Source: a virus. From it: 37,371 bases of DNA. The stretch spans positions 1-37,371 of IMG/VR virus record IMGVR_UViG_3300010392_000110; one strand, written 5' to 3'. Below, piece by piece: positions 1 through 37,371 of this stretch. The notes under the pieces were generated by a model. It saw nothing but the letters and a program-made list of their open reading frames with translations, was not told the origin of the DNA and searched no databases. Position numbers and translations under genes: made by a program. The stretch's first letter is position 1, and each line of letters begins with the position of its first letter.

Positions 1-16
1 CGTGCTGAAATCTCAC

Positions 17-53
17 CAAAAGAAAAAGCCTTACGCGGCACACGTAAGGCTTT
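17..53 (-). terminator. Hairpin terminator downstream of the tRNA fragment
   Basis: An 11-bp stem (AAAGCCTTACG paired with CGTAAGGCTTT, 25-35 and 43-53) with a 7-base loop. On the minus strand it is followed by a T-rich tail (CTTTTTCTTTT), which makes a good intrinsic terminator for the tRNA read leftward. On the plus strand, at the end of int, the tail is weaker. A second copy lies at 37261-37297. Confidence 0.7.
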
Positions 54-72
54 CGAATCACTTTGAAATTGG

Positions 73-127
73 TGGTACCGGAGGTCGGAATCGAACCGAC
101 AAGGAGTTGCCCCCGGCGGATTTTGAA
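73..127 (-). other. 3' part of a tRNA-Leu(CAA) gene forming the attP core
   Basis: Read on the minus strand, this segment has the 3' half of an anticodon loop with anticodon CAA (plus 123-125). A long variable arm follows, then a T arm with stem GTCGG/CCGAC and loop TTCGATT, the acceptor strand CTCCGGT, discriminator A and an encoded CCA ending at 73. The long variable arm and CAA anticodon fit tRNA-Leu. Bases after 127 do not pair as an anticodon stem, so the 5' half is absent. This is a tRNA fragment carried by the phage, not a working tRNA here. Integration would restore the host gene. The same fragment is at 37317-37371. Confidence 0.85.
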
Positions 128-165
128 GGCAAATGCGTTTTTGGGGGTGGTAATAGTGAAAAACC

Positions 166-221
166 AACATTTTCAAACGTTTGATAAAAATAGGGAATCC
201 GCCCCTGTGTTTGAAAATGTT
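166..221. repeat. Perfect 13-bp inverted repeat beside attP
   Basis: AACATTTTCAAAC at 166-178 is the exact reverse complement of GTTTGAAAATGTT at 209-221, with 30 bases between. There is no T-run, so it is unlikely to be a terminator. Lying between the att core and the arm-like repeats, it may bind the integrase, the excisionase or a bending protein. Confidence 0.6.
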
Positions 222-252
222 ACAAAACGTTAGCAACCGTTTTAAACCGTTA

Positions 253-304
253 GGCACAAACCAGGCACAATAGCACAAAAAGAGAGGGCACACTTTCGGC
301 ACAA
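253..304 (+). promoter_or_regulatory. Candidate integrase arm-type sites, right of the core
   Basis: GCACA direct repeats with CACAA (one CACAC) starting at 255, 266, 274, 289 and 300. Several steps are 11 bp, about one helical turn. Similar repeats occur on the other side of the core at 37209-37236. Short phased repeats flanking a core are typical arm-binding sites of phage tyrosine integrases. Function is inferred; the last two copies lie inside the terminator hairpin. Confidence 0.5.
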
Positions 305-325
305 CCGAGAGCGTGCCCTTTTTTT
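285..325 (+). terminator. Strong intrinsic terminator between attP and late genes
   Basis: Stem AGGGCAC/GTGCCCT (285-291, 313-319) continues into CTTTCGG/CCGAGAG around a CACAA loop and is followed by seven T. It would stop transcription running from int through the circular attP. A-rich sequence on the other side suggests it may also work leftward. The rest of 326-444 holds no gene that I can support. Confidence 0.85.
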
Positions 326-444
326 GTGTCAAGAGTTTTATTGGGTCCATTTGGGTTCATTCCGGTTCGTTTGGTATGTATCCCGGTTCGTCTCGCAGGA
401 CGCCTGAAAACCCGTGATATGGGTGAATTACACAGGTGGAGACT

Positions 445-981
445 ATGGCGCAATCAAAGATCGACAAACATGGGCTTGGTGAAATGGCGTTGGAGCTTTC
501 GCGGGATGGTCACACTACCCAGGCGATCGCCGAGCTGTTGACCGAAGAGCTGCACAAGCGAAGCCATGAAGATTCCGTCAATCAGTCCACCGTGGCCCGG
601 TACCTGAAAGTGGTTCGGGCTGAAGAGCAGAAGGCGGTGGAGGCCGCCATGGATGTCGCGGAAGAACGGATCAAGCAGCACATCAAAGACGGTGTCGGGA
701 CGGATCTGGAGGTAGTGGAAGAGATTCAGAAGTTTTTCAAATCCATCGCCGACAATGATCTCCGAGACCTCGACGGGAAAAAACATAACGTTGAGCTGAA
801 GATGCGGATGGATGCGGCCAAAGAGGTGGTCGAGGTGATCAAGGCAAAACTTGGCCTCCCCGGTCTGTACGGCAAAGGCGGTGACAATGGCACAGGCACA
901 GGAAGCGGTCAACCCCCTGTATCGCCCGGATCCAATGTACGATCAATTCTTGATCGAGTTAGAAAGTCTACCGCTTCATGA
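445..981 (+). CDS. Probable small terminase subunit
   Basis: A 178-residue protein, first gene of the rightward late operon and directly before the large terminase. By position and make-up it should be the DNA-recognition subunit of the packaging motor. The N-terminal 60 residues look like a helix-turn-helix region (DGHTTQAIAELL, then QSTVARYL), and a long charged helical stretch follows. The start is ATG 445, with GGTGGAG just upstream; a GTG at 436 lies inside that ribosome site. The end overlaps the large terminase by about 95 bases. The C-terminal tail is Gly/Pro-rich. The family is not certain from sequence alone. Confidence 0.7.
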   Translation: MAQSKIDKHGLGEMALELSRDGHTTQAIAELLTEELHKRSHEDSVNQSTVARYLKVVRAEEQKAVEAAMDVAEERIKQHIKDGVGTDLEVVEEIQKFFKSIADNDLRDLDGKKHNVELKMRMDAAKEVVEVIKAKLGLPGLYGKGGDNGTGTGSGQPPVSPGSNVRSILDRVRKSTAS

Positions 982-2434
982 ACAGGATTATGCGTTACGG
1001 GAGTTGGCACTCAATGATCTCTATTTCATGGCTAAATACATCCTCGGCTTCTGGTGGCTCTGTTGGGATCCTCACAAGGAGTTTGCCGATGAGATCCAGA
1101 AGGACAAGCATCTTTCTCTGTATCTGCTGCCTCGCGGTCACTGTAAGACTTATATCTTCAACACCGCCGACACCATTCGCCAACACCTCAAAGATCCAAC
1201 TCTCCCCATCGCAATTTTCTGCGACAACTCCAAGCGGGCAAAGTGGAAGCTCCGGCCCATTAAGCAGCAGTTTGAAAGCAATGAAACCCTCAAACGACTC
1301 TGGCCGGATTTGTGTTGGTCTGACCCTAAACGGGATACCCGAAAGCTCGGTGTCCGGTGGTCTGATGAAGAAATTGTGCTCCCTGGCCACCCCAGAGTGG
1401 GACAGGAACCGTCCATCGGTTGCTACGGCCTGGATAACATGCCCACCTCCCTCCATTTCCCTCGCATCAAGGGTGATGACCTCGTTACCCCTGAAGTGGT
1501 CACAACTTCCGATCAGATCAAAAAGAACATTGCAAACTTCGGTCTTGTCCGGAGTTCTATCCTTTCCCCCGGCGGCAACCTGCAAGTTTGTGGAACAATC
1601 TACAACGACGGGGACCTCCACCGCACCATGGAGGAGTCCGGGGATTATACCACCTTCAAGCGCCCGGCAGAGTGGGTTGATGAAGACGGTGTCTGGCACA
1701 GCCTGTGGCCGGTGCAATACCCCCGTGAACATTTGGAGGCTCTTAAACGAGACCCATCCGTCGGGTTGTTTATCTACTCCTGCCAGTATCTCCTCGACCC
1801 CGCTCCGGACGATGAGAACGCATATTTCCAGCTCAAGTGGTTTCCGCGATATCAAAAACGGCCCCGTATTCTCCGTATTTATGCTGCCGGTGATCTTGCC
1901 ATCTCTGAGAAGGAGACGGCTTGCCATACAGCATTCCCGATTGCGGGTCTGGACACGGAAGGGGATCTTTACCTGCTTGAAGTGGCGTATGGCCATTGGA
2001 ACTCCCTGACCATCGTCAATAAGCTCATTGACCTACAGGCCCGTTGGAAACCCGAGATTTTTGATCTCGAAGCGGAAAATATCCAACGTACCATCATGCC
2101 GTTCCTCAAGCTCAAGATGAGGGAGACCGGCATTTACCTCAATATCCCCGGCGGCGGGGTGATGCCCGCCGGGGATAAGGTGGCGAAAGCCAGGCCCTTC
2201 CAGGGGCGTGCCCGAGAGGGTGGGATCTGGCTTCCCGCTAAAGGCCCCAATCAACCCGAATGGTTGTGGGATACAGAGCAGCAAATCATCCGTTTTCCCC
2301 ACGGGAAGCGTAAAGACATCATCGATTCCCTCGCGCTGCTCTGTCAGCGCCTGAACGATATGTGGAAGCCCCGGACCCCTGAAGAGATCGCCCGGGAAGA
2401 ACAGAGAGCCGAATTCGTCACCCTGGAGGGGTAA
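887..2434 (+). CDS. terL: Large terminase subunit (packaging ATPase and nuclease)
   Basis: A 515-residue packaging motor. The N-terminal ATPase has a P-loop variant at about residues 80-90 (LLPRGHCKTY) and the expected beta-strand/helix pattern after it. The C-terminal RNase H-like nuclease shows conserved acids: AAGDLAIS near residue 334, then DLEAEN, and KDIIDSLALL near the end. Length is normal for T4/T7-type TerL. Start ATG 887 has GGCGGTGAC upstream; the same frame is open further up, but that would deepen the overlap with the small subunit. It pumps DNA through the portal encoded at 3075. Very likely correct. Confidence 0.93.
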   Translation: MAQAQEAVNPLYRPDPMYDQFLIELESLPLHEQDYALRELALNDLYFMAKYILGFWWLCWDPHKEFADEIQKDKHLSLYLLPRGHCKTYIFNTADTIRQHLKDPTLPIAIFCDNSKRAKWKLRPIKQQFESNETLKRLWPDLCWSDPKRDTRKLGVRWSDEEIVLPGHPRVGQEPSIGCYGLDNMPTSLHFPRIKGDDLVTPEVVTTSDQIKKNIANFGLVRSSILSPGGNLQVCGTIYNDGDLHRTMEESGDYTTFKRPAEWVDEDGVWHSLWPVQYPREHLEALKRDPSVGLFIYSCQYLLDPAPDDENAYFQLKWFPRYQKRPRILRIYAAGDLAISEKETACHTAFPIAGLDTEGDLYLLEVAYGHWNSLTIVNKLIDLQARWKPEIFDLEAENIQRTIMPFLKLKMRETGIYLNIPGGGVMPAGDKVAKARPFQGRAREGGIWLPAKGPNQPEWLWDTEQQIIRFPHGKRKDIIDSLALLCQRLNDMWKPRTPEEIAREEQRAEFVTLEG

Positions 2435-2767
2435 ATGAAACTTCGCAGTTTAAAGCGGCCCAAGAAAACAAAGGCCCAACTAAAAAAAGATCGCTCGGTC
2501 TGTTGTGAGCCGGATCGTGAGGAATACCCCTGGGGGATGCGTCTCACCCTGCATACGGAAGAACTCGGCATGGTTCCGGAGGCCAAAAAACTTTCTGCCG
2601 GTGATGAGGTAGACATCAAGGCCATCGGCAAGGTGGTCGCTGTGTCGATTGACACCACCGAAAATGAGAAGACCCCCCGCCGCCGGGTGGAGATCCAGCT
2701 GATGAAAATGGGCGTCGCCAAGAAATCAAACCCCGAAAAAGACTTCGACGAGGAAGTTGACGAATGA
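2435..2767 (+). CDS. Small head protein resembling phage capsid staple proteins
   Basis: A 110-residue protein starting one base after the terL stop. Its opening (MKLRSLKRPKKTKAQ), the 'EEYPWGMRLTLHTEEL' block and the later 'VEIQLMKMG' resemble the small head proteins that phage annotators call capsid staple or stabilising proteins; this is recalled family knowledge, not a search. It has a basic N-terminus and an acidic C-terminus (DFDEEVDE). The place between terminase and portal fits a capsid role. It overlaps the next gene by four bases, so translation is probably coupled. Confidence 0.6.
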   Translation: MKLRSLKRPKKTKAQLKKDRSVCCEPDREEYPWGMRLTLHTEELGMVPEAKKLSAGDEVDIKAIGKVVAVSIDTTENEKTPRRRVEIQLMKMGVAKKSNPEKDFDEEVDE

Positions 2768-3075
2768 ACCCTCTCCTCCAGGAATGCATGCAACCCGGCA
2801 TGAAGCTCCGTGACGATCTGGACAGCCAGCACCTGACGATGATCGTGGGTGCATGCCTTCAGGCCATCCGGAGCATCGAGGGCCGGGAGCCCAGGAACAA
2901 GGAGCTGAAGAAACATTTTGCACGGGTCGAGGAGCCGGGGTTCTGGGAATTTCTCTGGAAGAAGAACGTAATCATCCGGGCCTTTGCCGCTGAGGTGACC
3001 AGGGATGAAAAGGGCCGCCTGGTCCGTCATCGCCGTGTGGATCAGGTCTGGAAGAAGCGTATCGGGAGCGTCTGA
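2764..3075 (+). CDS. Hypothetical protein between head genes
   Basis: A 103-residue, mostly helical charged protein of unknown function. It starts with an ATGA overlap on the previous gene and its stop shares a base with the portal start, so the three genes are tightly coupled. No signal peptide, membrane segment or known motif is visible. Similar small proteins often sit between terminase and portal genes in short-tailed phages, but no role can be given. Confidence 0.75.
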   Translation: MNPLLQECMQPGMKLRDDLDSQHLTMIVGACLQAIRSIEGREPRNKELKKHFARVEEPGFWEFLWKKNVIIRAFAAEVTRDEKGRLVRHRRVDQVWKKRIGSV

Positions 3076-4883
3076 TGTCTGAAGATAAGCTGGCTAAATA
3101 CATTGTGGACGATCTCTTCAAGTGGTTCGCCGACGAGCGCAAGAGCCAGCTGGAACCTCAGTGGCGTCGCAATTACGACGCCTTCCGTGGCCGGTACGAC
3201 TCTGGCAATCTCAAGAAGTGGCGGGGCACGGAAGGGAACGAGTGGCGCAGCAAGGTCTTCGTTAAATATACCAAGCAAAAGGTCATGGCCGGTTTTACCT
3301 CTGTGGCCTCCGTGATGCTTCAGTCCGGAAAGCTTCCCTGGTCCCTCACAACGTCCAAGGCACCCGACGGAATGACGCCACAGCTGCCTGAAGAAGAACT
3401 CAAGGCCCGTTGCGAACGCATGAAGGCTCGGATTACCGAAGACCTGGAGGACGCCAGGGCCGCTCAGCACTTTCTGACCTCCCTGCTCGAAGGGGCCATC
3501 TACGGCGTCAATGCCATGCGCGGCCCGGTCCTCCGCCAGCGCCAGGTGATGGGGGTAAACTTCGGGATCCCGGGCCCCCAGATGGCATATCCCGACCAGC
3601 TTTACAGCCAGTACGGTCGCCACACCATGCAGGCACGAACCGTGGAACAGGTGGCCTTTGACTGCCCCAGCATATGGGACACCTATTGGGACCTGGAGAA
3701 CGACGATCCCCACCAGGGGCAAGGCGCGGCCGTGGTGGATTATATGAGTCGGGGCAAGTTTACCAGCCTTAAGAGCCAGCCGGGCTATGACAAGGGTGCC
3801 ATCGACGAAGTGTTGTCTTCGTTCCGCAACCCGTCAGACCGCGAAGGCAACAGCGGCGGCGATGAATCCGACGCCCCCCACCGCGCAGCCTTCAGCGCCC
3901 GCAAGCGCGTAATCCCCGTTATCTACTTCTGGGGCCGTGTTCCGAAAAAATACCTCTCCGAATCAGCCGCCGGAGACAAGTCCGGTTCCGGCGAAGACGA
4001 AGTGGAAGTCTACTGTGTCTGTGTAAAGGGCCTCCGGGGCCCCCGCGTTATCCGTCCGCCGGTGGAGAGCGTTGTTCCGTACCGTCACGTCTACATCGCC
4101 AAGTGGCAGGATCTTCCCCATGAGGCCTCCGGTGTCGGCATCCCCGAAGATGTGGAAGACACGCAGATGATCATTAACGGCCTTGTCCGTGGAATGCTGG
4201 ATAATAAGGCCCTTTCCACCAATCTCCTTACAACATTTAACCCCCGCATGCTTGCCCCTGGCCAGAACCGTTCCCTGTACCCGGGAAAGTCCTTTGAAGT
4301 CCATGAGAGCGTTCAAGACGTCCGCAGTGCCATTGAATTTTTTGCCCCTCCGGATATCACCGGCAACACTCCCGAATTGGTCCGCTGGTTCAAGGAGCAG
4401 GGGGACGAAGAAACCGGGATCACAAAGTTATTAGAGGGGATGCCCGCGAAGAAGAATAGCACCGCCTTTGAAGCGAACCAGCTCCTTGAGTCCGGCAACA
4501 AGCTCATGGGTGGCATCATCAGCAATCAGGACAATGGCATCATCGCCCCCACGATCCTCTCCCTTTACCACTGGCGCATGGCTTGTGGCGACGAATCCCT
4601 GAAAGGCGATTTCACGCCCCATGCCCGGGGCTATCAATCCTACAAAGACAAATCAGTGCGCGGGGCCAGCCTTCTCTCCCTTCTCCAGTTCGCCCTCTCC
4701 AACAAGATCACCTCCGAATACGCAAAGGTTGGCCCCCAGCTCGCCGAGCTGGCAAAAATCCGGGATTTTGATCCGGAAGAACTCTGGCGTACCGACGAAG
4801 AAGTGGACGAGCGGGCCATGCAGCGCATGGCCGCCATGGCCCCGCAACCGCCCACGGAAGGAGCAATGGATGGCGCTCTCTGA
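3075..4883 (+). CDS. Portal protein
   Basis: A 602-residue protein in the standard portal position, between terminase and scaffold/capsid genes. The N-terminal region, the central 'GIPEDVEDTQMIINGLVRGM' stretch, and the long C-terminal helices ('TAFEANQLLESGNKLMGGI') match the stem and crown pattern of podovirus portals. Length is within the usual 500-750 range. It would form the dodecameric ring through which DNA enters and leaves, bind TerL, and later bind the head-tail adaptors. Start ATG 3075 overlaps the preceding stop. Identification rests on context and general pattern. Confidence 0.85.
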   Translation: MSEDKLAKYIVDDLFKWFADERKSQLEPQWRRNYDAFRGRYDSGNLKKWRGTEGNEWRSKVFVKYTKQKVMAGFTSVASVMLQSGKLPWSLTTSKAPDGMTPQLPEEELKARCERMKARITEDLEDARAAQHFLTSLLEGAIYGVNAMRGPVLRQRQVMGVNFGIPGPQMAYPDQLYSQYGRHTMQARTVEQVAFDCPSIWDTYWDLENDDPHQGQGAAVVDYMSRGKFTSLKSQPGYDKGAIDEVLSSFRNPSDREGNSGGDESDAPHRAAFSARKRVIPVIYFWGRVPKKYLSESAAGDKSGSGEDEVEVYCVCVKGLRGPRVIRPPVESVVPYRHVYIAKWQDLPHEASGVGIPEDVEDTQMIINGLVRGMLDNKALSTNLLTTFNPRMLAPGQNRSLYPGKSFEVHESVQDVRSAIEFFAPPDITGNTPELVRWFKEQGDEETGITKLLEGMPAKKNSTAFEANQLLESGNKLMGGIISNQDNGIIAPTILSLYHWRMACGDESLKGDFTPHARGYQSYKDKSVRGASLLSLLQFALSNKITSEYAKVGPQLAELAKIRDFDPEELWRTDEEVDERAMQRMAAMAPQPPTEGAMDGAL

Positions 4884-5136
4884 TCATGAACAAGCCCTGG
4901 TCCGGCTGATGACCTCGGAAGACTGGCCGCATTATCAAAAATATTTGCGCAATCAGTTTGCCACGGCTGTTGCAAATCTCCGCACGCGAAACTTGACCAA
5001 AGAGGACCACGGTTTTTTCAAGGGTATCGCACAAAACCTTGAGGACCAACTGAATCTCCCTCACAAGCTGGCAGAAAAGAGGGACATCCAACCGGAGCCT
5101 GATGGCCCGGTCAACCTGGATACTCCGCCGGACTAA
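4870..5136 (+). CDS. Hypothetical small protein after the portal gene
   Basis: An 88-residue helical protein (MALSDHEQALVRLMTSEDW...) whose start overlaps the portal end by 14 bases. ATG 4870 is chosen because AAGGAG lies just upstream; the frame is open much further up, but only as a shadow of the portal gene. Short proteins of this kind follow portal genes in several podovirus groups; the role is unknown. The acidic, Pro-rich tail ends in DTPPD. Confidence 0.75.
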   Translation: MALSDHEQALVRLMTSEDWPHYQKYLRNQFATAVANLRTRNLTKEDHGFFKGIAQNLEDQLNLPHKLAEKRDIQPEPDGPVNLDTPPD

Positions 5137-5182
5137 CCGGCGAGATCATACGGCCCGAAACCACCGGGACTCCCATGTTTTC

Positions 5183-5200
5183 GCTTCAGTAACCTGAAGC
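5183..5200 (+). other. RNA hairpin upstream of the scaffold gene
   Basis: GCTTCAG TAAC CTGAAGC, a perfect 7-bp stem with a 4-base loop in the 114-base gap before the scaffold gene. No T-run follows, so it is more likely an mRNA-stability or processing element than a terminator. Confidence 0.5.
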
Positions 5201-5250
5201 TGATGGCCCCGGTAAGGACGGATTCCCGAAATTTCCCAAGGAGAAGACCA

Positions 5251-6237
5251 ATGAGTCAAGAGACCACCACCGAAACCCCCAACACAGAAAAAGACGATGT
5301 GGAGATCACCGATGAGGAGCTTGAGACCATGTTTGGTGAAGAGGTTGACGGTGATTCTGATGACGGCGGAGCTATCCCTGCCGGGGCCGATGCCCCTGAA
5401 ACCGACGATAGTCAAGCTGGAGTGGGTGATCCTACTGGTTCCGGTGAGGGCGGAGGCGATGATCAGGGAACTGGAGGCCAAGGCGGTTCGGATGGTTCCG
5501 GATCCGATGCCGGTGGAGACGCTGGCGAACCGGGGGCGGATGAATCCCCTGCCAGCACAGAAGAGCTTCAGCGGCAAATGGAGGCGAATAAGGCGTGGGG
5601 AACCCGCCTCGCTCAGGAAAACGCTGAGCTGCGCAAGAAGCTGGGTGGCGCTCCCCCGGCGAAATCTGACGGGCAGGGTGTAACCGACGGCCAGGACTCC
5701 GGCGGAGACGCCGATGCCCTGCCTGACGACATCGCTGCATATCTGGGCGATGACCCCATGTTCGAAAAAGCGGCAAACGCCATTGCCGAGCGGATAGTGA
5801 AGCAGCGGTTCGGAGATTTTGATCCATCTGCCGTGGGCGATGTGAACGACCGCTTGATGCAGCTGGAGTTTGAACGTGGAGTTACTGCAGGCTCGTACGG
5901 GTCTGACGGCCAGTACGTCAAAGGCCACTCTGACGCCTACAGCATCATGAATTCCCCGGAGTACCAGTCCTGGTTCGACACGGAATCCAAACTGGACCCC
6001 ACGTTGACCCAGATCTCGGACCCCATTGCTGCCATTCGCGTCCTGGATCGGTACAAGGAACACGCTGCCAAACAGGGGGCGGAAGCCCACGACCGTGGTC
6101 AGTCAACCGGTGACCTGCTCCGGGACCAGATGACCGGCGCGCCGTCTCCCGGCACAAAGGGCGGTTCCGGTGGTGGAAAGAAAAATAACGAAGCTCAGTC
6201 CGTCGAAGAGGCTTTTGACGAAGAGCTTGAAGAGTAA
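5251..6237 (+). CDS. Probable capsid scaffolding protein
   Basis: A 328-residue, very acidic protein directly upstream of the major capsid gene. The first 110 residues are rich in Asp, Glu, Gly and Ser (low complexity); next comes a likely coiled coil (QRQMEANKAWGTRLAQENAE), then a helical part and a Gly/Lys/Glu-rich C-terminal tail. Acidic, helical proteins just before the capsid gene are the usual scaffold type in T7-like and P22-like phages. It would guide prohead assembly and then leave or be cleaved. ATG 5251 is chosen over earlier in-frame starts because of the AAGGAG eight bases upstream. Confidence 0.78.
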   Translation: MSQETTTETPNTEKDDVEITDEELETMFGEEVDGDSDDGGAIPAGADAPETDDSQAGVGDPTGSGEGGGDDQGTGGQGGSDGSGSDAGGDAGEPGADESPASTEELQRQMEANKAWGTRLAQENAELRKKLGGAPPAKSDGQGVTDGQDSGGDADALPDDIAAYLGDDPMFEKAANAIAERIVKQRFGDFDPSAVGDVNDRLMQLEFERGVTAGSYGSDGQYVKGHSDAYSIMNSPEYQSWFDTESKLDPTLTQISDPIAAIRVLDRYKEHAAKQGAEAHDRGQSTGDLLRDQMTGAPSPGTKGGSGGGKKNNEAQSVEEAFDEELEE

Positions 6238-6238
6238 G

Positions 6239-6255
6239 CCTCGCCCAGGGCGGGG
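6239..6255 (+). other. GC-rich hairpin just before the capsid gene
   Basis: CCTCGCCC A GGGCGGGG forms a compact GC stem between the scaffold stop and the capsid ribosome-binding site (AAGGAGAAG). It may protect the capsid mRNA or cause pausing. Another GC hairpin lies right after the capsid gene. Confidence 0.45.
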
Positions 6256-6269
6256 TAAGGAGAAGAACC

Positions 6270-7274
6270 ATGGGTGAATATACTGAATACGGGGATATCT
6301 CCCCCAGAACTGGTGCCAAGTCGTATGCGAAACTGCTCAAGCGCACGAATCCCAACCTGATCACGGAGCGGACCGCACAGACCAAACCCATGACCAAGAA
6401 CAGTGGTCAAACCCTGAAGTTCCGGCGTTACCTCGCCCTGGCTGTTTCTGACTCACCGATGGTGGAAGGCGTCACGCCGTCCGCCACCAAACCAACTTAC
6501 GTGGACGTGACGGTCACCCTTCAGCAGTACGGGGACTGGATCGGTATCACGGATGTGGTCGAGGATACACACGAAGACCCGGTCCTCAACGAGTTTCAGG
6601 GCCTTCAGTCGCGTCAGATCAAGGACACTCGCGAAGTGCTGAATCTCAGCGTTCTCAAGGGCGGAACCAGTGTGTTCTATGCGAACGGATCCTCCCGCGC
6701 TGCGGTCAACACCCCTATCTCCCGTGGGATCCTGAAGAAGGTGAACCGGGGCATGTTGAACAACAACGCCCCGCATTTCATGGAGCTCCTGGATGGTTCG
6801 GCCAAGTACGGGACAAGCTCTGTTCCGGCGTCCTTCTACGGGATGGCTCACCCCGATTGCAAGGCGGACCTGGAGGCTGTTGCCGGGTTCACCAAAAAGG
6901 CAGATTACGGCGATCCCAAGTCGGCGTTGCCCCATGAGATCGGCGAGGTGGAAGAAATCCGTTGGCAGATTTCTACCCATGTCGGCCCATGGGCGGATGT
7001 CGGGGCGGGAAATGCAGACATGATCGCCACCACCAGCGCAGCCGCGGCAGTTGACGTTTACCCGTTGATCGTCGTGGCTCCGGACGCCTGGGGCACGGTC
7101 CCCCTCACCGGGGTCCATTCCGGTAAGGTGGCGGTGGTTAATCCCAAGCCGTCCAAGAGCGATCCCCTGGGCCAGCGCGGAAGCATCGGGTGGAAGTTCT
7201 GGCATGCCGCCCTGATTCTCAACGATGACCTGATGACCCGGATCGAAGTGGCGGCCACCGAAGATCCCAGCTGA
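6270..7274 (+). CDS. Major capsid protein, N4-gp56 family
   Basis: A 334-residue shell subunit. The pattern 'SGQTLKFRRYLALAV...DSPMVEGVTP' followed by 'VTVTLQQYGDWIGITDVVED' and 'HEDPVLNEFQ' is the hallmark N-terminal block of the N4-gp56 family of HK97-fold capsid proteins. Later 'LNLSVLKGGTSVFYANG' also fits. There is no long cleaved pro-domain, consistent with a separate scaffold gene just upstream. The ribosome site AAGGAGAAGAACC is strong, and GC hairpins flank the gene, both in line with high expression. Confidence 0.93.
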   Translation: MGEYTEYGDISPRTGAKSYAKLLKRTNPNLITERTAQTKPMTKNSGQTLKFRRYLALAVSDSPMVEGVTPSATKPTYVDVTVTLQQYGDWIGITDVVEDTHEDPVLNEFQGLQSRQIKDTREVLNLSVLKGGTSVFYANGSSRAAVNTPISRGILKKVNRGMLNNNAPHFMELLDGSAKYGTSSVPASFYGMAHPDCKADLEAVAGFTKKADYGDPKSALPHEIGEVEEIRWQISTHVGPWADVGAGNADMIATTSAAAAVDVYPLIVVAPDAWGTVPLTGVHSGKVAVVNPKPSKSDPLGQRGSIGWKFWHAALILNDDLMTRIEVAATEDPS

Positions 7275-7291
7275 TCCCTAAACCTCTGACC

Positions 7292-7317
7292 CTCCGGGCG
7301 GCGAGTGTCGCCCGGGG
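7292..7317 (+). other. GC-rich hairpin just after the capsid gene
   Basis: CCGGGCG and CGCCCGG (7294-7300, 7309-7315) pair around an 8-base loop, with two more weaker pairs outside. No T-run follows. It could act as a 3' stabiliser or partial attenuator after the abundant capsid message. Confidence 0.5.
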
Positions 7318-7332
7318 CACAAGGAGAGAACC

Positions 7333-7728
7333 ATGACGAAGAAAGATGATGTCCAAGGCGAAACCTTGGAGAAAAAGGAAGAAGACAAGCTGGATCATTG
7401 CCTGCTCCGGATTGAAGAGCGGCAGGCAGGCTCGGTGGAGCCTGAGATAGTGACGGTATCGGTTAATGGCAAGCGTTTGACCATCAAGCGGAATGAGATC
7501 GTTCCCGTTCACGAGAGCTATCTTGAAGCGTTCAGGCATGCCGTCCAGCCTGTGGTTGAGAAAGAGGATGACAATGGTGTGGTTATGCGCCGCCACAAGG
7601 TGAACCGCGAAGCCTCCCGCTTCGGCGTCACCCTCATCCGCCGCATCACCGCCGCCGAAGCCGTTCACTTCAAGCAGATTCTCAAAACCAACGGCACCAT
7701 CACCGAGAAAGAGGCTTACGGCGAATGA
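7333..7728 (+). CDS. Hypothetical head-associated protein
   Basis: A 131-residue protein with a charged N-terminal 35 residues and a small beta-rich core (EIVTVSVNGKRLTIKRNEIV). It lies between the major capsid protein and the head-tail adaptor genes and starts after a good AAGGAGAGAACC site. Position suggests a head or connector accessory role; no family is recognised. It overlaps the next gene by four bases. Confidence 0.75.
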   Translation: MTKKDDVQGETLEKKEEDKLDHCLLRIEERQAGSVEPEIVTVSVNGKRLTIKRNEIVPVHESYLEAFRHAVQPVVEKEDDNGVVMRRHKVNREASRFGVTLIRRITAAEAVHFKQILKTNGTITEKEAYGE

Positions 7729-8549
7729 GTATTGCAGCAGCCCATACCGTGGAACGTGTCATTGACGACACCCTGAAGCTGGCCGGTGACTATCGCGGTA
7801 CTCGCCGCAATGGCCGCCGCTGGATGAGGGGTGAAGTGATGGCCGTGCTCAACCGGGTCCTGTTCCAGATGGCCCGGTCCACGGGTGCGCTGCGCACCGT
7901 TTATCTGTTGCCGGTGGTGGAGGGCCAGCAGGTCTATACCCTCCCCACCGACTGCATCCAGATCTTTTCCGCCCGACTCGATGGACTCACCGGCCAGGTG
8001 GTGCTCCCGTCCTCCGTGGGAGAGCAGGACCACAGCTTCCGGCGCATCGATCAAGTGGGACGGCCTCGATACGCCTTTGGCGACACCCTTGCTTACAACC
8101 AGATCGGCCTTTTGAATGTCCCCGGGGCGTCCGGCTCTCAGTGTGTGCGCACCGATGAGTTCGGGGTGATCCGTTTTCTGGAGACAGCCGACGGCACCCG
8201 AATCACCACAGAATCCTCCGGGCCTGCCGTCCGCACCGTGGGCGGTGTGCCTCTGATCCGGACAGCCGAAGGCGGTATTTTGCGTGGTGTGGTGCCCATT
8301 GCCGGGAACATCGTCGCCACGTACATCCGAAGGCCCGTGGTCTCCTCTGAGGGAGATATCCCCCATGGCCTTCCCGCCTGGTGCATTCGTCGGCTTCGGT
8401 TCGGCGCTGCGGCGAATCTGCTCGGCATGTCCCGGAAACGAATGGACCAGGGCAAGGCGCGGGTCTACAGCGCCAGGTGGGAGCGTTCCATGGCCTCCCT
8501 GCGCCGTCACAGCCAGTACCTCGGCAATCTGGAGGACGTGACATCATGA
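7725..8549 (+). CDS. Probable head-tail adaptor / connector protein
   Basis: A 274-residue protein right after the capsid genes. The helical start ('TVERVIDDTLKLAGD') and later beta-rich part ('VYLLPVVEGQQVYTLPTDCI') with a C-terminal helical domain ('IRRLRFGAAANLLGMSRKRMDQGKA') resemble phage adaptor proteins of the gp6-like or T7 gp11-like kind, which bind the portal and shape the short tail. This is a pattern judgement. Translation is coupled to both neighbours by 4-base overlaps. The next gene encodes a similar kind of protein, so the two may form successive rings. Confidence 0.6.
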   Translation: MSIAAAHTVERVIDDTLKLAGDYRGTRRNGRRWMRGEVMAVLNRVLFQMARSTGALRTVYLLPVVEGQQVYTLPTDCIQIFSARLDGLTGQVVLPSSVGEQDHSFRRIDQVGRPRYAFGDTLAYNQIGLLNVPGASGSQCVRTDEFGVIRFLETADGTRITTESSGPAVRTVGGVPLIRTAEGGILRGVVPIAGNIVATYIRRPVVSSEGDIPHGLPAWCIRRLRFGAAANLLGMSRKRMDQGKARVYSARWERSMASLRRHSQYLGNLEDVTS

Positions 8550-9157
8550 ACACCTGGAAAAATTGGATAGATGCCACGGCCCTTGCCGCCGATGACCCCG
8601 ATCACGAGCGCTACACCCGAACCGAGGTGGCTGAAGAGATTTACGCCGTGCTCGAAGAAATCGCCCTGGACAATCACCTTATTAAAGAGAGCATCACCAT
8701 CACCCTGAATGGCACGGACGTGGTTTTCTGGATGGACCGGCTCTGTGAAGAAGCTGGGAAACGCCCCTGGGGCTTCCCCTTGCGCATCACCAAAGAGGGC
8801 CTTCCCCTCTGGCCCAAGCAGACACGCCGGGAATCCTTCGGCTTTGAACTCTCAGACCCCGGGACCCTTACCTTCTACCCACCCGGCACGTCCGGTGAGG
8901 TGGTGGAGATCCTGTACTGTGCGTCACCGCTTCCCATGGTCAGCGAGTCGGATCCCATTGACCCGCTCATCCCTCCCGGCACCATGGACGGCGTCAGCGT
9001 CACCGCTGCCGGGCTCCTCTGTCTGGAGAGCCGGGACCAGGGCACCGTGGTCCACGCTCTTTCCCAGGTGGAGCGCGGAGACGCCCTGACCATCAACGAA
9101 CGCACCTACTTCGCCCGCCAGACCGGCGCGGCCTTTGACGATGTGAGGCCCGGATGA
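8546..9157 (+). CDS. Probable second connector or tail-ring protein
   Basis: A 203-residue protein with start ATG 8546 overlapping the previous stop (ATGA). Its layout, an N-terminal helical part ('YTRTEVAEEIYAVLEEIALD') and beta-rich middle, is broadly like the upstream adaptor. It sits between the adaptor and the large beta-rich tail protein, where short-tailed phages place connector rings. No clear family signature. An earlier open stretch in frame is a shadow of the upstream gene. Confidence 0.6.
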   Translation: MNTWKNWIDATALAADDPDHERYTRTEVAEEIYAVLEEIALDNHLIKESITITLNGTDVVFWMDRLCEEAGKRPWGFPLRITKEGLPLWPKQTRRESFGFELSDPGTLTFYPPGTSGEVVEILYCASPLPMVSESDPIDPLIPPGTMDGVSVTAAGLLCLESRDQGTVVHALSQVERGDALTINERTYFARQTGAAFDDVRPG

Positions 9158-10665
9158 GACGCATTGTGATCGGCACAATCCACGGCATCGCTCCCCGGTA
9201 CACACCGGAGCTGCGCAAGGGCTATGCACAGGTCGCACATAATGTGGACCTTGCAGACGGCAAGCTCAGCCCCGCCCGTGGAAATCGTGACGTGGCCGCC
9301 GGATCCGGTAACACCCTGCATGAGCATGGCGGCTCCTGGCTCACCGGTACCGATCGTTATTACCTCTCCTGGCCCATCAACAACCATGACCTCCTCTTTT
9401 TCCTGGATGGCGGCACCTTAAAGAAGACCATCGCGGGTGTCACCGCTGATGCAGGGCAGGATGCCCCGGAAGCGCCCACGACGGCCCTCAACGGTGCCGG
9501 TGACATCGCGGACACCGTGCAATACGCCCTAACCTGGACCCGTGATGTGGGTGGCTTTACAGACCAATCCCCCCTGGGTGCTCTCTCCGGTGCCCTTGTT
9601 GCCGACAGCAATCAGGTCAACGTAACCCGCCCCGAACCGCCCGCGCTGGTGACCCACTGGAACCTCTTTCGCGTCGGGGAGCTCACCGGCGTGTTACAGC
9701 TCGTGGCCACCCTGCCTGTGGATACCGCCACCTACACCGACAACCTCACAGACCTCGGCCCCGGCTGCACCACTTATTACACCTCCGCTCAGGGTGTGGA
9801 GATCGTCTGGGCCAAGCCTCCGGAACTCACCGGCATAACGCGAAAGCCCCATAGCGGGATGCTCTTCGGCTGGAAGGGTTCCACCCTCTATTGGTCCGAG
9901 CCAGGTTTCCCGGACGCCTGGCCAGCCGCCTACACCATGAATTTTCCGGACACCATTAAGACGGTGATGGTCTTCGGCGGGTCCGTGGCCGTGCTCCTGG
10001 CTTCTTCGCCTTTCCGTGTGGACGGCACCCATCCGGAGCTGCTTCAGCAGTCCGAGCCCCTGGGTGAGGAACCGTGTATCGGCACCGCCGCCTGCGCCAC
10101 CTCCAAAGGGATCCTTTATCTCTCAGATAGCGGAATCGCGCTTTTTAATCTCTATGAAACCCAGATGGTCACGGGCGGCCCTTTTGACGAGGCTTGGTTC
10201 AAGCAGAACATCGAGCCTGCCGGTGCCATCCTCGCTGAAAACGACGGGGTCACGTGGCTCTTTCACAGCGCCGGGTGTCTCCGATACGCGCATAAAGAGT
10301 GGACCACCCGAAGCACCGTGGCCACAGCAGCATACAAGCGGCCCTCGGACGGCGGCCTGTACGCCATTGTCTCCGGTCGCATTGTGGATATCGACGCCGG
10401 AGCCACCGGCTCTTACACCTGGCGTTCCGGCCACCTCACCCATGGCGGGGAAGATGATGTCCCGTGGGATCGAGTCATTGTGGCCGGATCCGGAGATGTT
10501 GCCCTCACCATCCGGGTGGATGATGAGATCAAGGCCACCAAGACCATGGACTTTTCAACGGACCGTGGCCGTCGTCTCGGCCTTCGCCCCGAAGACGCGG
10601 GCCGAACCCTGGACGTGGAGTTTATCGGCACCGGCACGGTCAAGGAGGTGACGATCCATGGCTAA
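9154..10665 (+). CDS. Large beta-rich tail protein
   Basis: A 503-residue protein rich in beta-strand repeats (for example 'FDEAWFKQNIEPAGAILAE', 'RPSDGGLYAIVSGRIVDID'), suggestive of a beta-propeller-like fold. Comparable proteins form the tail nozzle or stabilisation complex in T7-like and P22-like phages. It starts inside the previous stop and overlaps the following gene by eight bases. No signal peptide or enzyme motif is visible. Most likely the tail nozzle/hub by position, which is an inference. Confidence 0.62.
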   Translation: MRRIVIGTIHGIAPRYTPELRKGYAQVAHNVDLADGKLSPARGNRDVAAGSGNTLHEHGGSWLTGTDRYYLSWPINNHDLLFFLDGGTLKKTIAGVTADAGQDAPEAPTTALNGAGDIADTVQYALTWTRDVGGFTDQSPLGALSGALVADSNQVNVTRPEPPALVTHWNLFRVGELTGVLQLVATLPVDTATYTDNLTDLGPGCTTYYTSAQGVEIVWAKPPELTGITRKPHSGMLFGWKGSTLYWSEPGFPDAWPAAYTMNFPDTIKTVMVFGGSVAVLLASSPFRVDGTHPELLQQSEPLGEEPCIGTAACATSKGILYLSDSGIALFNLYETQMVTGGPFDEAWFKQNIEPAGAILAENDGVTWLFHSAGCLRYAHKEWTTRSTVATAAYKRPSDGGLYAIVSGRIVDIDAGATGSYTWRSGHLTHGGEDDVPWDRVIVAGSGDVALTIRVDDEIKATKTMDFSTDRGRRLGLRPEDAGRTLDVEFIGTGTVKEVTIHG

Positions 10666-11275
10666 GAGCAAGCAAAACTATCAGATCCCGGCCCTCTCCC
10701 TCTCTGCCCTGAACCAGATCCTCTCACGGATCGGCCTGCGCCTGGACGCCCTGGAGGGTGTGGATCAGAACACTGTGCGGCACGGCGGCGAGATCATCCG
10801 CACCGGTGACGGCTCCACCCCCGGGGCTGTCGCCGTGGTGCGACAGATCCTGACGGAGGATGCGGTCAAGACCATCGCCGTGGAGGAGTCTGGTCAGCTG
10901 TTCGAGCGGGAAGCCTTCAACGTGGTGAACCCCCTGTTCCTGGAAGGCCGTGGCATCGACATCACATTAAACATCGAAGAGGGGACTCTTACCTTCGCAG
11001 TGAAGGAGCTGCTCCAGGCCGGTCACGGCCTCACGCTGACCGATATCCCCGAAAGCGATGCCCAGACCATCGCCCTGAAACGACAGGCTGCTATTACCGA
11101 CGCCACCGCATCCCATACCATCACAGACCCTGCCGACGCCCCTGCGGATGCCGACGCCCTGCGCGATGACCTGGTGACCAATGTCATTCCGAGCGCTGAG
11201 TCAAAGCTGAATGCCCTGGGTGGAAAAATCAACGCGATACTGGCGGCCCTCAGGGCTGCGGAGGTGATCCAATGA
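10658..11275 (+). CDS. Hypothetical tail-associated structural protein
   Basis: A 205-residue protein with a helical start (LSALNQILSRIGLRLDALEG), a beta-rich middle (GRGIDITLNIEEGTLTFAVK) and an Ala-rich C-terminal helix. It lies between the large tail protein and the acetyltransferase. The look is that of a trimeric tail-fibre adaptor or needle-like protein, but no family is recognised. It overlaps the acetyltransferase start by four bases. Confidence 0.6.
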   Translation: MAKSKQNYQIPALSLSALNQILSRIGLRLDALEGVDQNTVRHGGEIIRTGDGSTPGAVAVVRQILTEDAVKTIAVEESGQLFEREAFNVVNPLFLEGRGIDITLNIEEGTLTFAVKELLQAGHGLTLTDIPESDAQTIALKRQAAITDATASHTITDPADAPADADALRDDLVTNVIPSAESKLNALGGKINAILAALRAAEVIQ

Positions 11276-11733
11276 AGATACGACCTGCTGCCAAAGAGGA
11301 TATGCCTCGTCTCGATGCAATGGGATGGGTTTTTCACAGCACATCGGGTTTGAATTGCTTCGGGGTTGGATACAACTCTTCCGATTTTGCAAAAGCAATG
11401 GGCCGGGTGTCCCTCAGTGATAATGCGGTGTGCCTGGTGGCGGATGTGGACGGCACGGCCGTGGGGATGATCTGCGGTGGCGTCTTCTCTCCTCTCTGGC
11501 ATGACGGATCACGGTTGGCGCAGGAGTTTTTTATGTGGGTGGATCCGGATCACCGAGGCAAAGGGTTCGGCAAGCAACTCCTGGCCGCCCTGGAGGATTG
11601 GGGCCGGGAGCAGGGTGCCACGGCCATCATCATGGTGAGCCTGAACCCCGTACTTGGTGAGACCCCCGCTGACGCGATGTACACCTCCCGGCACTACGTG
11701 GCCATGGAGACGCACTACGTAAGGAGGCTTTAG
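11272..11733 (+). CDS. GNAT-family N-acetyltransferase
   Basis: A 153-residue single-domain GNAT enzyme. The acetyl-CoA motif A is clear near residues 91-108 (VDPDHRGKGFGKQLLAAL), after the beta-4 strand 'EFFMW'. The N-terminal opening (MKIRPAAKEDMPRL) is typical of the family. Substrate unknown: it could modify a phage structural protein, a host protein or a small molecule. It is locked in the virion operon by a 4-base overlap upstream and abuts the next gene, so it is a late gene product. Confidence 0.88.
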   Translation: MKIRPAAKEDMPRLDAMGWVFHSTSGLNCFGVGYNSSDFAKAMGRVSLSDNAVCLVADVDGTAVGMICGGVFSPLWHDGSRLAQEFFMWVDPDHRGKGFGKQLLAALEDWGREQGATAIIMVSLNPVLGETPADAMYTSRHYVAMETHYVRRL

Positions 11734-12504
11734 ATGGCGGTTGCAACGGGCACAGCGATTTTAGGAGCAGCAGCGGTAGCGGGCGGGGCAGCGGTATACG
11801 GTTCCCGCAAGGCCAGTAAATCGGCGGATAAGCAGACCGCCGCCATGGAAAAATCCGCTGACCTGGCAGGTGTCGCAGCCAACCGCTCTGCCGATCTGGC
11901 GGAAGAGCAGTGGGATCGATACCTGGAGACTTTTGCGCCGCTGGAAGATCAACTTGTGAAGGAAGCGTCGGCACCGGCTGTGCCTGTGGAAGCGGTGATG
12001 CCGGTGGGATTCGAAAGAATGATGGCCACCACGGATCGGGATTTCGCAAACGCCTCCGCCACTACGGCCCGGGCCATGGGAGGCCGGTACCAGTACGGCG
12101 GCGGTATGGAGCAGGCGGCCCAGGGTGCCATCGAGCGCGGGCGCATCGGGGCGAAGACGAATATCCGGATAGCAAAAACCAACGCGGAGAATGCGGCGCT
12201 GGAAGAGGCCCGGGTAAAGACGGAGCAAGCGAAGCAGCAGCGATTTGCAAACATGATGAACGCCGCCAGTATCGGGAAGGGCCTGCCAGCCAACGCCCAG
12301 GCAGGTTTTGCCGGTAACGCCCAGACCTATGGCAACATGGCCGGGATGCATGCCAACGCCGCCGCGAATTACAACAACACCTCGGCTCAATCCTGGAACT
12401 CTTTTGGTAACACCGCCGGGAACCTCACCCAGCTCTACATGATGAACAAGATGATGACCCCGCAATCCCAACCTGTATACAGCACCAGTGCCTGGGGCCG
12501 GTAA
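11734..12504 (+). CDS. Probable internal virion / DNA ejection protein A
   Basis: A 256-residue protein rich in Ala, Gly, Asn and Met. An N-terminal hydrophobic Ala/Gly segment (about residues 5-25: ILGAAAVAGGAAVYG) is followed by long helical stretches, and the C-terminal third is rich in Asn and Met. Small proteins of this kind (T7 gp14, P22 gp7) are packed in the head and inserted in the cell envelope during ejection. The order here, two helical proteins then a giant one, matches the T7 gp14-gp15-gp16 cassette. The role is inferred from context. Confidence 0.65.
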   Translation: MAVATGTAILGAAAVAGGAAVYGSRKASKSADKQTAAMEKSADLAGVAANRSADLAEEQWDRYLETFAPLEDQLVKEASAPAVPVEAVMPVGFERMMATTDRDFANASATTARAMGGRYQYGGGMEQAAQGAIERGRIGAKTNIRIAKTNAENAALEEARVKTEQAKQQRFANMMNAASIGKGLPANAQAGFAGNAQTYGNMAGMHANAAANYNNTSAQSWNSFGNTAGNLTQLYMMNKMMTPQSQPVYSTSAWGR

Positions 12505-12514
12505 AGGAGGCGTG

Positions 12515-13528
12515 ATGGATTTAGGATACGGACTCTCAAAGATGATGGAAGGGGTTTCCGGCGGTGCGGTGAAAGGCAAGCGCCTGGAGCTGCACAAACA
12601 GTATAGAGACGAGGACCGGGCCGCCGAAGACAACCGGTGGAATATGGCTTTCGGTGCAAGGCAGGAGCAGCGGGGCAAAGATAACGCTTTTCGAGAGGAG
12701 CAGCAGAAGCTGAATGAAGCCAACGCCCGGTTGAATCGTGGCGTGGCGGCTCTCAATGTGGCCATGAAGGTGGCTGCCAGTTCTCCCACCCCCGAACAGA
12801 CCGTGGTGGATATCCAGAAGCACCTGAACCCCGAAGGCGCCCCGGTGGATGTCCGCTTTTCCGCTGGAGAGGCCGACCCCATGACCATCAGCTTCGCTGG
12901 AGACGGCGAGAACCCCGGGTGGGAGATTAAAGGCACCCCCGCGCAAATTACCCAGATGCTCCAGGTAATGGAGGCCAACCCGGATAAATCCACGGATGTC
13001 CTCAAGAAAGCCGCCGAACTCGGTGTGATCAGTATTAAGGAGATTACACCGGAGGCGGGTAAAGGCAAAGGCGGAGCCGGTGGCTCCGGCAACAAAAAGG
13101 TCTCCGACTACGTGGGCGGTATCAAGGCCATTGGAGCCAAGTACAAGCTTGCTCCCCAGGGGATTACAGTCAACGCCCAGGGAAAAGAAGAGATCAACCT
13201 GGAAGCCCTTCTGGGTGGTGCGGACACAGCGTATCGAGCCATTCAGAAGGTCGTGGCTGAAGAGCAGGATCCCGCGAAAAAAGCCGAAGCCGCCCAGGAC
13301 CTCCAGCGGATCCAGTGGTGGTATGAGCAGATCGCGGAGACCTTGGGCAAGCCTCCCGGGCCCGGTGAGGGCAATACTACCGGTACCCCTCCTGCGGTGG
13401 ATGCCACGGTGGAGATCGCCCCGGGTTATTCGGTGTCGGAAGCAAATCTTGAGCACACCATGGCTCAGTACAAGATGACCCGGGATGAGGTTATCGCTGA
13501 GCTTCGAAAGAGGAACCAATCCCGATGA
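12515..13528 (+). CDS. Probable internal virion / DNA ejection protein B
   Basis: A 337-residue soluble, strongly helical protein (for example 'HKQYRDEDRAAEDNRW', 'REEQQKLNEANARLN'). Start ATG 12515 is chosen because AAAGGAGG lies four bases upstream. A Gly/Lys-rich linker follows residue 170. It stands where T7 has gp15, before the giant internal protein, so it is probably the middle part of the ejection apparatus. No enzyme motif. Its end overlaps the giant gene by four bases. Confidence 0.62.
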   Translation: MDLGYGLSKMMEGVSGGAVKGKRLELHKQYRDEDRAAEDNRWNMAFGARQEQRGKDNAFREEQQKLNEANARLNRGVAALNVAMKVAASSPTPEQTVVDIQKHLNPEGAPVDVRFSAGEADPMTISFAGDGENPGWEIKGTPAQITQMLQVMEANPDKSTDVLKKAAELGVISIKEITPEAGKGKGGAGGSGNKKVSDYVGGIKAIGAKYKLAPQGITVNAQGKEEINLEALLGGADTAYRAIQKVVAEEQDPAKKAEAAQDLQRIQWWYEQIAETLGKPPGPGEGNTTGTPPAVDATVEIAPGYSVSEANLEHTMAQYKMTRDEVIAELRKRNQSR

Positions 13529-16500
13529 CCCGAACCGCCACCCCATACATGCCTCCCGTGGATCTCTTCGACGGAAAGCCGCCTCAAAAAGAACCAGTGG
13601 ACCTGTTTGGTGGTGAACCGCCCGACTCCGGTCCCGGTTTCTTCTCGCGTATGGGTGAGCGCCTGAACGATATGGGCCCCTCACGGCCAATTGAAATTTT
13701 TCCTGCCCAGGGGGGGCAGAGCCCCGTGGCAGTCGCCACAGCTGCCCCCACTGAGACCGCCCCCGAACAGGGGGCCACCCCCCAGACCGGCACGGTCCCC
13801 GTCCTGCTCCCCGCCCCTGAGCGCTCCCCCTTCCAACGCATGGGGGATGCGCTCCGGGGATCCTTCCGGTCCTCTCCTGATCGCAACGCCATAGCCCTTG
13901 CTTTAAGCGAAAAACATCAAATCAGCCCCACGGACGCCCTGAAGCATTTTGACGAATTAACGAAAAATCTCCGGGACCAGCCCACGAGCAAGGAGTATAT
14001 GACCGGGCTCCTCACCGCTCCCGTGGTGGCCGGGCTGGTGACCAACCCCCTGACGACTCTGGGGGCTCTGGCAGGCTTCACCGGCATCGCCGAGGCCGAA
14101 AATTTTGTGGTCTCCAAGGTCCAGGATAAAAAATACACCCCCCTGGCCGGTGAGAACCTGACATCGTTTCTACCTGCCGATACCGCCCCCAACGCCGAGC
14201 TGGCCGTGGAGATTATCGACTTTTTAGGCAAGGGAGCCGTCACCAGTTTGGGGATGAAGGGCGTCACCGGCAGCGCCTGGTTTCGGAAGCTCACCAAGCG
14301 AGAGCGCGGGCTTCTTGTCCTGGATGTGGCCGCCCGTGAAAAACAGGGCGTCTCCAAAGGCCAGGCCATCCGGGAGGCGATCCGGGCCCGTGGCGGCAAG
14401 GAGACTGCCGAAGGCAAGGCCCTCTTTAAAGAGATGCAGGATAAGTACGTCCGTGGCGAGAAGGGGGCTGAGCCCCAAGCGTCTAACCCGGCACAGCCTG
14501 CCGAGCCCGGTCCCGTGTCTCCCGCTACTCCGCCCCCTGCGCCCGCTGAAGGTCCCGTGGTCCCTGCTCCCGTCCAGGCACGTCCTGCCGTGGCCCCGGT
14601 TCCCGATGTGGCCCCAGGGGGCCCTCTTGTGGATCTGTTGGCCGGAGAGCCCCCCGCCAAGGTGATCCCTTTCCCCGAACCGTCGCAGGTTTCACAGTCG
14701 GTGGCTCCTGCGGTGGATGCTCCCAAAGATTTGCTGGGTGGGAAACCTCCTCAATTATCCCCCAAGACCTCACAACCCGATCCCCCTTCAGGGGGGCCGG
14801 ATCCCGCCATCCTGAAAAATGCGTATGAGATTATGCGTGAGGAGATGCAGAACTCCCAGACCAAAGGCACCACCGTTGATATCGATGGCACCCGCCGTTT
14901 CCATGGGGCTTCGAGTCCGCAATGGATGAAGGAAATCAACGCCGAAGCAAAGGCATCCAAGGAGAACCTGTACACCCGCCGAGAGTTGGGTGTGTTGCTG
15001 TCCAAGGCCGCAAACGGCAAATCTATGACGGAAAAGCAGGCCATTCGTTTTGAGCGGGTGCAAGAAGCCGCCGAAGGGCTTGCGGGATCCCACCCGGATT
15101 TGGTGGCCGCCCAGGATGCCTCCCTCATGGAGAAGAAGGGATATGAGGTGGTGGGCAGGCAGAAGGTTCCGGCTGTGGAGCTGGAAGAGGGGGATAAGTT
15201 TGTTGGGACCGTGGACGGCATTCACGACGAATACACCGTGAAGGGCGATGCCCCAAATGGGGACGTGATCATAAAAGATGGCGTCACCCACAGAGTGGAT
15301 CCCTTTGACACGGTGACAGTCGAAGGGCTGAAGCGAAACGAGAAACCGCCTCGTCGCCCCGTATCCACGGCCTCTGGCTTTGGCGACACCGGGGGATACG
15401 CTTCGCGTGCCCAGGGTGCAAAACAGAATGCCTCCAATGGGGCCCCTGGCGGAGGACCCGCTCCGGGTGATACCGCAGAAGCTGTGGTCATGCAGATGCC
15501 TGAGATCGTGGAGCTGGCCCAGCAGCTCATGGACGGGAAGCTTCCCCATGTGGCCCGAAAGTTCAGGTCAGCGGGCACCATGGGTATGTTTACCCCCAAG
15601 GGCTCCGGAAAGATCCGGATCCTGGCCGATCTTTTCAAAGACACCGAGCAGGCAAGCAAGGTTATGGCCCATGAGATCGGCCACCTGGTGGACTATTTGC
15701 CGGATCGCATGATCAAAGGTAGGGGGAATATCCTGGGGCGCATCGCGTCCCTGAAGGGCTACCTTAAACACACGATCTCTGAAAAACCGGGCGGGGCTCC
15801 GCCTCTCACGCCCGCAGACCGCACACGCCTCAAGAAAGAAGCAAGAGCCCTCCTGAAGGCGGAGGCCTTCGAAAAAGGGCTGGACCAGGAGATTACCCGG
15901 ACCCTGCCCGTGGAACCCAAGGATTTACTCTCCATATTTAACGCCGTGGAACCGACTGAAAACGTCTCTGACGAGCTGCTTTTGTTTATCAAGGGGCTGA
16001 GTACGGCGGAGAAGAAATCCATCGTAAAAGCCGCCATGAAAGGCCGTGTGCCGGAGGAAGTCCAAGCCTTTGCCAAGGTGGTGAAGGAGAAGGTTGCGAA
16101 GCAACCCAAGGTGGGCATTCCGGGGCATTATTTGAATGTCAAAGGCAAAAGAGTGTCTGAAGCGGAGATCCGCGCGAAATACCGGGAGCTGGTGGAGGAG
16201 GAGATCAAAAAGCGCAGGCTCATTAAGCTGGAATTGGTGATGGCGGAGCTGAAGGGTTTTACGCAGAAATGGAAGCCTTTTGACCTCGCAGCGAACCCGA
16301 AATACACGAAGTACCGCCACAGCGGCCCGGAGCTCTACGCCGACGCCCTGTCCGCCATGATCACGGATCCGGCATATCTGAAAGCCGAGGCACCTGTCTT
16401 CTATCAGTCCTGGTGGAATTATCTTGAGAATAAGCCCACCGTGAAACAGCTTTACGAAGAGATCCGGACCGAGATTTCCCACGGGTCCGAGTCTCTGTCA

Positions 16501-19056
16501 AAGCACCGCACCGAGCGCATCAAAGGGATGTTTGAGCGTGGCCATGAGTCCCGGGCCGCCGCCCGTGAGCGTGGAAAATCCAGGGTTGAGACGGTGAAGG
16601 AAACCATCCTCACCGGTCTCATTGACAGCGGGTACCCGGTTCTCAAACACCTGGGCCCTTATGAGAAGCGGGGCGGCACCCTTGGCCGGTGGGCCCGGTC
16701 TGTGCGCTATCAGCTGGAGTCCCTGCACTATCTGGCTTCGGAGGCTGATGTTTACCTGCGTGAGGTCCGGGCCGATGTGCTCAAGCCTCTGGATGACGCA
16801 AAAATCCCGGTGGATGAGTTTGGGGTTTACCTCTTCCGTAAGCGGGTCATGGCCGATCGCTCGGAGATAGCCAACCCCCTGGGCCACACCCCTGAGAACG
16901 TGGAAGCCGATCTTGCCAACATGGAGAAGGCCATGGGGGCTGAAAAATTCAAGGTGATGGAAGAGGCAGCCAAGGCGCTGCGCCGTCACCGCAAGGATAA
17001 GATCCTCCCCCTGGTCACCAAGTCCGGACTCTTTACCAAAGAGCTCCTGGAAACGATGTGGAAGGCCGAAGACTACGCCAAGTTCAGCGTCACTCATTGG
17101 CTTGACGAAAAGTTCGGCGGCGGTGTGGGCGCGGCCATTTACCAGCAGGTCGGGACCCTCTCTGAAATAGAAAACCCATTGATCCCCACGGTCCTCCAAG
17201 ACTTTTCCATGATCCGCGCCGCCCGGATCAACGAAGCAAAAAAAGAGATGGTGAAGGTCTTGCATCTCTCTCAGGCCATCGAGCCCGCGAAAATGGTCTG
17301 GTCTGCCGAGGTAAAGGGCAAGGTGGCCAAGCCGCCACCGGATCCCCACCAGGCGCTCTTAACCGTCATGCTCAAAGGCAAGCCCCGCCATTTTTACGTG
17401 AGCAGGAAGGTGGCGGAGATGTTCGCGTATGCGCCCGTGGAAGCCAAGGCCGTGGCTAAAGTCATGGCCGCCATCTCCCAGCCCATCCGTGAAATCCTGG
17501 TGACCAAGAACCCGATCTGGATGGTGCGTAACGTGGTTCGGGATTTCTTTACAACCCGCAAGAACATCCCCGAGGTTCGCATTCGCGATATCTTCAAGCT
17601 TGCCGGGTACTACAAGCGGGCTTTCGGCGAGGTCTACCGGGAGGTTTACAAGGGCGAGAGGTCCGATGTGATCCGCAAGATGATGGCGGAGCGTATGCTG
17701 GTGAAGCACCGGATCTGGACCGGCAAGGAGGAGACCTTTGATACCGAGCTTGACCGCCTGGCCGCCGAGTTCGAGCTGGTGTCGGCTGCCCATCGTGCAG
17801 CCCCCGGGGCCCGGCGCAAGCTGAAACAATTCTGGGAGGCCCTGGATAGAACGGGCCGTATGTCCGACATATGGGGCAAGGTGGCCGGGTACCGCTATCT
17901 CCAGGACCAGGGCACCCGGGACATTCGGGAGATCGGTCATATCATCCGGACACGGGTGGGGACCCCTGACATCTACCGGCGCGGGGCCTGGCAGATCGTC
18001 ACCAATAACCTTTTCATGTTCTCCAACGTCGGCAAAGAGGGGATCCGCGCCAGCATCGAGTCTTTTTTTGACGACAAATCAGCCTACATCACCAAGACGG
18101 TCTGGATGAACATCATGCCCAAGCTTCTCATCGGGGCCCTGGGCTCCGGGGCTATCCTCTACATGCTGGAGCACGGCGACGACACCAAGGACGATTCTTC
18201 GCTTATTACCCAAACCAGAAAATTCAAGCGGATCATTGACGGTATCCCCGAATACGACCTGGCTTATTACACCATCGTGCCCCTGGGCCTCACCAACGAA
18301 GGGAAGTCGGTTTACCTGCGCATTCCCAACGATTACGAGGGGCAGTTTTGGGGCGCGGTTGGGCACAAGATCCTGGGCGCGAAATTCACCGGGCATGACG
18401 GCGTCATCAATACCATTGCCGAACACCAGCCCTACTCACCGAACCCCGTAATCACCGCCTTGGCCCACAACTACACCTACTACGTCAAAGGCCAGAACCC
18501 CGTGGACAACTACCGGGGCCGGGGCATCATCCCCAAACGCGCCTTTGAGGCAGGCGGGGCCCCCGCCCGTCGGGCAATGGCCAAGGCTACCTGGAAAGAG
18601 CTGGGCGGATCCGTCATCTACACCCCGGCCTACGACGACCTCACCAGAGACCGCACCAATTGGGAAAAGGCCCTCTCTGTCCAGCCCTTCAGCATGCTGG
18701 GGGCGTTCTTGAAGATCACGGACCAGGGCATCTCCGAAAAGATCAACCGGGCTCTCTCCGATCGCCGTAGCGAGAAAGCCAAAGAAGGGCTCACCCGAAC
18801 TAACGGCCTGATCCGCCTCCTCAACGGCGACACCGTCACCGAAGAGCAGATGGTGGCCATCGCCCGCCAGAAGACCCATCCCTTGCATAAAGAGGTGTTG
18901 CGCCTGGTGGGCAGGCAGGCCGGAACCGCATGGGTTTCAGCATTAACCCGGGCCCAGGGCAGAGAAGAGACAGCCATCGTTTTACAGGTACTGCTCGACC
19001 ACAACTTCATCCCACAAGGTGGGAGCAGCTTAAAAGGGGGAAAGGATGGAGGGTAA
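13525..19056 (+). CDS. Giant polyvalent internal virion protein with zinc-peptidase motif and LPD38-like region
   Basis: An 1843-residue protein, the largest in the genome. Residues 1-110 and about 310-430 are Pro-rich linkers holding four short repeats of the type DLFGGEPP (near residues 13, 26, 370 and 402). A hydrophobic segment lies near 165-195. HEIGH at residues 716-720 is a zinc-metallopeptidase signature. The C-terminal third (from about 1300, 'ISQPIREILVTKNPIWMVRN') resembles the large polyvalent protein-associated domain LPD38, with another hydrophobic stretch near 1530. Such proteins are thought to be injected with the DNA, like T7 gp16. The peptidase could open the cell wall or act on host targets; this is inference. 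Confidence 0.8.
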   Translation: MTRTATPYMPPVDLFDGKPPQKEPVDLFGGEPPDSGPGFFSRMGERLNDMGPSRPIEIFPAQGGQSPVAVATAAPTETAPEQGATPQTGTVPVLLPAPERSPFQRMGDALRGSFRSSPDRNAIALALSEKHQISPTDALKHFDELTKNLRDQPTSKEYMTGLLTAPVVAGLVTNPLTTLGALAGFTGIAEAENFVVSKVQDKKYTPLAGENLTSFLPADTAPNAELAVEIIDFLGKGAVTSLGMKGVTGSAWFRKLTKRERGLLVLDVAAREKQGVSKGQAIREAIRARGGKETAEGKALFKEMQDKYVRGEKGAEPQASNPAQPAEPGPVSPATPPPAPAEGPVVPAPVQARPAVAPVPDVAPGGPLVDLLAGEPPAKVIPFPEPSQVSQSVAPAVDAPKDLLGGKPPQLSPKTSQPDPPSGGPDPAILKNAYEIMREEMQNSQTKGTTVDIDGTRRFHGASSPQWMKEINAEAKASKENLYTRRELGVLLSKAANGKSMTEKQAIRFERVQEAAEGLAGSHPDLVAAQDASLMEKKGYEVVGRQKVPAVELEEGDKFVGTVDGIHDEYTVKGDAPNGDVIIKDGVTHRVDPFDTVTVEGLKRNEKPPRRPVSTASGFGDTGGYASRAQGAKQNASNGAPGGGPAPGDTAEAVVMQMPEIVELAQQLMDGKLPHVARKFRSAGTMGMFTPKGSGKIRILADLFKDTEQASKVMAHEIGHLVDYLPDRMIKGRGNILGRIASLKGYLKHTISEKPGGAPPLTPADRTRLKKEARALLKAEAFEKGLDQEITRTLPVEPKDLLSIFNAVEPTENVSDELLLFIKGLSTAEKKSIVKAAMKGRVPEEVQAFAKVVKEKVAKQPKVGIPGHYLNVKGKRVSEAEIRAKYRELVEEEIKKRRLIKLELVMAELKGFTQKWKPFDLAANPKYTKYRHSGPELYADALSAMITDPAYLKAEAPVFYQSWWNYLENKPTVKQLYEEIRTEISHGSESLSKHRTERIKGMFERGHESRAAARERGKSRVETVKETILTGLIDSGYPVLKHLGPYEKRGGTLGRWARSVRYQLESLHYLASEADVYLREVRADVLKPLDDAKIPVDEFGVYLFRKRVMADRSEIANPLGHTPENVEADLANMEKAMGAEKFKVMEEAAKALRRHRKDKILPLVTKSGLFTKELLETMWKAEDYAKFSVTHWLDEKFGGGVGAAIYQQVGTLSEIENPLIPTVLQDFSMIRAARINEAKKEMVKVLHLSQAIEPAKMVWSAEVKGKVAKPPPDPHQALLTVMLKGKPRHFYVSRKVAEMFAYAPVEAKAVAKVMAAISQPIREILVTKNPIWMVRNVVRDFFTTRKNIPEVRIRDIFKLAGYYKRAFGEVYREVYKGERSDVIRKMMAERMLVKHRIWTGKEETFDTELDRLAAEFELVSAAHRAAPGARRKLKQFWEALDRTGRMSDIWGKVAGYRYLQDQGTRDIREIGHIIRTRVGTPDIYRRGAWQIVTNNLFMFSNVGKEGIRASIESFFDDKSAYITKTVWMNIMPKLLIGALGSGAILYMLEHGDDTKDDSSLITQTRKFKRIIDGIPEYDLAYYTIVPLGLTNEGKSVYLRIPNDYEGQFWGAVGHKILGAKFTGHDGVINTIAEHQPYSPNPVITALAHNYTYYVKGQNPVDNYRGRGIIPKRAFEAGGAPARRAMAKATWKELGGSVIYTPAYDDLTRDRTNWEKALSVQPFSMLGAFLKITDQGISEKINRALSDRRSEKAKEGLTRTNGLIRLLNGDTVTEEQMVAIARQKTHPLHKEVLRLVGRQAGTAWVSALTRAQGREETAIVLQVLLDHNFIPQGGSSLKGGKDGG

Positions 19057-19390
19057 ACTGGTTTGGTACATTGTGTCCGGATGTCTTGGGGTTGCCTCTA
19101 CTTTGGCTGCGAGGTTGATCTGGCGGGGACTCAACAGTCTTGGAAGTAAAGACAACATTCAGTCTGAGCCGGTGGCCGCTGCCTGCCAATGCGACTCCAA
19201 GCAGTGTCAGGACCACGAGCACCGTCTCATCGACCTGGAGCACCGGGTTGATGAAAACACAAAAGACCTGGCCAGCGCCGATACGGCCTTCAAAGAGATT
19301 CAAGTACACCTGGGAAGCATAGATAAAAACGTGGCGGTCCTCCTGGATCGCTCCGACCGAGTACGCAAGGGGGATGACGATGAAGGATGA
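19046..19390 (+). CDS. Small membrane-anchored coiled-coil protein
   Basis: A 114-residue protein with one N-terminal membrane segment (about residues 5-26, LVWYIVSGCLGVASTLAA) and a C-terminal coiled coil (EHRLIDLEHRVDENTKDL...). Several Cys lie between them (ACQCDSKQC). An inner-spanin-like or holin-like role is possible from this shape, but no family match is claimed. It overlaps the giant gene at its start and the tailspike at its end, so it is co-translated with virion genes. Confidence 0.7.
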   Translation: MEGKLVWYIVSGCLGVASTLAARLIWRGLNSLGSKDNIQSEPVAAACQCDSKQCQDHEHRLIDLEHRVDENTKDLASADTAFKEIQVHLGSIDKNVAVLLDRSDRVRKGDDDEG

Positions 19391-21644
19391 CATGAAAGTA
19401 TTCGCCAGCAAAATGGGCTTTGACGACATCGAGACCGGTATGGGGACCCCTGATGATACTTATGAAGTCCAAATTCCGGGTGGTACCCAGCAGATCCGTC
19501 GGCTGCCGTCTCCTGTGGCTGAGGAGGCGAGTTGTATTAAGGGGCAGTGGTATCCCTCCACCGATCCCGCCATCACCAGCCAGGGCACCGCCTCCGGTCC
19601 GGACTATGACGCCGGGAACGTCAAAAAAATCATGAATATCATTGCGGCCAATGGGGATCGCCCTGCCGTTATCAATATGTCCGGTGATCTGGTGTTTAAA
19701 GACGAGGGTTTTGTATGGCCACAGAACAAGACCCTTGATGCCAGAAGCGGTGGCACCATTATCATTGATGCGTGTCACCTTGAGTTGAATTGTGGGATCA
19801 TGGCCGATATTCGGCCTGACATATTTGAGTTACGGAATGGCGGGACGGTTGGGGGTGATTTTTATTTTATCAATACGCCGACTGTGCCGACTGTTGCCGC
19901 GTCTCGTAAACTGACAGGATCTGAGCGGCAAACAATTAGGGTCTCTGGGTATCATGAGCCTAACGAGGGCGGTGGGGGTCCTGTGCGTATATGTTTACCC
20001 CTGGGTGCCCCTGGTACATATGTGGATAATAAGGCAGATATCACCGTGCCAGATGGTGGTGATGGGTCTAAGGCTTGGGGGTGGGTGTGGAATGGGCCTG
20101 TTGATATTCGGGACGCAGGGGCAATGGGTGATGAGATTAACGATGATTCGGATGCGGTTATTACATTGGTACTCCACCCTCGTGGCGTAGCTGTAAACGC
20201 GTCGCCTGGAAAATACAGGATCACTAAGCGTATCGACTTATCACAGGCTGCAGACAGTGGTTATAACATCGCAGGCACTGGCGAGAGTTCGATGCTCATT
20301 TTTGAGGGGGCTGCTGCGGGTTTTTATGACAAATATTGGTCAGGTACTGGATACGATGATAAAGGGCTGGGGGTATGCCGAGATTTATATCTCAAAGGCG
20401 ACGGTACGAATACTGGGTTCTTGCAGGAGTCAACCTATCATCGCTGGAATAACGTGACCTTCGATGGCTTTCGGGTGGGTTTTGAAACACCAGTTGGCTA
20501 CGAGGGGCGCATGACATCATGTCATTTTAAAAATAACGTAGATGCGGGGGTTTTTTTAAACCCAGAAGATATTGGATCTGTAACACAAATAGAATTCCAC
20601 AAATGCTACTTCAGAGGTCATTCCACAGGCCCCGCAGTAAAAATAAGAGGTCGCCAAGAATTTGTGCGTTTTGTGGGGGGGTCCATCGAAGGAAACCCCG
20701 GCGGATCTGTTTATGCCGATGATAACTTTAGTGGGACCGTGGTATTCGATGGGGTTTACATGGAGGTAAATGGGTCTGAGTCCGGTGATGTCCGTAACAT
20801 TAGATTCCCCGCAGCGGCTCTGGAAACAATGGAGCACGGGGCGTCAGGGACGTCCGTACGGTGGGAAAACTGCAAGATCAGTAAAAACAATAACATGGGC
20901 AAGAATGATTTCGGCTATGGCGCGTCACTCAGAAATTGCTGGTTGGGAGGTGACGCCCATTTTGGCTATGACTGCAGTGTCGAGGATACAGCTATCTCTT
21001 CCTCGGTAATAACAAGCGATGGCCCGGTATATTTCAGCGGTAAAAATAGATTTACCTATGGGGGTTCTGCGAACTCAAATGGTTTTGTCTTGCAGATCCC
21101 CACATCGTACGACAACGGGGTATTGTTAGATAAGTGCGAAAACCTCATCAGTGTACCGTTTGCCGCTGGCGGCACATTACCTATTAAAGCCACAGGGTCC
21201 ACCCCTCCGAGTGTGACACTCGGGGCTACATCATTTTGCGGCAAAAATGTTGTTGACGTGGATTTTGTGGAAAACGTAGCGATGGCTTGGGGTGTCAATA
21301 CAATCAAGCCTGACGTAGCCATAATTATCCCAGCAAAGACCTGGGGTGTCTGTAGTCTGTTGATGAGGACAGACGCTGGCGCCGTTACCATGAAGTCAAT
21401 ATTCTCGGGGGGGATAGCTATTTGTGGCGGCGAGTTTACTATTGATGATCAGTGGCGGAGATTCGTTTTTATTGGATTCAATCGTAGTGATACCTCTGTG
21501 GATAATGGGTTACTCATTGGGCCTGCAGCTGCTATAACCTCCGTGCCAGGTGTGAGGGTCACAGGTGTTTTTGTTGCGCCTGTGGCTGCTAATCATTTGA
21601 CAGACGTTATGGCGTCTATGCTGACGGGTAAGATTCCGTATTAA
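19374..21644 (+). CDS. Tailspike / beta-helix receptor-binding protein
   Basis: A 756-residue last gene of the late operon. The first ~100 residues look like an anchor. From about residue 225 a pectate-lyase-like pattern appears ('VDIRDAGAMGDEINDDSDAV' followed by repeating short strands rich in Gly, Asn and Val), typical of right-handed beta-helix tailspikes that bind and often cut surface polysaccharide. A C-terminal beta-rich domain follows. From about 19,800 the DNA is less GC-rich and uses rarer codons than its neighbours, suggesting an exchanged receptor module. The stop overlaps the stop of the facing lipoprotein gene. Confidence 0.85.
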   Translation: MTMKDDMKVFASKMGFDDIETGMGTPDDTYEVQIPGGTQQIRRLPSPVAEEASCIKGQWYPSTDPAITSQGTASGPDYDAGNVKKIMNIIAANGDRPAVINMSGDLVFKDEGFVWPQNKTLDARSGGTIIIDACHLELNCGIMADIRPDIFELRNGGTVGGDFYFINTPTVPTVAASRKLTGSERQTIRVSGYHEPNEGGGGPVRICLPLGAPGTYVDNKADITVPDGGDGSKAWGWVWNGPVDIRDAGAMGDEINDDSDAVITLVLHPRGVAVNASPGKYRITKRIDLSQAADSGYNIAGTGESSMLIFEGAAAGFYDKYWSGTGYDDKGLGVCRDLYLKGDGTNTGFLQESTYHRWNNVTFDGFRVGFETPVGYEGRMTSCHFKNNVDAGVFLNPEDIGSVTQIEFHKCYFRGHSTGPAVKIRGRQEFVRFVGGSIEGNPGGSVYADDNFSGTVVFDGVYMEVNGSESGDVRNIRFPAAALETMEHGASGTSVRWENCKISKNNNMGKNDFGYGASLRNCWLGGDAHFGYDCSVEDTAISSSVITSDGPVYFSGKNRFTYGGSANSNGFVLQIPTSYDNGVLLDKCENLISVPFAAGGTLPIKATGSTPPSVTLGATSFCGKNVVDVDFVENVAMAWGVNTIKPDVAIIIPAKTWGVCSLLMRTDAGAVTMKSIFSGGIAICGGEFTIDDQWRRFVFIGFNRSDTSVDNGLLIGPAAAITSVPGVRVTGVFVAPVAANHLTDVMASMLTGKIPY

Positions 21645-22042
21645 TCCACCATCATCTCCCACTCCCTCCCCTCATCGTCCGTGCATGTCCCCATGCCGGA
21701 CGATGACCAGGTGCTGTATTGAAAAATACACTTCAGGCAGTCCCCATTCTTGCTTCTAAGTAGGGCCTTCCCGTTCCCCGGCTGTGATCCCATGGCCAGG
21801 GACGTGCCTGTTCCGGCGCTTCCGTCGAAGAAGCCCACCCCGGCGCTTCCTCCGGCCACGACAACCCACCGGCCTGTGTACTCCACGCCCTCGATGTTGA
21901 CGTTCATGTCTCCGTTATAACCCAAGCTGAAAGGGACACGCCCTTCGGCTGTGGTGCCCGTGGGCATGTGGGTGAGGTGGACCTTGTGGCCGCAACCGGC
22001 CAGGACGAAAAGCATCAGAAAAACAGTGGTCATGTGTCTCAT
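21641..22042 (-). CDS. Small lipoprotein, probable lysogenic-conversion gene
   Basis: A 133-residue protein with a clear lipoprotein signal: hydrophobic MTTVFLMLFVLAGC with lipobox LAGC. The mature part is small, Gly-rich and beta-like, with a pair of Cys spaced near the C-terminus (GDCLKCIF ... GTCTDDEG). AGGAGGT lies five bases before ATG 22042. It is the last gene of the leftward repressor operon, so it is likely made in the lysogen. Envelope lipoproteins in this position often exclude superinfecting phages; here that is inference. Confidence 0.8.
   Translation of the reverse strand: MRHMTTVFLMLFVLAGCGHKVHLTHMPTGTTAEGRVPFSLGYNGDMNVNIEGVEYTGRWVVVAGGSAGVGFFDGSAGTGTSLAMGSQPGNGKALLRSKNGDCLKCIFQYSTWSSSGMGTCTDDEGREWEMMVD
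21672..21706. other. Long hairpin inside the lipoprotein gene near the convergent stops
   Basis: TCATCGTCCG and CGGACGATGA form a perfect 10-bp stem. An inner GCATG/CATGC stem stacks on it around a TCCC loop, with a single bulged T. It starts about 28 bases past the tailspike stop. No T-run follows on either strand. Confidence 0.6.
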
Positions 22043-22061
22043 GACGTACCTCCTGATGAGG

Positions 22062-22553
22062 TTATTTGAAATGGGTTTTGATGAATTTTTCGAAAATGAC
22101 CGGGTATATTGTTTCTACAAATTCGCTATGGGGAACTAATTCATCTTGTTGTTGATGAACGACACCGCGTCCTCGATGATTTGTTTCGTCTTCACTCAAG
22201 TAGCGGAGTGTTTGTGATGAAAATTCAAAACTGAAGAGTTCGTCCCCTTCATGATTTCCATTCCGATCCGGATACGAGGTGAATGCCACGATGCCGTTGA
22301 ATTGGTGACCTCTGTTTGTCCTGGGGTCGGATGTCTCCATTTCACCGGGTTTTACCGTGAAATCCACATTGATTGTGTGGCGAAATCCTTTTAATGCCAT
22401 GGGGCCTTCTTTGTCCGTGTCTTCAAATAGAAAACCAAACTTTTCTGCGCGCTCACGGTACTCCATGGAATCTGATTTAAATTGCTCAAAGGCCTTTTTG
22501 CATAAACAATAGTCACGTTTGAAGCTGTCAATATAACGGTTGTTTGTTGTCAT
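22062..22553 (-). CDS. Hypothetical protein in the lysogeny operon
   Basis: A 163-residue soluble protein with no recognised family. The N-terminal half is helical and charged; the middle has beta-strands (HTINVDFTVKPG, FNGIVAFTSY). AAGGAG precedes the ATG by six bases. It sits between the repressor-linked gene and the lipoprotein, in the same leftward unit, so it should be expressed in the prophage state. Base composition is lower in GC than the late genes, suggesting separate acquisition. A role in host protection is possible but not shown. Confidence 0.75.
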   Translation of the reverse strand: MTTNNRYIDSFKRDYCLCKKAFEQFKSDSMEYRERAEKFGFLFEDTDKEGPMALKGFRHTINVDFTVKPGEMETSDPRTNRGHQFNGIVAFTSYPDRNGNHEGDELFSFEFSSQTLRYLSEDETNHRGRGVVHQQQDELVPHSEFVETIYPVIFEKFIKTHFK

Positions 22554-22591
22554 TGGATTCTCCTTTATTGAGTTGATGTTTTTCCCAATAA

Positions 22592-22674
22592 CCTATCCCT
22601 TATAACCTTCAGCTTTTCCCTATGTCCTATCCCCTGCTTTTCTGCCCTTCCTATCCCCTATCCCCCCATAACCT
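22592..22674 (-). repeat. Degenerate heptanucleotide repeats between lysogeny genes
   Basis: On the minus strand the gap holds many copies of GGGATAGG-like units; on the plus strand CCT recurs at 592, 598, 606, 619, 626, 633, 646, 650, 657 and 672 (offset 22,000), often seven bases apart. It resembles the cleaner NNNNAGG arrays at 24697 and 29335. It ends directly at the stop of the 93-residue gene. Confidence 0.6.
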
Positions 22675-22675
22675 C

Positions 22676-22957
22676 TCATGCCGGTGTCACAAACACCAAC
22701 GCACACCCCCCATCGTACCTTTCAATCGTACACCTCCGCACCACAACCTCTCCCCCCACCCTCACTCTCAACACCACCGTTGCAGGCCACCCACTCCGGA
22801 TAACCCTGGGCAGGATCTCCCTCACGGTCCGGACCAGCTCGGCATCGGTGATGATCTCTTTCAGGGCCCGGCCCACCAGGCTGTGGATATCAAGCCTGTC
22901 CAGGGCCTTTTTCTGGATCACTTCTTTGATCCGCCCGCCCCTGGTCACCTTGTACAC
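22676..22957 (-). CDS. Hypothetical protein directly after the repressor gene
   Basis: A 93-residue protein from GTG 22957, with no known family. It is Arg/Val-rich: a helical first half and a beta-rich end (ATVVLRVRVGGEVVVRRC). The frame stays open upstream into the repressor gene with no ATG, GTG or TTG. However, a CTG at 23011 overlaps the repressor stop as CTGA and has GAGGTGG just upstream. Starting there gives 111 residues and ordinary stop-start coupling, while the GTG lacks a well-placed ribosome site. The true start is therefore uncertain. Confidence 0.65.
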   Translation of the reverse strand: MYKVTRGGRIKEVIQKKALDRLDIHSLVGRALKEIITDAELVRTVREILPRVIRSGWPATVVLRVRVGGEVVVRRCTIERYDGGCALVFVTPA

Positions 22958-23007
22958 ATTGTGCCGCCGGGACCTCAGTCGGGCCTCGATGCGGCCCTTC
23001 CGTGTGA

Positions 23008-23505
23008 TCAGTCGTCCACCTCGCTCGTACTCCCACCTACCGCCTTTGATTTTGATTCTTGTTGGATATCAGACCCTACCACTCGCAGCGTATCGGCCAC
23101 GCCCCGGATGTAAGACGCGGTTCGTTCCCATGCAGCTCCGGAGAGCTGTTCGATGGTGAGCAGGTCCTCATTGATGATCTTGGCCCGTTGTGCGTCGCGG
23201 AACCTGGTTACCAGCTGCTGGTGCTCCCGGACCACGGAGTTGCCCATAGGCACGACGGTTTCTGCAGATTCCGACACCGATGTTGATTTTTCAACAAACA
23301 TGTCGCCCTCTTCGTGGAGGAGCCATTGAGAATTGATGTTGTGGATGTGTTCCAGGGCCAGGGCGATGGGGGTGGTGAGACGGGTGCGCCCTGCCTCCAT
23401 GTCGGTAATGTTTACGCGGTTAATGCCAATGGATACAGCGAGCTGTTCCTGGGTGAGATCCAGGCTCTTACGGACTATTCTGAGCCTTTCTTTCGGTTCT
23501 TTCAT
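23008..23505 (-). CDS. XRE-family phage repressor (CI-like)
   Basis: A 165-residue protein with an N-terminal helix-turn-helix of the XRE type (about residues 5-60: 'LDLTQEQLAVSIGINRVNIT', then 'EAGRTRLTT'), followed by 'QWLLHEEGDMF', common in phage repressors. The C-terminal part is helical, and no S24 peptidase is seen, so it would not self-cleave as lambda CI does. It faces a Cro-like gene across a region with three matching operators. GAGGTACC precedes the ATG. It should keep the early genes off in the lysogen. Confidence 0.88.
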   Translation of the reverse strand: MKEPKERLRIVRKSLDLTQEQLAVSIGINRVNITDMEAGRTRLTTPIALALEHIHNINSQWLLHEEGDMFVEKSTSVSESAETVVPMGNSVVREHQQLVTRFRDAQRAKIINEDLLTIEQLSGAAWERTASYIRGVADTLRVVGSDIQQESKSKAVGGSTSEVDD

Positions 23506-23524
23506 GACGGTACCTCATTGCGAT

Positions 23525-23542
23525 GTATATTTTTCAATATAC
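23525..23542. promoter_or_regulatory. Operator site 1
   Basis: GTATATTTTTCAATATAC: a perfect inverted repeat, 7-bp arms with a 4-base centre, closest to the repressor gene. Its complement GTATATTGAAAAATATAC is the model for sites 2 and 3. Confidence 0.7.
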
Positions 23543-23547
23543 TTATG

Positions 23548-23576
23548 TTGACAAGTGATATTGAAAAAGCTACATT
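23548..23576 (+). promoter_or_regulatory. Rightward early promoter (PR-like)
   Basis: A perfect -35 TTGACA (23548-23553), a 17-base spacer and a -10 TACATT (23571-23576) drive the Cro-like and early genes. Operator 2 fills the spacer, so repressor binding would block RNA polymerase. The leftward promoter for the repressor should overlap here, with TTGTCA on the other strand across the same bases. Confidence 0.7.
23556..23573. promoter_or_regulatory. Operator site 2
   Basis: TGATATTGAAAAAGCTAC matches the operator-1 complement at 14 of 18 positions. It lies between the -35 and -10 of the rightward promoter. Confidence 0.6.
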
Positions 23577-23592
23577 TCATTGAAAAGTATAA
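23575..23592. promoter_or_regulatory. Operator site 3
   Basis: TTTCATTGAAAAGTATAA matches the operator-1 complement at 13 of 18 positions. It touches the -10 and the expected start point of the rightward promoter. Confidence 0.5.
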
Positions 23593-23619
23593 CTTATATA
23601 TCTCGGAGGCGTTCAACAA

Positions 23620-23904
23620 ATGGCAAAGCCGAACCCCGAAAACAACCTTCCCCCTGAGGACATCAACTACCTGCTGCGCAAGGCCGGTTGTATGCAGCTT
23701 GATATCATCCAGGAAACCGGCGTGTCTCAGGCAATGGTCTCTCAAGTCGTCAACTCTCAATCCACTTCGGTTCGCGTGATGGATGCCATCGCCAGGAAGA
23801 TCAAAAAGTTGCCCTGGGAGATCTGGCCCGACACCTACGCAGGGGATCGAGATCTGGAGGGATGGGAAGAGGTTGTAGAGGATGATGCCCGACATTCAAT
23901 ATAA
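23620..23904 (+). CDS. Cro/Ner-like transcription regulator
   Basis: A 94-residue DNA-binding protein, the first gene of the rightward early operon. The helix-turn-helix is clear (about residues 29-55: 'IIQETGVSQAMVSQVVNSQS'), and the following 'KLPWEIWPDTYAG' resembles the end of Ner/Nlp-type regulators. It would bind the same operators as the repressor and favour lytic growth. GGAGG lies 10 bases before the ATG. The acidic C-terminal tail is longer than in a minimal Cro. Confidence 0.8.
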   Translation: MAKPNPENNLPPEDINYLLRKAGCMQLDIIQETGVSQAMVSQVVNSQSTSVRVMDAIARKIKKLPWEIWPDTYAGDRDLEGWEEVVEDDARHSI

Positions 23905-23938
23905 TGGTGGGTTTTCATTGTGTCAATGGAGGTGACCC

Positions 23939-24529
23939 ATGAAAATTGCTGTGATTGGCACACATTGTGCCGGAAAATCAACATTGACGGCCCGAATCGT
24001 CTCGGGTCTGAAAAGCCTGGGCATCCCCGCCCGGCTCATTCCGGAGCTTGCCCGGGAGTGTCCGTACATGCTCAACCACCGCATGACCGTGGAATCTCAG
24101 CGTTGGCTCTGGGAGAACCAGCTCCGCCGCGAGACCGAAGAAGAGTTGAAGCTATCCCATTTTGCCCGCCCCTCCGTCCTGGTCAGCGATCGCTCCGTTC
24201 TGGATCCCCTCATCTACGCCGACTACATGGCCCGATTCACCCCTCAAGCCGAAGCAGCCGAGTTCCAGAAGTTCCTCGACGCCCGCATTCAGCCTGCCCT
24301 CGACCACTTCTCAACCTACGACCTGGTTTACTGGTGTCATCCACGGGAGGACGATTACGCCCCCGTGGATGACGGCTTTCGCTCAATCGACCCCCTGTTC
24401 CGCAAAAACATGGACGACCTCTTCCGTCTATGGATCCAGCGCGACTCCCTGGCGGTGATCCCCGCCGACGATTACGCCGTGGACGATATTCGAATCCTTT
24501 ATCAACTGGAGGTATCAGATGCGTGTTAA
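23939..24529 (+). CDS. P-loop kinase of the AAA_28 / NadR-like type
   Basis: A 196-residue ATP-binding protein. The Walker A motif is GTHCAGKST (residues 7-15). 'ELARECPYMLNHRMTVESQ' and 'DRSVLDPLIY' (D84, R85, D89) match the AAA_28/NadR-kinase type of small P-loop proteins, which phosphorylate nucleosides such as nicotinamide riboside or related compounds. The real substrate cannot be told from sequence. It follows the Cro-like gene after a strong GGAGGTGACCC site and overlaps the next small gene. Early expression suggests nucleotide or NAD metabolism at take-over. Confidence 0.8.
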   Translation: MKIAVIGTHCAGKSTLTARIVSGLKSLGIPARLIPELARECPYMLNHRMTVESQRWLWENQLRRETEEELKLSHFARPSVLVSDRSVLDPLIYADYMARFTPQAEAAEFQKFLDARIQPALDHFSTYDLVYWCHPREDDYAPVDDGFRSIDPLFRKNMDDLFRLWIQRDSLAVIPADDYAVDDIRILYQLEVSDAC

Positions 24530-24698
24530 GGGCTTTGACCGCAAAAAGACCACCCGAAAAATCCGCGATGAGATCATCCGGGCCGAGTGCTTCGGGCAGT
24601 CCGTGGCTACGGGCAGTGTCCAGGGCCTGAAGGCGTGGGTGCATCGTGGGCACATGTACATTGTGGGACCGGATGCCGAAGGCCAGCTTCGGCGGTGA
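24519..24698 (+). CDS. Small basic hypothetical protein (59 residues)
   Basis: Starts inside the end of the kinase gene, with GGAGGT six bases before ATG 24519. The protein is basic (MRVKGFDRKKTTRKIRDEII...), has a short helical start and a beta end (AWVHRGHMYIVGP). No family is recognised. The good ribosome site, the 11-base overlap with the kinase and a stop that runs straight into a repeat array support a real gene. Confidence 0.7.
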   Translation: MRVKGFDRKKTTRKIRDEIIRAECFGQSVATGSVQGLKAWVHRGHMYIVGPDAEGQLRR

Positions 24699-24731
24699 AT
24701 AGGGAATAGGGCCGAGGCCATAGGCGAAAGG
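24697..24731 (+). repeat. Five perfect-phase heptanucleotide repeats NNNNAGG
   Basis: GAATAGG, GAATAGG, GCCGAGG, CCATAGG and CGAAAGG follow each other without a gap, right after (and overlapping) the stop of the 59-residue gene. Only AGG is strictly kept. Related arrays are at 29044, 29335 and, leftward, 22592. Confidence 0.75.
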
Positions 24732-24734
24732 TAG

Positions 24735-24750
24735 GGTGCGCTTGCGCACC
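24735..24750. repeat. REP-like short palindrome
   Basis: GGTGCGC TT GCGCACC, a perfect 7-bp hairpin preceded by TAG, just before the AAAGGAGG site of the next gene. Palindromes of the form GTAGGGTGCGC...GCGCACC are, to my recollection, common dispersed elements in many proteobacterial genomes. Confidence 0.5.
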
Positions 24751-24763
24751 GAAAGGAGGCCAT

Positions 24764-25213
24764 ATGGATATACGAACCGTAAGAATTCCAGCTTGTGTGC
24801 AGCATTGTGGGCTTTACGCCATGACCGTCAACCTGTTGTGGCTCTGTCCTGAATGTGGCGCCCCCCGTGGTGAAACATACCCGGGTGTTAGCTACGACGG
24901 CAGCCTGCGGCTGGGGTGCGACGTGTGGAAGAATCCCTGCGGGCATATCGACAAGTACAGCGCTGTCCGGACAGAAGCCGAGATGAATGGGTTGAACGTC
25001 GGACAATACTCCATCTGTTGGGATCCCAGAAAAAACGGAATCAGCTGTGCCACCGAGTGGTGTTGCTACAGAGACGATCGGTATGAGCAAAGCTGCAAAG
25101 CCACGACTCGGAAAGGAGGCCCTTGGGTGGTCGGGTGCAGGGGGTATGCCCCTGATCCTGTGGAGTTGAAGGCGGCGGTGCCCGCACCAGAGGAGGTACC
25201 GGATGAATCGTGA
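24764..25213 (+). CDS. Cysteine-rich protein, probable zinc binder
   Basis: A 149-residue protein with 12 Cys, including CPEC near residue 28 and a later C...C pair (GCDVWKNPCGH) forming a likely zinc ribbon, then a second cluster (CATEWCCY, SCKAT, GCRGY) in the C-terminal half. It may be two small metal-binding modules joined. No family is recognised. AAAGGAGG precedes the ATG. It leads the set of small genes just upstream of the replication module. Confidence 0.75.
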   Translation: MDIRTVRIPACVQHCGLYAMTVNLLWLCPECGAPRGETYPGVSYDGSLRLGCDVWKNPCGHIDKYSAVRTEAEMNGLNVGQYSICWDPRKNGISCATEWCCYRDDRYEQSCKATTRKGGPWVVGCRGYAPDPVELKAAVPAPEEVPDES

Positions 25214-25406
25214 AGAGATTATCAAGGCAGCGGGAAAGCTTGATCTACGGCCTGACAGAGAGTGGTTATGGGCTGAAACCGTACGAAGTGGCGAAGATTC
25301 ACTCGTTCAAGCCTTGGAAACCGATGTTTTTTCCCATGAATACAAAGCTATGAAACTCCGGGAGCTGTTGGCAGAAGCCCGCAAGATCGAGGAGGAGAAC
25401 CCATGA
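25203..25406 (+). CDS. Small helical hypothetical protein
   Basis: A 67-residue charged helical protein (MNREEIIKAAGKL...) with GAGGAGGT nine bases upstream. It overlaps the previous gene by 11 bases and the next by four (ATGA). No known family; tight coupling to the helicase-like gene that follows suggests it works with the replication module. Confidence 0.7.
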   Translation: MNREEIIKAAGKLDLRPDREWLWAETVRSGEDSLVQALETDVFSHEYKAMKLRELLAEARKIEEENP

Positions 25407-26053
25407 AACTCAAACACAACTACAACCAAGATGTCACCGTGGAACGCTTCTTTCCCGGCACCCTGGACGCCATTTTGCGTGTGGCCTGCAAAGAGCAGGG
25501 TGTCACTTTGCCCGTGGTCCTGGACACCTCGGCGAAGTGCCCCGGGTGGATGAGGTTTTTGAATGAGACTTTCCCTCGGCGAAGGTGGGATGCGCAGAAG
25601 CTGAAGCAATTCTTCGGGGCGGCGATGGTTCCGAAGCCGTTAGGGAAACGATTATTGGTCCTGTTTGGCCCCGCTGCCAGCGGCAAGAGCGTGACCGTGT
25701 CGGTTATGGTCCACCTCGTGGGGCGTGAGAATAAAGACCAATTGCAGATGGATATCCATGATGGTGTGTACCTGAATGGATCCAGTTATCCCCGGGTTTG
25801 GATGGCGGTGAATAACCTCGCCGATGCTCGTTTTTTGACTGTTGCAACCACCAATTCCCTATCCAATCAAGTGGCCCACCACGGGGTTTACCACGAAGTG
25901 ATCGTCCATGATCGCGTAGACCCCCGCTACATCGACCCCACCCTCACCACCCGACTCAAAGACGAACTCCCCGGAATCTATTTGTGGGCCCTGCGCGGAC
26001 TCCATGACCTGGTGGACGGGGATTACTCGAAAATTCACAACCCGAAGGGTTGA
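25403..26053 (+). CDS. Shrunken SF3 helicase paralogue (Walker A only)
   Basis: A 216-residue P-loop protein that aligns by eye with the SF3 part of the helicase at 26802. Shared marks are 'LPV..D..AKCP.W..FL', 'QFFG', Walker A (here GPAASGKS, residues 89-96), the NN/ND sensor region (residue 137) and the end block 'GIYLWALRGL' (191-200) matching 'GIFMWMLDGL'. About 44 residues between Walker A and the sensor are missing, including the Walker B acid, and the arginine-finger pair RR is replaced by YH. The zinc/D5_N part and the C-terminal winged helix are absent. It could bind ATP and modulate or co-assemble with the main helicase. Likely a duplication product. Confidence 0.72.
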   Translation: MKLKHNYNQDVTVERFFPGTLDAILRVACKEQGVTLPVVLDTSAKCPGWMRFLNETFPRRRWDAQKLKQFFGAAMVPKPLGKRLLVLFGPAASGKSVTVSVMVHLVGRENKDQLQMDIHDGVYLNGSSYPRVWMAVNNLADARFLTVATTNSLSNQVAHHGVYHEVIVHDRVDPRYIDPTLTTRLKDELPGIYLWALRGLHDLVDGDYSKIHNPKG

Positions 26054-26056
26054 CCT

Positions 26057-26818
26057 ATGAATCCATCCCTCACATACACCCTGTTTTTCCACCCCGGCGA
26101 AGTCGTTGAAATCCGCGCTTACGGGTGCAAAAAGCAAAATTCTGCCTGGGAAGGCTGGGCCTCGGACATCGTGTATGGGTATTTCGACAACGCCGATGAT
26201 TTCGGCAGGGCTGCCGAAGCCCTGGACCGGGCCGGGGCCGGGGGAATTTACTTCACAGTCAATCCGGTGAACCCGGACCTGTTGGCCAGGGCGTACAACA
26301 GGTTAAAGGCCGCCGAGAAGAAAGGGACCCTTACCACAGACAAGGATGTTCTCGTGTTGCGGTGGCTTCTCCTGGATCTGGATCCCATTCGGCCCAAGGG
26401 AATCTCCTCCACCGATGACGAGCTGGCCGCCGCTGACGAGTTGCGACGCCGGATCTCCGCCTTCCTCATCAAAGAGCTTGGTTTCTCTGCCGGGGTGCCC
26501 GGTTGCTCCGGCAACGGGGCCCACATGTCCTACCGCCTGGCCGACCTCCCCAACACTGACGCCAATAAGCAGATGCTTTCCACATGCCTGAAGGCCCTGG
26601 CCCAGCAATTCAGCACAGATGTCGTGGATGTGGATGAGGTGGTGTTCAACCCGGCGCGGATCTGGAAGCTCTACGGCACCACGGCCAGGAAAGGTGACTC
26701 CACCGAGCGCCGCCCCCACAGGCAAAGCTATATCGAACCCCGGTGGCTGGAGCCGCCGGAACCCGTGACTGAACCTGAACCAGAGAACGAGACGGAACCT
26801 GATGAAAACGCTGTCTGA
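26057..26818 (+). CDS. Primase of the archaeo-eukaryotic (AEP / PrimPol) superfamily
   Basis: A 253-residue protein with the three AEP motifs: hhhDhD at residues 104-109 (LLLDLD, metal-binding D107 and D109), SGNGAH at 151-156, and the third acidic motif near D191-D193, followed by NPARIWKLYGT and RKG, as in plasmid and phage prim-pols. The C-terminal tail is Pro/Glu-rich. It would lay primers for phage DNA replication. It overlaps the helicase gene by 17 bases, so the two form a split version of the P4-type primase-helicase. Confidence 0.87.
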   Translation: MNPSLTYTLFFHPGEVVEIRAYGCKKQNSAWEGWASDIVYGYFDNADDFGRAAEALDRAGAGGIYFTVNPVNPDLLARAYNRLKAAEKKGTLTTDKDVLVLRWLLLDLDPIRPKGISSTDDELAAADELRRRISAFLIKELGFSAGVPGCSGNGAHMSYRLADLPNTDANKQMLSTCLKALAQQFSTDVVDVDEVVFNPARIWKLYGTTARKGDSTERRPHRQSYIEPRWLEPPEPVTEPEPENETEPDENAV

Positions 26819-28574
26819 CATATCCATCACCCAGGCGGAGACCCTGGAGAAGCTTGCGGCCACCTATGTACCGCCGGAGCCCAAGGCGAAGCCCGAAACC
26901 TCGAAGGCGCAGGGCAAGCCGTCCCCGGGTGGTTCGTCCGGGAACTCCCTTGGGGCGGTTGATGTAGGAAAATACCTCAGTCATTACGGACGGGAACACA
27001 CCGTCAAAGAGGATGGTGGCCGGACCCTGTATGTACTCGCTCAGTGTGTGTTCAACCCTGAGCACGGCTCCGGGGACGCCTCCATCATCCAGGATGGTTC
27101 GGGGAAGATGAGCTACCACTGCTTCCACAACTCCTGCAAAGGTCGCACCTGGCGGGATGCCCGAAGCGCCATCTCCGGAGAGGAATCCCTGGCGCAGTTC
27201 TGCGCTGGTTTCGATCCCAACTTCCAGCCCGCGCCCAAGAAATCCCGGTTCGCCAAGCCCGACAAGAAGCCTCCCAGCGGCGAGGGGAAGCCCATACCCG
27301 GCGACTTCTTTGATGGCCGATCCTTTATCCCCCAATACCTGGCCATTTACCTGGAGGAGCAGTTCAACCCCATTTTGTTTGACGGCGCGGACCTCTACCG
27401 CTACCTGGACACCGGCGTCTGGCAGAAGACCGAGCCCGCCGCCCTGGGGCAGGTTGCGGAGCGGGTTCTCGATTACCGGGCGAAACCCGCCCACATCAAC
27501 GACGGCATCAGTCTCTTGGAGAAGCGGCGATACATTCCGGCGGATGAGTTCAAGCATAACCCAAATTTTCTTAACCTCACCACCGGCATGCTGGAGATCG
27601 AGACCATGGAGATGTACCCCCATGCGCCGGATTACCACAGCCGGATCCAGCTGCCCGTGGGGTTTGATTTAGACGCCAAGTGCCCCCGGTGGGAGCAGTT
27701 CCTGGAGGAGGTTTTCCCGGGGCCCGACGGCAAGCAAAAGGCCCTCTGCCTGCAATCTTTCTTCGGCTATTGCCTTCTCCCTGACTGCCGGTTTCAAAAA
27801 TGCCTCTTCATGATCGGGGCCGGTGCAAACGGCAAGAGTGTGGTCACGGATGTCCTGGTGGGGGTCGTGGGTAAGCAAAACATTTCCTCGCTGCCGTTTC
27901 AGCTCTTCGGGCAGCGTTTCCTCATCGGCCAGCTCAACAACAAGCTTATCAACGTGGCCGGAGAGGTGGATACCAGCAATCCCATTGACACCGCCAACTT
28001 CAAGGATGCGGTATCCGGGGGCCTGCTCATGGCGGATGAGAAGCACGGCAAGCCCTTTGGGTTTTACCCCATAGCAAAGCATCTCTTTTCTATGAACGAC
28101 GTGCCGAAGATCAGCGACAAGTCCCACGGCTTTCAGCGCCGCCCCATTGTCCTCCAGTTCACTGAGCGGTTCGGTGAGGATCGGCGGGATCCACTCCTTA
28201 CTCAGAAACTCCTGGACGAGAAGGACGGCATTTTTATGTGGATGCTCGACGGACTCCAGATGATCCTCAATCACGGCGGGCTCATCGTTCCTGATGTGGT
28301 TGCCAAGGATGGTGAGGAGTTTATCAAGTCAATCAACCCGGTTCTCCTCTTCGCAGATGATTGCTGTGATTTCGAGGAGCATCGGTCTGTGGAGCCTCCG
28401 AAACTCTATGAAGAGTACTCAAAATGGTGCAGCGAGGGTAAAAACCGGGCGCTCTCACGCAACAAGTTTTACCAGCAAATATTGATCCATTTTCCTGACG
28501 TTAAAAAGAAGCAAGTAGGCCCTCAACGCCTCCGGTGTTTTGTCGGCATGGGCCTCAAGAACACCTATGGATAA
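26802..28574 (+). CDS. Zinc-finger/D5-type SF3 replicative helicase
   Basis: A 590-residue protein. Residues 82-112 form a CHC2-like zinc site (C82, H88, C107, H109, C112). A D5_N-like region follows, then an SF3 ATPase: Walker A GAGANGKS (339-346), Walker B region NVAGEVD (384-390), sensor MND (431-433) and RR (446-447) as likely arginine finger. The C-terminal 80 residues form a winged-helix block (LYEEYSKWC...SRNKFYQ). This is the P4-type helicase layout, with the primase in the neighbouring gene. It should unwind DNA at the phage origin. Two nearby genes carry copies of its parts. Confidence 0.9.
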   Translation: MKTLSDISITQAETLEKLAATYVPPEPKAKPETSKAQGKPSPGGSSGNSLGAVDVGKYLSHYGREHTVKEDGGRTLYVLAQCVFNPEHGSGDASIIQDGSGKMSYHCFHNSCKGRTWRDARSAISGEESLAQFCAGFDPNFQPAPKKSRFAKPDKKPPSGEGKPIPGDFFDGRSFIPQYLAIYLEEQFNPILFDGADLYRYLDTGVWQKTEPAALGQVAERVLDYRAKPAHINDGISLLEKRRYIPADEFKHNPNFLNLTTGMLEIETMEMYPHAPDYHSRIQLPVGFDLDAKCPRWEQFLEEVFPGPDGKQKALCLQSFFGYCLLPDCRFQKCLFMIGAGANGKSVVTDVLVGVVGKQNISSLPFQLFGQRFLIGQLNNKLINVAGEVDTSNPIDTANFKDAVSGGLLMADEKHGKPFGFYPIAKHLFSMNDVPKISDKSHGFQRRPIVLQFTERFGEDRRDPLLTQKLLDEKDGIFMWMLDGLQMILNHGGLIVPDVVAKDGEEFIKSINPVLLFADDCCDFEEHRSVEPPKLYEEYSKWCSEGKNRALSRNKFYQQILIHFPDVKKKQVGPQRLRCFVGMGLKNTYG

Positions 28575-28587
28575 GGAGGGACAGACC

Positions 28588-29064
28588 ATGCCACTGAAAA
28601 TGAAATACTTTATCGTAAAACCGGGCAGTAAAAAGCCCGGTGACCTGCATGCCATCGCATCCCGCGCAGCCCTCCGGGCCTATGCCGCTGAGATTCGGCA
28701 TTGCGATGGCACCCTGGCTGTGGAGCTGGAGCAGTGGGCGGACCGGGAAATGAACCTGGACGCCCAGCTCCAGAGAGACCGACGCCTCGCCCTGGACCAT
28801 GTGGCCATCTTTGTTGAGGAGTGTTGTGTCCGGATGGTGAGTGCGTTTGTGGGGATGGACCGACTTTATCAGGCGTACCTGGAGTGGTGCGGGAATTTTG
28901 AGGTGCAGCCCGGTTCTCGAAAGAATTTCGCCGAGCGGATCCGAAAGATGGGGTTTCGTTTCAATCGCGATTGCACGAAGAAGATCTCCGTCCAGGGCCT
29001 GATCCTCTCTGAAGATGTCGTAAGGCAGGCTGCTCCGAGACCGAGGGAAGAGGAAAGGCAATAG
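28588..29064 (+). CDS. Free-standing copy of the SF3 helicase C-terminal domain
   Basis: A 158-residue protein. Its second half aligns by eye with the C-terminus of the upstream helicase: FVEECC (75-80) against FADDCC (517-522), LYQAYLEWC (93-101) against LYEEYSKWC, and SRKNFAERI against SRNKFYQQI. The first 70 residues are a different helical region. The domain is the winged-helix part that D5/P4-type helicases use for DNA or partner contact. AAGGAGG precedes ATG 28588; an earlier in-frame ATG at 28567 lacks one. It may help load the helicase or recognise the origin. Confidence 0.72.
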   Translation: MPLKMKYFIVKPGSKKPGDLHAIASRAALRAYAAEIRHCDGTLAVELEQWADREMNLDAQLQRDRRLALDHVAIFVEECCVRMVSAFVGMDRLYQAYLEWCGNFEVQPGSRKNFAERIRKMGFRFNRDCTKKISVQGLILSEDVVRQAAPRPREEERQ

Positions 29065-29072
29065 GCTATAGG
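29044..29072 (+). repeat. AGG-phased repeats at the end of the winged-helix gene
   Basis: AGG occurs at 29044, 29051, 29056, 29063 and 29070, mostly seven bases apart, covering the last codons and the stop. It is a less regular relative of the arrays at 24697 and 29335. Confidence 0.5.
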
Positions 29073-29130
29073 AAAAGCAAAAAGCGCAGCCGCCTTGGCT
29101 GGATGGGCAGGGCGGTTGGGGAGGCATAGG

Positions 29131-29331
29131 ATGAGCAAGAAAAAGAAGATACTTACCTGCACCGTGTGCGGATCCGGCCCGTTTAATGACGGCAAGAGTG
29201 TTTTCCGCAAGGGAGCTAAGAGCGAAGACCCTGATTGGCGGTGCCTGGCGCACATAGATGAGGCCATCGAGCCAGAGTTGTTTGAGATGGTGGCTGCGTT
29301 GGAGGGGGGTGGTGAGGAGACGGTGCAATGA
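29131..29331 (+). CDS. Small zinc-ribbon-like protein
   Basis: A 66-residue protein with CTVC near residue 10 and CLAH near residue 38, a likely single zinc site of the CxxC...CxxH type, with a Lys-rich start and an acidic end. GGGGAGG lies six bases before ATG 29131. The frame is open for 12 more codons upstream, but only over repeat-like sequence. Function unknown; small zinc proteins like this are common in early phage operons. Confidence 0.7.
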   Translation: MSKKKKILTCTVCGSGPFNDGKSVFRKGAKSEDPDWRCLAHIDEAIEPELFEMVAALEGGGEETVQ

Positions 29332-29334
29332 TGG

Positions 29335-29362
29335 CCAAAGGCTGAAGGCGAAAGGCAAATGG
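29335..29362 (+). repeat. Heptanucleotide repeats that carry the HNH ribosome site
   Basis: CCAAAGG, CTGAAGG, CGAAAGG and CAAATGG in perfect phase. The fourth unit contains the start codon of the HNH gene (ATG 29359), and AAAGG of the third unit is in place to act as its ribosome-binding site. Confidence 0.7.
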
Positions 29363-30018
29363 GCAAAAAACAAAAAAACGAGATGGTGAAATCAAGAAAA
29401 CCCTGGCCGCCTCGCGGGAGGCTCCGGACTTTTACCCTGGATCAGGCCGAATTCATCAAACGCATGTGCCCGAAACACTCAAACGCCGAGCTGGCTGAGC
29501 TGATTAATGAAAAGTATGGGCTCACGATAGAGCCGGGCCAGGTCAAGTCATTTATCAAAAACCATGGGATCCAGTCTGGCCGAACAGGCCGATTCGAAAA
29601 GGGAGATAGCCCCTGGAATACAGGAACTAAGGGCGCAATGAAACCCAATACCGGCAGCTTTAAAAAGGGTGGTATCCCATCCAATACTCGCCCTGTGGGC
29701 TCCGAACGGTTTGATAAGCAGTATGGCTATACCTACGTCAAGGTCTGCGACAATCCTCACAAATGGCGCATGAAGCACATCTTGGTGTGGGAGCAGCATC
29801 GAGGCTCGGTCCCTCCTGGACACACCGTGCAATTTATCGACGGCGACCGTGGAAACATAACCATTGAGAACCTGGAGCTGATCAGTAAGGCCGTCAACGT
29901 AAGGCGTAACGCCATGGGATATTCGGATCTCGATCCAGAGGTAAAACCTCTTGTGACTGCCATCGCCAAGATAGAAGAGGCCCGTCAAAAAAGGAGAAAA
30001 AAGAAGAATGAAAAATAA
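29359..30018 (+). CDS. HNH endonuclease with N-terminal DNA-binding region
   Basis: A 219-residue protein. Residues 25-72 look like a helix-turn-helix that follows an '[12 protein letters not shown]' start. Residues 78-112 hold NUMOD-like Gly/Lys/Pro repeats ([13 protein letters not shown]...). The HNH core is H140 (KHILVWEQH), GH155 and 'DGDRGN' to N171 ([10 protein letters not shown]). The domain order is that of free-standing homing-type HNH enzymes found in phages. It would cut DNA at specific sites, possibly rival phages or intronless alleles. The C-terminus is Lys/Arg-rich and overlaps the next gene by 11 bases. Confidence 0.85.
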
Positions 30019-30259
30019 ACTCACAGATTTGAATGACCACCTTTTCGCACAGCTCGAAAGGTTGAGCGATGAGGATCTGAAGGGCGAGGCGCTGAGAGAG
30101 GAAATTGAGCGCTCACAAGCTGTGACCACAGTCGCCAAGCGGATTATCAGTGGCGGGGATTTGGTTGTCAAGGCGGCAATCGCCATGTCCAGCAGAATCG
30201 ACCAGAGCAAGAAGTTACCGGGAATGCTGGCAATTGAGGACAAGACCGAAGAGGCATAA
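30008..30259 (+). CDS. Conserved-type small phage protein following the HNH gene
   Basis: An 83-residue helical protein ([19 protein letters not shown]...). I recall similar proteins in many temperate phages, often beside HNH or regulatory genes, without an assigned function. GGAGAAAAAAGAAG precedes the ATG. It is coupled to the HNH gene by overlap. Confidence 0.75.
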
Positions 30260-30292
30260 ATACGAATTATTAAGTGCCAACAGTGAGGCGTT

Positions 30293-30559
30293 ATGACAAC
30301 GGAACAAATTATTATTTTGGTTGCCATCTGGTGGAGTGGGGCCTTGGCGTATTTATATCGGGCGAGGGAAGTATTTATTGACGTAATCCCGGACATATAT
30401 GCAGGTGCTATGGGCCGGGCGTTTGGGTGGGTAATGGCGTGGATTATTTGCTGGTTGTGGCCGTTATATGTCCTGGCAGAATTGCTCTTTCCCCCGCTGC
30501 GAATTGTACCGGTGGAGAAAAGAAATAGGAGATCAGGGCGATGTCCGAACAAACCCTAA
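30293..30559 (+). CDS. Small membrane protein with two hydrophobic segments
   Basis: An 88-residue protein with membrane segments at about residues 5-22 and 45-68 (MAWIICWLWPLYVLAELLF) and a basic C-terminal tail. The two-segment layout could suit a holin-like or host-envelope role, but no family is recognised and the genes beside it are not lysis genes. GAGG lies shortly before the ATG. Its end overlaps the next gene by 19 bases. Confidence 0.7.
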   Translation: MTTEQIIILVAIWWSGALAYLYRAREVFIDVIPDIYAGAMGRAFGWVMAWIICWLWPLYVLAELLFPPLRIVPVEKRNRRSGRCPNKP

Positions 30560-30822
30560 CCATCCAACTCACCCGCGAGGCGTGTCAGCAGCTCATGACC
30601 CGTATGGATAAGATGCTCAGCGCCACGGCGGGGGATGGAAACGACCAGGTGTACGAGGTGGAGCTGATTGGCTCCATGGTGGGGCAGGATGACCAGGGAG
30701 AGCCCTGGTTCCCCATAACCGGTGTCACGGAGGTAATCGAAGATGGAAACCTTGATGAAAAACCCGACAAAGAAAGGGCAGTGCGAGGAGTGCGGTGCGC
30801 CTTGCAGCCAATCCGCGTGTGA
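30541..30822 (+). CDS. Hypothetical small protein
   Basis: A 93-residue protein with a helical start (LTREACQQLMTRMDKML) and a beta part in the middle (YEVELIGSMVGQDD). No family recognised. It overlaps the preceding membrane protein by 19 bases and the next gene by 80, a long overlap. The last 25 residues (KERAVRGVRCALQPIRV) may therefore be constrained by the other frame. Confidence 0.6.
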   Translation: MSEQTLTIQLTREACQQLMTRMDKMLSATAGDGNDQVYEVELIGSMVGQDDQGEPWFPITGVTEVIEDGNLDEKPDKERAVRGVRCALQPIRV

Positions 30823-31417
30823 GTTTGTGGCAGACGGCAGGAGTGAGCGGGTCCTGTGTGATCTGTGTCAGGTATTCCCGGACCCCCGGAGTACTTACTA
30901 CACAGGAGTAGACCTTGCGAATGGTAAAGATACCTCTGTTTTGTACAGGCTGGAGGAAAAGACCATGATGGTTTCGACTTTTCAGAAAATCGCCCTGGAA
31001 CGTGCCAGCGGTGAGATGACGTCCAACCTGCCCCTGGGGCTGGTGCGGGCCATGGGCAGGTTGAGCGATGCGCTGATCTCCGAGCCGGTCCTGACGGAGC
31101 GATTGGGCCGAGCCCTGGGGGATGTCCTTCTCCATGGGGGTCTGTTGGCCCATACCCATGGGGTGACACCCCGGGACCTTGCCCTTGTGCCCGGAGGGGG
31201 CATCGGAGCGACCAGTGAGCAGGTCACTCCCGCCGCCCTGGATATTCTCCAGGATGAGGCACTGGCCCTGGCCCTGGAAGTCCAGATCCTCATCGCGGCC
31301 CCGTCTGAGTCCCAGCTTCGGCCCTTCCTGGTGCGGGTCGCCTCCATGGCCTCCGGCGCCGGGATCCACATGCATGACCTGGCCGAGGTGAGCCTGGCTG
31401 CATTGATGCCTAATTAA
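30743..31417 (+). CDS. Hypothetical protein with N-terminal zinc-ribbon motif
   Basis: A 224-residue protein starting with a Cys cluster (CEEC near residue 14, then CSQSAC, and CDLC near 39) that should bind zinc. The rest is mainly helical and Ala/Leu-rich with no recognised motif. Start ATG 30743 has GGAGGT about eight bases upstream, inside the previous gene. It may bind nucleic acid or a protein partner; nothing more can be said. Confidence 0.65.
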   Translation: METLMKNPTKKGQCEECGAPCSQSACEFVADGRSERVLCDLCQVFPDPRSTYYTGVDLANGKDTSVLYRLEEKTMMVSTFQKIALERASGEMTSNLPLGLVRAMGRLSDALISEPVLTERLGRALGDVLLHGGLLAHTHGVTPRDLALVPGGGIGATSEQVTPAALDILQDEALALALEVQILIAAPSESQLRPFLVRVASMASGAGIHMHDLAEVSLAALMPN

Positions 31418-31452
31418 CCCCATAGCTCCGGGAGGGGCAAAGGATAGTACCA

Positions 31453-31728
31453 ATGGGAGTTGTCGCAGTGATGCAGCATACCTACGCGATAAAGGACGGC
31501 TATGACGGGCCCCCGGTTTGTCTGGGCCGGGTCCCGCGTGGCCATGAGATCGAGGGCACGGTGGCCGCCCGGGCCACGGAGTTCACGAATAACAGTTACC
31601 CCCATAAATGTTGGGTCCGGCATGGGAAAATTCATTTGGTGGGCACCGGGAAGCGGCGGGTATGCCACGCCAAACTAACGGTGGCTGTGCGTTTCAAGCC
31701 CCGGGCCAGCAAAGGGCCCCGCCGATGA
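31453..31728 (+). CDS. Hypothetical small basic protein
   Basis: A 91-residue basic protein, probably beta-rich (KIHLVGTGKRRVCHAKLTVA), ending in Arg/Lys. AAAGG lies 9 bases before the ATG. It overlaps the following lipoprotein gene by ATGA, suggesting a coupled pair. No known family. Confidence 0.6.
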   Translation: MGVVAVMQHTYAIKDGYDGPPVCLGRVPRGHEIEGTVAARATEFTNNSYPHKCWVRHGKIHLVGTGKRRVCHAKLTVAVRFKPRASKGPRR

Positions 31729-32099
31729 TCTTGCGGTGGCTGGGGGTGGCGGCTCTTATCCTGTGCTGTGGCTGCTTCCCCCGCGCCCCCTGGGTGGTGG
31801 ACCCCGCTGCTCTGGACCGTGATGTCAGGTGCCGGCTCCAGCTCTACCCCTCCCGCTCCGATTACCGGATCCTCATCGTTCCGGACCGGGCGACGGTGGC
31901 CGCCGAACACACAAAGATATACGGGAGCCCCACCCGGGCCCCCGCTTTTTATTCATCCATCAAGAATCTCATCGTGATTCCACGTGGGTGCCGGATCCGG
32001 GTACTCCGCCACGAGATAGGTCATGCCGTGGTGGAGGCGTATTTCCAGGCTCCGGTGCCCAGGTGGCTGCACGAACAGTTAGCTCGTAAAGCCGAATAG
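31725..32099 (+). CDS. Putative lipoprotein zinc metallopeptidase
   Basis: A 124-residue protein with an N-terminal hydrophobic signal and a Cys-rich lipobox-like site (LILCCGC, likely modified Cys17). Residues 96-100 are HEIGH, the zinc-peptidase signature. It is followed 16 residues on by W114-L-H-E117, the usual place for the third (Glu) ligand in gluzincin-type enzymes. It is short for a peptidase and ends soon after this, so it may be a minimal or truncated domain. It would be anchored in the envelope, perhaps acting on cell wall or surface proteins. Start ATG 31725 overlaps the previous stop. Confidence 0.65.
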   Translation: MILRWLGVAALILCCGCFPRAPWVVDPAALDRDVRCRLQLYPSRSDYRILIVPDRATVAAEHTKIYGSPTRAPAFYSSIKNLIVIPRGCRIRVLRHEIGHAVVEAYFQAPVPRWLHEQLARKAE

Positions 32100-32197
32100 C
32101 TCTTTGACAAGTTGGGCAGGGCCCGCGCAGGTGGGTCTTGCCGTCGTTGTCCTTCCCTGGACGGTGCCCTTACGGCCCCGGAGGGGAGGGCTTGGTT

Positions 32198-32290
32198 GTG
32201 GCCATGGCTATCAAAAAAGCTCATGGCCATGAGATCTTTCATGGCCCGGGCTTGGCCATTCATGTTTTGCCCGTGGCTGGCCATGGCCAC
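32198..32290. repeat. Array of GGCCAT palindromes
   Basis: GGCCAT starts at 32200, 32225, 32254 and 32279 (steps 25, 29, 25). Several sit in larger palindromes: CTCATGGCCATGAG (32220-32233) and TGGCCATGGCCA (32278-32289). The outer ends, GTGGCCATGGC (32198-32208) and GCCATGGCCAC (32280-32290), are exact inverted repeats. Iteron-like protein-binding sites are one possible reading. Confidence 0.6.
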
Positions 32291-32413
32291 AAAAGACTAA
32301 TTCAGGCTTCCGGTGGTCGCAGATCTGCGGTGCCCCTGGAGCCCGGCAGGGGAGGTCTGTCTTTGCCTCCCCTCCCACTCCCTCCCTCTCCCAGGGGGAA
32401 CCATTCCCTGGGT

Positions 32414-32465
32414 GTGAGCAACACCGGAACACTAATTGAGCAGGTTTCTACTCAAAAGTGCTCAC
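32414..32465 (+). other. Nested stem-loop
   Basis: GTGAGCA (32414-32420) pairs with TGCTCAC (32459-32465), and inside it TTGAG (32436-32440) pairs with CTCAA (32451-32455). It could be part of a structured RNA or a DNA site. Confidence 0.45.
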
Positions 32466-32488
32466 CTGAAAGCCCATGTTATCAGGGG

Positions 32489-32524
32489 GTTCAGGATGCC
32501 TGAACTAAAAGAACTCTTTTTTTT
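32489..32524 (+). terminator. Possible terminator: hairpin followed by T8
   Basis: GTTCAGG ATG CCTGAAC is a perfect 7-bp stem with a 3-base loop (32489-32505), followed after 11 bases by eight T (32517-32524). The spacing is longer than usual for an intrinsic terminator. It would end the early transcript. Confidence 0.4.
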
Positions 32525-32581
32525 CGGTTACCGCACATAAAAAACAAAAAGGTAAAAGGTAGGTCAAAAAAAGTGTTCTTT
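32508..32581. repeat. 16-bp A/T-rich inverted repeat
   Basis: AAAGAACTCTTTTTTT (from 32508) pairs with AAAAAAAGTGTTCTTT (32566-32581) with one mismatch, around a 40-base AT-rich centre. This is the most AT-rich part of the gap and could be a duplex-unwinding element. Confidence 0.55.
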
Positions 32582-32845
32582 CTGTTCGGCTGTGTCGTCG
32601 GTGCCCGTGGGGGCTGGCTGGGAGGGTGAGCAACTTCGGTGTGGGAAGCTGTTCCAGATCTGCTCCGAAACTGCTCATGGGTGCCTCGTGGGTGCATACG
32701 GCTGCCTTCACGCGACCCTGGCGCTCGGATTTAATGCAGACCCCTCACTCCCCGGGGGCGGCATGGCTTTCGCAGGGTGGGGGAGCGCGGCAACCACCAA
32801 AGAAAACGAACGTTTTAATTGTGTATTAATAGGTAATAAATAGGG

Positions 32846-32874
32846 TTGACTTTTATTGTTAGAAAATGTGTCAA
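32846..32874. promoter_or_regulatory. Dyad upstream of the recombinase gene (candidate res-type site)
   Basis: TTGAC (32846-32850) and GTCAA (32870-32874) frame a 29-bp AT-rich dyad about 50 bases before the serine recombinase start. Resolvase crossover sites are about 28 bp with inverted ends and lie just upstream of the resolvase gene. It could instead be an operator. Confidence 0.4.
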
Positions 32875-32925
32875 ATGAATGGATTAGTAACCTTTTCTTT
32901 GAATTAAGGCCGATTGGAGGGCGTC

Positions 32926-33531
32926 ATGACACAGCGTGATATCGGGTATCTCCGGGTCAGCACGGATGATCAGACCACGGAGAATCAGCGACTCAAGATC
33001 CTGGAGGAAGCGAACCGGGATGGGGTCCAGATTGATGATTGGGTGGAGGTGACCGTCTCCTCCCGGGCGGGCACAGTGGCGAGGCGCATTGATGAGCTGC
33101 TGGGCCAGCTGGAGGCAGGCGACACAATTTGGGTTGCGGAACTCTCCCGCCTGGGCCGGTCTGTCGGCCAGGTGGTGACCCTGGTCCATGAGCTGGTGGA
33201 GCGCGGGGTCTTCCTCCGGTGCCTCAAGGAGGGGATCCGGATCACCGGTGACCAGGACATGCAGACAAAGGTCATGGTCACCATGTTCTCCCTCTTCGCC
33301 GAGATCGAGCGGGACTTAATCTCCGAACGAACGAAAGAGGGCCTTGCTCGGGCCCGGTCCGAGGGAAAGCTCCTGGGCCGACCACAGGGCCCCGGCAAAT
33401 CGAAGCTGGATGAACACAAGGATGAGATCCTGGCGGCGCTGGCCTCCGGAGTCTCAAAAAAGCGGGTGGCGGAAGATTTCGGCACGACACCCGGTAACCT
33501 GGCCCACTGGCTGAAGCGCCGGGGGTTGTAA
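32926..33531 (+). CDS. Serine recombinase, resolvase/invertase family
   Basis: A 201-residue protein with the catalytic start 'IGYLRVSTDDQTTENQ' (nucleophile Ser), the 'AELSRLGRS' motif, 'MVTMFSLFAEIERDLISERT' and the 'GLARARSEGKLLGRP' hinge, then a short C-terminal helix-turn-helix. Length is normal for Hin/Tn3-type resolvases. GGAGGGCGTC precedes ATG 32926; a TTG further up is less likely. It acts at two copies of a short site to resolve or invert DNA. In a phage with its own tyrosine integrase it may resolve multimers or switch a segment. The gene is separated from the early genes by the structured gap. Confidence 0.93.
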   Translation: MTQRDIGYLRVSTDDQTTENQRLKILEEANRDGVQIDDWVEVTVSSRAGTVARRIDELLGQLEAGDTIWVAELSRLGRSVGQVVTLVHELVERGVFLRCLKEGIRITGDQDMQTKVMVTMFSLFAEIERDLISERTKEGLARARSEGKLLGRPQGPGKSKLDEHKDEILAALASGVSKKRVAEDFGTTPGNLAHWLKRRGL

Positions 33532-33556
33532 ATGGATCGAGGAGGAGACAGAAACC

Positions 33557-33787
33557 ATGAAGACGCCGAAAGAGAAATACATGAATGACCCTGAATACCA
33601 TCACTTAGTCCAAACTCTTGAAGGCTTGATAGAGCGTGCCAGATTTACACCCAGCGAGTTGCGCGAGGCATGTGTGTTGGCAAGCATAAATTATGAGATG
33701 CGACATATCCGGGACAGTAACATCGACCCACGCGTGGTTGATGCGTTTAAAACGATTGAGGCTTTTACAGGGAGGCGCAAGAGATGA
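33557..33787 (+). CDS. Small helical hypothetical protein
   Basis: A 76-residue protein (MKTPKEKYMNDPEYHHLV...) of helical type, with GAGGAGGAGA upstream. Small proteins with 'FTPSELREACVLASINYE' type sequence occur in other phages near lysis or regulatory genes, but without known role. It overlaps the next gene by four bases. Confidence 0.72.
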   Translation: MKTPKEKYMNDPEYHHLVQTLEGLIERARFTPSELREACVLASINYEMRHIRDSNIDPRVVDAFKTIEAFTGRRKR

Positions 33788-34071
33788 TCAAGCGAGATGA
33801 TGGGTTCCCGAAAGGCTTCTCTTTTTGGGTGTGCCTGGGAAAGTATGCGGGATGGAAGGTGAAGAAAGATGGTCCTTCCTTCAGGGCCGTATTTGGATGG
33901 GTGTCGGTCAATGTGGCATGGATTGACATCGAGGTTCAAATCAACCGGATGACTGATTTGGTGAAAGAGGCGGCCCGTGAGAATTCGGTTCTGTACCTGG
34001 AGAACCATGCGCTCAAAGCGGCAAAGGAAATGCCCCCGGAGCCATCGGATTGTGGGGCGAGCATCCACTGA
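33784..34071 (+). CDS. Hypothetical protein
   Basis: A 95-residue protein coupled by ATGA to the upstream gene. The first half is aromatic and basic (FSFWVCLGKYAGWKVKK), the second half a helix (MTDLVKEAARENSVLYLENHAL). No family recognised. DNA composition is less GC-rich than the neighbours. Confidence 0.68.
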   Translation: MIKRDDGFPKGFSFWVCLGKYAGWKVKKDGPSFRAVFGWVSVNVAWIDIEVQINRMTDLVKEAARENSVLYLENHALKAAKEMPPEPSDCGASIH

Positions 34072-34085
34072 AAGGAGGTGATGGG

Positions 34086-34283
34086 ATGATGATGCTGATG
34101 TTGGAGTTGAAGAAGCTTGAGCAGATGGCCGAGATTGATGGCAAGCTGTCGGCGGCCTATCAAAAGCTCCAGGCAGCACAAGACGAGGTGGCCCGGTTGT
34201 TGAGTGAGAGGGCTATGCACCAGGGGCTCTATCGTGGCCCCTCGCGATGCGAAGGGTGCAACTGGAGGTGGCCATGGCCATGA
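34086..34283 (+). CDS. Small coiled-coil hypothetical protein
   Basis: A 65-residue protein with a long helix (LELKKLEQMAEIDGKLSAAYQKLQ reads as heptads, given here only in part by residues 6-50) and a Cys/Trp-rich end. AAAGGAGGTGATGGG stands just before the ATG at 34086; two more ATG codons follow. It overlaps the next gene by 10 bases. Function unknown. Confidence 0.6.
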   Translation: MMMLMLELKKLEQMAEIDGKLSAAYQKLQAAQDEVARLLSERAMHQGLYRGPSRCEGCNWRWPWP

Positions 34284-34489
34284 GCAAGAAGCAGACCCGG
34301 GCTCTGATCGGTCGCCGGGCCATCCTCGATCATCTTGGGATTAGTCCCTCCGTGTTCAAGGACCTGGTCAAGACCGGGTTGCCGGTCTCCCGGCGTGGGA
34401 CCGGGGCAAAGCAACGGTGGGTTGGTAATGCCGACGAGCTTGACGCCTGGTTCCGATCGGACCGGGGAGGAGGTGGTGATGGGAAATAA
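34274..34489 (+). CDS. Small winged-helix DNA-binding protein (AlpA/excisionase-like)
   Basis: A 71-residue protein with a MerR/HTH_17-like fold: 'AILDHLGISPSVFKDLVKTG' then a wing 'VSRRGTGAKQRWVGNADELD'. Such proteins act as excisionases, AlpA-type regulators or small terminase-like DNA binders. Start ATG 34274 has GGAGGTGGCC directly upstream. Another protein of this general type lies next to the integrase at 35915, so this one may be a regulator rather than the excisionase. Confidence 0.72.
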   Translation: MAMSKKQTRALIGRRAILDHLGISPSVFKDLVKTGLPVSRRGTGAKQRWVGNADELDAWFRSDRGGGGDGK

Positions 34490-34709
34490 GACCCGGGTGA
34501 ACATTAAAACGTTCCCCAATGGAAAAATTGAGTTGGAAGTACACGGGCTACCTGGAAAGGTGGCCCGTTTTGTTGTGGACACTCATGACGAACCAATCAG
34601 GGCGGCGCTGATCAAGATGGGATGGACGCCGCCAAGATCTCCTCCTCTTCCATCAGCATTGGAAGAGGAGGAAGCTTGGTTCCCACCAGGCAAAGGGGGT
34701 GGGCAGTGA
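34479..34709 (+). CDS. Small hypothetical protein
   Basis: A 76-residue protein (MGNKTRVNIKTFPNGKIELEV...) with a beta-rich start and a Pro/Glu/Gly-rich end. GGGGAGGAGGTGGTG precedes ATG 34479. It overlaps the winged-helix gene by 11 bases. No known family. Confidence 0.62.
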   Translation: MGNKTRVNIKTFPNGKIELEVHGLPGKVARFVVDTHDEPIRAALIKMGWTPPRSPPLPSALEEEEAWFPPGKGGGQ

Positions 34710-34711
34710 GT

Positions 34712-34933
34712 ATGGAGTACATCAGGCGTCATTACCAAGTTCCAGCCAAACGTGGGGCTTTGGTGGAAATACGTGGGGGGAGCAATGGTGATGTCTGCTT
34801 CACCGGGCAAATTGTCGGGTCAAGAGGGGCTCGCCTCAGGGTCAGGGTTGGTGCTCGGATTGGTACATATCACCCCACAGACAACATCGAATACGAGGAG
34901 GTACAAGATGGGACTCAAGAGTTGGATCGTTAA
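34712..34933 (+). CDS. Small conserved-type phage protein, KOW-like
   Basis: A 73-residue basic protein whose pattern, 'YQVPAKRGALVEIRGG' then 'GQIVGSRGARLRVRV' and 'YHPTDNIEYE', resembles a small phage family with a KOW/SH3-like barrel; this is recalled, not searched. Function unknown. A GTG at 34706 overlapping the previous stop is an alternative start. It ends 26 bases inside the lysis fusion gene. Confidence 0.62.
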   Translation: MEYIRRHYQVPAKRGALVEIRGGSNGDVCFTGQIVGSRGARLRVRVGARIGTYHPTDNIEYEEVQDGTQELDR

Positions 34934-35912
34934 CGCAGGCGGTGAGATGGTTGGCCGGGTCCTTGGTGGCGGCAACGAGATCATAAGGACTCTGAAGGGC
35001 AGTCAGGCCGAACGGGACGCCCAGGACGCCGATCGCTTCACGGCGGGGATGGCGGCCTATGCGGCGGAGTGGAATGGGCAGGGATGGTGGAACCGGTTCT
35101 GGGATGGAATCAACCGGATGCCAAGGCCTCTACTTCTGGTGCTGATCCTTTGTTACTTCGTTTTGGCGTATATCGACCCCATTGAGTTCCAGGTACTCAA
35201 TACGACGCTGGGCACGGTACCGGAGACCATGTGGGAGATGCTCAAGTGGATGGTGGGGTTCTACTTCCTGGCCCGGGAGATCCAGAAGGGGCGGGATAAA
35301 AAGATGGCTCTCAGTCCGGCGGCGTTCGCTGAGGTTCAGCGTCGGATCGCGGAGCTGAGGGGCGGTGAACAGGACCCCCCTCCCGTGGCCACCATGGGGG
35401 AGGGCGCGGTTGATGTGAGGAAGGAAGATTCGGTCACGGAAACGATGGCCGGGTACGCTGGATGCCCGGAACCGGCGGAGCCTCCTTGGTATACTTTGGC
35501 CAAGCAGGAGATGGAGGCTGGGGTGGCAGAGATCGCGGGGGATGAGCATAACCCTCGGATCCTGGAGTATCACCAGACCACGACATTGAAGGCCGATGAT
35601 GATGAGAAGGCCTGGTGCAGCGCCTTCATCAACTGGTGTGTGGAGATGACGGGAGTCAAAGGGTCGGGGTCCGCAGCGGCCCGGTCCTGGCTGCAATGGG
35701 GCTTTCGCCTGATGAATCCCCGGCTTGGCTGCGTGGTGGTCTTCAGCCGTGGTCGCAATCCGGCCCATGGTCACGTGGGGTTCTATGTCGGTGAGGCAGA
35801 TGGCAAGGTGATGGTGGTGGGTGGGAACCAGGGGGATCAGGTTTCCGTTGCTGGTTACGCAAAGGATCGGGTCCTCGGTTACCGATGGCCCCGGGAAGGG
35901 ATTGAGGCTTAA
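34908..35912 (+). CDS. Holin-endolysin fusion (GTA-type holin + TIGR02594-like amidase/peptidase)
   Basis: A 334-residue single open frame with two lysis domains. Residues 1-132 look like a GTA_holin_3TM-type holin: an amphipathic start, two clear membrane segments (about 73-90 and 107-124) and a basic end. Residues 133-190 are a linker. Residues 193-330 match the TIGR02594/CHAP-NlpC type: WCSAF with Cys237, GHVGF with His289 and GGNQGD near N307. In related phages these are normally separate holin and endolysin genes. The start is ATG 34908 with GAGGAGGT upstream. An internal Met133 might give free endolysin. It would both perforate the membrane and cut peptidoglycan. Confidence 0.82.
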   Translation: MGLKSWIVNAGGEMVGRVLGGGNEIIRTLKGSQAERDAQDADRFTAGMAAYAAEWNGQGWWNRFWDGINRMPRPLLLVLILCYFVLAYIDPIEFQVLNTTLGTVPETMWEMLKWMVGFYFLAREIQKGRDKKMALSPAAFAEVQRRIAELRGGEQDPPPVATMGEGAVDVRKEDSVTETMAGYAGCPEPAEPPWYTLAKQEMEAGVAEIAGDEHNPRILEYHQTTTLKADDDEKAWCSAFINWCVEMTGVKGSGSAAARSWLQWGFRLMNPRLGCVVVFSRGRNPAHGHVGFYVGEADGKVMVVGGNQGDQVSVAGYAKDRVLGYRWPREGIEA

Positions 35913-35914
35913 CA

Positions 35915-36094
35915 ATGAGTGTGCCTGGTAAAAAACGGTTGCTGACGTACAACGATCTGGTGGGTGAGTACGGTGCCACGAAGACCCACTGGCGGAATCG
36001 GTATTGGGCGGGTGAACTCAAAAGCGTGGGGACGGTGGGTAAGCACCTGTTCAAACGTGAGGATATTGAGGCGGCCCTCGTGTCGAAACCTTGA
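35915..36094 (+). CDS. Excisionase-like small DNA-binding protein
   Basis: A 59-residue protein starting two bases after the lysis gene stop. It has a short helix-turn-helix and wing layout (LLTYNDLVGEYGATKTHW, then KHLFKREDIEAAL) of the HTH_17/excisionase type. Placed directly before the integrase gene and coded on the same strand, it is the best candidate for Xis, which steers the integrase toward excision. No strong ribosome site is visible; translation may depend on the lysis gene. Confidence 0.62.
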   Translation: MSVPGKKRLLTYNDLVGEYGATKTHWRNRYWAGELKSVGTVGKHLFKREDIEAALVSKP

Positions 36095-36099
36095 TTTCA

Positions 36100-36129
36100 T
36101 TGATGGGTCCGGGCTTATCGGGGTACACT
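36100..36129 (+). promoter_or_regulatory. Possible integrase promoter
   Basis: TTGATG (36100-36105) and TACACT (36124-36129) with an 18-base spacer, each 4 of 6 matches to consensus. It would allow int expression in the lysogen. Weak support. Confidence 0.3.
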
Positions 36130-36166
36130 GGTAAAGCCTGGATGTGTCCTATCCACAGGAGAATAC

Positions 36167-37252
36167 ATGGCAAAGCTCTACAGAAGAGGGAAAATGTGGT
36201 GGATGAGATACACCGACATTCATGGCGTGCAACGCCGTGAGAGTTGCAAGACCACGGTCAAGGCCGTGGCGAATAAGGTTCTGATCAAGGTCGAGGCCGA
36301 CACCCTGGAGGGAAACCAGCCGTACACCGATTATCGAAAGCGGACGTTCGATGAGCTGGTGGAGCTGATCCGATCGGACTACCTGCTCAATCAGAAAGAC
36401 TCCCGCCGGCTGGAAGTGAGCCTGAAGCACTTGTCCCGAAAGTTCGCCGGCTGGTCGATCCCGAGTATCACCAGCACCGAGATCCAAAAGTACACCACGG
36501 ACCGCATCAAGTTCGGTGCTGCGGTGGGGACCGTGAACCGGGAGCGGGCGGCGCTTCGGCGTATGATGAACCTTGGAGCCGATCAGGTACCGCCTCTGGT
36601 GAATCCGCTCAATCGGGTCAAGATCCCGGCCCTGGCGGAGGACAACGTGAAGCAGGGGTTCTTTGAAGAGGCGGATTACCTGGCGTTCCGTGACAAGCTT
36701 CCGCCCTATCTTCATGGCGTTGTCACATTTGGCTATCAGTTCGGGTGGCGTTGGAATGAGGTCGTGGGGCTCACATGGGGCCAGGTGGACCGGCAGCGGT
36801 GGACGGTGCGGGTGGATCGCGGCGTAACCAAGGGTAAGGAAGCTCGCCTGATTTACCTGACGGATGAGTTGATCGAAATGTTTCAGCACCAGTGGTCGGT
36901 ACGGGGGAGGGGCGGCGTTGTTCTGCCCTGGGTTTTCCCGAACCGCAGCGGGAAGGGGCAGATCAGTGACATTCGTTGGAGCTGGGAGAAGGCGGTCAAG
37001 GAGGCCCGTATCCCCAGGAAAACTTTTCACGACCTTCGGAGGACCGCCGTCCGGAATATGGTCCGCAACGGACTCCCGGAGAAAGTGGCCATGCTGATTG
37101 CCGGTTTCAAGACACGGGAGGTGTTCGAAAGATACAACATTGTGGACGAAAGGGATTTGGCTGTTGCAAAAGCCCGGATGGACGAGGTGGTCAATGCAAG
37201 GTCCTCAACACAAATTGTGCACAATTTTAGCACAATGGAGAGAACGTGCTGA
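36167..37252 (+). CDS. int: Tyrosine-family phage integrase
   Basis: A 361-residue integrase. The N-terminal 60 residues are a small arm-binding-type domain (MAKLYRRGKMWWMRY); a SAM-like core-binding domain follows (about 60-155) and then the catalytic domain. Catalytic residues visible: R195 (GWRWNEVVGL), K222 or K224 (TKGKEAR), H288 and R291 (HDLRRTA), and Y323 (FERY). The position usually held by His (or Trp) before the Tyr is Phe314 (AGFKTREVFERY). CAGGAG precedes the ATG. The gene runs into the att repeat and its last 45 bases carry three GCACAA-like sites. It integrates the phage into a tRNA-Leu(CAA) gene. Confidence 0.95.
   Translation: MAKLYRRGKMWWMRYTDIHGVQRRESCKTTVKAVANKVLIKVEADTLEGNQPYTDYRKRTFDELVELIRSDYLLNQKDSRRLEVSLKHLSRKFAGWSIPSITSTEIQKYTTDRIKFGAAVGTVNRERAALRRMMNLGADQVPPLVNPLNRVKIPALAEDNVKQGFFEEADYLAFRDKLPPYLHGVVTFGYQFGWRWNEVVGLTWGQVDRQRWTVRVDRGVTKGKEARLIYLTDELIEMFQHQWSVRGRGGVVLPWVFPNRSGKGQISDIRWSWEKAVKEARIPRKTFHDLRRTAVRNMVRNGLPEKVAMLIAGFKTREVFERYNIVDERDLAVAKARMDEVVNARSSTQIVHNFSTMERTC
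37209..37236 (+). promoter_or_regulatory. Candidate integrase arm-type sites within the end of int
   Basis: CACAA starts at 37209, 37220 and 37231, exactly 11 bases apart, each in an (A/G)CACAA(T/A) context. They lie on the opposite side of the att core from the repeats at 253-304 in the circular form. Confidence 0.5.
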
Positions 37253-37371
37253 AATCTCACCAAAAGAAAAAGCCTTACGCGGCACACGTAAGGCTTTCGA
37301 ATCACTTTGAAATTGGTGGTACCGGAGGTCGGAATCGAACCGACAAGGAGTTGCCCCCGGCGGATTTTGAA
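37245..37371. repeat. Right copy of 127-bp terminal direct repeat (att region)
   Basis: Second copy of 1-127. Here it directly follows and overlaps the end of the integrase gene (stop at 37250-37252), the usual position of attP beside int. Joining the ends gives a circle of 37,244 bp. Confidence 0.95.

Follow-up and report, generated by a model that had tools for sequence, protein, structure and literature searches.

Holins are thought to open the membrane for the passage of many free endolysin molecules. The viral stretch analysed here (IMGVR_UViG_3300010392_000110, 37,371 nt, hereafter the window) holds a single frame that joins a holin-like region to a cell-wall hydrolase, which raises the question of whether this gene is real, and if so, how holin and endolysin could act when made as one chain.

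A single frame with holin and endolysin domains

The fused gene (34908..35912, + strand) consists of 334 codons uninterrupted by a stop in translation, followed by the stop codon. GC at the third codon position is high throughout (0.64-0.84 across both halves and the linker), giving no sign of a frame error. The Shine-Dalgarno region GAGGAGGT (34894..34903, +) lies just 5' of the ATG, with a duplex energy of -13 kcal/mol. By this measure its GAGGAGG was the best of all sites tested, beating each of the 424 internal in-frame start-type codons from the phage's other genes that served as controls. A GTG at 34752 was ruled out as an upstream start since it is without a Shine-Dalgarno, and a scan around the gene found no promoter. 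Two independent full-length homologues, described below, together with the uniform codon-position GC, rule out an assembly error or hidden frameshift. The proposal of an earlier note on this DNA, that a holin and an endolysin share one frame, was therefore upheld: both family profiles matched above their cut-offs, and neither of the findings that the note had named as fatal to it, a concealed stop or frameshift between the domains or a half with no family match, was encountered.

The holin half matches GTA_holin_3TM (PF11351) at residues 18-124 (34959..35279, +; E 1e-16, 61.6 bits against a gathering cut-off of 24.8, profile positions 3-123 of 123), as had been assigned from the letters. Its first transmembrane helix (residues 73-89; 35124..35174, +) appears in the AlphaFold model and is strongly hydrophobic (hydropathy 2.24, residues 74-92). 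The second (residues 106-132; 35223..35303, +), also a helix in the model, is only weakly hydrophobic (0.65, residues 104-122) and ends in a basic stretch, while the N-terminal helix at residues 3-30 is not clearly membrane-spanning by model or hydropathy. Thus, of the two to three spans suggested earlier, two can be recognised by model and hydropathy, one strong and one weak, but not the three clear spans that the family name implies. AlphaFold confidence in this N-terminal part is low to middling (pLDDT about 55-80). Basic residues stand at both outer ends of the hairpin and none in its loop, with seven K/R in residues 120-150 compared with zero in loop 92-106. This charge distribution predicts an N-in/C-in topology for the two-helix hairpin, which would leave the enzyme facing the cytosol.

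Between the two halves lies a flexible linker (residues 154-190; 35367..35477, +), predicted to be disordered, with an AlphaFold pLDDT under 50 across most of residues 154-178. It is shorter and variable in length in the two homologous fusions. Profiles, pLDDT and Foldseek support a TIGR02594/NlpC-P60-CHAP-type catalytic domain at residues 199-327 (35502..35888, +). Its TIGR02594 match (E 4e-40, 137.1 bits, model positions 5-132 of 132) lies above the NCBIfam cut-off of 70.55 bits, in agreement with the hydrolase type first proposed from the motifs WCSAF (residues 236-240), GHVGF (288-292) and GGNQ (305-308), and a CHAP profile matches residues 232-307. All 127 aligned TIGR02594 domains share Cys237, His289 and Asn307, which match the Cys-His-polar catalytic set of NlpC/P60-CHAP enzymes. 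The domain was modelled with a pLDDT of about 97, and Foldseek matched it with modest scores to peptidoglycan hydrolases of the NlpC/P60 and CHAP types, its viral matches including baseplate hub and TIGR02594 proteins; a PDB sequence search with the lysin half gave no match. From its sequence, the lysin half is a putative NlpC/P60-CHAP-type peptidoglycan hydrolase. Among phage proteins, tail or baseplate lysozymes make up most of its closest matches, and membership in this family is therefore in itself no proof of a role in lysis.

Related fusions and separate relatives

A full-length homologue (43% identity over residues 12-329) is present in a Nitrospinota MAG (L065), which was found among the best 80 TIGR02594 loci of a scan that covered one genome per species, with the full protein leading the alignment. 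Its gene follows directly on a long tail-fibre-like gene, in a prophage region that also contains Baseplate_J and Mu Gp48-like genes. Directly downstream of the Nitrospinota fusion gene is a 154-aa multi-span membrane protein (L161:17773-18237), a possible antiholin or additional holin. The third fusion, on a 42-kb viral contig (L162, the same as L166; 42% identity over residues 7-326), was recovered by a pattern search for the conserved holin motif WDGxNRxPRP; single-protein scans of viral contigs with the window protein found nothing. All three fusion genes have a Shine-Dalgarno at their start, and the one-frame arrangement is kept in three diverged phages or prophages.

The holin halves of the three fusions form one clade (support 100/100) in a tree with eight stand-alone relatives. 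In the first lysin tree, the window lysin did not group with the other two, as if this domain had been swapped. We dropped a swap after an AU test, in which a single clade proved at least as good a fit: the tree holding the three fusion lysins together had the higher likelihood and was not rejected (p-AU 0.665). These results are consistent with a shared origin of the lysin halves, and one fusion event behind all three is the simplest reading, if not a proven one.

That both families are usually separate proteins, and that their fusion is rare, had been anticipated, and both points hold. Of eight stand-alone PF11351 genes that were examined, six adjoin a separate endolysin gene. The endolysin is of the GH24 type in L146, L153 and L156, and of the GH108 type in L152 and L163, whereas in L165 (IMGVR_UViG_3300023199_000272) a single protein (L165:823-2013, - strand) combines GH108, PG_binding_3 and a TIGR02594 region, and its gene overlaps the stand-alone GTA_holin_3TM gene. 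No obvious endolysin was found beside the PF11351 gene in L151 or L154. PF11351 was present in 6 of 50 TIGR02594-carrying genomes, sharing a frame with the lysin only in the L065 genome, and among 226 TIGR02594-like frames (all fetched loci, duplicates included) this holin occurred in the three fusions only, compared with many separate genes.

The position of stand-alone PF11351 genes beside endolysins, one of them with a TIGR02594 region, supports lysis as the function of both halves. A different role, as a virion or cell-envelope enzyme that aids DNA entry, for example, as TIGR02594 domains do in baseplate hubs, would accord with the baseplate hub and tail lysozyme proteins that are the best phage matches of the lysin half. 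However, the holin half found no match among phage records, the window gene lies outside the structural cluster, and PF11351 and TIGR02594 form a lysis-like gene pair in L165, so that we consider such a role very improbable.

Several other TIGR02594-like lysins carry membrane helices of other kinds. Those at L207:3686-4408 and L220:597-1232 have different N-terminal multi-helix membrane regions and are apparently further membrane-lysin fusions unrelated to PF11351, while those in L014, L030, L049, L191 and L217 have one or two C-terminal membrane helices, an order opposite to that of the window fusion. The membrane parts of these fusions beyond PF11351, L207 and L220 included, gave no clear holin-family or profile match. 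Since these helices are unrelated, membrane tethering of TIGR02594 enzymes seems to have arisen several times.

A proposed tethered holin-endolysin and its alternatives

We favour, with moderate confidence, the interpretation that the gene produces one polypeptide acting as a covalently tethered holin and endolysin. We infer its lysis function, topology, triggering and tethered activity; tethering of the enzyme is supported by the topology predicted for the modelled hairpin. The N-terminal half would insert as a two-helix hairpin with both ends cytoplasmic, and the folded enzyme half would be kept harmless at the inner membrane face on a flexible linker of about 20-40 residues. Clustering and triggering of these holin parts would then open the membrane, and the attached NlpC/P60-type peptidase could get to the peptidoglycan through a lesion to which its own holin part contributes and cut it, with or without later proteolytic release of the lysin. 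A stricter version, in which every enzyme stays bound to a holin subunit and no endolysin is free, would amount to single-protein lysis in one phage lineage with probably diderm hosts. We put this version forward only tentatively, but if true, hole formation and wall cutting would be locked together in stoichiometry and space.

The main rival to the tethered interpretation is that the gene makes two products: a full-length fusion whose chief role would be that of a holin, and a separate, untethered endolysin of 165 aa that begins at GTG170 (35415..35417, +) behind GGGGGAGGG. Lysis would then proceed in the ordinary two-protein way from one gene. It is the main rival because the Shine-Dalgarno of GTG170 is exceptional (-11.8 kcal/mol, better than 424 of 424 control codons). 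There is also precedent for endolysin genes with dual forms: single genes that yield a full-length and an internally started endolysin are known (PMC9430671, PMC4777826). Against this, the spacing of GTG170 is about 11 nt, longer than ideal, in a G-rich region, and eight codons of the window gene were scored, which entails some multiple testing. In addition, L162 has no internal start with a usable Shine-Dalgarno, and that of L065, at codon 144, is only middling, with 9% of its own control codons equally good. As a GTG170-like site is absent from both, an internal start was rejected as a general mechanism of these fusions and is at most a local feature. The internal start that the earlier note had envisaged as freeing the lysin thus has a good candidate in the window gene but no conserved counterpart in the two related fusions, and we think it unlikely that the gene works through two products.

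The holin half might alternatively be a mere membrane anchor that places or delivers the lysin, with another, unrecognised holin permeabilising the membrane. The weakness of the second helix would be in keeping with this, as would the different membrane helices of the lysins in L014, L030, L049, L191, L217, L207 and L220, a separate downstream gene with a weak holin-model match in L207, and small membrane proteins without family in the window (e.g., that at 19046-19390). Yet the holin domain retains both the full length of its family and the motif WDGxNRMPRP in three of three fusions, and the scan of window proteins recognised neither a separate holin nor another lysis protein. We regard a pure anchor as decidedly improbable.

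Comparison with known systems and the source phage

The earlier note had called the single-gene design new or rare. "New" is too strong, as a natural holin-endolysin fusion with a TpeE-family holin has been published from six Clostridium sporogenes genomes (WP_163247266.1; PMC9527704), whose authors propose transfer of the fused enzyme from the cytosol to the outside, followed by anchored activity or cleavage. Compared by description, both fusions place the holin first, with the endolysin joined at its C-terminus. However, the TpeE holin has a single membrane helix and a monoderm host, whereas the window fusion has no TpeE/BhlA-type holin part but a PF11351 (GTA_holin_3TM) hairpin joined to a TIGR02594 NlpC/P60-CHAP enzyme, and its relatives belong to a Nitrospinota prophage and an uncultivated virus. 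A literature search found no paper on a PF11351-TIGR02594 fusion, subscription journals lying mostly outside its reach. The window fusion is thus genuine, conserved and uncommon, and differs from the published one in both holin family and enzyme.

Among two-gene systems, the gene transfer agent RcGTA likewise combines a holin with a cell-wall hydrolase, in the lysozyme rcc00555 and the holin rcc00556, which, judging by the name of the PF11351 family, is probably one of its members. Unlike the window fusion, the RcGTA pair and the GH108/PF11351 pairs (e.g., Paracoccus, L152, where the genes overlap by one base) are two genes with the endolysin first and with another enzyme class. When rcc00555 is disrupted, gene transfer is reported to fall and RcGTA particles to stay trapped in the cells (PMC3423380). 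The L165 pair shares both families with the fusion, PF11351 and TIGR02594 lying in adjacent overlapping genes, but they are separate proteins, and the endolysin, upstream of the holin, has the additional GH108 and PG_binding_3 domains.

Membrane tethering is also a property of the SAR endolysins that work with pinholins (phage 21, P1 Lyz), which are inactive until the holin triggers. In those systems the enzyme is exported and tethered by a single releasable helix, and the holin is a protein of its own, whereas the window protein would be tethered by its holin domain, with the enzyme predicted to lie in the cytosol. In place of a single, weakly hydrophobic, releasable N-terminal export helix directly before the enzyme, the window protein has a two-helix hairpin with a basic C-side, and its linker is about 40 residues long. 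The conserved one-to-one fusion can be seen as a natural test of whether the edge of the hole can present the enzyme to the wall, and of the size that the membrane lesion must have. It also strengthens the link between lysis and the little-studied GTA_holin_3TM family and, judged from sequence, may serve as a compact tool for lysis by a single gene.

The gene is placed between an integrase and small regulatory genes, outside the structural operon, a location that counts against the tethered-lysis interpretation. Two nucleotides past its stop begins a small HTH gene in an excisionase-like position (35915..36094, +; weak HTH_17), which is followed by a tyrosine integrase (36167..37252, +; Pfam Phage_integrase, 2e-18). 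Positions 1-127 and 37245-37371 of the window are identical and form a direct terminal repeat, which fits a complete, circular genome of about 37.2 kb. Beside the integrase, this 127-base repeat includes the 3' end of a tRNA (Leu by eye) and likely contains attP; ARAGORN reported no whole tRNA. The source phage is temperate. Its portal, major head, terminase and internal virion proteins could be recognised, the portal being related, at about 25% identity, to those of podovirus-type phages that infect Roseobacter, Pelagibacter and other hosts. Searches with the portal and the integrase yielded distant matches only and pointed to no firm host; it is from distant relatives only that the host appears to be diderm.

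A second TIGR02594, Phage_lysozyme or Amidase_2 match was not found in the window. Many of its ORFs are without any match, and lysis genes that escaped recognition may possibly lie among them. The ORF at 19046-19390 encodes a 114-aa protein with an N-terminal membrane helix, a probable coiled coil and no family match, possibly a spanin or second lysis protein. A predicted lipoprotein at 31608-32099 has a HEIGH zinc-peptidase-like motif and no Pfam match. Finally, the replication genes at 25403-29064 look partly duplicated: a helicase-core-like ORF (25403-26053) and a primase-like ORF precede a full D5_N/DUF5906 helicase (26802-28574), after which comes an extra Pox_D5-type winged-helix ORF (28540-29064).
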